Shown here: positions 1-41,087 of the stretch, in pieces
Layout: each line of letters opens with the position of its first letter
How positions within the stretch are numbered: position 1 is the stretch's first letter
Source: a virus
Strand: one strand, 5' to 3'
IMG/VR virus record: IMGVR_UViG_3300033997_000258
Location: 1-41,087 of that record
Length of the DNA: 41,087 bases
Notes under the pieces: generated by a model
Seen by the model: the letters and a program-made list of their open reading frames with translations, nothing else
Told to the model about the DNA's origin: nothing
Database searches by the model: none
Position numbers and translations under genes: made by a program

Positions 1-193
1 CCGGGCGGTTGAGCCGGCGCCATGCGGCGATGGCCGTCTCGGGGTCGGCATGCTTGCTGGTCGACCTGCAGGCACACTCGACCAGGTGGCCGCCGCCGGC
101 GGAGGCGCAGCGCTTGTCGTGGATGTGTCGCGCACGGTGGCCGGCGGCGCAGTTCGGCAACCCTTCCGGGTGGCTGATATGTTCCTGGGTCAT
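1..193 (-). CDS. small Cys/His-rich phage protein, partial (runs off the left edge)
   Basis: A minus-strand reading frame starts at ATG 193-191 and stays open to the window edge (64 codons seen). It begins MTQEHISHPEGLPNC and has well-spaced Cys and His residues (NCAAGH, HDKRC, ECACRS) followed by AIAAWRRLN. That ending is typical of short phage zinc-ribbon proteins of the Lar/restriction-alleviation-like kind, in which a Cys pair precedes an AxxxWN/R motif. The start overlaps the stop of the upstream gene (ATGA), so it belongs to the early-left operon. The Lar-like assignment is only a resemblance; the second half is not in the window. Confidence 0.6.
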   Translation of the reverse strand, partial: MTQEHISHPEGLPNCAAGHRARHIHDKRCASAGGGHLVECACRSTSKHADPETAIAAWRRLNRP

Positions 194-777
194 GGCTTGT
201 TGAACTCCTCGAGGTGGGCTTCGAGCTTTTCGATCAGGAAGGTGGCTTCGGTGGCCCTGCGGCGGCGTTCGTGCGTGCTGATCGGCATGGGCCCGGCGTC
301 GCGGATCCACTTCAGCGGCTCAAGGAGCCAGCTCGCCTCTACCGGGAGCCGGGTGCGCGGGTCGACTTTCTGGCTCAGCGGCTCACAATCCGGCCCGGCC
401 CAATCCTCGCTGTCGCCGCAGCGGACGCACACGCGCCCCCGGAATTCATGCAGCTTCTCCGGTTGGATCACGCGCGGGGTTTCGAATAGGGCGCGGACAA
501 CGAGCCCACGCTGGTGGGCGGCGTAGACGTGCCCAGCGTCGGCTTGGACCCAGCAACCCGGGCCCACGTCCTTCTTGTTGCGATACTCCCAGCGGACAGG
601 CTGCGCGGTGTACAGCGCGGTCATCAGGGTGTCGGCCCACGCGCGGACCTGGTTGGCGGCAACGGCGCCGCCGGCGGGATCGACACGCCGCATGGCAGCG
701 ACGACCGCAGCGACAGGCGACGATGCCTTGGTGGCCTCGACAACGGTGGTCGGGGAAATGGGCAGTGGTGCGGTCAT
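190..777 (-). CDS. hypothetical phage protein with a CxxC zinc-ribbon-like segment
   Basis: 195 aa, start ATG at 777 overlapping the stop of the gene before it (ATGA), stop overlapping the next start. The N-terminal third is Ala/Val-rich and helical. The middle contains VCVRCGDSEDW...DCEP, a possible zinc-binding knuckle, and the C-terminus is a charged helix (ATEATFLIEKLEAHLEEF). No family is recognised with certainty. Its place in a chain of coupled small genes downstream of PL suggests an early accessory role such as host modulation or anti-restriction, but this is inference. Confidence 0.7.
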   Translation of the reverse strand: MTAPLPISPTTVVEATKASSPVAAVVAAMRRVDPAGGAVAANQVRAWADTLMTALYTAQPVRWEYRNKKDVGPGCWVQADAGHVYAAHQRGLVVRALFETPRVIQPEKLHEFRGRVCVRCGDSEDWAGPDCEPLSQKVDPRTRLPVEASWLLEPLKWIRDAGPMPISTHERRRRATEATFLIEKLEAHLEEFNKP

Positions 778-980
778 GCGAACAGGTCCAGTTGGGCCGG
801 CAGTGCCGGTGCGCGCAGCGGTGCCGGAAGCGGGGCCGGGGTAGTGGCGCGCATGCGCGCGCGCTGTGCAGCGTTGAAGGAGAACCAGTAGCCGAGGCCA
901 TTCCGTCGCGCTCGCGCCTCGCTAAGGAAGATGCGCGCTGTGTGCTTGGCCTGTGCAGCGGTGAGCAACTGGTCAGACAT
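774..980 (-). CDS. small early protein ending in a beta-clamp-binding-like motif
   Basis: 68 aa, start ATG 980 preceded on the minus strand by GGAGA at good spacing. The protein has a basic helical centre (FLSEARARRNGLGYWFSF), then a Pro/Ala-rich linker, and ends PAQLDLFA. QLDLF matches the established beta sliding clamp-binding consensus QL[S/D]LF, here at the extreme C-terminus as in many clamp clients. This suggests interaction with DnaN, which is inference. It overlaps the next gene by ATGA. The family is not otherwise recognised. Confidence 0.65.
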   Translation of the reverse strand: MSDQLLTAAQAKHTARIFLSEARARRNGLGYWFSFNAAQRARMRATTPAPLPAPLRAPALPAQLDLFA

Positions 981-1044
981 GGCGGTTCTCCGCCCGCCGC
1001 GACGGCATGGCAGAATGCCGGCGAGTCGACAGGGGGATCAGGGA

Positions 1045-1725
1045 ATGTCTAGTTGGGAGCAGTTGTGGAATGGAATCAGCCCATGCATGGAGCTTGGCGT
1101 AGGCGACTGCGTAGTGTGGTGGGATGCTTGGGCGGCAGTGGGTACTGTGCTTGCAGTTCTCACTGCCATTTTCGGTCCCTCTATCCAGCGTAGATTCATC
1201 CTGAGAAGGAAGGCCAATGCGGTTTTTGCGGCTACCTATCGCAGCGACACTTTGAAGGCAAAGATCTTCCTGGATAGCTTGGTCAAGAATTACCCGATCT
1301 CGACCGATGCAGAGGGTGCTGCAGAAGTGGAAGCCCAGTTGAAGGACTCGGCGGAGGAGCGTCAGTTGTTTGAACAGTACGCTGAAAGGCTCAGCTGCCT
1401 TGCCGACCGCGAGGTAGATGGCTCGAAATGGCCGGCGGCAGACCTTGATTTGATTTTGGCCGTTGCTCATGCCGTGCAATCTGCGAAGGACGTAGTCCAC
1501 CTCGGGCAGCACGTGAACAGTAGCAGTGCGGAGGATAGAGACTGGGCGACCATGAACCCCGTGTTTCGCAACACTATGATCGACTCTCAGGAAGACATTG
1601 ATTTCGCCGATGCGCTTCTTGCGAAGGCAACCAAATATCCTGCAGCTACACGTAGCAAGTGGCGAAATCGTTGGAAGCGCTGGAAGGATCAGTGTCGTAA
1701 CTTCCTCGCGGTGGGTAACGGCTAG
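1045..1725 (+). CDS. membrane-anchored protein of unknown function (moron candidate)
   Basis: 226 aa from ATG 1045 (MSSWEQLWNG), preceded by AGGGGG at about 9 nt. The frame extends further upstream to 931, but that part overlaps the minus-strand gene and has no ribosome binding site. The layout is a short N-terminus, one membrane segment at about residues 28-44 (WAAVGTVLAVLTAIFG), a basic stop-transfer (RRFILRRK), then a soluble helical domain with a very basic C-terminus (KWRNRWKRWKD). It lies opposite to the operon on both sides and its base composition looks less GC-rich than its neighbours. Both points suggest an independently acquired lysogenic-conversion gene. No family recognised. It converges on the next gene with a 4-base gap. 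Confidence 0.75.
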   Translation: MSSWEQLWNGISPCMELGVGDCVVWWDAWAAVGTVLAVLTAIFGPSIQRRFILRRKANAVFAATYRSDTLKAKIFLDSLVKNYPISTDAEGAAEVEAQLKDSAEERQLFEQYAERLSCLADREVDGSKWPAADLDLILAVAHAVQSAKDVVHLGQHVNSSSAEDRDWATMNPVFRNTMIDSQEDIDFADALLAKATKYPAATRSKWRNRWKRWKDQCRNFLAVGNG

Positions 1726-1729
1726 TGAG

Positions 1730-2824
1730 CTACGCATTGCCTACCGCCTGGCTGTCGAGCAGGGCGCGAAACTCGGCGATGACTTCGGTTGCGATGCGCT
1801 CCACGTAGGCGCGCTCATGCTTCTTAACGTGTTCGTGCCGGCCGCTGAGCATGTTTCCGGCCACGTAGTCCGCGTCGCATGCAGCTACGAACTGCATCAC
1901 CGTGCGCTCGCCCATAGCACCCCAGAACCCGCACCATGCCTGCCCGTAACAGGTCACCACGATTCGGCCACGCCCCAGCTCGTAGTCCTGCACGAAAACG
2001 TTGATCGGATCGAGCCCATTGCGACGTGGGATCTCGACCAGGCGGATACCGTGCGGCGACTGTCCCAGGTCCACGGCCTGCGCGGGCTGCTTGGTGTTCG
2101 CTTCCAGTGCGTCCAACTGCCACTGAGGGATCAGCCACTGCGGGATGAATTCGGCCACCCCGGCAGCGTGCGACTCAGCACTATGCGGCCACGGCACTAC
2201 CTTGGCCTCAATACTGATACCAAGGCGCGCAGCCTGGCCCTTGAACTGCTCGTTGTGCCACGCGGCGGCTTTCTCGGCATGGGCCTTGCTCGGCGCCGGA
2301 TGCACGTCATCCATACCAAGGACATGCAGGCACCACAGCTCCTGCCCCACCGGCTGTCGGTCGCCCTTCTCGATGCAGAATTCCGTTGCTTCGTCCAGAG
2401 CAACGCTATCCGGTTGCTTGGACGGCTGGCGGGCGGCGAGGCAGTAGCGCTGATCCTTTGCCATCGATGGCAGCGCCTGCTGCAAACCTTCTTCGCTGAT
2501 CGTGTCGCCTTCGCACCTGTCGATCAGGTACGCAGGGAAGTTCTCCCACGGGAACGGCGCACCCTGACCACCCGGGGAGGGCTGGGCGGAGAGGTGCCGC
2601 CATGCTTCCCATGCAGCCTGAGTGACAGGGGAGATGTAGTTCCCCGCAACCTCACTCACAAAGAGCGGCGTCACGTCTCCGGGACCGTTACCCCATCGAG
2701 TCAGTGTGTGCTTGAGCTGTTCGGCCCACGCCTGAAACTCAAGCCGATCCAGCTCGGCCTGATCCCCCAGCCTCACCCTCCCACCGGGCTGCACGTCCGC
2801 CAGGGTCTTGTTGTCGTTGCTCAT
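1730..2824 (-). CDS. large early-left phage protein, Ea22/Ead-like architecture
   Basis: 364 aa, start ATG 2824 overlapping the upstream stop by four bases. The N-terminal half contains segments such as SVALDEATEFCIEK and MAKDQRYCLAARQ that look like the modular proteins found in lambdoid early-left regions. The C-terminal third (about residues 265-340) carries a compact domain with RIVVTCYGQAWCGFWGAMG followed by a helix with CDADYVAGNML, a module I have seen as the C-terminal part of many phage early proteins, without known function. It is probably translated with the genes around it. The function is unknown; a mosaic of two or three small domains is the best description. Confidence 0.75.
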   Translation of the reverse strand: MSNDNKTLADVQPGGRVRLGDQAELDRLEFQAWAEQLKHTLTRWGNGPGDVTPLFVSEVAGNYISPVTQAAWEAWRHLSAQPSPGGQGAPFPWENFPAYLIDRCEGDTISEEGLQQALPSMAKDQRYCLAARQPSKQPDSVALDEATEFCIEKGDRQPVGQELWCLHVLGMDDVHPAPSKAHAEKAAAWHNEQFKGQAARLGISIEAKVVPWPHSAESHAAGVAEFIPQWLIPQWQLDALEANTKQPAQAVDLGQSPHGIRLVEIPRRNGLDPINVFVQDYELGRGRIVVTCYGQAWCGFWGAMGERTVMQFVAACDADYVAGNMLSGRHEHVKKHERAYVERIATEVIAEFRALLDSQAVGNA

Positions 2825-3033
2825 GCCTGCATGTCCTTGCTGTTCGTGGAACGCGCGCCGCGCGCCCTGGCTTCAAGTTGTTCGGCGACGCCGAGGTAGT
2901 AGGTGTGCCGTTCCAGACGGATCGATTCGGGAAACTGGAAGTGCTTCAGCGACTCTTCCGCCTGCACGCGCCAGGCGGCTGCCTCGCGCGCTGGGTCGTC
3001 ATCGAAAATGTCCATCTGGACCGGCTTGGCCAT
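2821..3033 (-). CDS. small early protein with N-terminal QMDIF motif
   Basis: 70 aa, start ATG 3033, stop overlapping the next gene start (ATGA). It begins MAKPVQMDIFDDDP. QMDIF is close to the beta-clamp-binding consensus QL[S/D]LF and is followed by an acidic stretch. The rest is a charged helical domain (ESLKHFQFPESIRLERHTYYLG) with a basic C-terminus. It is the second protein of this operon with a clamp-motif-like peptide. No family recognised. Confidence 0.65.
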   Translation of the reverse strand: MAKPVQMDIFDDDPAREAAAWRVQAEESLKHFQFPESIRLERHTYYLGVAEQLEARARGARSTNSKDMQA

Positions 3034-3036
3034 GGA

Positions 3037-3420
3037 TCAGTGCTTGTCGACGGCGCGGTGGCGGCTGTAGCCCATGCCTTCGATGGGGATCCCGCACCAG
3101 GTGAGCGTTGCGCCGGGGATCGGCTCGGGCCTCGCTTCGCGCCAGGGCTGTTTCGATCCGGCCTTGCGCGATCGCATCCATGCCGCCTTGGCTTCATCCC
3201 GATGCGGCTTCTGCATGCGCGCGAGGATGCGGCGCACGCAGTGCTTCAGGTCTGAAGCCTGCAGAACGATGCGCGGCGGCTGCTGGCCCTTGGCGGTGGC
3301 GTAGCCTTCGACGAACCCGGCTACCTGCTCGCGGATCTGCTCGATGCGCGGCAGTTCTCCGTTTTCCTTGTTGGCAAACTCGGGCTCGTGCTGGAAATCG
3401 ACAACGACTGAATCGGTCAT
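3037..3420 (-). CDS. hypothetical early phage protein
   Basis: 127 aa, start ATG 3420 with GAGAT upstream on the minus strand. The acidic N-terminus gives way to IEQIREQVAGFVEGYATAKGQQPPRIVLQASDLKHCVRRIL, consistent with a helical core, and then a basic Trp-containing tail. Near the C-terminus GATLTWCGIPIEGMGYSRHR resembles a short beta segment with a single Cys. No catalytic motif is visible and no family is recognised. It is separated by 3 bases from the next gene, so it belongs to the same transcription unit. Confidence 0.65.
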   Translation of the reverse strand: MTDSVVVDFQHEPEFANKENGELPRIEQIREQVAGFVEGYATAKGQQPPRIVLQASDLKHCVRRILARMQKPHRDEAKAAWMRSRKAGSKQPWREARPEPIPGATLTWCGIPIEGMGYSRHRAVDKH

Positions 3421-3501
3421 GGCGGATCTCGATGTTGAATGGGTTACCGGCGAGTGGAAGTCCGGCCGGCGCGGAGCCCGGTCACCCGGGCGGGCGGTTG
3501 C

Positions 3502-3744
3502 TCAGTGGGTGTCGTCAGCGGCCAGCGGCGCGCGCTGCCGCTCGGCGGTACGGCGCTGCATTTCGGCCTTGAAGGCTGGCCAGGTGGTCTGGAGGTCCTC
3601 CCAGCCGCGCCATGCGAAGAACACGGCGCCGATGGCGCAGGCGAGTGCGACGGCGTCGACCTGGTTGCACAGTGCCCAAGGGAGCAGTGCGAGGAGCAGG
3701 CCGACGACGACGGCGCAGAAGAAGGGCAGGGCCAGGTGGCGCAT
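3502..3744 (-). CDS. small inner-membrane protein, two membrane segments
   Basis: 80 aa, start ATG 3744 overlapping the upstream stop (ATGA). Two hydrophobic stretches are clear: LALPFFCAVVVGLLLALLPWAL (about residues 4-25) and VALACAIGAVFFAWRGW (about 32-48). They are separated by a short polar turn and followed by a charged cytoplasmic tail (AEMQRRTAERQR). This hairpin-in-membrane form is common among early phage proteins, including exclusion and holin-like types, but its place far from the lysis genes argues against a holin. Function unknown. Confidence 0.65.
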   Translation of the reverse strand: MRHLALPFFCAVVVGLLLALLPWALCNQVDAVALACAIGAVFFAWRGWEDLQTTWPAFKAEMQRRTAERQRAPLAADDTH

Positions 3745-3959
3745 CAGGCTGCTCCGCCGTGGGCGCGCGCCGCGCTGCGGACGGCAGCGACCGCACCTGC
3801 AGCGCTCTTGCCCTGCCGCAGTACGGCATTGGCGGCGAAGCTGGCGGCTGCGACGACCTGGTAGGGGAGGAGGCCCCAGCGTCGCCCGGCGCGGGCGACG
3901 ATGCCTGCGGCTGCAGCGGCGCGCTGAGCGTTGGAGTGGTGGGCGAGGGCGGCGCTCAT
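3744..3959 (-). CDS. small Ala-rich early protein
   Basis: 71 aa, start ATG 3959, stop shared with the next start (ATGA). About 40 percent alanine, with a basic patch (ARAGRRWG) and a possible amphipathic or weakly membrane-active helix (YQVVAAASFAANAVL). No motif recognised. Four-base overlaps on both sides are the main support for a real gene. Confidence 0.55.
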   Translation of the reverse strand: MSAALAHHSNAQRAAAAAGIVARAGRRWGLLPYQVVAAASFAANAVLRQGKSAAGAVAAVRSAARAHGGAA

Positions 3960-4147
3960 GCGGCGGCGTCCTGGAGCACGGCGCGCAGCTGCTTGGCTGC
4001 AGCCAGCAGCTGGTGAGCGTGCTGCTCCGCCTCGTCGGCGGTGAGGTGCAGGCGGGCAGCGCCCATGTCTGCGATGACGCGTTCGCTGACGTGGTCAGCG
4101 GTGACTTTGATCTCTGCCGATCGGCAGCCCAGGGAAAGGGTGGCCAT
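3956..4147 (-). CDS. small early phage protein
   Basis: 63 aa, start ATG 4147, three bases after the preceding stop codon. The first half is a predicted beta segment (ATLSLGCRSAEIKVTADHVSE) and the second half a helix rich in Glu, His and Leu (LTADEAEQHAHQLLAAAKQL). No family recognised; the helix with HAHQLL could be an oligomerisation element. Second gene of the PL operon. Confidence 0.6.
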   Translation of the reverse strand: MATLSLGCRSAEIKVTADHVSERVIADMGAARLHLTADEAEQHAHQLLAAAKQLRAVLQDAAA

Positions 4148-4150
4148 GGC

Positions 4151-4267
4151 TCAGCACTCCTGCCCGAAGAGGCGCTGGCCGAAGCCGACGCCTGCGCCTA
4201 CGGCGAGGGCGCCGATGGCGTAGATCGCGATGATGAGGTGCCACAGGGGCCGTTTGCGGCGCTGCAT
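4151..4267 (-). CDS. 38-aa single-span membrane peptide, first gene of the PL operon
   Basis: A very short frame: MQRRKRPLWHLIIAIYAIGA, then LAVGAGVGFGQRLFGQEC and stop. Start ATG 4267-4265 has AGGAGA about 6 nt upstream on the minus strand. A strongly basic N-terminus followed by about 20 hydrophobic residues predicts an N-in membrane helix. It lies about 50 nt downstream of the predicted PL start and is three bases from the next gene. The strong ribosome site and tight spacing support translation; the function is unknown. Confidence 0.6.
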   Translation of the reverse strand: MQRRKRPLWHLIIAIYAIGALAVGAGVGFGQRLFGQEC

Positions 4268-4325
4268 GGAGGTCTCCTGCCGCCTTGCCCCGAGGTGGAC
4301 GGGGCTTCGTGGGCGGCGTGGAGAT

Positions 4326-4354
4326 AGTAAAGCGGCGCTTTAGGTTAAAGTCAA
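4326..4354 (-). promoter_or_regulatory. PL promoter (early-left)
   Basis: On the minus strand, -35 TTGACT (4354-4349) and -10 TTTACT (4331-4326) are separated by 17 bp. The operator at 4328-4342 fills the spacer and -10, and the operator at 4351-4365 overlaps the -35. The same arrangement, with nearly the same bases, recurs at PR (6669-6697). It points at the 38-aa gene starting at 4267. Confidence 0.75.
4328..4342. promoter_or_regulatory. repressor operator OL1
   Basis: TAAAGCGGCGCTTTA is a perfect 15-bp palindrome with a central G. It is the best match to the five-site consensus in this window (AAGC-N3-GCTT core) and sits between the -35 and -10 of PL. Confidence 0.85.
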
Positions 4355-4365
4355 GCGGTGCTTTA
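4351..4365. promoter_or_regulatory. repressor operator OL2
   Basis: TCAAGCGGTGCTTTA has the same AAGC-N3-GCTT core as the other sites. Its centre is 23 bp from that of OL1 and it covers the PL -35 hexamer. Confidence 0.8.
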
Positions 4366-4414
4366 GTCTCTTTGCAAAGAAGAGCCCTCCGTGCGTGATG
4401 GGCTGTTTCAGCCA

Positions 4415-4440
4415 AAGAAAAACCCCGCCGGAGCGGGGTC
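4415..4440 (-). terminator. intrinsic terminator of the lysogeny (cI) operon
   Basis: Inverted repeat ACCCCGC (4422-4428) / GCGGGGT (4433-4439) with a 4-base loop. On the minus strand it is followed by a T-rich run (TTTTTCTTT). It lies 40 bp beyond the stop of the gene at 4480-4767 and insulates PL from leftward cI transcription. Confidence 0.85.
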
Positions 4441-4479
4441 GGAAGAGCGAGGTGCTGCTGCCGCTGATGGGCAATCAAT

Positions 4480-4767
4480 TCACCTTTGGCCAGCCTGCTT
4501 TATTGCGGCCCGAATAGTTCCAAGAGTTCCAGTCTCATGATCGTCCGGCGGTGCTGGCTGGGGCGGATGTGCCGTGCGGGGATTCGACAACGCTTGCTGC
4601 TGCTCGGTTAACGCGTTGGCTCGACGAAGCTCCATCCGGATGTCTTGGAGAATCGGCTTAATGCCAAACACCGCGAACGGCACACAGATCCAAAGGATTG
4701 CCAACACGATGCCCACGAAAAGCATCGCCAGGCCAGCCACCCCGTACCCAAGCTCGATTCCGTTCAC
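4480..4767 (-). CDS. single-span membrane protein in the rex position
   Basis: 95 aa from GTG 4767. The frame is open further upstream to a TTG at 4836, but GTG 4767 is preceded by GGAAGAGAGG at correct spacing. The N-terminus NGIELGYG leads into one long hydrophobic segment (about residues 9-35, GVAGLAMLFVGIVLAILWIC VPFAVFG). After that come a charged helix (QDIRMELRRANALTEQQQ) and a Pro-rich, probably cytoplasmic tail. It is the last gene of the leftward operon that starts with cI, so it should be made in the lysogen. Location and topology suggest a superinfection-exclusion or abortive-infection role by analogy with lambda rexAB; no sequence family is recognised. Confidence 0.75.
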   Translation of the reverse strand: MNGIELGYGVAGLAMLFVGIVLAILWICVPFAVFGIKPILQDIRMELRRANALTEQQQALSNPRTAHPPQPAPPDDHETGTLGTIRAAIKQAGQR

Positions 4768-4863
4768 ACATGCCGCCTCTCTTCCGTTCAAGGGATTCGA
4801 CAGTAGCACATCGCCGTTAGAGACCTTAAGACGCAAAGCACCAGCCGGAGCGAACTCGTGAGT

Positions 4864-5061
4864 TCAGGGCTTGGTCGCTGAGGGAGACACTTTGGGCATC
4901 GACCGGGTCTGCGTGGGCACTTGGATGATGATCAGCTGCGGAACAGCTGGCGCCTGCGGAGTGGTGATGTTTACTGGTGCCTTCGGCACAGCACTGTTCA
5001 GCGCAAAAGCCTTAGTAGTGAGCGCCAATCCGAGACCGACGAAAGTAATCCCGACGACACA
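4864..5061 (-). other. short in-frame ORF without an ordinary start, downstream of the zinc-ribbon gene
   Basis: Directly after the TAA (5064-5062) of the zinc-ribbon gene, the same frame stays open for 65 codons to TGA 4866-4864. It reads VVGITFVGLGLALTTKAFA, then LNSAVPKAPVNITTPQ and a Pro/Thr-rich tail. This looks like a signal peptide or membrane anchor plus a secreted tail. No ATG or GTG is in frame; only ATT (5049) or TTG (5028) could start it. An ATG overlapping the TAA (TAATG) is in another frame and stops after 16 codons. It may be a frameshifted gene, a readthrough extension or an unusual start. Kept as an ORF only. Confidence 0.3.
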
Positions 5062-5937
5062 TTACTGCTTTAGCTTCGAGGGGTCGAAGCCAGATGTGTC
5101 GAATTCCCAGGCAGGCGATCCTTCTTGATAGACCTCAGCTTGAATCCTGACGACATCAGCGGATGCCATTCGCCGCACGAAGTCTGAGTAGCCTCGGATG
5201 AACAGGAGCGTCGTGGAATTGTCGCTTGGGCCAGCGGCTTCATACGTTCTCGGCTTTTCATCTCCGAACCGCACGAGCACCTTGCAGCCGGAGTAGCTCC
5301 TGCAGAGCAGCTGTCCGCGCTCGATGCTCATGATGACATCGCTTCCATGCTGTGGGTGCTTGCGGATGGTGAGCGTAGCGTGCTGCGGCCTTGAATACGG
5401 ACGATCGAACTCATGAGTATTGCTGCTCGACACTTCAGCTGTTACCGAAGCTTCGCTGGTCATTGGGTCGTCGTAGGAGCGATAGACCCATTGCTTTCCC
5501 AGATTGGCCTTCCTCACGTCTTCTTCTAGCTCGGGGATAAGCTTGGATGCTGCAGTCCCCTCAGTTGTGCCGGGGAAGGAGCCTGCCAGGTCTGTTGCTG
5601 TAAGAAGGCGAGCTTCCGCATAACGGCTAGCGTCGTTCATCTCCGCGAATAGCCGAGATTTCTTTTGCTCAGGAGCCTCACTCGGAGCAGCACCAGATGT
5701 CACTCCGGGACTACTAGCGGTGTGATCGAGCGGCGGCGAACACATGGCTACCAGAAGCACTATCGCTGCCATCAAGACAAATACAGCGCATCCGGCTTTC
5801 ATTACACCATTGGCCCCAGCACTCGGTGGAGCTGGAAGGGTCCCTTGCCTAGGCCTATTAGGGTGACCGCAATTCGGGCAAGCTTCGGCTTGGTCACTGA
5901 TCTGCCGTCCACACTCTTCACATGCGATAAGCGCCAC
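5062..5937 (-). CDS. zinc-ribbon membrane protein with exported domain (lysogenic operon)
   Basis: 291 aa from GTG 5937, giving the typical zinc-ribbon N-terminus MALIACEECG with GGGG just upstream. A TTG 39 bases earlier is a weaker choice. Residues about 6-27 hold CEECGRQ...ACPNCGHP, a four-Cys ribbon. After a Pro-rich linker comes one membrane segment (about residues 48-66, GCAVFVLMAAIVLLVAM) and then a large domain of about 210 aa that should lie outside the cytoplasm. The exported part has alternating beta-like segments with LLCRSYSGCKVLVRFGD and a C-terminal TTLLFIRGYSDFVRRM helix. The gene is 22 bp downstream of cI, so it is probably co-transcribed in the lysogen. Function unknown; a membrane sensor or exclusion factor fits the context. 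Confidence 0.8.
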   Translation of the reverse strand: MALIACEECGRQISDQAEACPNCGHPNRPRQGTLPAPPSAGANGVMKAGCAVFVLMAAIVLLVAMCSPPLDHTASSPGVTSGAAPSEAPEQKKSRLFAEMNDASRYAEARLLTATDLAGSFPGTTEGTAASKLIPELEEDVRKANLGKQWVYRSYDDPMTSEASVTAEVSSSNTHEFDRPYSRPQHATLTIRKHPQHGSDVIMSIERGQLLCRSYSGCKVLVRFGDEKPRTYEAAGPSDNSTTLLFIRGYSDFVRRMASADVVRIQAEVYQEGSPAWEFDTSGFDPSKLKQ

Positions 5938-5959
5938 CGCATCCCCCTGTTCTGATCCG

Positions 5960-6637
5960 TCAGTTGAATCTATCAATTCGATTACGCAGGTAAACCTTGC
6001 CTCCGATTACGGTGTGAGGAGGCATGGGGAATGCTGGATACAGCCCTGCGTTTGCGCTGACTACATACACGGCATCGCCTCGATCCTGGAGGGCCTTTAC
6101 TTGCTGGCCATTGCCGGTGTTGAGCAAGTAAATCCCATCACCATCGAATGCAGTGACGCCCGTGTCGACCATCAGGGATTCCCCAGGATTGATTACGGGG
6201 ATCATCGAGTCCCCACGACCGGTAACCAGTACAAGTCGCCCAGGAGGTGGGACGAACCCAACGACCGACCGTATGTAGGTTGGTGCAAAGTCCATCGCAC
6301 GCACGACGTCCGGAAAATCCTCGTTGATAGCTCCATCCCCCATGTCGGCATCTCCATCCAGCTGCTGGACGCGAACATAGCTCTGCGTGGTCGCAGGAGT
6401 GGAGACGACTGCTGCGGCCTCTCCCATCCCGAAGTGGGATAGCGGTTTGCCAGTCAGCTGAGCCAGCTTTGGAAGCTTCCGCTTGTCGACTTTGCCCGTG
6501 CGCAGCCAGCCCGACACTGCCTGCTCAGTGACACCAAAGGAATCTGCGATCCCTTTCTGGGTCAACTTGGACTCTTCAATGGCCGAACGGATGGCGGCCG
6601 CCATGGCGGAATTGTCAAGCATTGCTTGATTGTCCAT
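5960..6637 (-). CDS. cI: CI-type phage repressor (HTH plus S24 peptidase)
   Basis: 225 aa from ATG 6637 (MDNQAMLDNS); a TTG at 6652 and ATG codons at 6622 and 6604 are alternatives, none with a strong ribosome site. Residues about 27-46 form an HTH (QKGIADSFGVTEQAVSGWLR). The C-terminal half is a LexA/CI S24 domain with catalytic Ser144 in GDSMIPV and Lys181 in GQQVKAL, so RecA-stimulated autocleavage and SOS induction are expected. The usual Ala-Gly cleavage dipeptide is not obvious; a Met-Gly at about residues 99-100 is a candidate. It should bind the five AAGC-N3-GCTT operators, one of which lies within its own first codons, implying autoregulation. Confidence 0.93.
   Translation of the reverse strand: MDNQAMLDNSAMAAAIRSAIEESKLTQKGIADSFGVTEQAVSGWLRTGKVDKRKLPKLAQLTGKPLSHFGMGEAAAVVSTPATTQSYVRVQQLDGDADMGDGAINEDFPDVVRAMDFAPTYIRSVVGFVPPPGRLVLVTGRGDSMIPVINPGESLMVDTGVTAFDGDGIYLLNTGNGQQVKALQDRGDAVYVVSANAGLYPAFPMPPHTVIGGKVYLRNRIDRFN
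6615..6629. promoter_or_regulatory. repressor operator inside the start of cI (OR3-like)
   Basis: TCAAGCATTGCTTGA is a perfect 15-bp palindrome with the same AAGC-N3-GCTT core. It covers codons 3-8 of cI (from ATG 6637) and includes the alternative start ATG 6622. Its centre is 43 bp from that of the 6658-6672 site. Confidence 0.7.
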
Positions 6638-6657
6638 GGGGTGCCGAGCCAATGTAA

Positions 6658-6672
6658 GAAAGCATCGCTTGA
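6658..6672. promoter_or_regulatory. repressor operator OR2
   Basis: GAAAGCATCGCTTGA carries the AAGC-N3-GCTT core and covers the start of the PR -35 hexamer. It corresponds in position and sequence to OL2. Confidence 0.8.
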
Positions 6673-6697
6673 CTGAAGACTAAAGCGACGCTTAAGC
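6669..6697 (+). promoter_or_regulatory. PR promoter (early-right)
   Basis: -35 TTGACT (6669-6674), 17-bp spacer containing OR1, weak -10 TTAAGC (6692-6697). Transcription would begin near 6704-6705, at or next to the A of the cro-like ATG. No Shine-Dalgarno precedes that ATG, so the mRNA may be leaderless. The block matches PL base for base at most positions. Confidence 0.7.
6681..6695. promoter_or_regulatory. repressor operator OR1
   Basis: TAAAGCGACGCTTAA, near-perfect palindrome in the PR spacer. Its centre is 23 bp from that of OR2, the same distance as between OL1 and OL2. Confidence 0.85.
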
Positions 6698-6704
6698 TGG
6701 GCGC

Positions 6705-7196
6705 ATGAATCATATCGCTGCTGCCGTAGAGAAGACGGGGGCCGGCCAAGCCGGCTTGGCACGCCTGCTCGGCGTATCGCCCCAAGCAGTCAATCAATGG
6801 GTCAACGGCAATAGACCTGTTCCTTCGCGGCACGTACTCGCCATTGAGAAGGCGACCGGCGTATCGCGGCACGAACTCCGGCCTGACGTGTTTGGCCCAA
6901 GCGAAGCTTCTGATTCCCAGGAGCAGGTGCCGACGGTTGCTGATCAGATCCGGGCGGAGGTGGACATCCGGATGAGCAAGCGCGCGCTGCGGAAGAAGCT
7001 TGGCGTACCGAACGACAAGCTGCTGGCGAAGGTGCTGAAGCTGCCCATCGAGCAGGTCGAGGCTTGGCCGGAAGAGGGCGCCTTGCCGGCGCTGCCGCAG
7101 ATCCAGCGCTTGCTGGGTGTGCAGGAACAACCGCAGGCGCAGCCCGCGCCGCACGACCCCGACGAGAACCGCTACGCCCCTCTGGAGGTGGCCTGA
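6705..7196 (+). CDS. Cro/YdaS-like regulator with C-terminal extension
   Basis: 163 aa. Residues 1-60 are a YdaS/Cro-superfamily HTH (AGQAGLARLLGVSPQAVNQWVNGNRPVP), divergent from cI and first in the rightward operon, so it takes the place of Cro. After a polar linker a second helical domain follows (about residues 80-140, IRMSKRALRKKLGVPNDKLLAKVL) that looks like another small DNA-binding fold. Classic Cro proteins are 60-75 aa, so this one is more than twice as long. It probably competes with CI for the AAGC-N3-GCTT operators. No ribosome binding site is visible, consistent with a leaderless message. Confidence 0.85.
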   Translation: MNHIAAAVEKTGAGQAGLARLLGVSPQAVNQWVNGNRPVPSRHVLAIEKATGVSRHELRPDVFGPSEASDSQEQVPTVADQIRAEVDIRMSKRALRKKLGVPNDKLLAKVLKLPIEQVEAWPEEGALPALPQIQRLLGVQEQPQAQPAPHDPDENRYAPLEVA

Positions 7197-7197
7197 G

Positions 7198-7443
7198 ATG
7201 CGCGCGCTGTCCGACAAGTGGAATCCCCGGCTGTGGCTGCGCGACTGGCTGGCCAAGCCTTCGAAGAATGAGCTTCTGCAGGCGGCCCGCACCCAAGCCG
7301 GGATGCGGGCCGCGATCAAGGCATGGCACGCCAGCGAGAACGAGAAAGACGCTAAGCGTCGATCAGATGCTGAGCGGCAACTCGCAGATCGTCGCCCTCC
7401 TGCGGAGGAAGAGTCGACGCGATGTGGTTCACCAGCTCGATGA
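7198..7443 (+). CDS. small basic early protein
   Basis: 81 aa from ATG 7198, two bases after the cro-like stop, with GGAGG about 11 nt upstream. MRALSDKWNPRLWLRDWLAK is a Trp-rich amphipathic N-terminus and the rest is charged and helical (AIKAWHASENEKDAKRRSDAE). Its last 92 bases overlap, on opposite strands, the 3' end of the gene at 7352-7546, so its C-terminal third may not be under protein-level selection. No family recognised. Confidence 0.6.
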   Translation: MRALSDKWNPRLWLRDWLAKPSKNELLQAARTQAGMRAAIKAWHASENEKDAKRRSDAERQLADRRPPAEEESTRCGSPAR

Positions 7444-7546
7444 CCTGTCGGCGGAACTCCTTGTCGTCGTGCCTGGCACGGACCAAGACGCTCACGACCG
7501 CCTGCAATGCCGTGACTTCCGTAATTACCTGCTTCAGCGAGTTCAT
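7352..7546 (-). CDS. small helical protein encoded antisense in the early-right operon
   Basis: 64 aa from ATG 7546 (MNSLKQVITEVTALQAVVSV), preceded by AAGGAGG with 5 nt spacing, one of the strongest ribosome sites in the window. The product is a regular helical protein (FRRQVIELVNHIASTL). It is the only minus-strand gene between PR and the end of the replication genes, and its 3' end overlaps the plus-strand gene 7198-7443. Being read against PR, it may be expressed only when PR is repressed, that is in the lysogen. Function unknown. Confidence 0.7.
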   Translation of the reverse strand: MNSLKQVITEVTALQAVVSVLVRARHDDKEFRRQVIELVNHIASTLPPQEGDDLRVAAQHLIDA

Positions 7547-7668
7547 GTCGCCCTCCTTGCGGGCTTGGTTGTTGGCACATCCAGCGTAGCGCAAGGAGGG
7601 CGGCGCCAGCCGCACCCCAAAAGTTGATCTCCATAGCGGCCATGTTGCCGCGCAACAGAGCACCCGTC

Positions 7669-8250
7669 ATGAAGCCCAAGCCCCATTTCCTGCCCAAGCG
7701 CCAGACGGTGATCTACGGATTCACCGAGCAGATGTTGCGCGACACCGGATCCAACCGCCGCAGCTTCGCGATGGCGGTCGCCGACACGTATCTCTCGCTG
7801 CTGGGTGAGGATGACCGCGAGGTCCCGTTCCGCATCACCCTGGGCGGCGACGGCGATGCCGACAAGAAGCACAACGGCCAGATCCTCGGCCGTTATCTCG
7901 ACGGTGTGGTGAAGACGCTGCCGGCCGATCTGGAAGACGCGTGGGTCATGAGCCTGCCGGAGCCGTACCGCAGCAACTGCGAGAGGGAGCTGGCACGCCG
8001 TCGCAGCATCCTGCCGATCCGCATCGACGCGATCGACACCGCGGCGGACACCGTCGGGGTTGGCCAGCTGATGAAGGATTTCGGCGACCTCTGCGCCGCG
8101 ATCAGCCCTGCCGTTGCAGACGGCGTGATCGACGAGAAGGACCGCCCGCACGGGCAGAAGATCATCAACGAGTCGGATGACCTGGTCATCAGCGCGCTGA
8201 CCTTCCGCAAGGCGGTGATCCGTGCCATGGGCCTGGAGCAGACGGTATGA
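7669..8250 (+). CDS. phage early regulatory protein, possibly CII-like
   Basis: 193 aa from ATG 7669 (MKPKPHFLPKRQ); the frame is open back to TTG 7624 with another ATG at 7642, and no start has a good ribosome site. The N-terminal part (VIYGFTEQMLRDTGSNRRSFAMAVADTYLSLLG) suits a small regulator. The C-terminal half is a long helical region with VGQLMKDFGDLCAAISPAVADGVIDEK. The latter resembles the C-terminal domain of CP76/CII-type phage regulators, and the place between cro and the initiator agrees. The assignment is by resemblance and context only. Confidence 0.6.
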   Translation: MKPKPHFLPKRQTVIYGFTEQMLRDTGSNRRSFAMAVADTYLSLLGEDDREVPFRITLGGDGDADKKHNGQILGRYLDGVVKTLPADLEDAWVMSLPEPYRSNCERELARRRSILPIRIDAIDTAADTVGVGQLMKDFGDLCAAISPAVADGVIDEKDRPHGQKIINESDDLVISALTFRKAVIRAMGLEQTV

Positions 8251-8558
8251 GCGAGCTCGCCCGAAACACCGATATCGATACCAGCCACGCTGCCGCTGCG
8301 CACGTGGTCAGCAGCGGCCTGCAGGCCGCGCAGCAGGACCAGGCCGCCCGCGCGGTCACCCAGAACGCGGGCATGACCAGCAACGAGCTGTCGCAGGCCA
8401 CCGGCCTGGACCGCTACATGCTGGCCCGCCGCCTGCCTGAGCTGATCAAGGCCGGCCGCGTGTGGCGCGGCCCCAACAAGCCGTGCGCGGTCAGCGGCCG
8501 CACGGCGTGCACCTGGTGGCCAGTCGCCCCGGGCCAGAACCTGGCATTGGGGAACTGA
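8247..8558 (+). CDS. small winged-helix DNA-binding protein
   Basis: 103 aa, start ATG 8247 overlapping the upstream stop (ATGA). Residues about 40-75 (GMTSNELSQATGLDRYMLARRLPELIKAGRVWRG) form a winged HTH like those in DprA C-termini and MarR-like modules. The end TWWPV is the usual strand after the wing. It may help origin function or regulate the early operon; the partner is not known. Confidence 0.7.
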   Translation: MSELARNTDIDTSHAAAAHVVSSGLQAAQQDQAARAVTQNAGMTSNELSQATGLDRYMLARRLPELIKAGRVWRGPNKPCAVSGRTACTWWPVAPGQNLALGN

Positions 8559-8559
8559 C

Positions 8560-9507
8560 GTGGCTGCACGCATGACAGGCATGGTTTTCGAGCGCTATCC
8601 GGGTGGTGGCGGTGAGCTGCTGCTGGCGCTGGCTCTGGCCGACAACTCGCACGACGACGGCACCCGCATCTTCCCGTCGGTTGCCACGTTGGCTGTGAAG
8701 TCCAGGCAGTCGGAGCGCTCGGTGCAGTACCAGCTCCGGAAGATGGAGCGCATCGGCTGGCTGGAGGTCGTCAGCGAGGGCGGCGGACGCATGAAGGGCT
8801 ACAAGTCCGGCGGCCGTCCGCGTGAGTACCGGATCAGCCCGTACTGGATCGCCGGTGGTGATCTGGCCATGGATGGGGACGCTGGAGAACAGCCCGAAAA
8901 GTCAAAGGGTGCAAATTCTGCACCCTTTGCAAAGGGTGCAAAACAGAGTCGTAAAGGGTGCAAAACGACGCAGGAAAGGGTGCAACCAGACGTCGAAAAG
9001 GGTGCAACAGCTATTGCACCCGAACCTAAAGCAACCAAAAGCAACCAAGAGCAACCCTCACACCGCGAGTGTGAGAGCGAGGCCGATCCGCTGGCGCTGA
9101 CCACCGAGCAGGTCGACCGCGAACTGGCCGGTTTCGGCAGCACGCCGACCGGCGTCGACCGCGAGCAGCTGGCCCGGTTCATCCGGCACCGCGCCGCGAT
9201 CCGTCGCCCGCTGTCGGTCCAGGGTTGGCTGCAGGTGCGCCAGCAGCTGCTGGACCTGATCGCTGCCGGCCACGACCCGAACGAATCCCTGAAGCAGACG
9301 ATGGCCGCCGGCCTGTCGCTGCCCGTGATCCCTGTTCCCCAGCAATCCGCAGGTGCCAGCCATGCAATCGATCAACTCGGTTCTGCCGACAGAATCGCCC
9401 AGCTCCAGCGGGAAATCCTCGCCGCACGCCGCCACGGAGGCGGTGATCACGGCGCTGGCGACGAGCGAGAGCGAATCTTCGACGCCGATTTCCACATCGT
9501 CGGCTGA
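8560..9507 (+). CDS. replication initiator, lambda O-like
   Basis: 315 aa from GTG 8560 (ATG 8572 is possible). Residues about 5-110 form an HTH_36-type winged-helix domain: ELLLALALADNSHDDG, FPSVATLAVKSRQSERSVQYQLRKMERIGWLEV. The centre is a low-complexity linker (about 112-170) whose DNA is the iteron array described separately. The C-terminal part (about 180-290) is helical, as expected for the domain that binds the helicase loader. Origin repeats inside the initiator gene and a P-like gene next door are the lambda O/ori/P arrangement. It should bind the iterons and recruit P and DnaB. Confidence 0.85.
   Translation: MAARMTGMVFERYPGGGGELLLALALADNSHDDGTRIFPSVATLAVKSRQSERSVQYQLRKMERIGWLEVVSEGGGRMKGYKSGGRPREYRISPYWIAGGDLAMDGDAGEQPEKSKGANSAPFAKGAKQSRKGCKTTQERVQPDVEKGATAIAPEPKATKSNQEQPSHRECESEADPLALTTEQVDRELAGFGSTPTGVDREQLARFIRHRAAIRRPLSVQGWLQVRQQLLDLIAAGHDPNESLKQTMAAGLSLPVIPVPQQSAGASHAIDQLGSADRIAQLQREILAARRHGGGDHGAGDERERIFDADFHIVG
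8904..9021. repeat. iteron array inside the initiator gene, candidate replication origin
   Basis: Direct copies of AAAGGGTGCAA start at 8904, 8931, 8953, 8975 and 8997; the last four are spaced exactly 22 bp. An inverted copy TGCACCCTTT lies at 8919-8928 and an inverted TTGCACCC at 9014-9021. Next to them, at 9031-9056, are three copies of a 10-bp repeat (GCAACCAAAA and variants) that may be the unwinding element. The arrangement matches the lambda ori inside gene O. Confidence 0.88.
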
Positions 9508-10078
9508 GCAGCTGAGTCACGCCGCGGCTGAGTACCTGGCCGAGTTCTGGAATCAGATGGCGGCGATGTTCCCGAGCACCTGGGCGCGCCAGAACGGAGC
9601 AGTGCCTTTTTCGAGGGACGGCAGCCTGACCCGGGCCGGTGACCTATGGGCCAAGGTGCTTGCTGGCCGTCGCCGGTCGCAGCACGCGCGCGGACTGGCT
9701 TGCTGTCTGACCGAAGGCAGAGAGTGGCCACCTAACCCGGCGCGCTTCCTGACGATGTGCCTGGACATTCCGGTCATGGCGGCGGTGGAGCGGGAGATGG
9801 CGCCGGGCCGACCGCAGAGCGGGTTCACGGTGCTGGTGCGTTCGCTGCTGGACCTGCACGTCTACGCCAGCGCTGACCACGGATCGCAGCAACGGCGGAT
9901 GCTGGAGGAGGCCTACACGCGCGCTGTCCAGCACGTGGTCGACGGGAAGCCGCTACCGCAGCCAGTGCTGGCGATCGAGCAGGAGAAGCACGGCGTCCGG
10001 CCGGTGCGGGATCGGGATTCTGCCCGCGCGGCAATGGAGCGTGCAGCGGCAGACCTTGGGTTCGGGGAGGGCGCGTGA
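9362..10078 (+). CDS. replication protein P-like (helicase loader)
   Basis: 238 aa from ATG 9362 (GTG 9353 is an alternative). The first 50 residues are Ser/Thr-rich and overlap the initiator gene by 146 bases in another frame. The conserved part begins near residue 50: FWNQMAAMFPSTWARQNG, a central helical segment, then WPPNPARFLTMC, which matches the lambda P-type FLPSPGQF..WC signature. The C-terminus is helical. It should deliver host DnaB to the initiator-origin complex. The long overlap is unusual; a later start was not found. Confidence 0.8.
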   Translation: MQSINSVLPTESPSSSGKSSPHAATEAVITALATSESESSTPISTSSAEQLSHAAAEYLAEFWNQMAAMFPSTWARQNGAVPFSRDGSLTRAGDLWAKVLAGRRRSQHARGLACCLTEGREWPPNPARFLTMCLDIPVMAAVEREMAPGRPQSGFTVLVRSLLDLHVYASADHGSQQRRMLEEAYTRAVQHVVDGKPLPQPVLAIEQEKHGVRPVRDRDSARAAMERAAADLGFGEGA

Positions 10079-10209
10079 GCAAGCACGACACGGTGCGACT
10101 GCTGTACGCCGAGCGTTTCAGCGTGGTGGAGATCTCCCTGGCTGTGGGCTGGCTGCCCTGCAACGTCCGTTGGTTCATCCGGAACTGGATCGATACCGAT
10201 GGTGACTGA
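10075..10209 (+). CDS. 44-aa HTH-like small protein
   Basis: Starts at GTG 10075, overlapping the P stop (GTGA), and ends at TGA 10207-10209. The sequence MSKHDTVRLLYAERFSVVEI continues as SLAVGWLPCNVRWFIRNW. This is a compact HTH of the sigma-region-4 or resolvase kind: a helix, VVEISLAVGW, then a recognition-like helix. The start and stop fit exactly between coupled neighbours, which supports a real gene. Function unknown. Confidence 0.6.
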   Translation: MSKHDTVRLLYAERFSVVEISLAVGWLPCNVRWFIRNWIDTDGD

Positions 10210-10399
10210 GGCCGAGCTGGCCCAGGCGGAGCAGGCCGGGCGCTGGGCGCGAGATGCCTGCCGCAGTCGGGAATCGGCACCGCGGTACGAGATGGGACAG
10301 GACGGAGTGACGCGTCGACGCCGCTGGCAGGGCGGATGGGACATGCGGGACCAGGAACTGAGCGCGGCACGCCGCAGCACCACGAGGAACAGACGCTGA
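10199..10399 (+). CDS. Rmf/CrpP-like small basic protein
   Basis: 66 aa, start ATG 10199 inside the end of the previous gene. The pattern AEQAGRWARDACRS...RRRRWQGGWDMRDQEL, an N-terminal A-x-x-AG-x-x-A helix followed by W-x-x-GW, is that of the Rmf/CrpP family, which includes ribosome modulation factor and many phage proteins of unknown role. It is very Arg-rich, consistent with RNA or ribosome binding. The assignment is by motif resemblance. Confidence 0.65.
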   Translation: MVTEAELAQAEQAGRWARDACRSRESAPRYEMGQDGVTRRRRWQGGWDMRDQELSAARRSTTRNRR

Positions 10400-10617
10400 T
10401 GGACTTCACCAAGTACAGCACACGCAGCAAGTTCGCCAAGGAGATCAACGCTGGGTACTCGGCGCGGCTCAATGGGCTTCGCCTGAGCGACAACCCGCAC
10501 CTGGTCTGGATCGAATGCGAGACCGAGGACGGCGCCAACCGCAGGGCGGGGCCGCTGAGCGAAAAGGCGGAGGCCTGGCAGCACGGCTGGTGGCTGGCCG
10601 ATCCGGGCGCGCGCTGA
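10399..10617 (+). CDS. small hypothetical nin-region protein
   Basis: 72 aa from ATG 10399, overlapping the previous stop (TGATG). MDFTKYSTRSKFAKEINAGY is a basic helix, and HLVWIECETEDGANRRAGPL looks like beta strands. The end KAEAWQHGWWLADPG again has an A-W-x-x-GW motif like the upstream gene, so it may be a diverged relative. No other family recognised. Confidence 0.6.
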   Translation: MDFTKYSTRSKFAKEINAGYSARLNGLRLSDNPHLVWIECETEDGANRRAGPLSEKAEAWQHGWWLADPGAR

Positions 10618-10907
10618 TGAAGGGGAGAGCGCTGCTTCAGCAGTTCACGACCGACGAGCTCCTTGAGGAGCTTGTTCGCCGGCGCACTCAGAAAGCCAAG
10701 GACCTTGATGGCGTGCCGAGCTGCGAGGACTGCAAGCACTTCAGGTTCTGGACCAACACGGGGGATGCACCCCGGTCGTACAACCCGTGCGCCAAGAAGA
10801 TGCAGATGAGCTTCGACATGCCGGAAGAGTGGGAGGGGCCACATGCCGGCAACGGCTACTACCGCCGGGTTTGCCAGCACCGAGCAGCGGTGGAGGAGGC
10901 GCGCTGA
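10617..10907 (+). CDS. small zinc-binding-like protein
   Basis: 96 aa from ATG 10617 (TGATG overlap on both sides). After a helical N-terminus (LLQQFTTDELLEELVRRR), Cys and His residues appear in CEDCKHFRFW, YNPCAKKM and YYRRVCQHR, a likely four-ligand zinc site. Such proteins are common in the ninB-ninH area of lambdoid phages. Function unknown. Confidence 0.65.
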   Translation: MKGRALLQQFTTDELLEELVRRRTQKAKDLDGVPSCEDCKHFRFWTNTGDAPRSYNPCAKKMQMSFDMPEEWEGPHAGNGYYRRVCQHRAAVEEAR

Positions 10908-11275
10908 TGTGGTCGAAGGCACCGCCACCGACAAGGGAAGAAGCTGCGCGGATCGAGCTGGCCAAGACCGGCCCGTGCATGGCCTGCCTGGCGCTGCAGA
11001 TGCAGGAGCTGCTGGAGCCGGAGCTGGTGGTCTATGGCTGCGACTACAACCACGCCAAGAGCGGGAACGTGCGGCGGGGCCACGCGGAGGGCTATGGCCT
11101 CTGCAAGTGGCACCACATGCGGCATCCGCTGGAGGGGAACACCTTCGCAACGATGCGCCAGATCTACGGCCCGAGCCTGATGGATGGCTCGCGGACCTTC
11201 CACGAGACGTACGGCTCCGACGACGAGCTGATTGCAAACCAGACCTACATCAACGAACTGAGGGCAGCAGCATGA
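10907..11275 (+). CDS. Ref-like recombination nuclease (HNH-type)
   Basis: 122 aa from ATG 10907. The zinc/HNH framework is visible: C24 and C27 (GPCMACLA), H49 and H59 (DYNHAKSGNVRRGH), then C66 with H69-H70 (GLCKWHHM). A C-terminal IYGPSLMDGSRTFHETYGSDDELI follows, the ending typical of Ref, the RecA-dependent nuclease first described in phage P1. Ref cuts at RecA-formed displacement loops, so the gene may help phage recombination together with the RusA gene downstream. It replaces NinG in the nin-like region. No RecA analogue is seen. Confidence 0.75.
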   Translation: MWSKAPPPTREEAARIELAKTGPCMACLALQMQELLEPELVVYGCDYNHAKSGNVRRGHAEGYGLCKWHHMRHPLEGNTFATMRQIYGPSLMDGSRTFHETYGSDDELIANQTYINELRAAA

Positions 11276-11784
11276 TGGACAGGAGCAAGACCAATGCAGG
11301 CCGAGTGCGCGCGCTGTTCGAGCGCCTGCCATCCGCGGCGCTGGTGGCCCGCGAGATCTACCAGGGCGTGGGTGCAACGACGCCCGCCGACCGTGACCGA
11401 ATCCGCAGCGCACTGCGGGACCTGACCGAGGCCGGCTACCTCGTGAAGGATGGGATGGGCCAGCGGGCGTTGTTCCGGCTGTCGGGCATCGGCATGCCCC
11501 GGGCATTCGTTGTAACGGATGAGCAGCGCGAGCGCTGCCGTCTCGACAAGGCGCACAAGGAGGCTCTGCGCCGGGCCGCAAGGCGAGGCAAGACGGCCAT
11601 CCCACGTCCTGCGGACAAGATGACGATCAACCGGTCGCGTGTGGAGAGGCTGTCTGGCCTGGCGCCGGCGAAGGCTTGGGGCAAGGAGAGGGATGGCCAG
11701 ATCCTGACTGAAACGGTGGAGCAGTTCGAGGCACGCGGCGGGCAGGTGCAGCGCCTGACGGCCAGCTGGGAGCAGCGAGCATGA
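11272..11784 (+). CDS. winged-HTH protein with basic C-terminal region
   Basis: 170 aa from ATG 11272 (ATGA overlap). Residues about 8-70 form a winged helix (RVRALFERLPSAALVAREIY, then IRSALRDLTEAGYLVKDG, then RALFRLSG). The middle is very basic (RLDKAHKEALRRAARRGKT). The end is QILTETVEQFEARGGQVQRL, a short motif recurring at the C-terminus of many small phage regulators. Likely a DNA-binding regulator; the target is not known. Confidence 0.7.
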   Translation: MMDRSKTNAGRVRALFERLPSAALVAREIYQGVGATTPADRDRIRSALRDLTEAGYLVKDGMGQRALFRLSGIGMPRAFVVTDEQRERCRLDKAHKEALRRAARRGKTAIPRPADKMTINRSRVERLSGLAPAKAWGKERDGQILTETVEQFEARGGQVQRLTASWEQRA

Positions 11785-12158
11785 GCAAGCGGAAGATCAT
11801 CGCTGCGGCCAAGCGGCGTGGCCTGTCTGTCGTCAACGCGGCGTGGGAATGGACGGTGGGTGGTGGCGAGCGCTACCCCCAATGGGTTGTCGACTTCGGA
11901 CCGGAGATCGATGAGCTATACGGCGAGAGCGAGGAACAGTTCTTCGAGGACACCGACGCAGCCATGCAGTGGCTGGAGGACCTGATCGCGCTTCCGCCGA
12001 GGCCCAAGTGGCTTCCTATCGCCGAGGCGCCGCAGGACGGCACGCGGCTGATGCTGTGGGACTCGGTGAGCAGGCGGCCGGTGTTCGGGAGCTGGCGCGG
12101 GGACAACCCGGCGATCACGCACTATGCGGCCGAGCCGGCCGGCCCGGAGGTGGCCTGA
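11781..12158 (+). CDS. phage protein with DUF551-like C-terminal domain
   Basis: 125 aa, start ATG 11781 overlapping the previous stop. After a basic N-terminus (KRKIIAAAKRRGL) and an acidic helix (EIDELYGESEEQFF), the C-terminus has the DUF551-like pattern WLPIAEAPQDGTRLMLWD...PVFGSWRG. Proteins of this kind are frequent in lambdoid phages; their function is not known. Confidence 0.7.
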   Translation: MSKRKIIAAAKRRGLSVVNAAWEWTVGGGERYPQWVVDFGPEIDELYGESEEQFFEDTDAAMQWLEDLIALPPRPKWLPIAEAPQDGTRLMLWDSVSRRPVFGSWRGDNPAITHYAAEPAGPEVA

Positions 12159-12298
12159 TGGCAACCAAGCCTTTTGTGGCGGGATGGGCGCTGATCCTGA
12201 TCGGAGCCTGCGGGAATGGACCGTGGTGGGCGAACGCCGCGGTTGGCCTGATCGGTGTGCTTGTTGTCAGGTCGTGTAGCCAGAAGGAGCGCAGTTGA
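12158..12298 (+). CDS. 46-aa membrane protein
   Basis: ATG 12158 overlaps the previous stop (TGATG) and the TGA at 12296-12298 overlaps the next start. Two short hydrophobic segments (FVAGWALILIGACG and NAAVGLIGVLVV) are separated by GPWW and followed by a basic end, so it is a small membrane hairpin. Function unknown. Confidence 0.55.
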   Translation: MATKPFVAGWALILIGACGNGPWWANAAVGLIGVLVVRSCSQKERS

Positions 12299-12645
12299 TG
12301 GACGCCATCGAGAAGCGGTCGCGTGAGCTGTTGGCTGTGGAATACGAAAAGTTCGACCTGCCCAGCACTGCGGCAGGGGCCCGGGCGGGCGCATATGACC
12401 TCAACCCGTCTATGCGCGCCGTGGTAGCCGCCCTCACGCCGCCCGAAGAACCGGACCAGGCGCTGCTGGTGAGCATGGCGATGCTCGTCTACCACGGGTT
12501 CGGTCTGCTGACGCCGGAACAGAAACAGTCCCAGCTGCGCGAAATGCGGAAGCTGTGGGACGAGGTCATGGGCCGGGGTTACTACTCGCCCGAAAACCGC
12601 GAGCGCTACATCGCCATGCTCGCTGCTCGCCCGGAGGCCCCATGA
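12298..12645 (+). CDS. hypothetical phage protein
   Basis: 115 aa from ATG 12298 (TGATG). The sequence is helical: IEKRSRELLAVEYEKFDLPS, MRAVVAALTPPEEPDQALLVSM, then FGLLTPEQKQSQLREMRKLW. No zinc or HTH motif is visible. It is part of the coupled gene chain leading to rusA; no function can be given. Confidence 0.65.
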   Translation: MDAIEKRSRELLAVEYEKFDLPSTAAGARAGAYDLNPSMRAVVAALTPPEEPDQALLVSMAMLVYHGFGLLTPEQKQSQLREMRKLWDEVMGRGYYSPENRERYIAMLAARPEAP

Positions 12646-12875
12646 GCCAGCAACCCGCCGATCACCACCACAACCGCGAGCCGGGCTGGCCGGCATGGGG
12701 CCGGCAGAACCTGACGCTCACTGCTGCTGTACGGATGGTCCGCATGTACGGAGACCGTATCCCATCGGTTGCCCAGCTTCGGGCCGACTTCGGCGTCAGC
12801 CGTGCGACGGCATTCCGTTGGCGCGCGGCCTTCCGCGATGCGATCGAGCAGAACGAGGCCGCCCATGCAGGCTGA
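12642..12875 (+). CDS. small HTH protein, NinH-like
   Basis: 77 aa, start ATG 12642 overlapping the previous stop (ATGA). The C-terminal half is one clear [24 protein letters not shown]. Its size and place just before the resolvase resemble NinH, a Fis-like regulator in lambdoid phages. The N-terminus has a His cluster (DHHHN). The equivalence is inferred from position and fold. Confidence 0.65.
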
Positions 12876-13278
12876 CCGCGCGCTGGAGCTGGTGCTTCCC
12901 TGGCCGAGCAAGGATCTGTCGCCGAACGCCAGAGTGCACTGGCGGAGGAAGGCCGAGGCCACGGCGTTGGGACGGCAGCTGGCCGCTGTTCGTGCGTACG
13001 AGGCGGGGTGGAAGGGCGCGAAGCTACCGCTGGGCCGACTGCATCTCTGGCTCGACTTCTACCAGGCGCCGGGGAAGACGCTTCCAGACGACGACAACAT
13101 GATTCGCAGGTTCAAGCCGTATCGCGACGGTATCGCCCAGGTTCTGGGTATAGACGACAGGCGATTCGTCATCCATCCATATGTGCACGACGAGCGCCGC
13201 AAGGGCGGCCAGGTGGTGGTTCGGATTACGGGCGGGCCGGCGGCGGCCGGCCAATCAACGACTGGGGAACGGGCATGA
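12865..13278 (+). CDS. rusA: RusA-family Holliday junction resolvase
   Basis: 137 aa from ATG 12865, overlapping the previous gene by 11 bases. It shows the RusA pattern: N-terminal strand [21 protein letters not shown], then [18 protein letters not shown] with the acidic cluster D75-D77, then QVLGIDDRR with D97-D98. These acidic residues match the metal-binding aspartates of E. coli RusA (D70, D72, D91). It should cut four-way junctions during phage recombination or before packaging. Confidence 0.9.
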
Positions 13279-13970
13279 ATCCACGTGAGGCGATGGGACG
13301 GCTGGGGCCGACCACGGTGAAGTTCGATATCGGCCGGGGCGGCGGGAAGCCGGACCTTACGAACCAGGACATTGCCGCGGCGCTGGGCATGGTGCCGGCG
13401 GGGCTGGGTCGGGAGTTGCTGGAGGCGTGCTGGTGGCCGGACGCCGCCGCGCTGCGCCGGCACAAGCTTCGGGATGCGGTCATCGCGCTGGTAACGCCAG
13501 AGCTGCAGCGACAGCAGCGCCGGCTGGCTGAGGCTCGCACGGATCTTGGACTGGCCGAGGTTTGCATCGGCTGGGCCGGCGCAGCAACGGCGGAACAGCG
13601 GGCCAACCGCGATGCGGCCCAGCAGCGGCTGGGCCGGGTGAAAGCGCAATGCTGGCCGATCAGCACCTTGGAATCACTGCCGACGCTGGCTATGGCCGTG
13701 ATCAATGAGATTGCCCAAAGGCCGCACTGCGTCAGCTGCGAGGGCAGGGGCCAGGCGGTGTCGGGCGAGCTGCTGATGACGTGCAAGGTGTGCGGCGGGT
13801 CCGGGCTGGGCCAGGTCAGTGACCGCCGGCGCGCGGCGGCCATCGAGAGGGACGAGGCGGGCTACCGGCGGACGTGGAAGCCTGTGTACGAATGGCTGCT
13901 CACCAAGATGGTTGAGGCAGAACAGGAGGCGGCTTGGCACATGAAGCATGCACTGAATCCGGCTGCATAG
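13275..13970 (+). CDS. Q-like late antitermination protein with DnaJ-type zinc fingers
   Basis: 231 aa, ATG 13275 overlapping the previous stop (ATGA). The N-terminal half is helical. Around residues 155-180 it has CVSCEGRGQ...[10 protein letters not shown], two CxxCxGxG motifs characteristic of phage Q-type antiterminators. A C-terminal helical region follows ([19 protein letters not shown]). It is the last gene before the late operon, and terminators lie at 14509, 20577 and 25033 in that operon. It should modify RNA polymerase at the late promoter for readthrough. The Q assignment rests on the zinc motif plus position. Confidence 0.75.
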
Positions 13971-13983
13971 GGGGTGCTAAGAT
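13954..13983 (+). promoter_or_regulatory. candidate late promoter (PR'-like)
   Basis: Overlapping the end of the Q-like gene, TGCTAAGAT provides an extended -10 (TG-N-TAAGAT, hexamer 13978-13983). No good -35 is present at 17 bp, as is often the case for extended -10 promoters. It would start transcription just before the leader gene at 14010. Confidence 0.4.
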
Positions 13984-14009
13984 CCCGCACAAAATCCATG
14001 GAGTGGCTG

Positions 14010-14480
14010 ATGATCTTGGAATTCCAGACCGCCGCACAGGCAGTTAAGGCCGGTGCTGATCTGCTTCGCGGAGTGCTGACGGCGGAGAAGGCTCTCAGCG
14101 AGGCCGAGTGGAAGCTGAAGTTGGCTGATGCGATCAGTTTGCTTGCCGACGCTCGGATGGCGATCGTCGATGCGGGCGACAAGACGGTGGAGCTACAGAA
14201 AGAAATTGATCGCTTGAATGGCGCGCTTGCCTGTAAGGATGCTGTGGTTCGGTTCAATGGCATGTATTACCGAAAGGCGGAAGACGGTATGCCTGTTGGG
14301 GAGGCCTACTGTTCACATTGCTTCGAAGTTGAAGGACGGCTGGTGCATGTAATCCGAAACACGGGAAAGTTCATTGCGCCCTGCCCGCGATGTAAAGCCG
14401 AGTACGATAAGCGCATGACTGCTGCTATCCCCGCTCGAACAGGAAACGGTGCGGAGGTGACACCTCCGCAGGAAACCTGA
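14010..14480 (+). CDS. late-leader protein with coiled coil and zinc ribbon
   Basis: 156 aa from ATG 14010, chosen because GGAG lies 6 nt upstream; ATG 13998 is the alternative. Residues about 20-75 are a long helix, probably a coiled coil (LTAEKALSEAEWKLKLADAI, VELQKEIDRLNGAL). The C-terminal part is a zinc ribbon with C101, C104, C125 and C128 (YCSHC...PCPRC). It sits alone between the presumed late promoter and the terminator at 14509, so it may be expressed before Q acts, or in the lysogen. Function unknown. Confidence 0.75.
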   Translation: MILEFQTAAQAVKAGADLLRGVLTAEKALSEAEWKLKLADAISLLADARMAIVDAGDKTVELQKEIDRLNGALACKDAVVRFNGMYYRKAEDGMPVGEAYCSHCFEVEGRLVHVIRNTGKFIAPCPRCKAEYDKRMTAAIPARTGNGAEVTPPQET

Positions 14481-14508
14481 CAAAGTAGCTACCATCGCGC
14501 ACGACCCG

Positions 14509-14534
14509 ACCCCGGCCGCCCAGCCGGGGTTTTT
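14509..14534 (+). terminator. intrinsic terminator between late leader gene and lysis genes (tR'-like)
   Basis: ACCCCGGC (14509-14516) pairs with GCCGGGGT (14523-14530) around a 6-base loop, followed by TTTT. It would stop late transcription before the endolysin unless Q-type antitermination acts. Confidence 0.88.
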
Positions 14535-14550
14535 CATTTCAGGATCCGCC

Positions 14551-15039
14551 ATGGCACAGATCACCCTCCAACAAGCTGGCGGCGTGAACGTCGTGGCCTT
14601 CCTCGACATGCTTGCCTGGTCCGAAGGTACGGACAATGGCAAGCAGGCCACCAAGGACCGCGGCTATGACGTGATCGTCGGCGGGCAGTTGTTCAAGAGC
14701 TACGCCGACCATCCGCGCGTGCTGGTGGATCTGCCGAAGCTGAAGATCCAGTCCACGGCAGCCGGCCGCTACCAGCTGCTGCGCCGCTACTACGACGCCT
14801 ACAAGAAGACGTTGGGCTTGAAAGACTTCGCGCCCTTGAGCCAGGACTTGATCGCGCTACAGCAGATCCGGGAGCGCCGCGCGCTGCCGCTGATCCAGGC
14901 GGGCAAGATTCCCGAAGCCATCAAGGCGGTGCGCAACATCTGGGCGAGCCTGCCGGGCGCTGGCTACGGCCAGCACGAGCACAAGTTGGCCGACCTGCTG
15001 GCGGTGTACCGCAAGGCCGGCGGGACGGTGGCGCCATGA
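14551..15039 (+). CDS. endolysin, lambda R-type (glycoside hydrolase family 104)
   Basis: 162 aa from ATG 14551. Hallmarks are FLDMLAWSEGTDNGKQ with the likely catalytic Glu25, GYDVIVGGQLF, the DHPR segment, STAAGRYQLL, and WASLPGAGYGQHEHK near the end. These are the landmarks of lambda R-type lytic transglycosylases that cut the glycan strands of peptidoglycan. No signal peptide is seen, so release should depend on a holin, probably the next gene. First gene of the lysis cassette. Confidence 0.93.
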   Translation: MAQITLQQAGGVNVVAFLDMLAWSEGTDNGKQATKDRGYDVIVGGQLFKSYADHPRVLVDLPKLKIQSTAAGRYQLLRRYYDAYKKTLGLKDFAPLSQDLIALQQIRERRALPLIQAGKIPEAIKAVRNIWASLPGAGYGQHEHKLADLLAVYRKAGGTVAP

Positions 15040-15350
15040 TCGGGGTCAACGTGGACTGGCAGGCCGTTGGTACGGCAGTTGGCGGCCTCATGGTCGGCGC
15101 CGGTGGCGTTGCGCTGTGGTGGCGCAAGCAGTTTGTAGAGACCGCCAGGGAAGGGGCCGAGGTCAACGTGATCCAGCTGATGCGCGAGGAAGTGACCCGG
15201 CTGGGCGAACGAGTTGGCCGGATGGAGAGGCGGGAACTGCGCCTCATACGGCATATTTACCGGCTTGAAGGCCTGATGCGGGCGGCCGGTTTGGAGCCGC
15301 CGCCGTTCGACCCGGACAGCGAAACGATCAAGGCAGGAGGTTCGGAGTGA
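15036..15350 (+). CDS. holin candidate (single-span membrane protein)
   Basis: 104 aa, ATG 15036 overlapping the endolysin stop (ATGA). One hydrophobic segment (about residues 10-28, VGTAVGGLMVGAGGVALWW) is followed by a basic residue and a long charged coiled coil (VIQLMREEVTRLGERVGRME). It lies between endolysin and spanins where the holin is expected, and a single N-terminal span fits class III-type holins. An accessory membrane protein is possible, so the holin call is positional. Confidence 0.65.
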   Translation: MIGVNVDWQAVGTAVGGLMVGAGGVALWWRKQFVETAREGAEVNVIQLMREEVTRLGERVGRMERRELRLIRHIYRLEGLMRAAGLEPPPFDPDSETIKAGGSE

Positions 15351-15823
15351 ACCGCATTGCCATTGCAATCGCTGCCTTCGCCCTGTGGTCCAGTGCCATG
15401 TTTGTGGCCGGATGGGCCTGGCGTGGTGACCAGGCTGAGCGCGACGCATCTGACAAGTTGCTATCAAGTACCGCGCAAGCTTTACAGCAAGAGCAGTCGG
15501 TGCGGACCACTGAACACCGGCAGGCCGACACCCTGGCCACCATCGGAGCCAAGCATGAAGAAGATCGCACTGCGGCCGCGGCCGTCCCTGCTGCTGTTGC
15601 TGCTGGCGTGCGTGATGGCAGCCTCCAGCTGCGCGACGACCTCGCCACCTGCAATACCGCTCGCCTGTCCCAAGCCGTCGCCGGCGCCGTCGAACGTGAC
15701 CAGGCAGCCCAACTACGAGCAGAGGTCGCGGGCGCTCTTGTTCAAATCGGACGAGACGCCGACGACCACGTCCGTGCCTGCCAAGCCGTAATCGATGCAG
15801 ACCGAAGCCCAGGACCGGGCTGA
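15347..15823 (+). CDS. i-spanin (Rz-like)
   Basis: 158 aa, ATG 15347 overlapping the previous stop. N-terminal signal anchor IAIAIAAFALWSSAMFVAGW (about residues 4-23), then a periplasmic helical domain rich in Gln, Ala and Glu (ALQQEQSVRTTEHRQADT). Length and layout match Rz/DUF2514-type i-spanins, and an o-spanin is nested in another frame. It should link inner and outer membranes in the last lysis step. Confidence 0.85.
   Translation: MNRIAIAIAAFALWSSAMFVAGWAWRGDQAERDASDKLLSSTAQALQQEQSVRTTEHRQADTLATIGAKHEEDRTAAAAVPAAVAAGVRDGSLQLRDDLATCNTARLSQAVAGAVERDQAAQLRAEVAGALVQIGRDADDHVRACQAVIDADRSPGPG
15555..15791 (+). CDS. o-spanin (Rz1-like lipoprotein), nested in Rz
   Basis: 78 aa in the +1 frame, wholly inside the i-spanin gene, from ATG 15555. 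MKKIALRPRPSLLLLLLACV is a lipoprotein signal, with the lipid-attachment Cys in MAASSC or possibly in LLAC. The mature part is Pro-rich (TTSPPAIPLACPKPSPAPS), as in Rz1. Nesting of Rz1 in Rz is a known arrangement of lambdoid phages. Confidence 0.85.
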   Translation: MKKIALRPRPSLLLLLLACVMAASSCATTSPPAIPLACPKPSPAPSNVTRQPNYEQRSRALLFKSDETPTTTSVPAKP

Positions 15824-16191
15824 TGCCACGCCGCGCGCCGAAGCACAACGCCATGCCAGGGCAGGCGGCGGTGCACGTTCCGCCCGCAGCAGTGAGGCAG
15901 ACCACGGCTGAGCGTGGCTACGGCGGCCGATGGCAGCGAGCCCGAGCGACCTACCTGCTGAGGCACCCGCTGTGCGCCGAGTGCCAGCGGTCGGGCCACG
16001 TCACGGTCGCGACGGTGGTCGACCACATCACACCTCACAAGGGCAGCCAAGCGCTGTTCTGGGACACCGACAACTGGCAGCCCCTCTGCAAGCCCTGCCA
16101 CGACCGCAAGACCGCGACCGAGGACGGCGGGTTCGGCAACTGGCACCGAGGTGCCAAGGCGACCCCGAAATGCGCGCGTAGACGCGAATGA
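15823..16191 (+). CDS. HNH endonuclease (packaging-associated)
   Basis: 122 aa, ATG 15823 overlapping the Rz stop (TGATG). The motif set is C51-x2-C54, DHITPHK with D67-H68, N84 (DTDNWQPLC), and C89-x2-C92-H93 (CKPCHDRK), a complete HNH with a structural zinc. HNH proteins next to a P27 small subunit and HK97-type large terminase are known to assist cos cleavage. A candidate cos region follows at once. Confidence 0.92.
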   Translation: MPRRAPKHNAMPGQAAVHVPPAAVRQTTAERGYGGRWQRARATYLLRHPLCAECQRSGHVTVATVVDHITPHKGSQALFWDTDNWQPLCKPCHDRKTATEDGGFGNWHRGAKATPKCARRRE

Positions 16192-16301
16192 ATCGCAACA
16201 ACGACAGATAGGGCGGGGGGAGGGTCAAAAGTTGGGGCGGTTCGCCTCCCTGACCGTGCGCCCAGCCTTTTTTTCGCACCGTCAAAATTGAGATTTGAAA
16301 A
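16192..16301. other. candidate cos / packaging region
   Basis: 110 non-coding bases between the HNH and small terminase genes. They contain a purine-rich block (GGGCGGGGGGAGGGTC, 16211-16225), a hairpin GGCG-GTT-CGCC (16236-16246) flanked by GGGAGG / CCTCCC arms, and an AT-rich end with a T7 run and AAAATTGAGATTTGAAAA. The position is where cos lies in HNH/P27/HK97-type phages. There is no direct evidence of cleavage. Confidence 0.5.
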
Positions 16302-16718
16302 ATGAGAGGACGGAAGCCGACCGCTCCGGCCCTCAAGGTGATTGCCGGAACCGCCCGGCCGGACCGTGAGGCGCCTGACGCTCCCGAGTTCGACCTGATC
16401 GACGTGTTCCCCGACCCGCCGCAGCACCTGAACGTCAACGGGGCTGCAATGTGGAATGACCTTGGCCCCCAGCTGGTGGCAGCCAAGGTTCTCCAGACGG
16501 TGGACCTGTATGCACTGCAGCAGCTCTGCTACGCCTGGCAGGTCCAGGTGGCCAAGCAGATGGCAGGGGTGGATATCACAGCCGCTGAACAGACCGCGCT
16601 GAAGGCGCTGATGTCCGAGTTCGGTATGACGCCGGCGAGCAGACGCAAGGTGAGTTCTGGTGGCGCCGAGAAAAAGCCCGGCAACAAGTTCGGCGCCCTC
16701 CCGGCGCTCGCCAAGTAA
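16302..16718 (+). CDS. terminase small subunit, P27 family
   Basis: 138 aa from ATG 16302. MRGRKPTAPALKVIAGTARP is the standard P27-family opening. A helical core follows (MWNDLGPQLVAAKVLQTVDLYALQQLCYAW), then the family ending SEFGMTPASRRKV. The small subunit recognises the packaging site and regulates the large subunit. Its 3' end overlaps the large subunit gene by 59 bases. Confidence 0.94.
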   Translation: MRGRKPTAPALKVIAGTARPDREAPDAPEFDLIDVFPDPPQHLNVNGAAMWNDLGPQLVAAKVLQTVDLYALQQLCYAWQVQVAKQMAGVDITAAEQTALKALMSEFGMTPASRRKVSSGGAEKKPGNKFGALPALAK

Positions 16719-18465
16719 AAAGAAGCCAGCGAAGCCGACGACTGCGGCGCGCCACCGGCGGCGCCCGAGCCCGGATCCGGCCGACTACGTGGCGGTGGCC
16801 ATCGACTACGCGCAGGAAGCGGTGGAGGATCGGAAGGGCAAGGCATTCGGGTTGCTGATTCGCCAGGCGGCCAAACGCTTCTTGGACGACCTGGCCCGCG
16901 CGAAGAAGAGAGGATCAGCGTTCACGTTTTCACCCGCGCATGCAGTGCACGCCTGCGGCTTCATTGAGCTGCTGCCGCACGTTGAAGGCTCTTGGGAGAC
17001 TCCCGAGATCCGCCTGCACCGGTCCCACGTATTCTTCGTGGTCCAGCTGTTTGGGTTCCGGAAGCTCGATGGCACACGTCGCTTCACCTCAGCGCTGTTT
17101 GCGGTGGCGCGCAAGAACGCCAAGTCCACATTGGCCTCAGCCATCCTGTTGTACTGCCAGTGCTGCGAGAACGAGGAAGGCGCCCAGGTCATTTCGGCGG
17201 CCACCACCTTCCCGCAGGCTTCGATCATCTTCAATGTCGCCAAGCGGATGGTGGAGAAGACGCCGGACCTTCGGGAGGCGTATGGGCTTGAGACCTGGGC
17301 CAAGTCGATCAGCCGCATGGAGATCGGCGCCAGCTTCAAGCCCATCCACGCGAAGGCAAGCACTCAGGACGGCTTGAACCCGTCCCACGTCGGCCTTGAT
17401 GAGATCCACGCGCACAAGACCCCTGACCTACTGAACGTCCTGCAGTCCGCTGCTGGCGCCCGCCGCAACCCGCTCTGGCTGTTCACCACGACCGAGGGAT
17501 ACACCAACCCCGGCCCCTGGGCTGAGATCCGGCAGTTCGTGAAGCAGCTGCTGGCCGGCGTGTTCAAGCACACGGCCGACCATTACCTGGCAGTGTTCTA
17601 CGCTGTCGACGAAGACGACGAGGACTTCGACGAGGCGAGTTGGCGAAAAGCCAACCCCCTGATGGAGGTAAACCCGCACCTCCTGGGAGCTATCCGAAAG
17701 GAGGCGGTCGAGGCTAAGGCCATGCCGTCCAAGCTGGCTGAGTTCCAGATCAAGCGGCTGAACCGGCCGGCCTCGGCGGCAAACGGCTGGGTTGCACTTC
17801 GCAAGTGGGCAGCCTGCTCTGGTGAGGTCGACCTTGAAGCGCTGAAGGATGTTCCATGCTGGGGTGGGCTGGATCTGGCCAGCACCAGCGACCTGACATC
17901 GTTCCGGCTTGTCTGGCGGGTGGACGGGAAGATCATCACCTGGGGCCGCCGATGGGTTCCAGAAGAGGCAGTAAAGCAGCGTACGGAGCGCGGCACGGTC
18001 CCATACGCGGGCTGGGTCGCGTCTGGCCACCTCGAAACGACCGAGGGCGAGGTCACCGACTACGCCCATATCGAGAGGTCGATCCTGGACGTCGTCTCTG
18101 GTTTCAACGTTCAGTCAATCGCGTTCGATAGCTGGAATGCAACCGAGGTTGTGGGCCGGCTTCTGGCCGCCGGCGTGCCGATGGTGCAGTTCATCCAAGG
18201 ACCGAAGTCGTATCACCCGGCCATGCAGGATCTGGAGCGCGCCTACGTAGGCAAGCGCTTCGTCCATGACGGCGATCCGGTGCTGACTTGGTGCGCTTCC
18301 AACCTGGTGGCACGGCGAGACCAGAACTTGAACATGGCGCCCGACAAGAAGCGATCGAGCGAAAAGATCGATGACATGACCGCGCTGCTGATGGCTGTTG
18401 GTATCAGCATCCCCGTTGCTGAAGAAAAGAGTGACAAGAAGCTTGTCCTCATGACCCTGGGATAG
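16660..18465 (+). CDS. terL: terminase large subunit, HK97-type
   Basis: 601 aa from GTG 16660, overlapping the small-subunit gene. After a basic N-terminus, the ATPase domain has a deviant Walker A ARKNAKST (150-157) and Walker B VGLDEIH (244-250) with the catalytic Glu. The C-terminal nuclease domain shows Asp405 (GGLDLAST), Asp490 (IAFDSW) and Asp571-572 (KIDDMTALL). It packages DNA into the prohead and cuts concatemers. Length and motif order fit the Terminase_1 family. Confidence 0.96.
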   Translation: MAPRKSPATSSAPSRRSPSKKKPAKPTTAARHRRRPSPDPADYVAVAIDYAQEAVEDRKGKAFGLLIRQAAKRFLDDLARAKKRGSAFTFSPAHAVHACGFIELLPHVEGSWETPEIRLHRSHVFFVVQLFGFRKLDGTRRFTSALFAVARKNAKSTLASAILLYCQCCENEEGAQVISAATTFPQASIIFNVAKRMVEKTPDLREAYGLETWAKSISRMEIGASFKPIHAKASTQDGLNPSHVGLDEIHAHKTPDLLNVLQSAAGARRNPLWLFTTTEGYTNPGPWAEIRQFVKQLLAGVFKHTADHYLAVFYAVDEDDEDFDEASWRKANPLMEVNPHLLGAIRKEAVEAKAMPSKLAEFQIKRLNRPASAANGWVALRKWAACSGEVDLEALKDVPCWGGLDLASTSDLTSFRLVWRVDGKIITWGRRWVPEEAVKQRTERGTVPYAGWVASGHLETTEGEVTDYAHIERSILDVVSGFNVQSIAFDSWNATEVVGRLLAAGVPMVQFIQGPKSYHPAMQDLERAYVGKRFVHDGDPVLTWCASNLVARRDQNLNMAPDKKRSSEKIDDMTALLMAVGISIPVAEEKSDKKLVLMTLG

Positions 18466-18468
18466 CCC

Positions 18469-19041
18469 ATGAAGAACGAGAACCGCGCCTACAGCCTGCT
18501 GGAGGTCAAGAACTACGACGACGACGAGCAGGTGATCACCGGCTGGGCGACAACCCCCGAGCCTGACCGGTACGGCGATGTGGTCGAGCCTCTGGGCGCG
18601 AAGTTCGCTGCCGAGCTTCCGTTGCTCTGGCAGCACCGGCACGACAGCCCCGTGGGCATCGTGAAGTTCGGCAAGCCCACAAAGGATGGCATCCCATTCA
18701 CCGCTAGTGTGGCGAAGATCGCCACCCCGGGCGCGCTGAAGGACATGTGCGATCTGGCCTGGCAGTCGGTCAAGGAAAAGCTGGTGCGCGGCGTGTCGAT
18801 CGGCTTCCGCGCCCTCGAGTACAGCTACATGGATGGCGGTGGAATTCGATTCACCGAGAGCGAGATCTACGAGCTCTCTCTGGTAACGATCCCGGCCAAC
18901 GCCGCGGCAACGATCCAGAGCATCAAGGCCATGGATACCAGCGGAACGCGCCGCCGAAGCAGCTACGGCGTGCCCCTGATTCAGTGCCAGAAGGCAGTGG
19001 TAGCGAGGCCTCCTGGCGGCGCAGTGAAGTTGCTGGACTGA
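18469..19041 (+). CDS. HK97-family prohead protease
   Basis: 190 aa from ATG 18469. VITGWATTPEPDRYGDVVEP, LPLLWQHRHDSPVG (likely catalytic His) and LVRGVSIGFRALE (likely nucleophile Ser) are the family signatures. It should remove the capsid delta domain during maturation. It directly follows terL here, with the portal gene placed after the capsid. Confidence 0.95.
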   Translation: MKNENRAYSLLEVKNYDDDEQVITGWATTPEPDRYGDVVEPLGAKFAAELPLLWQHRHDSPVGIVKFGKPTKDGIPFTASVAKIATPGALKDMCDLAWQSVKEKLVRGVSIGFRALEYSYMDGGGIRFTESEIYELSLVTIPANAAATIQSIKAMDTSGTRRRSSYGVPLIQCQKAVVARPPGGAVKLLD

Positions 19042-19047
19042 AGTAAC

Positions 19048-19120
19048 GGCCCACAGGGCCACGCGGGGTGGAACCCGCTCCCCTCCATTTTGCAGGCACT
19101 GCCCGGGGTGGAACCCGGGC
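19048..19120 (+). repeat. three hairpins in the leader of the capsid gene, two with the same GTGGAA loop
   Basis: GGCCC-ACA-GGGCC (19048-19060), GCGGG-GTGGAA-CCCGC (19063-19078) and GCCCGGG-GTGGAA-CCCGGGC (19101-19120) are perfect stems. The second and third share a 14-base core and are 40 bp apart. None has a T run, so they are not intrinsic terminators. They lie in the mRNA between protease and capsid and could stabilise or process the capsid message or bind a protein. Confidence 0.7.
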
Positions 19121-19152
19121 CGAAGGGCTGCGCCAATCTCAGAGAGATCAAG

Positions 19153-20562
19153 ATGACCATTCAGGAACAGCTGGAGAAGCTCCGCGCCACGCGTGACGCC
19201 CAGCAGAAGAAGCTCAACGAAGTCGCCCAGAAGTCCATGGACGAAAGCCGTTCGATGGACACCGGCGAAAAAGAAGAGTTCGACAGCATCGAAGACCAGA
19301 TCAAGTCCCTGGACGATGACATCGACCGCCTGACCCGACTACTCGCCGTGCAGGCGAAGTCCGCTGTGCCGGCCGCGCAGATCGTGCAGGAAAACGGCTC
19401 CGCGACCGATCCGAAGCGCGCCGCCGGCGCCGCCAGTGGCAAGGGCCCGGCTCTAATCCACAGCCGCAGGAACGAAGAACAGGGCATCGGCTTTGCCCGA
19501 TTCGCCATGGCGATGTATGCGGGCAAGGGCGACGTTTCCAGCGCCAAGGCCTTCGCGGACAACACGTTCCGCGACGATGTGCGGCTGAACGAGATCATGA
19601 AAGCAGCGGTTGCCGCTGGCAACACCACTGATCCGTCGTGGGCGGGCAACCTGGTCCAGTACCAGAACCTGTCGAGCGAGTTCGTCGATTTCCTGCGCCC
19701 GCGCACCATCATCGGCCAGCTCGGCCAGGGTAACGTGCCGGGCCTGCGCCGCGTCCCGTTCAACGTCCGCATCCCGGGCAAGACTGCCAAGGGTCGTGCA
19801 CAATGGGTGGGTGAGGGCTTCCGTAAGCCGGTGACCAAGTCGGGCTACGACGCGGCGGAGCTGAAGTGGGCCAAGATTGCCGGCATTTCGGTGATCACCG
19901 AGGAGCTGGCGCGCTTCTCCGACCCGTCGATCCAGATCCTGGTGCGCGACGACCTGTCCGACGCGGTCATCGAGCGCATGGACGAGGACTTCGTCGATCC
20001 GGCGAAGGCCGCCGGAACTGGCGCAGGTCTGTCGCCGGCCTCGATCACCAATGGCGTGACCGCGATCCCTTCCACGGGCGACGTTTACGCCGATATCCAG
20101 GCTCTGTGGGCCACGGCCGACGATACGAACCTGCCGGTGTCGAGTGCGGTCTACATCACCGACAGCGCTACCGCACGTCGCCTGTCTGGTCTACGCAACC
20201 CGCTGATGGCCCGTGAGTTCCCCAACGTCTCGATGACCGGTGGCGACATCGATGGCGTGCCGCTGGTCGTGTCCAACTACGTTCCGTCGGGCATGTTCAT
20301 CCTGGCCTTCGCCAGCGAGATCTACCTGGCTGACGACGGCGTGGTCACCATCGACGTTAGCCGCGAGGCCACGATCATCATGGACGATGACGCGACCGCC
20401 ACTCCGACGATCGCGCAGATCCAGAGCATGTTCCAGACGAACCAGCTGGCCATCCGTGCCGAGCGCTTCGTGAACTGGAAGAAGCGCCGGCCGCAGGCGG
20501 TCTCCTACCTGACCGGTGTCGAATGGGGCAACCCGGTCGACGCGGGCGGTGGTGGCGGCTGA
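19153..20562 (+). CDS. major capsid protein, HK97 fold
   Basis: 469 aa from ATG 19153 (AGAGAG upstream); the frame is open back to 19090 without a start signal. Residues 1-75 are a coiled-coil delta (scaffold) domain (IQEQLEKLRATRDAQQKKLN, IEDQIKSLDDDIDRLTRLL). The HK97 fold follows, with RTIIGQLGQGNVPGLRRVPF, a segment TAKGRAQWVGEG, EELARFSDPSIQILVRDDL and the P-domain end VNWKKRRPQAVSYLTGVEW. The length is on the long side for this fold. Confidence 0.95.
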   Translation: MTIQEQLEKLRATRDAQQKKLNEVAQKSMDESRSMDTGEKEEFDSIEDQIKSLDDDIDRLTRLLAVQAKSAVPAAQIVQENGSATDPKRAAGAASGKGPALIHSRRNEEQGIGFARFAMAMYAGKGDVSSAKAFADNTFRDDVRLNEIMKAAVAAGNTTDPSWAGNLVQYQNLSSEFVDFLRPRTIIGQLGQGNVPGLRRVPFNVRIPGKTAKGRAQWVGEGFRKPVTKSGYDAAELKWAKIAGISVITEELARFSDPSIQILVRDDLSDAVIERMDEDFVDPAKAAGTGAGLSPASITNGVTAIPSTGDVYADIQALWATADDTNLPVSSAVYITDSATARRLSGLRNPLMAREFPNVSMTGGDIDGVPLVVSNYVPSGMFILAFASEIYLADDGVVTIDVSREATIIMDDDATATPTIAQIQSMFQTNQLAIRAERFVNWKKRRPQAVSYLTGVEWGNPVDAGGGGG

Positions 20563-20576
20563 TTTCTGTAGTTGTC

Positions 20577-20607
20577 GGCGGGGGCTTCGGCCCCCGCCTT
20601 CTTTTCC
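20577..20607 (+). terminator. intrinsic terminator downstream of the capsid gene
   Basis: GGCGGGGGC (20577-20585) and GCCCCCGCC (20590-20598) close a TTCG tetraloop, followed by TTCTTTTCC. It probably trims excess capsid message from the less abundant downstream genes, unless antitermination overrides it. Confidence 0.85.
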
Positions 20608-20620
20608 TTGGGAGAAAGGT

Positions 20621-20887
20621 ATGGCGAAGGTCGAGATGATCCGGCGGAACCGCGTTTTCAGTGTGGACGCCAGGCTGGCCCCCCTCCTGGAAGCTCATGG
20701 TGGCTACCAGCGGCGCGACATGCAGGCGCAGCCGGCAGCCGCCCCACTCGCGGCGTCGCAGCCAGAAGCTCCGGACGTGGCGAAGCAACCGGCGCAGACT
20801 GACGGCGGGAAACCCCCGCGCACGGCCGCCAAAAAGGCAAAAGGTGCTGCCGGGCCGAAGACTGCGCCGGCTAAGGACGAAATCTGA
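20621..20887 (+). CDS. small head-region protein with Ala/Pro/Lys-rich tail
   Basis: 88 aa from ATG 20621 with GGAGAAAGG upstream. The N-terminus MAKVEMIRRNRVFSVDARLA looks like a beta-hairpin. The remainder is low-complexity (KPPRTAAKKAKGAAGPKTAP), basic and probably disordered. Its stop overlaps the portal start. Possibly a head decoration or assembly protein; no family recognised. Confidence 0.65.
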   Translation: MAKVEMIRRNRVFSVDARLAPLLEAHGGYQRRDMQAQPAAAPLAASQPEAPDVAKQPAQTDGGKPPRTAAKKAKGAAGPKTAPAKDEI

Positions 20888-22317
20888 TGGCTGGATTCTC
20901 GCCCCGTGAATTGGCTACCGAGGCCGGTGTGCGCAGGTACGGGACTGACTACCTCAAGTCGCTGCACCCCGTGCATGCGTCCGGCGGAATGGGTGGCTGG
21001 CATTCTCTGGTGCGAGAGCCCTTCACCGGCGCTTGGCAGCGGAACTTGGAAGAGCGGCACGAATCGGTGCTCACCTACCCGACGCTGTATGCGTGCCTGA
21101 ACCGCATCGCGTCGGATGTCGGAAAGCTGCCTTTCGTGCTGAAGGCAGAGGATTCCAATGGGATTTGGCGCGTAGATAGGAACAACACTGCCTACTGGCC
21201 CGTGCTGCGGAAGCAGAACATTTACCAGACGTCGCAACAGTTCCGCTCGGCCTGGATGTTGTCGAAGCTAGCCCAGGGCAACACCTATGTACTGAAGGGT
21301 CGGGACGAGAGGAACGTGGTCAACAAGCTATGGATCTTGGACCCGTGCAGTGTTCAGCCGATGGTGTCCGACAGTGGCGACGTGTTTTACCAGCTGAACT
21401 ACGGCACCGGCACCAACCTGCTTCCCGAGAACTATCCAGGTGAGCAGCTGGTTGTTCCGGCTAGCGAGATCATCCACGACCGAATGAACTGCTTCCACCA
21501 TCAGCTCATCGGTGTCCCGCCCCTGTGCGCTGCACAGTGGCCGGCGGTGAAGAACCTGAAGATCCTCAAGGATTCGACCAACTTCTTCTCCAACGGAGCA
21601 AATCCGGGCGGCATTCTGACCGCGCCCGCGGGCATGTCCGACGAGGATGCCCAGGCGGTTAAGGAATACTGGAACACCAGCTTCCAGGGATCCAACGCGG
21701 GCAAGGTCGCGGTGATCGGTGCGGATATGAAGTTCACACCCTTCGCATTCAAGGCTGCCGACTCCCAGCTGGTTGAGCAGATGCGGTACTCCGACGAGCA
21801 GGTGTGCCAGCCGTTCGGCATTCCCCCGTTCAAGATCGGCATTGGCTCGATTCCTGCTGGCATGAAAGTCGATGACATCAACCAGCTGTACTACTCGGAT
21901 GCCCTCCAAGCGCACATCGAGGCCATGGAGGAGCTGCTGGACGAGGGTTTGGGTATTTCCCGCCCAATGGGCGTCGAGCTTGATCTGGAGCCGCTTCTGC
22001 GGATGGATGTTGGCAAGCAGGCCGAGGTGCACAACACGCTGACCGGCGGTGGTATTGAAACTCCGAACGAGGCGCGGTTGGTGTTCAACCTTCCCCCTCT
22101 GGAGGGTGGCGATACGGTCTATATGCAGCAGCAGGACTTCCCGCTGGATCAGGTCAGGCAGAACAGGATCGTTGCTCCGACCGAACCGCCCCCTGTCGCT
22201 GAGGATCCGGAAGACGACCAGCCTTCTGCTGATGGCGAGCTCAGATCTTTGCAGCAGTCGAACTTCATCTTGATGGCCCTGCGCGCCGCACGGGCCGAGG
22301 TATTCCGTAATGACTGA
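20887..22317 (+). CDS. portal protein, HK97 family
   Basis: 476 aa from ATG 20887 (ATG overlaps the TGA before it). Portal landmarks: LTYPTLYACLNRIASDVGKLP, QGNTYVLKGRD, ASEIIHDRMNCFHHQLIGVPPL, FFSNGANPGGIL, then CQPFGIPPFKIG and GGIETPNEARLVFNLPPLEGG. The dodecameric ring forms the DNA entry vertex. The tail after residue 430 is acidic and Pro-rich. It lies downstream of the capsid rather than between terminase and protease. Confidence 0.95.
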   Translation: MAGFSPRELATEAGVRRYGTDYLKSLHPVHASGGMGGWHSLVREPFTGAWQRNLEERHESVLTYPTLYACLNRIASDVGKLPFVLKAEDSNGIWRVDRNNTAYWPVLRKQNIYQTSQQFRSAWMLSKLAQGNTYVLKGRDERNVVNKLWILDPCSVQPMVSDSGDVFYQLNYGTGTNLLPENYPGEQLVVPASEIIHDRMNCFHHQLIGVPPLCAAQWPAVKNLKILKDSTNFFSNGANPGGILTAPAGMSDEDAQAVKEYWNTSFQGSNAGKVAVIGADMKFTPFAFKAADSQLVEQMRYSDEQVCQPFGIPPFKIGIGSIPAGMKVDDINQLYYSDALQAHIEAMEELLDEGLGISRPMGVELDLEPLLRMDVGKQAEVHNTLTGGGIETPNEARLVFNLPPLEGGDTVYMQQQDFPLDQVRQNRIVAPTEPPPVAEDPEDDQPSADGELRSLQQSNFILMALRAARAEVFRND

Positions 22318-23185
22318 TCCCATCGACTTCGGCACGGAGATCGGCGCCTTGATCCGTGAGGCGGTCGCACCCGTCAAGCGAGAGCTGGAGGAGCTGCGCC
22401 AGCGCGCTCCAGAGAAGGGTGAGCCCGGAAGGAATGCCGATCCGGTCGATGTGGAGGCTCTCGCCGACCTGGTCGTGGCCAAGTTGCTGGACTCGCCGCG
22501 ACTGCTGACGCTCGTGGACGTTGCCACCGCAGACGCAGTGTCCAAGCACTTCGAAGCCAACCCGGTTCAGAACGGCCGCGATGCCGATCCGGCGGTGATT
22601 CAGGCAACGGTGAAGGCTGCGGTTGAGGCACTTCCGGTGCCGAAAGATGGGCTTGATGCGGAGCCTGTCACCGATCAGCAGATTGCAGCGGCAGTGGCAA
22701 AGCATCTCGCCGTGCACCCGCCGCAGGCCGGCGCTGATGGTGTGGGCCTGGCCGGCGCCATGATCGATCGCAGTGGGGAGCTGGTCATCACGACCACGAA
22801 GGGTGAGGCCATCCGTCTTGGCGTCGTGGTTGGCCGTGACGGTGAGGACGGCCAGCATGGCCTCAGCTTCGAAACTGCCTCCGGTGAATACGACAGCGAG
22901 CGCGGGTTCGTCATCACCTTGGGGGCTGGCGAACGCCGTGCCGAGCTAGTTCTGCCGTACATGGTCCATCGCGGCTTCCATCGCGATGGCATGGGCATGA
23001 AGGCAGGTCAGTCGGTGACCCATGACGGTGCACTTTGGATCGCAAAGCGCGCGAATGCTTCCCGGCCATGCCTGGAGAACACTGACGACTGGATCTTGGC
23101 TGCCCGAAAGGGGCGTGACGGCAAGGACGGCCGGAGCGTGCGGATTCCGGCTGGGCCTGTGAGTCTGGGAGATGGCGATGGTTGA
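22310..23185 (+). CDS. head-region protein with C-terminal carbohydrate-binding-like domain
   Basis: 291 aa from ATG 22310, overlapping the portal gene by 8 bases. The N-terminus (about 1-150) is helical and acidic. The C-terminal third has a CBM5/12-like pattern, MVHRGFHRDGMGMKAGQSVT, HDGALWIAKRANASRPC, then DDWILAARKGRDGKDG, framed by collagen-like GRDGEDG and GRDGKDG repeats. This suggests a virion-surface protein able to touch glycans, as in some capsid decoration proteins. Phages often encode such a protein between portal and connectors; its role is not established. Confidence 0.75.
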   Translation: MTDPIDFGTEIGALIREAVAPVKRELEELRQRAPEKGEPGRNADPVDVEALADLVVAKLLDSPRLLTLVDVATADAVSKHFEANPVQNGRDADPAVIQATVKAAVEALPVPKDGLDAEPVTDQQIAAAVAKHLAVHPPQAGADGVGLAGAMIDRSGELVITTTKGEAIRLGVVVGRDGEDGQHGLSFETASGEYDSERGFVITLGAGERRAELVLPYMVHRGFHRDGMGMKAGQSVTHDGALWIAKRANASRPCLENTDDWILAARKGRDGKDGRSVRIPAGPVSLGDGDG

Positions 23186-23573
23186 GTTCGTGACCAAGGC
23201 ACAGGCCCAGGAGCAGATCCGGCTTGACCCTGGCGCCGATGACTCCTGGCTGGCATTTGCCATACCGGCTGTCAGCGCGGCGGTGGACAGCTGGCTGAAG
23301 GCGCCATGGCGGCGATACGAGCTTCAGAGAGACAGCGCTGGCGCGCCAATCATCGGCGCTGACGGGATCCCCCTGCCGGTTCTGGACGATGAAGGGGAAC
23401 CGGTGCTCGCTTCGCAGGTGGTGCTGGCCACGCTGGTAGAACTGGCAAGCCACTCCAGGTTCCGGGAGGGCGAGGGCGACAACACGGTGCCCGCCGATGC
23501 CGGGCACGGGTACGTCCTTTGTCGCGCTGCAACGGCCCTGCTGGCGCCGCTACGGCGTTCCACGGTGGCATGA
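23172..23573 (+). CDS. head-tail connector (gp6-like)
   Basis: 133 aa from ATG 23172 (ATG 23178 also possible). FVTKAQAQEQIRLDPGADDSW is the typical opening of HK97 gp6-like adaptors, followed by the helical region AVSAAVDSWLKAPW. The C-terminus contains ATLVELASHSRFREG and a closing hydrophobic helix. It should dock on the portal ring to start the neck. Confidence 0.85.
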   Translation: MAMVEFVTKAQAQEQIRLDPGADDSWLAFAIPAVSAAVDSWLKAPWRRYELQRDSAGAPIIGADGIPLPVLDDEGEPVLASQVVLATLVELASHSRFREGEGDNTVPADAGHGYVLCRAATALLAPLRRSTVA

Positions 23574-23638
23574 GTGGCCTGCTCCGGCTGCGCGCGCCGC
23601 CGCGCCTGGCTCATGAAATGGATGCGAGAAGCGAATGA
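23570..23638 (+). CDS. 22-codon ORF bridging two connector-region genes
   Basis: ATG 23570 overlaps the connector stop by four bases (ATGA), and its TGA 23636-23638 overlaps the next start by four bases (ATGA). The peptide is MSGLLRLRAPPRLAHEMDAR plus two residues. The exact four-base couplings at both ends are unlikely to be chance, so it is either a very small gene or a device keeping ribosomes on the message across the gap. No motif seen. Confidence 0.5.
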   Translation: MSGLLRLRAPPRLAHEMDARSE

Positions 23639-23841
23639 ACGAGCAAAGCGAATTGCTGGCCGCGCTGCGAGCCCAGACCGAGGCGACGCACCAGCTGGTG
23701 GCGGCGCTGCAGGAAAAGACCAAGGCCGACCTGGAGAACGCGAAAGCGGTTAACCGTCTGGTGGACTACCTCTGCGACAGCGAGGGCGGTGGGGCGGAGC
23801 CGGCTGGGTCCGGCAGCTACCTGAGCGGGAAGCCGCGATGA
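23635..23841 (+). CDS. small coiled-coil protein of the neck region
   Basis: 68 aa from ATG 23635. MNEQSELLAALRAQTEATHQ begins a continuous heptad-like helix (LVAALQEKTKADLENAKAVNRL) followed by a Gly-rich tail. It overlaps the head-closure gene by four bases. Perhaps an assembly factor; the family is not recognised. Confidence 0.65.
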   Translation: MNEQSELLAALRAQTEATHQLVAALQEKTKADLENAKAVNRLVDYLCDSEGGGAEPAGSGSYLSGKPR

Positions 23842-24173
23842 TCGCCGCCGGCCGCCTGCGCCATCGGGTGCAGCTTCAGCGTCAGGTCTACGGGCAGTCG
23901 CCTGTGACCGGCGCGCAGACCGTCAGCTGGGAGCCGCTGGCCGATGTGTGGGCCGAAGTGGCGCCGCTGTCGGCCCGCGAGTTCGTGGCAGCCAAGGCGG
24001 TGGACAGCGAGGTCACTTTGCGGGTGACCATTCGTCATCGCGAGGGCGTGACCGACAAGTGCCGGGTGATCCACCGCGGCAAGATCCTGAACATCCATGG
24101 CGTGCTGCCCGACCCGGTCAGCGGGCTGGAATACCTCACGCTCCCCTGCAGCGAGGGTGTCAACGATGGCTGA
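23838..24173 (+). CDS. head closure protein (SPP1 gp16-like)
   Basis: 111 aa from ATG 23838 (ATGA). GRLRHRVQLQRQVYGQSPVT, WEPLADVWAEVAPLSAREF, DKCRVIHRGKILNI and PVSGLEYLTLPCSEGV are the family hallmarks. It closes the connector after DNA packaging. Confidence 0.9.
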   Translation: MIAAGRLRHRVQLQRQVYGQSPVTGAQTVSWEPLADVWAEVAPLSAREFVAAKAVDSEVTLRVTIRHREGVTDKCRVIHRGKILNIHGVLPDPVSGLEYLTLPCSEGVNDG

Positions 24174-24648
24174 TGGCATCCGTTTCGACGTGAGCGGCCT
24201 GGACGGCATCCGCAACAAGATGGCGCAGGTGAAGCGCGAGGTGAACTACAAGGGCGGCCGGGCCGCCCTGCGCCGGGCCGCCAACGTACTGCGCGACCAG
24301 GCGCAGAGCAACGCCCGGCGAGTGGATGACCACGAGACCGAGACCGCCATCTGGAAGAACGTCGTGGTGCGCTGGAATGGCCGGGCGTTCAAGCAGGACG
24401 GTGTGCTTGCCTTCCGCGTTGGTGTACTGGGCGGTGCCCAGGCCGGCCGCGCAGCGCAGCTCGGGACCAGCAACCCCGGCGGCATCACCTGGTACTGGCG
24501 CCTGCTGGAGTTTGGCACGTCGAAGATGGCCGCCCAGCCGATCTTCCGCCCCGTGCCCGACCAGGCCGGCCAGAAGGCCGTTGACGTTTTCGCGCGCACC
24601 TTCAACCAGGCGCTGGACCGCGTGCTGGCGAAGCAGGGGGCTGCATGA
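24166..24648 (+). CDS. neck/tail completion protein, HK97 gp10-like
   Basis: 160 aa from ATG 24166, overlapping the previous gene by 8 bases. FDVSGLDGIRNKMAQV, ALRRAANVLRDQAQSNARR and the family segment WYWRLLEFGTSKMAAQPIFR are visible. HK97 gp10-like proteins take part in joining head and tail. Confidence 0.92.
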   Translation: MADGIRFDVSGLDGIRNKMAQVKREVNYKGGRAALRRAANVLRDQAQSNARRVDDHETETAIWKNVVVRWNGRAFKQDGVLAFRVGVLGGAQAGRAAQLGTSNPGGITWYWRLLEFGTSKMAAQPIFRPVPDQAGQKAVDVFARTFNQALDRVLAKQGAA

Positions 24649-25010
24649 TCGCCCCGATCTTCCAGCTATGCCTCGCCTCGCCGGCGGTCCTGCAGTCATT
24701 CGGGGCCGGTCCCACCCGCGTATACCCCTTCGCCGAGATCGAAAAATCTCCTGGCCGCCCGTATGCGGTCTGGCAGACGGTGAACGGCGTGCCCGAGAAC
24801 TACCTCGCCCAGCGGCCAGATTTGGACGCGCTGACGACGCAGGTCGACGTCTATGCGGAGGACGAGGCATCTCTGATCAAGGGGGCCAGGGCTCTCCGTG
24901 ATGCCTTTGAGCGACGTGGGTACATCACCCGATGGGGCGGCCAGATGCTCGACCCCGAAACGAAGCTGCTGCGCCTGTCATTCGATGTGGACTGGCTGGT
25001 CCCCCGGTAA
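24645..25010 (+). CDS. tail terminator/completion protein (DUF3168 family)
   Basis: 121 aa from ATG 24645 (ATGA overlap). VYPFAEIEKSPGRPYAVWQT, LTTQVDVYAEDEASLIKGAR and a C-terminal strand LRLSFDVDWLV match the DUF3168/gp17-like family, which caps the tail tube at the head-proximal end. Confidence 0.88.
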   Translation: MIAPIFQLCLASPAVLQSFGAGPTRVYPFAEIEKSPGRPYAVWQTVNGVPENYLAQRPDLDALTTQVDVYAEDEASLIKGARALRDAFERRGYITRWGGQMLDPETKLLRLSFDVDWLVPR

Positions 25011-25032
25011 CGCCCGCTACATCCCCACCCAC

Positions 25033-25054
25033 GCCCCGCACTGCGGGGCTTTTT
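25033..25054 (+). terminator. intrinsic terminator between neck and tail genes
   Basis: GCCCCGC (25033-25039) and GCGGGGC (25043-25049) close a three-base loop, followed by TTTTTATT. It lies just ahead of the strong ribosome site of the tail tube gene. Confidence 0.87.
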
Positions 25055-25073
25055 ATTGCCCGCAGGAGAAACG

Positions 25074-25793
25074 ATGAGCATCCTGACCCAAGGAACCCAG
25101 CTGTACGGCCTGATCGACGGACAAGTCCGCGAGATCGAGTGCATCACGGCCTTCAACCCCGGCACTGCGCCGGCGGACCAGATCGACGACACCTGCCTGT
25201 CGGAGACGAACACCCGCACCTATAAGAAGGGTCTGCGCACCCCCGGCCAGGCGTCGGTCACCGTCAACGCCGATCCGAAGAACGAGAGCCACTACCTGTT
25301 CTGGCAGCTGGCCGAGCAGGTGGACAGCGGCGATCCGATCCAGTGGGCCATTGGCTGGTCCGACGGCGTGGACATCGAACCAACCCTGCAGCAGGTTGGC
25401 AGCATCTCGAGCATCGAAGTGACCAACGGCGGCACCGGCTACACCAGCGCGCCGACCGTGGCCATCACCGGTGGTGGTGGCAGTGGAGCCACGGCTACTG
25501 CGATCGTCGATTCCGGCTCGGTGATCGGCGTCAACATCACCAATCCAGGCACCGGCTACACCAGCGCGCCGACTGTCGCTTTCACCGGCGGCGCTGGCAC
25601 CGGCGCCGCTGCGACTGCCGAGCGCTCGACCGTCGCCGAGCTGGTGCTGCCGAACACCCGCACCTGGTACACCTTCCAGGCCTACGTGAGCGACTTCCCG
25701 TTCGACTTCCAGGGCAATGCTGTGGTTACCACTGCGGCGACCATGCAGCGGAGCGGCTCCGGCGTCTGGCTGCGTAAGGCGCAGACCCCGTGA
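25074..25793 (+). CDS. tail tube protein with inserted Gly-rich repeat domain
   Basis: 239 aa from ATG 25074 with AGGAG upstream. The N-terminal part ([37 protein letters not shown]) and C-terminal part ([19 protein letters not shown]) are those of phage tail tube proteins. Between them, at about residues 110-185, sits a Gly/Thr/Ala-rich module with two 39-residue repeats, each containing [11 protein letters not shown] and a Gly-Ala-rich turn. Tube proteins of this type are usually shorter, and the insert should project from the tube surface. Confidence 0.9.
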
Positions 25794-26179
25794 GCCGCGC
25801 CGCCAAGAAGACAGCCACCGCGCGTGCAGTGAGCCTGAGCGTGGCCGGCCTGCAGAAAGCAGGTGCGTTCACTGGCCGGCCAGTGGAGAAGGAGATCCGC
25901 TGGAAGCAGGGCGACGAGGAACTGACCGCCACCGTGTATGTGCGGCCGCTGGGTTTCCAGGCGGCGGTGTCCGACGTTCTGTCGGCCACGAACAAGCACG
26001 ATGGTGTGGCCGGCCGCATCGCGGCCAGCATCTGCGACCAGGACGGCAAGGCGGTGTTCACCGTTGCTGATATCACCGGCGAGGCCGATCCGGACCGCGG
26101 CGCCTTGGACGGCAACCTGTCGGTGGCGCTGCTGATGGCCATTGGCGAGGTGAACAACCTGGGAAAAGCTACGAGCTGA
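25790..26179 (+). CDS. tail assembly chaperone, short form (G-like)
   Basis: 129 aa from GTG 25790, which overlaps the tube stop (GTGA). Opening [20 protein letters not shown], then [26 protein letters not shown] and [16 protein letters not shown]. Place, size and the slippery site near its end identify it as the lambda G equivalent. It keeps the tape measure soluble during tail assembly. Confidence 0.88.
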
Positions 26180-26472
26180 CCCCGGAGGATGAGCTGTGGT
26201 GCGAGCTGGTCCTGAGTGGGATCGGCGGCCGCAGCATCGCTGAGGCAATGGAATGCCTCAGCATCCGGGAGTTCCAGCTCTGGAGCGTGTACCGCGCCAA
26301 GCGCGGCAGCCTGAACTTGGGCGGGCGGATGGATGCTGCTGCAGGGATGCTGGCCGCGCTGTTCGCCAACTCCAACCGCAAGCCAGGCAGCGCCCAGTTC
26401 AAGGCCGCCGACTTCATGCCCTACGTGGATGCCGAGCCCATCAGCCTCGAGGAGGCGATGAAGCAGTGGTAG
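25790..26472 (+). CDS. tail assembly chaperone, long frameshifted form (GT-like)
   Basis: The heptamer GGGAAAA at 26161-26167 is read in the zero frame as CTG GGA AAA, the X XXY YYZ form needed for a -1 slip. Slippage joins codon 126 to the -1 frame ([20 protein letters not shown]), which is open to TAG 26472. The fusion is 227 aa, with a C-terminal extension ending LEEAMKQW. No separate start codon or ribosome site serves the extension. This is the standard G/GT arrangement of long-tailed phages. Confidence 0.9.
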
Positions 26473-26535
26473 CCGGTCCGTAGGGCGTGCATCAATCCGG
26501 CCGGCCATCGGCCGGCCCCTGCAGCAGAGAGAGCT

Positions 26536-29145
26536 ATGTCCCGGTCCCTTGGTACGCTGACCATCGACGTGATCGCCGAGGTCGGCGGATTCGCGTCCGG
26601 CCTGGACAAGTCCGAGCGCCGGGCGGAGAAGTGGCGCAAGAAGGTCGAGGCCGAGGCGAAGCTGGCAGGTCTTGCACTGGCTGCTGGCATGACCGCGGCC
26701 CTTGCCGGCCTGTCGACCGTGGGCCTCCTGGTCGCTCGCAACACCATGAGTGCGGAGCGCGAGGTTGCCCAGCTTGACGCAATCATCCGGTCTACCGGCG
26801 GCGCCGCAGGTTACACCCGGCAGCAGTTGCTGGACATGGCCGATACGTTGGCAAGCAAGTCCACCTTCAGCGGCGGGGAGATCGTAGAGGCGCAGACCCG
26901 GCTGCTGTCCTATTCCGGCATCTTGGCCTCCAACATCCCGCGAGCCATGCAGGCGGTCATTGACCAGTCAGCGCGGCTCGGCATCAGTGTCAGCCAGTCG
27001 GCGGAGACCATCGGTCGCGCACTGGAGTCGCCCAGCAAGGCTGCCGCCGCGCTCGCCCAGCAGGGCTTCGGTGCGGCCTTCACCAAGGAAGTGCGCGGCA
27101 CGATAGACGAGCTGGTCAAGGCCGGCAAGGAAGGCGAAGCCCAGGTGATGATCCTGGAGATCCTTGAAGAATCCTACGCTGGTGCCGCACTGGCGGCACG
27201 GGACACCTTCGGTGGTTCGCTGACGGCGCTCCGGCACACCATTGACGATCTGACCACGGGCCGCGATGGAAGCCTGGCGGGGGCCACCGCTGCAATCAAT
27301 TCGTTCATCGACGCGCTCAACGACCCCCTGGTCAGGGAGGGGTTCGACGCGATGATTGTAGGCCTCGGATCGATCCTGACTGATTTCGCCACCTATCTGA
27401 AGGACGGCACTGAGGTTCGAAACCTCACCATTTCGATTGCGGATAGCTTCCGGCAGATCAGCGACCTCGGTGGAATCTTCAGCGGGACGATTGAAGGCCT
27501 GGACCGTGTTCGTGGTGGCCTGGTTGCAATCGAGAAGCAGGGCAATGCCGTGATGAAGCTGGCTACAGGCCAGTACAGTGGACTGTTCGGTTCCCAGGGG
27601 GGGGGCTGGAGCCAGTTCCTCAAGGACTACCAGACGGGGACGCAGTTCGCCGACCGCGGTTGGGCCGCGATGCAGCCCAAGCCAACGCCTACGGTCAGGC
27701 TCATTGAGGCCAGCCTACCGCCTTCTGGCGTCACGGGTGATCCACAGGCTCGCGCTGCGGCCGCAGCCGCCGCGGCTGATGCAGAGAACGCGAAAAAGCG
27801 TCTTGCCGCTCAGAAGCAACTGCAGCAGTCGTACAACGCTGAGCTCCTGAAGTACCAGCGCTTGGCCGCTGTCACGAACACCGAGTCGGGAAAACTCTCG
27901 CAGACGACGAAAGAACAGGAAGCGATCTTCGACACCACTAAGGGTGCGTTGAAGGGGCTGAACGATGAGCACAAACGTACCTTGGTCGAGGCCGCTAAGG
28001 CTGCTGATGCGGTGTTCGCGCTGAAGCGAGCGAACGAAGAGGAGGCAAAGTCGACTGAGTTTTCGGCAAACCTTAAGAAGCAGCTCCGCAACGTCCAGGA
28101 TACCTTGGACGTCGATTTTGTTGGAGCTGGTGCCGGGGAAGAGGCACGTAGGCGCGCGCGAGATCTGCTGTCGATTCAGCGCGACTATCAGTCGAAGAGG
28201 GATGACCTCCTAGCTCAGATGCAAGCGGCTGATATTTCGGAAGAACTCTACTCAAAGGAGACGCAGGCTCTTGAGTCAGCTCTAGCCGAGCGCTTGCGAA
28301 TGCAAGAGGAGTACTACCGAAAGACGGACGAGCAGCGAGACAACTGGCGCGATGGAATGTCAGATGCCTGGGCCAACTACGCTTCCGATGCATCCGACTA
28401 CAACAAGCAGGCCTATGAGGCCACGACAGGGTTCCTGGATTCAACAACCGGCGCGGTGGCGCAGTCGATCGCAGATCTCGTGAAGGGTAACGAGTCGCTG
28501 TTTGATTCTGTGAAGAACCTTGCGGTATCGATGGGCGAAACAGTGATCAACACACTTGCCCAGATGGCCGCGCAGTGGTTGGTATATCAGGGCGTCCAGT
28601 TGCTTGTAGGAAAGAGCACTGCTGGCGCCGGCGCAGCGGGATTGGTCGGCAATGCTATTGCAACACAGGCACAGGCGTCCCTGGCGGCGTTCGCCTCTAC
28701 CGCTGCGATTCCAATTATTGGTCCTGCTCTCGCACCGGCGGCCGCCACCGCGGCTATGGCCGCTACTGCGCCTATGGTTGCAATGGTCACCGCCGGATCC
28801 CTCGCTGGCATGGCCCACGACGGTATCGACAGCGTTCCTGAGACGGGAACCTGGCTTCTGCAGAAGGGCGAGCGGGTCACCACTGCGGCCACCAGCGCCA
28901 AGCTGGACGCAACCCTCGACCGCGTGTCCCGCGATTCTGCTGGCGGAGGTCGGGGCGACACCTTTGAGATGAATTTCAACGTGAACGGCTCCATCAGCGA
29001 GCGGGAACGGCTGATGCAGGAGCAGACAGTGCGGCGCGCGGTAACGCTGGCGCGGCAGGACCGTGTAGCAGACACCACATCCGGCACCGGCCCCCAATCA
29101 CGCGCGATGCGATCGAACTGGAATGTCAGAAGGAAGGTCGGGTAA
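26536..29145 (+). CDS. tape measure protein
   Basis: 869 aa from ATG 26536. It opens MSRSLGTLTIDVIAEVGGFA with SGLDKSERRAEKW, a common tape-measure start. Next comes a hydrophobic stretch (LAGLALAAGMTAALAGLSTV), then long helical and coiled-coil regions, and a hydrophobic Ala-rich part near residues 690-770 (IATQAQASLAAFASTAAIPI). The C-terminus carries GIDSVPETGTWLLQKGERV. At about 1.5 angstrom per residue the length suggests a tail near 130 nm, which is an inference from the family rule. Confidence 0.94.
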   Translation: MSRSLGTLTIDVIAEVGGFASGLDKSERRAEKWRKKVEAEAKLAGLALAAGMTAALAGLSTVGLLVARNTMSAEREVAQLDAIIRSTGGAAGYTRQQLLDMADTLASKSTFSGGEIVEAQTRLLSYSGILASNIPRAMQAVIDQSARLGISVSQSAETIGRALESPSKAAAALAQQGFGAAFTKEVRGTIDELVKAGKEGEAQVMILEILEESYAGAALAARDTFGGSLTALRHTIDDLTTGRDGSLAGATAAINSFIDALNDPLVREGFDAMIVGLGSILTDFATYLKDGTEVRNLTISIADSFRQISDLGGIFSGTIEGLDRVRGGLVAIEKQGNAVMKLATGQYSGLFGSQGGGWSQFLKDYQTGTQFADRGWAAMQPKPTPTVRLIEASLPPSGVTGDPQARAAAAAAAADAENAKKRLAAQKQLQQSYNAELLKYQRLAAVTNTESGKLSQTTKEQEAIFDTTKGALKGLNDEHKRTLVEAAKAADAVFALKRANEEEAKSTEFSANLKKQLRNVQDTLDVDFVGAGAGEEARRRARDLLSIQRDYQSKRDDLLAQMQAADISEELYSKETQALESALAERLRMQEEYYRKTDEQRDNWRDGMSDAWANYASDASDYNKQAYEATTGFLDSTTGAVAQSIADLVKGNESLFDSVKNLAVSMGETVINTLAQMAAQWLVYQGVQLLVGKSTAGAGAAGLVGNAIATQAQASLAAFASTAAIPIIGPALAPAAATAAMAATAPMVAMVTAGSLAGMAHDGIDSVPETGTWLLQKGERVTTAATSAKLDATLDRVSRDSAGGGRGDTFEMNFNVNGSISERERLMQEQTVRRAVTLARQDRVADTTSGTGPQSRAMRSNWNVRRKVG

Positions 29146-29603
29146 TGGCGCTGATCATGCAGCCGAAGTGGTTGCCCGAACCGCTGCGCGAGGGCTATGG
29201 GCTGCGCCACGTATCCCCGCAGACGCGGTCCACCTTCGTAAGCGGGCGATCCCTGCCGCGGCGGGCCTACACAGCGACCCCGAGCCAGACCGAGGTGCGA
29301 TGGCTGTTAAATGACCAGCAGGCTGCTCTGTTCGAGAAGTGGTTCCAGGAGCAGCTGTTCGATGGCGTGTCCTGGTTTGCCTGCCGCCTTCGCAGCCCGC
29401 TGGGAATGGATTACTACAAGGCTCGATTCACCGACATATATGACGGTCCGACGTTGACCAACAGCAACCTGTGGATGTTCACAGCACAGCTGGAACTCTA
29501 CCTCCGGCCGCTCCTGGCTGATGGATGGTCCGAGTATCCGGAGGGCTTCCTGCAGGCCAATGTGGTCGACCTGGCCGCAAACAGGGAGTGGCCGTTGCCA
29601 TGA
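29145..29603 (+). CDS. minor tail protein
   Basis: 152 aa from ATG 29145 (its A is the last base of the tape-measure stop). LPRRAYTATPSQTEVRWLLN, FEKWFQEQLFDGVSWFACRL and LWMFTAQLELYLRPL show a beta-rich fold like that of distal tail proteins following the tape measure. The exact family is not named with certainty. Confidence 0.75.
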   Translation: MALIMQPKWLPEPLREGYGLRHVSPQTRSTFVSGRSLPRRAYTATPSQTEVRWLLNDQQAALFEKWFQEQLFDGVSWFACRLRSPLGMDYYKARFTDIYDGPTLTNSNLWMFTAQLELYLRPLLADGWSEYPEGFLQANVVDLAANREWPLP

Positions 29604-30082
29604 GCATCCTTGAACGTCTGTATGCGTCCGGTGGCAGCGAGATCGAGCACGAGACGCTGGCCATCACCGTCGGTGGCGAAACCCACTACCTGACCAAGGG
29701 GTGGGAGGACCTGACTGCAGTGCTGGAAACAGGCCAGACGGTGACCTTCAAGGCCTGCGGTATGGACGTGGCCAAGCCGGCCCGCAACGCCGACGGCGTG
29801 CAGGATCTCCGGTTCGCCCTGACCAACATCGATGGCGTGGTGAGCACCAAGATCCGCGCCGCGCTGGCCGCGCGGCAGGAGATGACCGTAACCCTGCGGG
29901 TCTACCTGAGCAGCGATCTTTTGGCGCCAATCAAGCGCCCGCTCTCGATGGTCATCAAGGGCGGCCAGTGGTCGGCCACCGAGGTCCAGGTGACTGCGGG
30001 CTTCATGAACATCCTCGACACGGCCTGGCCGCGCGACCGCTTCAACCTCTCCAAGCACCCAGGGCTGCGCTACATCTCATGA
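29600..30082 (+). CDS. minor tail protein, DUF1833 family
   Basis: 160 aa from ATG 29600 (ATGA). LERLYASGGSEIEHETLAIT, YLTKGWEDLTAVLETGQTVT and LRFALTNIDGVVSTKIRAAL are typical of DUF1833. The family is found between tape measure and NlpC/P60 tail genes, where lambda has M and L. Confidence 0.85.
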   Translation: MSILERLYASGGSEIEHETLAITVGGETHYLTKGWEDLTAVLETGQTVTFKACGMDVAKPARNADGVQDLRFALTNIDGVVSTKIRAALAARQEMTVTLRVYLSSDLLAPIKRPLSMVIKGGQWSATEVQVTAGFMNILDTAWPRDRFNLSKHPGLRYIS

Positions 30083-30456
30083 CGATCAATCTTGAAAAGT
30101 ACCTGGACGTGGTCTGGGTCAGCGGCGGCCGAGTGTTCCCCGAACTGGACTGCTATGGCGTGGTCAACGAGGTTCGGCGGGACCTTGGGTTGCCGGCGTG
30201 GGATGAACACTCCGGGGCCACCCGAGACGATCTGCCCGAGCTGGCTCAGAAGGCTGTTCTGCAGCACGCCGGAAGCGACCTGGTGGAGGGCGCCGTGGCG
30301 TTCTGCTACGAGGGCAGCATGGTGACCCACGTTGCAGTGCTGGTAGAGGTAGATGGCCGCATGTGCACGTTGGAATGTAACGACGGCCGCAACGTGACGG
30401 TTCTGCCCGTGGCGCGCTTCGAGCGCCGATTCAACCGTGTGGAGTACTACGCGTGA
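30079..30456 (+). CDS. NlpC/P60-like tail protein (lambda K-like)
   Basis: 125 aa from ATG 30079 (ATGA overlap). ELDCYGVVNEVRRDLG holds the likely nucleophile Cys25 and MVTHVAVLVE the likely His84, the order of NlpC/P60 peptidases. It should act on peptidoglycan at entry or in tail-tip assembly. It is shorter than lambda K and lacks the MPN/JAB part. Confidence 0.82.
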   Translation: MTINLEKYLDVVWVSGGRVFPELDCYGVVNEVRRDLGLPAWDEHSGATRDDLPELAQKAVLQHAGSDLVEGAVAFCYEGSMVTHVAVLVEVDGRMCTLECNDGRNVTVLPVARFERRFNRVEYYA

Positions 30457-33400
30457 TCCGGGTGTTTCCTTCCCGCATGCCAGGTGAGGCGCTGGAGACC
30501 CACCAGCATGGCCGGATGACGGTGGATGGCTGGCTGCGGGCGAACGTACGCGGGTACACCGGAGAGGGTGATCAGCCGATCGAGCTGGAGGTGGACGGCG
30601 CACCGGTTGCGCCAGAGGCTTGGGCAGCCACCTGGATCGACGATGGCAGCGACGTGCGCATCTATCCGGTCCCTCATTACGAGGGCATTGCCGCGGTGAT
30701 CTACTGGGTTGTGGTTGCGGTGGTGGCTGCGTATGCCATCTACATGGCCAACAATCTGCCTGGTAGTCGAAACGGGCAGGGCGACAGTCTCAGCCTCGAC
30801 ACGGCGCGGGCGAACACCGCGCGGCTCGGGAGCCCGGTCCGGGAGGTTCTGGGGCGATGCCGCGTTTGGGCCGACTACTTGGTCCAGCCGGTTTCCCGCT
30901 TCGTAGGCGAGAAGTCCTATCGAACCAACATGTTCGTGTGCGTGGGGAAAGGCCGGCACATCATCCCTGTGGGCTCGGCCCGGCTGGGGAATACGCCTAT
31001 CAGCTCGTTCGGCAGCGACGTGCAGATGACCATCTACCCACCGGGTGCGGATGTGAGCGGCGACGTGCGCTCCGAGAACTGGGTCAACTCAACCGAGGTC
31101 GGGGCGACGGCCTCCGGCACGGCCGGCCTGGATCTGAGCGACACGGCCGACGTGTCTACGGGCATCAACGCAGACTCAGTGACGGTCTCTGGAAACATCA
31201 TCGCCCTGAACAACGCAACGGTCACCGATGCGAACGGAAATGAGCGGCCGACCAACTCCGTTCCCAGCAGCTGGGTTGTCGGCGCCGTGCTCACGCTCAA
31301 GGTGGCTGCTTCCTTCACCGCTACCACGAGCGGCCTTTACTCGATCATCGCCGGCAGTGCTGTGGCGGAATTGGCGCCCTACGTGAGTATGCCGGTGCTG
31401 CTGACCTACAACGGTGCCGACTACGCACTGTTCGTAGCCAGCTACGTTCCTGGCTCGCCCGCCGTGCCGGGTGTCGGTGGTAGCCCGGCGCGTGTGACCG
31501 GGTCGGCGGCTGCCAGCAACTTCGATTTCAGCGGTTCTCCGGTGACCTTCGGGATCAGCTGGCGGGGAACCACCTACAGCGTTGCGCTGGTGGCCAACTA
31601 CATCACCCTCGGCGTGCTGCTGACCGCCATCAACGACCAGTTGGTGGATAGTGGCCTGGTGGCGACCCAGTCCGGTGGTGTGGTCACGATTACTGAGGCG
31701 GCCAGCCCGTTTGCCGGTGGGAGCATCACCTACAGCGGATTGCCGGCCTCGGTCTTCGGCAGCAGCCCAACGTCCACGGCGGGTGTGGCCACGAGCGGTG
31801 GAACACCTGCGACACAGCCCCGGGTGACGTTGGCCTATGACGGCCCTACTGGAACTGCTTTCGGTGGTCTGCCGCCTGGCGTGGTATCGCTGGCAATGTC
31901 TCGCGGCCAAAGCGACTATCGAATTGCGGCTGTGGCCGGGCTCACCTTGGCCGTAGAGCGACTGACAGAGGCTGGCGTGGTCGACACGAGCTGGCCAGGC
32001 TGGACCAACCGGACGGCCACCGACTACAGCGCCACCGGCTTCCAGGAGGGCGAGGAGTGGCTGGGGCCCTTCCTGGTGTGCCCGAACGGCGAAACCACAG
32101 ATGCGTTCGAGTACGACTTCAACTTCCCCGGCGGCCTCATCTGGTACACCAGCAAGGGCAACAAACGCACGTTCACGGTCAGCATCCGCGTTGGGTATCG
32201 GGTGTATGGCTCGGGCGCGCCCTGGACGGTTAGAACGCACACGTACACCGGATACTCCGAAGATGCCGTGGGCTTCACCGAGCGCATCACCCTCGGCGTC
32301 CCTGGGCAGGTCGAGGTGCGGGTCAGGCGGGTGACCGAGCGAGGAGGCAACTCAGCACGGGATGCGTGCTACTGGCAGGGCCTTCGCGCTCGCCTCTCGC
32401 AGCGGCCAACGCGCTACGACGACCTGACGACCATTGGCCTGACGGTGACCACTGGCACGAAGCTGGCGGCCCAGACTGATCGGCGCTTCAACGTGGAGGC
32501 TACACGGCTGTACGACCAGGGCACTGCACGCAGTATCAGTGGCGCCATGATCCACGTCATGCGGTCCCTTGGCCTGCCGGCGGACCAGATCGATACGGAT
32601 ACGCTCCAGCACCTGGAGGACACCTACTGGACCCCGCGCGGCGAGTTCTTCGACTTCAGCGCGGAGAAGTCCGGCACCAGCGCACTGGACATGTTGCAGA
32701 TGGCGGCGCAGGCGGGGATGGGTTACTTCCTGCTGATCGATTCGATGTGTTCGGCCGGCCGCGAAGGGGTGAAGGGTTGGCGGGGAGGGATCTCGCCGCA
32801 GCGCCAGCTAGAACCGCTGAGCACGTCGTTCATATCGCCGGGGCCGGACGACTACGACGGCGTGGACGTGACCTACATCGACGAGGTGACGTGGGCGCCG
32901 GAAACCGTGGAATGCCGCCTGCCGGGCGTGACCGAGCCGTGGAAGGTGGAGGCGTTCGAGCTACAGGGTGTTGGCACGCGTGATCGTGCGTACCGGATCG
33001 GCATGCGCCGCCTGATGAAGCACCAGGGCCAGCGGCTGACCTACAAGACCAAGACCGAGATGATGGGCCTGGTCTACCAGTACGGCGACCGGGTGAAGCT
33101 GTTCGATGACATTCCGGGGTCGAGTACCACCAGCACCATGATCGAGTCGGCCAGGCTGGACGGTACTCGGCTGCTGATCGAGGTGGGTGAGTACCTGGAC
33201 TGGAGCCTGCCGGCGCCGCGGTGCCTTGTTCGCTTCCAGGACGGCACGTTGTCGAACGTGATGGTTCCCACGAAGGTGGACGACCACCGGCTGACGATCG
33301 CGGCATCGGCGCTGCCGGGCGAGCACGCCTTCAACACCTGGATCATGGACGACCCGACGATTGACCCGCCGGAGCTGATCTTCTGCGACAGCACGCGCAC

Positions 33401-33515
33401 TGGGTATGACGCCGTGCTGGCAGACCTCACGCCTGGCGAAGACGGCTCGGTTGAGCTGACCGCCCTGCAGTACGACCCCGCCTTCTACCAATACGACGAC
33501 GCAACCGCGCCGTAG
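30453..33515 (+). CDS. tail tip / host specificity protein J (TipJ-like)
   Basis: 1020 aa from GTG 30453, overlapping the previous stop by four bases. The N-terminus has a small beta-grasp-like domain (PIELEVDGAPVAPEAWAATW) and one hydrophobic segment at about residues 77-98, which in lambda is in the separate protein I. The J core follows, with ARLGSPVREVLGRCRVWADY and RTNMFVCVGKGRHIIPVGSA. An inserted Gly/Ser/Thr-rich beta region lies at about 340-460, and the C-terminal part contains EAFELQGVGTRDRAYRIGMR. It is expected at the tail end and to contact the receptor. Confidence 0.92.
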   Translation: MIRVFPSRMPGEALETHQHGRMTVDGWLRANVRGYTGEGDQPIELEVDGAPVAPEAWAATWIDDGSDVRIYPVPHYEGIAAVIYWVVVAVVAAYAIYMANNLPGSRNGQGDSLSLDTARANTARLGSPVREVLGRCRVWADYLVQPVSRFVGEKSYRTNMFVCVGKGRHIIPVGSARLGNTPISSFGSDVQMTIYPPGADVSGDVRSENWVNSTEVGATASGTAGLDLSDTADVSTGINADSVTVSGNIIALNNATVTDANGNERPTNSVPSSWVVGAVLTLKVAASFTATTSGLYSIIAGSAVAELAPYVSMPVLLTYNGADYALFVASYVPGSPAVPGVGGSPARVTGSAAASNFDFSGSPVTFGISWRGTTYSVALVANYITLGVLLTAINDQLVDSGLVATQSGGVVTITEAASPFAGGSITYSGLPASVFGSSPTSTAGVATSGGTPATQPRVTLAYDGPTGTAFGGLPPGVVSLAMSRGQSDYRIAAVAGLTLAVERLTEAGVVDTSWPGWTNRTATDYSATGFQEGEEWLGPFLVCPNGETTDAFEYDFNFPGGLIWYTSKGNKRTFTVSIRVGYRVYGSGAPWTVRTHTYTGYSEDAVGFTERITLGVPGQVEVRVRRVTERGGNSARDACYWQGLRARLSQRPTRYDDLTTIGLTVTTGTKLAAQTDRRFNVEATRLYDQGTARSISGAMIHVMRSLGLPADQIDTDTLQHLEDTYWTPRGEFFDFSAEKSGTSALDMLQMAAQAGMGYFLLIDSMCSAGREGVKGWRGGISPQRQLEPLSTSFISPGPDDYDGVDVTYIDEVTWAPETVECRLPGVTEPWKVEAFELQGVGTRDRAYRIGMRRLMKHQGQRLTYKTKTEMMGLVYQYGDRVKLFDDIPGSSTTSTMIESARLDGTRLLIEVGEYLDWSLPAPRCLVRFQDGTLSNVMVPTKVDDHRLTIAASALPGEHAFNTWIMDDPTIDPPELIFCDSTRTGYDAVLADLTPGEDGSVELTALQYDPAFYQYDDATAP

Positions 33516-33536
33516 CGCCACTGGAGACGCAGCAAC

Positions 33537-35732
33537 ATGACGACCTTCAACACCGGCAATCCGCTGGGTTCGAACTCGCCCAAGGATCTCTACGACAATG
33601 CCGAGAACCTGGACAATGGCATCAACGGAACCGCGCTGACCTGGCAGGATCGCCGCGGGGTTACTCGGAAGAGCTGGAATGGCATCGAGACGGATTTTCA
33701 GCAGTTTCTGGCCGATGGCAGCACCATCGAGTTTCCCACCTGGGCAGCGGCCAGCGCGGCGGCCGGCGCGGGACAGATCCCGCTGAATCGCCAGGTGGCG
33801 GTGGTTGGTGACGCTGGCGCGCACACGGATCCCATCTCCGGCCAGACCGTTCCCAACAGCGGCCGCTACGTCATGGTTGCAGCAGGCCTGCAGTGGCGCT
33901 CTGCCGATGTCATGACGCAGAAGGCTGACAAGGCAGAACTGGAAAAGGTGTCAGACGGCCTGATGAATGTGGCGACCCTTGAAAACCACGACCTTGACGA
34001 TGGCGGTGTGGTCATCACGGACGAGTCCGCAAACATTCTGATCGGTTTCTACACGAATCGAATTGAACACCCTCAGATCAACGATATTCAGGCTGCCGTG
34101 GATGCCTCCTCCGCAGCGGGCGACGCCATTCGCAACGTCGACGTTGAAGAAGGTGGGGTGGTGATGACCGATGAGACGGGGAACATTCTGATGGGTATCA
34201 CGCCTAGCAGGGTCAGTCACCCGGACATCAATCAGATTCGATCAGGGGGCTTGCGGAATCGATCGATGATTGCTGGGTTCGTTTCCCCGCCGCAGAGCTC
34301 GGTGCGGACGCTGGCATCGATCATGCACGTCCTGATCTATGGACAGTCCCTATCTTTGGGCTTCAATGCGAGACCGGCTTTGTCCGCTGCCCCGATCGAT
34401 CATGCGCTGATGTTCGAAGGCGGTGTGCGTCCTTACGACAACAGTGGTGACTCCAGCTCGATCTACGCAAGCCTGAAGCCGCTTCAAGAATCGACTACCG
34501 GCGCATCGGCAGGGGGGACCGGCTATATCTCCAGCACCACGCTCACCATCTCTACGAAAACCGCCGGAACTGCACAGTTTGCCGTGGGGCAGTACCTTGG
34601 CATGAGCGGTGCTGCAGCTGGAACGAGGATCGTTGCGCTCGGCACTGGCGCAGGTGATGTTGGGACTTACGAGGTCAGCATCAGTCAGACCGTCGGAAGC
34701 GCGAGCGCCCCTCGACAGGTCCTCGCCGGACCAGGGGCAATCACCGGTGGCGGTGGCGGACAGACCATTTCCTACTCGGCAGCGCAGATGTTCGACCAAT
34801 TGTTGGAGCAGGAGAACGGAATTTCCATGGCTGCCTTGGCTCAGAGGCAGCTGTTCAGCGCATCCGGCCAGGTCGGTACTGCTATCGCGGGGATTTCGAA
34901 GGGAACTCCGCCCTTCGCCCGGCTGATTGCTGACATCGGCGCTGGGAGGACCCGATCCGATTCTCTGGGTCTTTCGTACGCGGTCGGCGCGGTCATGATG
35001 CTTGAAGGGGAGTCGGACTATGCTGAGGGAACCTCCGCAGCAGACTTCAAGCAGAAGTTCCGTCAGTTGCTTGCAGATGTTCGATCCGAGGCGTTGGCGG
35101 CAACGGGCGTTTCGCGTCCGATTCCACTTCTCACCTACCAAACCGCAACCCACCGGAAGTACCTGCGCGACGTTCCTTCGATAGCGCTTGCGCAGCTGGA
35201 GATGGCCACTCAGGACGATCACATCGCAATGGCTGCTCCGACCTACATGCTCGGCTATCACAGTGACGGTGTTCACCTTTCGAACCGTGGTCAACTGATC
35301 CTTGGAGCCTACTTCGGCGTCGCACTGAAGCGGTGGGTGATTGATGGCGTGAAGCCTAGGATGATCACCGCTTCTGCCGCCTACCGGGTTGGGCGGGACA
35401 TTGTGCTGGAGTTCGATGTTCCGAGCAGGACGCCGCTGGTATTGGATTCGTCACTTGGTGCCTCTAACTACGGCTTCAGTTTGGTTGATGGAGCTGGAGC
35501 GGCAGTTCCTGTCGTCAGCGTCCAGGTGGTCGGGCCGGCGGCCGTGCTGCTGCGTACTTCGTCTGACGCTGACGCCGCATCTGCGAGTGGCTGGCGGTAT
35601 GCCTGGAGCGGAAACGCGAACATGGGCCTTGGTGGCCTGCGGGACTCGCAGGGCGACTGGATGGTCTACGACCATGACGGCACCAAGATCGAGTTGCACA
35701 ACTGGCTTCCAATCTCTCAAGGAGCAATCTGA
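33537..35732 (+). CDS. tailspike/fibre with SGNH acetylesterase domain
   Basis: 731 aa from ATG 33537. Residues 1-125 form the virion-attachment domain (MTTFNTGNPLGSNSPKDLYD is common at phage fibre starts). Two repeats with GGVVxTDExxNILxG lie at 156-170 and 206-220. From about 260 an SGNH/SASA-type esterase begins: GQSLS with nucleophile Ser271, GESD around 491-494, and DGVH with Asp577 and His580. Such enzymes deacetylate surface polysaccharide. A Gly/Thr-rich domain (about 326-392) is inserted between the first and second motifs. The C-terminal 120 residues form a beta domain. Confidence 0.85.
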   Translation: MTTFNTGNPLGSNSPKDLYDNAENLDNGINGTALTWQDRRGVTRKSWNGIETDFQQFLADGSTIEFPTWAAASAAAGAGQIPLNRQVAVVGDAGAHTDPISGQTVPNSGRYVMVAAGLQWRSADVMTQKADKAELEKVSDGLMNVATLENHDLDDGGVVITDESANILIGFYTNRIEHPQINDIQAAVDASSAAGDAIRNVDVEEGGVVMTDETGNILMGITPSRVSHPDINQIRSGGLRNRSMIAGFVSPPQSSVRTLASIMHVLIYGQSLSLGFNARPALSAAPIDHALMFEGGVRPYDNSGDSSSIYASLKPLQESTTGASAGGTGYISSTTLTISTKTAGTAQFAVGQYLGMSGAAAGTRIVALGTGAGDVGTYEVSISQTVGSASAPRQVLAGPGAITGGGGGQTISYSAAQMFDQLLEQENGISMAALAQRQLFSASGQVGTAIAGISKGTPPFARLIADIGAGRTRSDSLGLSYAVGAVMMLEGESDYAEGTSAADFKQKFRQLLADVRSEALAATGVSRPIPLLTYQTATHRKYLRDVPSIALAQLEMATQDDHIAMAAPTYMLGYHSDGVHLSNRGQLILGAYFGVALKRWVIDGVKPRMITASAAYRVGRDIVLEFDVPSRTPLVLDSSLGASNYGFSLVDGAGAAVPVVSVQVVGPAAVLLRTSSDADAASASGWRYAWSGNANMGLGGLRDSQGDWMVYDHDGTKIELHNWLPISQGAI

Positions 35733-36478
35733 TGTCCACCCTCCAGATCGTTGTCAAAGGTGACAATGACTTTTCCAGCACTGGTCTCGGCAAGTTTTCC
35801 CCCCTTCCTTTCGCTGACGATCTCTTCGCCGCATACGCGATGGGAAGCCGATATGGGCTGGGGCCTACCGTTGACAACATCGGGCGACGCGGCGAGCTGA
35901 CAGTGTCGGGTGCTCCTGCCGTCGGCGAGTATGCCTCCGCGCTATCCGCAAGTGGATATTTCGAAGCGCCATTCACCGGCGGGGAGCTGATGGCGCAATC
36001 CGGGGCGTGCACGATCGTATCTGTCGCTCTGGTTCCCCAAGCGCAGCAATCCACGCTGGCCGCAGCGTTCCGGCTGATCCCCAGCAGCAATGGGCTTGGC
36101 CTGGTTACCCGAAGCGATGCACGAAAGCTTGCTGCAGTTGATCTGGGTGGCTCTTCCGAGCTGGTGCTGAACAGCAGCGTGGACCGCGCCACTGGGTATG
36201 AGGTGTCGATCGCTAGCTTCGGTCCGTCTGGCAAGCGACTGTATCGACGCAGAGCGGGCTTCTCGGCGGCTGAAGTGTCTTCGGATCCGACCCCTGCCGG
36301 AAGTGGCGGTGGCGCAAGCCGGGTTGCCATTGGCTACATGCCCGGTTCCGGTGGATTCGCGGGCACGTCCACTGCGGCTCTTGCGCTGTTCTATTCGCGG
36401 GACATGCTGGCCGCAGGCCTGGGGGATCAGGTCTACGCAGGCCTCAAGAAGTTCTTGGACGGACGCATCGCGCTGTGA
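35732..36478 (+). CDS. accessory tail fibre / LamG-like receptor-binding protein
   Basis: 248 aa from ATG 35732, overlapping the spike stop (TGATG). The fold looks like a concanavalin/LamG sandwich: PLPFADDLFAAYAMGSRYGL, SGYFEAPFTGGELMAQSGAC, then GYMPGSGGFAGTSTAALALF, which is the usual last strand pair of these domains. It ends LDGRIAL. It may pair with the upstream spike. Family membership is by pattern only. Confidence 0.7.
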   Translation: MSTLQIVVKGDNDFSSTGLGKFSPLPFADDLFAAYAMGSRYGLGPTVDNIGRRGELTVSGAPAVGEYASALSASGYFEAPFTGGELMAQSGACTIVSVALVPQAQQSTLAAAFRLIPSSNGLGLVTRSDARKLAAVDLGGSSELVLNSSVDRATGYEVSIASFGPSGKRLYRRRAGFSAAEVSSDPTPAGSGGGASRVAIGYMPGSGGFAGTSTAALALFYSRDMLAAGLGDQVYAGLKKFLDGRIAL

Positions 36479-36497
36479 GTTAGCACCGAACGCAGCG

Positions 36498-37163
36498 TCA
36501 TGCGATCTGCAGCAACAGATCCTCTCGGTTGTTGCGCGGCGTGTTCACAGCCCGGCTGACCCGGTACGCCTCCATGGACGGCGTCTCGCTGGCCAGCAGC
36601 ATCGCCATCGCATCGTCAGGGCTGGCTGCCATCCACTCATCGATCTGGCCGGCCTGCAGCCACACCGGCATGCGGTCGTGGATGTCGGCCGAGACGCCGC
36701 TGCTGTCGCCGGTGATGATGGTGAAGGTGCCCAAGTTGCCGTCGGGCAGCAGGGGGCTGGTGTCCTCCCACAGGCCGGCCGCCAGCAGCGGCCCGGTGGC
36801 GTGGATGAACCACGGATCTTTCTTCCCGTCCTCGGGGCTGACCGACCACTCGTAGTAGCCGGCCATGGGGATGACGCAGCGGCGCTTCTTGAAGGCCGAC
36901 CGGAAGGCTGGCTTGTTGGCCACCGTCTCGATGCGCGCATTGATGGTCGAACCCTGCAGGGCCTTGGCCTTGGCCCAGAACGGCAGCAGGCCCCAAGCCA
37001 GCCGGGTGACCTGCCGGCCTTCGCCGCGGTCCAGGATCACCGAGGCGCGCTGCGTCGGCGCCAGGTTGTAGCTGGGCAGGATCTCGGCTAGGCCAAGGGC
37101 AAGGTCAGCCAGCCCCGGCTGGCCGAAGTCGATTACGGGGAGCTGGACGAATCGGCCGCACAT
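36498..37163 (-). CDS. yedK: SRAP / YedK-type abasic-site protein
   Basis: 221 aa from ATG 37163. It starts MCGRF, exposing Cys2 after Met removal; the conserved set continues with Asn75 (STINARIET), Glu105 (GYYEW) and His162 (ADIHDRMPV). SRAP/HMCES proteins form covalent links with abasic sites in single-stranded DNA. It is transcribed against the late genes, so it is probably a lysogen- or SOS-expressed gene. No LexA box is clear upstream. A second copy of its first codons is found at 38437-38464. Confidence 0.95.
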   Translation of the reverse strand: MCGRFVQLPVIDFGQPGLADLALGLAEILPSYNLAPTQRASVILDRGEGRQVTRLAWGLLPFWAKAKALQGSTINARIETVANKPAFRSAFKKRRCVIPMAGYYEWSVSPEDGKKDPWFIHATGPLLAAGLWEDTSPLLPDGNLGTFTIITGDSSGVSADIHDRMPVWLQAGQIDEWMAASPDDAMAMLLASETPSMEAYRVSRAVNTPRNNREDLLLQIA

Positions 37164-37165
37164 GG
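37138..37165. repeat. 28-bp direct repeat, copy 1 (start of the SRAP gene)
   Basis: Positions 37138-37165 are identical to 38437-38464. The unit starts GGGAGCTGGACGAATCGG and ends CACATGG. On the minus strand it encodes MCGRFVQLP, the first codons of the SRAP gene. The copies flank 1,271 bp holding the BLUF-like and Ntn-like genes. Confidence 0.9.
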
Positions 37166-37300
37166 CCGGAGGGTAGCCCGGCCGGCCGTGCCCGGGGCGT
37201 GTAGGGCACGGGCGAACTGTGACGCCGGTCAGGCGGCCTCTACGCGAAACTTACGGTAGCGGTTCTACGCTCGGGCTCCCCATGGAGGCCGGAGAGAGAC

Positions 37301-37729
37301 ATGCCCAACAGGGCTGTTGTGTTTGTCAGCGAAGCGGTCGGCGACCTGACCATGGCGCGCCTGTCGCAGATCATGGCGGACGCGGAGCGATTCAATCGCA
37401 CTGCCGGAGTTACCGGGGTCACGCTGTTTGATGGGCAGAGGTTCCTCGCTTACATGGAGGGACCGCCCGATGGCCTGGATGTGGCCTTCTCCAGAGCAGC
37501 GGGCGCCACCAGCCATTCAAGCCTGATCGAGATTGCGCGGGGGCGGGTTGGGCAGCGCAGGCTTCCCTACTGGCCTATGCGTTGCATCCCCCTGTCGCCG
37601 CCGGAGCTGGTGCAGCTGGTGCGGGCCGACTGGACTTCCTTCCTGCAGCGGGGAGGCGATCAAGTCGCCCCAGCCACCGCCATGGAGATGCTGGTGGCAC
37701 TTGTCGAACCATTCGCCGAGGCTGCTTAA
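37301..37729 (+). CDS. BLUF-domain-like protein lacking the photochemical Tyr and Gln
   Basis: 142 aa from ATG 37301 with GGAGAGAG upstream. The BLUF pattern is visible: AVVFVSEA, LSQIMADAERFNRTAGVTG, LFDGQRFLAYMEGPPDGLDV, SHSSLIEIARG, RRLPYWPMRCI. The flavin-contacting Asn (AppA N45) is kept as Asn32. The redox Tyr (AppA Y21) is Phe8 and the switching Gln (AppA Q63) is Ala. With both changed, normal BLUF photochemistry is not expected. It may bind flavin without light signalling or act as an interaction domain. It stands with its own ribosome site between two SRAP-start repeats. Confidence 0.82.
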   Translation: MPNRAVVFVSEAVGDLTMARLSQIMADAERFNRTAGVTGVTLFDGQRFLAYMEGPPDGLDVAFSRAAGATSHSSLIEIARGRVGQRRLPYWPMRCIPLSPPELVQLVRADWTSFLQRGGDQVAPATAMEMLVALVEPFAEAA

Positions 37730-37809
37730 GCAGCGCCGCGCTGGCGCAAGCGCAGTGGACAGAGGGTAGGGCGACGGCCATAGTCACGGCTGGCCAATGG
37801 ACGTGCCCT

Positions 37810-38424
37810 ATGAGCATCCTCAACGTACTGATCAGCCGTGACCAGCTTGTCGTTGCAGTGGATACGCTCGCGGAGGATGCGCTGACAGGCGCTTACTCTG
37901 CTGGTGCAAAGTTGCTCCTGATACCGCAGCACAACGTGCTGCTGGCCACCAGAGGCGGAGCGCAGTTCTTCTTGAAGATCTACGAGCTGGCTCTGCAGGC
38001 GAGCTTCCGGGCCGACTTCTCCATTGAGCAGCTTTCGGCCGAGATGGGGCCTGTAATGGACCAACTGTGGTTGAACTATGAGAAGGCGGCCGCAGAGGCT
38101 GACCTGCCTATCGAACAGCTGGGGACGGAGATCGTCCTGGGCGGTTGGTCGCCCAGAAGCAGCAGGATGATGGCCACGGTTTATGCCAAGAGCGACAGCC
38201 GGCAGGCTACGTCAGTGCAGCCGATCGGTGGCCAGTTCGCATCACCCGGTGACCCTCTCAAGGGCGTGGCGCCGAGCATGCTGCAGGCCGACCTGATGGC
38301 TGCCGGACGGCTCCAGGCGGGCTACCTCAACGAGCAGATGGGCCGGCAGGTCGCCGGCGGGCGTCTGCTGATCGGGTTCTTGCAGCAGGGCCAAGCGGTG
38401 GTGAAGGATCTGGGAGCGATCTGA
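37810..38424 (+). CDS. Ntn-hydrolase-like (proteasome-fold) protein of unknown function
   Basis: 204 aa from ATG 37810; the frame is open further upstream, but that part overlaps the previous gene. MSILNVLISRDQLVVAVDTL, AGAKLLLIPQHNVLLATRGG and EIVLGGWSPRSSRMMATVYA have the strand order of a proteasome/Ntn-type beta sandwich. The usual nucleophile immediately after Met (Thr, Ser or Cys) is Ser2, so activity cannot be excluded. The C-terminal half is helical. The family is inferred by eye and not certain. Confidence 0.6.
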   Translation: MSILNVLISRDQLVVAVDTLAEDALTGAYSAGAKLLLIPQHNVLLATRGGAQFFLKIYELALQASFRADFSIEQLSAEMGPVMDQLWLNYEKAAAEADLPIEQLGTEIVLGGWSPRSSRMMATVYAKSDSRQATSVQPIGGQFASPGDPLKGVAPSMLQADLMAAGRLQAGYLNEQMGRQVAGGRLLIGFLQQGQAVVKDLGAI

Positions 38425-38724
38425 CGATCTGGGCTAGGGAGCTGGACGAATCGGCCGCACATGGGCTAACTCTACCCGGCCGTGGTGCACTTGGAGTAGA
38501 CAGCCTCAAGCCAGCGGAGTGCACCCACTCGGCGCCTGCCTGCACATTGGCACGCCATTTGCATTCCCCACACAACCTCCACTCATGACTGTTCTAACTT
38601 AACGAATGGTTATTTGTTCAGAAATATCCAGTAGTGGACCGCTGATCCAGAGTGAAACCCAAGGTGTTCCACGTTGTAAGATTCGGCTGCCAGCGCTAGG
38701 ACGGCGCTATCAGGGGGCAGCAAT
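38425..38724. other. 300-bp non-coding stretch with SRAP-start remnant and AT-rich promoter-like DNA
   Basis: The left part (38437-38464) is the second copy of the 28-bp SRAP-start repeat, followed by DNA weakly resembling the region upstream of the intact gene. From about 38575 the sequence becomes AT-rich (CTTAACGAATGGTTATTTG). TAAGAT at 38677-38682 is a possible -10 for the following gene, without a good -35. No ORF is supported here. Confidence 0.6.
38437..38464. repeat. 28-bp direct repeat, copy 2 (truncated SRAP start)
   Basis: Exact copy of 37138-37165. On the minus strand it reads MCGRFVQLP and then leaves the SRAP sequence, so it is a remnant of a second SRAP gene start or a duplication made when the enclosed DNA arrived. 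Confidence 0.88.
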
Positions 38725-39789
38725 TTGAACAGTTCGGCAATTCACGCGCTTCGGACGGAAGATCCGGATCGCGATTATTTGTTGGTGTCTGCGGGCATTT
38801 CCAGAAGGCTGCACACACGTTTGAGTGACTTGCTGAGCAGTCGACCGCTCAAGTCAAAAGCGACGGTCTTCCTCACGACCTATGGCGGTGATCCGGACGG
38901 TGGATACCGCATTGCGCGGTGCCTTCGGCATTACTACAAAGATGGTCTTCGCATCGCGGTTCCCAGCTGGTGCAAGAGCGCCGGAACGCTGGTTGCAATC
39001 GCTGGTGACGAGTTAGCGATTGGTGATCGCGGCGAGTTGGGGCCTCTGGATATCCAGGTCTTCAAGGGTTCTGAGTTGCTTGAGCGCAGTTCGGGTCTAG
39101 ATATCACCGAAGCCTTGGGCTTCGTATCGGACCATGTCAGATGGGGATACCACTCCATGCTGAAGGAAGCACGGCGGATGGGGCTTTCCACCAAGCTTGC
39201 GGCAGAGATGGCTGCGCACATCGGCGCGGCTGTTGCTGGTCCTCTTCTCAACCAAGTGGATCCGCTCCGGCTAGGGGAGTTGCAAAGGGCTACCCGGATT
39301 GCACATGAGTACGGGAGCAGGCTGGATGCCTATTCGAGGAATCTTAAGCCTGATGCCCTACAATCGTTGATTTCCGGCTACCCGTCGCACAGTTTTGTGA
39401 TCGACCGCAAGGAAGCCAACGACCTATTTCACCGAGTCTTTCCGCTTACGGCGGCAGAGTCGGGGTTCGTCGAGAAGTTCTGGGGGGCGTTCGCTGAACC
39501 CTTGGAAGAAGACCCTGAACTAATTGATTTCTCTAAATTTCCCATTCCCACGGTAGGTACGCCCAATGAGCCCTCTCCTGAAGCTGCAAATGACAACGTC
39601 GAAGCAGGCGCAGGCCCGGATCCAGAGCACGAGCAACAGTCCGGGGACCCACAGCCAGGTGGTGAAGGCGTACGAGTTCGCTCAGGGGTCCAGGATGGTG
39701 AAAACGGAGAGGATGCAGGCGGCGGGTCCGCTGAAGCGGGCTCTGGAGGGCTCCTTCACACGTTGATGTATCGAAGCTCGGGTCGCTGA
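38725..39789 (+). CDS. ClpP/SppA-fold serine protease-like protein (SDH-type)
   Basis: 354 aa from TTG 38725, with GGGGG about 8 nt upstream and no nearby ATG in frame. Residues about 45-110 have the ClpP/SppA crotonase-like core: KATVFLTTYGGDPDGGYRIA (oxyanion-type GG), IAVPSWCKSAGTLVAIAGDE with likely nucleophile Ser85, then IGDRGELGPLDIQV. This resembles the serine dehydrogenase proteinase family of prophages and bacteria. Residues about 120-280 are helical. The last 75 residues are acidic, Gly-rich and probably disordered. No signal peptide, so probably cytoplasmic. It lies in an AT-rich accessory patch beside the integrase, followed by a strong terminator, and so forms its own unit. A defence or host-modulating role is a guess. 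Confidence 0.75.
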   Translation: MNSSAIHALRTEDPDRDYLLVSAGISRRLHTRLSDLLSSRPLKSKATVFLTTYGGDPDGGYRIARCLRHYYKDGLRIAVPSWCKSAGTLVAIAGDELAIGDRGELGPLDIQVFKGSELLERSSGLDITEALGFVSDHVRWGYHSMLKEARRMGLSTKLAAEMAAHIGAAVAGPLLNQVDPLRLGELQRATRIAHEYGSRLDAYSRNLKPDALQSLISGYPSHSFVIDRKEANDLFHRVFPLTAAESGFVEKFWGAFAEPLEEDPELIDFSKFPIPTVGTPNEPSPEAANDNVEAGAGPDPEHEQQSGDPQPGGEGVRVRSGVQDGENGEDAGGGSAEAGSGGLLHTLMYRSSGR

Positions 39790-39800
39790 GCTACGCGCAC

Positions 39801-39838
39801 AAGAAAGGGCCCTTCGGGCCCTTTCTTGCTTTTCAACT
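39801..39838 (+). terminator. strong intrinsic terminator after the ClpP/SppA-like gene
   Basis: AAGAAAGGGCCC (39801-39812) and GGGCCCTTTCTT (39816-39827) form a 12-bp stem with a three-base loop, followed by GCTTTT. The A-rich left arm means it could also work leftwards. Confidence 0.92.
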
Positions 39839-39894
39839 GATGGCCGCCCGAATAGTGTGTCAAGTAGTTGACGGTCGGATTGGCGGCTACGGAA

Positions 39895-39917
39895 TTGACA
39901 GGGTTATATGTCCTGTC
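39895..39917 (+). promoter_or_regulatory. candidate promoter with overlapping inverted repeat
   Basis: TTGACA (39895-39900) is a perfect -35. It overlaps the inverted repeat GACAGG-N9-CCTGTC (39897-39917), an operator-like element. The -10 at the expected place is poor (CTAACG or TAACGA). It may drive the gene at 39985 under repressor control. Confidence 0.4.
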
Positions 39918-39984
39918 CTAACGATTCAGCCAGGTCGCCGCCGCGTTCGCAGGATCTGCGACGGCCGGCCGTATCCTTCCGGCC

Positions 39985-40485
39985 ATGTATTCCTCCCACG
40001 GCTTTCGCACCGCCCCAATTCCCTCTGGCTGGGTCCAGACCGGTGAGCGCTGGGCGCTCTGGTACAACGGCCGGGAAACGGCGAACATCACGCTCGATGG
40101 CGGTCCTGGCGTTCGGCTGTGGATGGAAGGCCAGAAGATGTGGCACACCAAGGAAGCGCGCGCCGCCAACGTCCGGCAGGCGAAGCGCTACGCGGAGCGC
40201 TGGTGCGCGGCCAGGCTGTATCCCGACCTGCCTCTGCGTCAGGCTGTCGCCCGGCTGACCGATAGCACGCCGATCCAGCCGCCGCCGCCACTGCCAGGTC
40301 TGCCGCCAACCCGCGAGCAGCAGCAACAGGCTCGGCGCCTGGCAGAGGCTGGGGCGAAGGAGATCGAGCGGATCAAGGAAGCGCTTGAACCGCGCCGACC
40401 TCCGAAGGAGACCAAGCCCCGCCCGAAGGACGCGCGCAAGGCGTGGATGAGGGCAGGGCTGCAGCAGATGCGCCGCGACGTGTAG
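39985..40485 (+). CDS. hypothetical basic phage protein next to the integrase
   Basis: 166 aa from ATG 39985. The N-terminal half looks like a small beta-rich domain (GWVQTGERWALWYNGRETAN, GPGVRLWMEGQKMWHTKEAR), followed by helix NVRQAKRYAERWCA. The rest is a Pro-rich linker and a very basic helical tail (RRPPKETKPRPKDARKAWMR). It converges on the integrase gene with a 3-base gap. No family recognised. Confidence 0.65.
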   Translation: MYSSHGFRTAPIPSGWVQTGERWALWYNGRETANITLDGGPGVRLWMEGQKMWHTKEARAANVRQAKRYAERWCAARLYPDLPLRQAVARLTDSTPIQPPPPLPGLPPTREQQQQARRLAEAGAKEIERIKEALEPRRPPKETKPRPKDARKAWMRAGLQQMRRDV

Positions 40486-40488
40486 GCA

Positions 40489-41087
40489 TCAAGCAACCCG
40501 CAGCTGCACCACGTTGCCGTCGCGCAGCCTATCCAAGTAGTCCGCCCACTCCTGCATCATCCGAACCCGCTCATCGAGGTGGGTCGTGCGGTTGTAGGCA
40601 CGGCCGTTCAGATCCTTCACTTCATGGGCCAGCTGGTGCTCGATGATGTCGGGGCGGAACTTCAGTACCTCGTCCAGGATGGTGCGCGCTGTCGCGCGGA
40701 AGCCGTGCCCAGTGACCGTGCCCGACTCGAACCCCATTCTGCGCAGAGCCGCAGTCACTGCGTTCTCTGACATCGGCCGTGCTTTGGAACGAGCCGAGGG
40801 GAAGACGTACTTTCCCCGTCCGGTGAGCGGCTTGATTTCCTCAAGGATCGCGAGAGCCTGCACCGACAGCGGGACAATGTGCGGTCGGCGCATCTTCATC
40901 CTTCCCTTGGGGATCGTCCATATCCGCTCTTCAAGGTCGAATTCTGCCCACTCGGCCTGTCGTAGCTCGCCAGGACGCAGAAACAGCATTGGAGCGAGGC
41001 GGAGGGCCATCCGAACCGTCAGCGTTCCAGAGTAGCCATACATAGCGCGCAGCAGGGGCGCCAGTTCGACGGGCTCGGTAACCGCGG
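40489..41087 (-). CDS. int: P4-type tyrosine integrase, C-terminal part (runs off the right edge)
   Basis: The frame is open from the right edge to TGA 40491-40489, at least 199 codons. The visible part is the catalytic domain: LRPGELRQAEW (first catalytic Arg), GTVTGHGFRATARTIL (HxxR), EHQLAH and AYNRTTHLDER with the nucleophile Tyr. The N-terminal arm-binding and core-binding domains lie beyond the window. It catalyses integration and excision of the phage. No att site could be identified, since the flanks are missing. Confidence 0.95.
   Translation of the reverse strand, partial: AVTEPVELAPLLRAMYGYSGTLTVRMALRLAPMLFLRPGELRQAEWAEFDLEERIWTIPKGRMKMRRPHIVPLSVQALAILEEIKPLTGRGKYVFPSARSKARPMSENAVTAALRRMGFESGTVTGHGFRATARTILDEVLKFRPDIIEHQLAHEVKDLNGRAYNRTTHLDERVRMMQEWADYLDRLRDGNVVQLRVA

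What the first reader, a model, noticed from the sequence alone, without database searches (positions are those of the whole stretch)
4480..5937. Rex-position lysogenic operon of two unknown membrane proteins
Between cI and PL, on the cI strand, lie a zinc-ribbon protein with one membrane span and a large exported domain, and a 95-aa single-span protein with a cytoplasmic tail. An intrinsic terminator closes the unit. In lambda this position holds rexA and rexB, which exclude other phages. A cytoplasmic zinc ribbon joined through the membrane to an exported domain is not a layout I know from described exclusion systems.
Basis: partly seen in the sequence, partly recalled or inferred. Interest (0 to 1): 0.78.

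Follow-up and report, generated by a model that had tools for sequence, protein, structure and literature searches.

The report
Prophage membrane-anchored phage-exclusion protein candidate
Beside its repressor gene, this temperate phage carries a conserved gene for a membrane-anchored protein (a zinc-binding knob inside the cell, a folded domain outside the inner membrane); its relatives sit in two genomic slots known for proteins that stop other phages from injecting DNA, so it is probably a new exclusion protein, although nothing here tests that directly.

Summary
On the cI strand, between cI and PL, lies a 291-aa zinc-ribbon/one-TM/exported-domain protein (ZR, 5062-5937), then a 95-aa single-TM ORF (4480-4767) and a good terminator (4421-4440). 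Operator palindromes flank the unit, so it lies within the immunity region.

ZR is real and conserved: in eight other phages (53-84% identity) it directly follows cI and precedes a terminator and oL/PL. Against the three closest relatives dN/dS is about 0.07.

A homologous protein (zinc ribbon, TM, same exported domain) occurs downstream of cI in Pseudomonas phages, and between the tail-chaperone and tape-measure genes of Acinetobacter, Citrobacter and Pantoea prophages, the slot that holds the exclusion gene gp15 in HK97. The exported domain folds most like periplasmic IalB. Unrelated exported domains on the same anchor also follow phage repressors more often than chance (10 of 36 versus 0.8).

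Best reading: a lysogen-expressed superinfection-exclusion protein acting at DNA entry, perhaps on the tape-measure protein. Function is inferred, not shown.

The parts
5062..5937 (-). ZR gene: 291-aa zinc ribbon (C6,C9,C20,C23) + one TM (about 48-66) + helical stalk (89-144) + IalB-like beta domain (150-286) predicted outside the inner membrane; invariant C212/C218 in the domain
   Evidence: conserved in L002-L009
5960..6637 (-). cI-like repressor (HTH_3 + Peptidase_S24), ATG at 6637; upstream gene of the unit
4480..4767 (-). 95-aa ORF, N-terminal TM then coiled-coil-like tail; found only in this phage
4864..5061 (-). open frame of 64-65 aa starting at the ZR stop, signal/TM-like start, no standard start codon at its 5' end; status uncertain
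4421..4440 (-). intrinsic terminator closing the cI-ZR unit
   Evidence: equivalent terminators in L002-L009
4328..4365 (.). oL: palindromes TAAAGCGGCGCTTTA (4328-4342) and TCAAGCGGTGCTTTA (4351-4365) overlapping PL (TTGACT-17-TTTACT, reading leftward)
6658..6695 (.). oR: palindromes at 6658-6672 and 6681-6695 between cI and the cro-like gene
6615..6629 (.). third operator-like palindrome TCAAGCATTGCTTGA inside the first codons of cI
   Evidence: kept in 7 of 8 relatives, absent only where the HTH and operators are swapped (L008)
6705..7196 (+). divergent cro-like gene (YdaS family)

Best explanation
ZR is a prophage-expressed superinfection-exclusion protein. It is translated from the cI transcript in a lysogen (inferred). 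The zinc ribbon stays in the cytoplasm, a single TM anchors it in the inner membrane, and a stalk presents an IalB-like beta domain in the periplasm (predicted). There it interferes with genome entry of incoming siphophages, most plausibly by engaging the tape-measure protein or the inner-membrane entry complex, as proposed for HK97 gp15 and TP-J34 Ltp. The zinc ribbon is an anchoring, oligomerisation or partner-binding module on which different phages mount different exported domains. Shown here: gene, position, conservation, architecture by prediction, homologues in the gp15 slot. Inferred: expression in the lysogen, exclusion, step and target. The 95-aa ORF is an accessory private to this phage.
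For: (1) Between cI and terminator/PL in 9 of 9 phages. (2) Strong purifying selection: dN/dS about 0.07 against the three closest relatives. (3) Same-architecture homologues (profile-profile 99.8%, E=5e-28) downstream of cI in Pseudomonas phages, and between tail-assembly chaperone and tape measure in Acinetobacter, Citrobacter and Pantoea prophages. (4) That slot holds gp15 in HK97, an exclusion protein predicted in the inner membrane; [quoted passage not shown] (5) Carriers mostly share one tape-measure family, phrog_2854 at E<=1e-36: 15 of 17 carriers against 4 of 29 other records, two of which carry a truncated member. (6) Models of two branches both give periplasmic IalB as best PDB match (3dtd). 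(7) Zinc-ribbon/TM proteins with unrelated exported domains follow phage repressors in 10 of 36 records, 0.8 expected.
Against: No functional data. PADLOC has no hit. IalB-like and VasI/TagO-like domains are not known to act on phages. The tape-measure association is confounded by phage relatedness, and two carriers (Marin, Microcystis phage) lack a strong phrog_2854 tape measure. The gp15 slot can host morons of other functions. The broader zinc-ribbon/TM class also sits elsewhere. ZR is not homologous to gp15 and differs in layout and size.
Confidence: 0.55

Rival explanations
1. Lysogenic-conversion factor that is not anti-phage: a periplasmic domain that changes envelope properties or stress tolerance of the lysogen.
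For: IalB-like fold; a distant prophage homologue passes Pfam VasI/TagO; the domain also occurs on plasmids and in one bacterial genome; cI operons often carry such morons (established knowledge).
Against: Does not explain the recurrence in the gp15 slot beside tape-measure genes or the shared tape-measure family.
Confidence: 0.22
2. Transmembrane sensor: the exported domain senses an envelope signal and the zinc ribbon relays it to the lysis-lysogeny decision, for example by touching cI.
For: Next to cI in 9 of 9 phages; zinc ribbon nearly invariant (dN 0 to 0.12); inside-outside layout.
Against: The same protein sits far from any repressor in Acinetobacter/Citrobacter/Pantoea prophages; L008 swapped the HTH and operators and kept ZR unchanged in design.
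Confidence: 0.1
3. Rex-like two-component abortive exclusion: ZR as sensor, the 95-aa single-TM protein as membrane effector.
For: Order cI-ZR-95 aa ORF-terminator resembles cI-rexA-rexB; the 95-aa ORF has coding-like codon use.
Against: The 95-aa ORF is absent from all 8 relatives, which keep ZR; it has one TM, where RexB has several (established knowledge); ZR is not cytoplasmic like RexA.
Confidence: 0.07

Closest known systems
HK97 gp15 superinfection-exclusion protein
   Same: Lysogen-expressed moron encoding a single-TM inner-membrane protein; homologues of ZR occupy the same slot between tail chaperone and tape measure.
   Different: gp15 is 62 aa, TM plus short tail, no zinc ribbon, no exported beta domain, no sequence similarity; ZR in this window sits beside cI instead.
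Lambda RexA/RexB (rex position)
   Same: Genes between cI and the terminator/PL on the cI strand, implying expression in the lysogen.
   Different: No family hit to Rex proteins; ZR is one-TM with an exported domain; the partner gene is not conserved.
P22 SieA and TP-J34 Ltp
   Different: No family hit links them; no zinc ribbon in either (own knowledge).
IalB (PF06776; 3dtd) and VasI/TagO (PF11319) periplasmic domains
   Same: Predicted fold of the exported domain (Foldseek E=4e-4, TM 0.55 on the target); a prophage homologue passes the Pfam VasI cut-off.
   Different: 8% sequence identity to IalB; no Pfam hit for the window domain itself; no known anti-phage role.
TcaA-type zinc-ribbon/TM/exported proteins
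   Same: Same inside-outside layout with an N-terminal zinc ribbon (weak hit).
   Different: Unrelated exported domain; chromosomal.

Membership tests
HK97-gp15-type superinfection exclusion | Gene in chaperone/tape-measure slot | tested here: met
   Met by homologues, not by the window gene itself
HK97-gp15-type superinfection exclusion | Sequence homology to gp15 (phrog_5031) | tested here: not met
   ZR has no hit to phrog_5031; 95-aa ORF versus gp15: no BLASTP alignment. Not filed as a member
HK97-gp15-type superinfection exclusion | Blocks DNA entry of other siphophages | not testable with these tools
   needs phage challenge
RexAB exclusion | Position between cI and terminator/PL on the cI strand | tested here: met
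RexAB exclusion | Conserved two-gene sensor + multi-TM channel pair | tested here: not met
   second ORF single-TM and private to this phage
IalB-like periplasmic domain | IalB fold | tested here: met
   best PDB match from two models, moderate TM-score about 0.5
IalB-like periplasmic domain | Pfam PF06776 or PF11319 match | tested here: not met
   no hit for the window protein; only a distant homologue hits VasI
Zinc-ribbon proteins (PF13248/PF13240) | Four cysteines CxxC...CxxC and profile score | tested here: met
   zinc binding itself not tested
Known anti-phage defence (PADLOC-DB 2.0.0) | Any model match | tested here: not met

The most novel reading that the evidence does not exclude
Zinc-ribbon/TM anchors form a general chassis of prophage exclusion: temperate phages of many hosts mount interchangeable exported domains on one cytoplasmic zinc-ribbon anchor and place the gene either in the repressor operon or beside the tape-measure gene, with the exported domain deciding which incoming phage is blocked at DNA entry.
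Probability: 0.3. Interest if true: 0.8.

Novelty: new variant of a known kind. Interest (0 to 1): 0.55.

Why it matters
If ZR blocks DNA entry, it adds a new fold and anchor to the short list of prophage proteins acting at the injection step, and gives a sequence signature (MALIxCxECG...CPxCG + TM) for finding many more candidates next to repressor and tape-measure genes. It would also make testable why a cytoplasmic zinc ribbon is kept almost invariant on a protein whose working domain appears to lie outside.

Tried and rejected
Tested for a conserved two-gene Rex-like pair: rejected. Compared the 95-aa ORF with HK97 gp15 (similar layout, TM then coiled coil): no alignment. Defence database: no hit. 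PDB sequence search with the family profile: only chance hits. E. coli genomes with the Citrobacter homologue: no match. GTDB scan with the protein: one zinc-ribbon-only MAG hit, taken as spurious. Sampling 379 genomes of that MAG's phylum mostly found zinc ribbons alone, plus one exported domain without the anchor in the match. Literature: no paper in the held library combines superinfection exclusion, zinc ribbon and prophage. phrog_21770 search in related phages: no match, inconclusive because no control matched.

Full report
What is there. The window is one 41,087-base virus record of a temperate siphophage: terminase, portal, major head protein, a tape-measure protein of family phrog_2854 and a tail-fibre module lie on the + strand. 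The immunity region lies at 4300-7200. A cI-like repressor with HTH and S24 domains (5960-6637, minus strand) diverges from a YdaS-family cro-like gene (6705-7196). Palindromes of the type TAAAGCNNCGCTTTA stand at oR (6658-6672, 6681-6695) and at 4328-4342 and 4351-4365. A clean intrinsic terminator (4440-4421) closes the cI-strand unit before PL.

The ZR gene. ORF 5062-5937 starts with GTG 22 nt after the cI stop. It encodes MALIACEECGRQISDQAEACPNCGH... (a four-cysteine zinc ribbon), a TM at about residues 48-66, and about 225 residues beyond it. Most relatives have K/R before the TM and little charge after it, and the outer part carries two invariant cysteines. Both fit zinc ribbon inside and domain outside, but topology is a prediction. 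Eight viral contigs carry it at 53-84% identity, always directly after a same-strand cI and always followed within about 60-110 bp by a terminator and operator-like palindromes. One of them (L008) has exchanged the repressor's HTH and operators for another specificity (CTACAG...CTGTAG) and keeps ZR. Synonymous changes are near saturation while dN is 0.09 in the closest three; the ribbon has dN 0 to 0.12 and the exported domain 0.03 to 0.4 across all eight.

The other ORFs. Between the ZR stop and the terminator the window has about 620 bp, where relatives have under about 60 bp. Codon use in both is coding-like, but the 95-aa ORF has no relative in phages, plasmids or the viral-contig pattern scan, only a weak family hit (phrog_21770). 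It is best regarded as an accessory insertion, not the partner in a conserved pair.

Distant relatives and their positions. A profile of the nine ZR proteins matches a profile of Pseudomonas-phage and Acinetobacter-type prophage proteins over the whole length, ribbon and exported domain both (99.8% probability, E=5e-28). In Pseudomonas phages D14O and Marin the gene lies downstream of cI on the cI strand, with two other genes between. In the viral contigs of L037, L043 and L062 (called Acinetobacter-type here from general resemblance; the contigs carry no host name) it lies between the tail-assembly chaperone (phrog_1749) and the tape measure. The Citrobacter and Pantoea records, annotated independently, show the same: tail tube, TAC chaperone, one small ORF, zinc-ribbon protein, tape measure. 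HK97 has gp15 in that very slot (gp12, gp13/14, gp15, gp16). [quoted passage not shown] A prophage in a Pasteurella record has a domain homologue beside its repressor, on the opposite strand and annotated as TagO. An Acinetobacter plasmid has one beside a restriction-modification system. The contigs behind L100 and L101 have a 75-aa zinc-ribbon/TM version without the domain, about 290 bp upstream of the tape-measure match.

Fold. AlphaFold models from two branches of the family (mean pLDDT 77 and 73; domain blocks mostly above 80) both give IalB as best PDB match (E=4e-4, TM 0.55 on the target; E=9e-3, TM 0.52). A distant prophage homologue passes the Pfam VasI/TagO cut-off; the window protein does not. 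The exported domain thus resembles a set of periplasmic beta domains without a known phage role.

A wider pattern. A scan for MALI[SAK]CxEC found 226 viral loci; the 80 best carry many unrelated exported domains behind the same ribbon and TM, and a few have the ribbon on what looks like an integrase. Among 36 such records outside the window's own ZR group that have a detectable repressor domain, 10 have the gene within 900 bp downstream of it on the same strand, against 0.8 expected from random placement. The null is crude (lysogenic genes cannot sit everywhere) and some records are related, so the size of the effect is approximate. L015 and L018 also follow a regulator-like ORF that these two models did not catch.

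Tape-measure association. With the window and HK97 counted in, 15 of 17 carriers of this exported domain have a strong phrog_2854 tape measure (E<=1e-36), against 4 to 5 of 29 other records, depending on whether HK97 itself (6e-45) is counted; two of those are the truncated L100/L101 type. This fits exclusion of relatives through the tape measure, but relatedness of the phages explains part of it.

Interpretation. Position and conservation make expression in the lysogen likely. The layout, the two recurrent slots and the gp15 precedent make superinfection exclusion at DNA entry the best-supported function (0.55), with the tape measure or its inner-membrane partner as the most plausible target (perhaps 0.35). 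A non-phage envelope function is the main rival. What the zinc ribbon does is open: anchoring, oligomerisation or a host partner. By sequence and fold ZR is not a member of the gp15 or Rex families; it would work like gp15.

Noticed in passing
window 6615-6629: A third operator-like palindrome (TCAAGCATTGCTTGA) lies inside the first codons of cI and is kept in all relatives with this repressor type; possibly an autoregulatory operator within the codons for MDNQAMLDN.
   Followed up: partly
L008 4218-4982 and 5885-6050: Repressor HTH and operators exchanged together for another specificity (CTACAG...CTGTAG) while the S24 domain and ZR gene are kept: a natural immunity swap.
   Followed up: partly
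L020 4001-4669 (Klebsiella phage MK416007): Zinc-ribbon protein with a tRNA_anti-like domain as a reverse-strand moron between tail genes; annotated as a hydrogenase maturation factor, probably from the ribbon alone.
   Followed up: partly
L052, L055, L056, L059, L082, L085: The same MALIxCPEC zinc ribbon is fused to what look like phage integrases without a TM.
   Followed up: no
L100, L101 at 4001-4228: 75-aa zinc-ribbon/TM protein lacking the exported domain, about 290 bp upstream of the tape-measure match; either a decayed member or a gp15-sized minimal form.
   Followed up: partly
L011 (KY697807), upstream of 5034: The annotated gene start appears to cut off the zinc ribbon and TM that tblastn finds upstream.
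   Followed up: no
L026 4001-4750 and 4921-5673: Two tandem zinc-ribbon/TM genes with different ribbons about 1.7 kb downstream of an S24 repressor.
   Followed up: no
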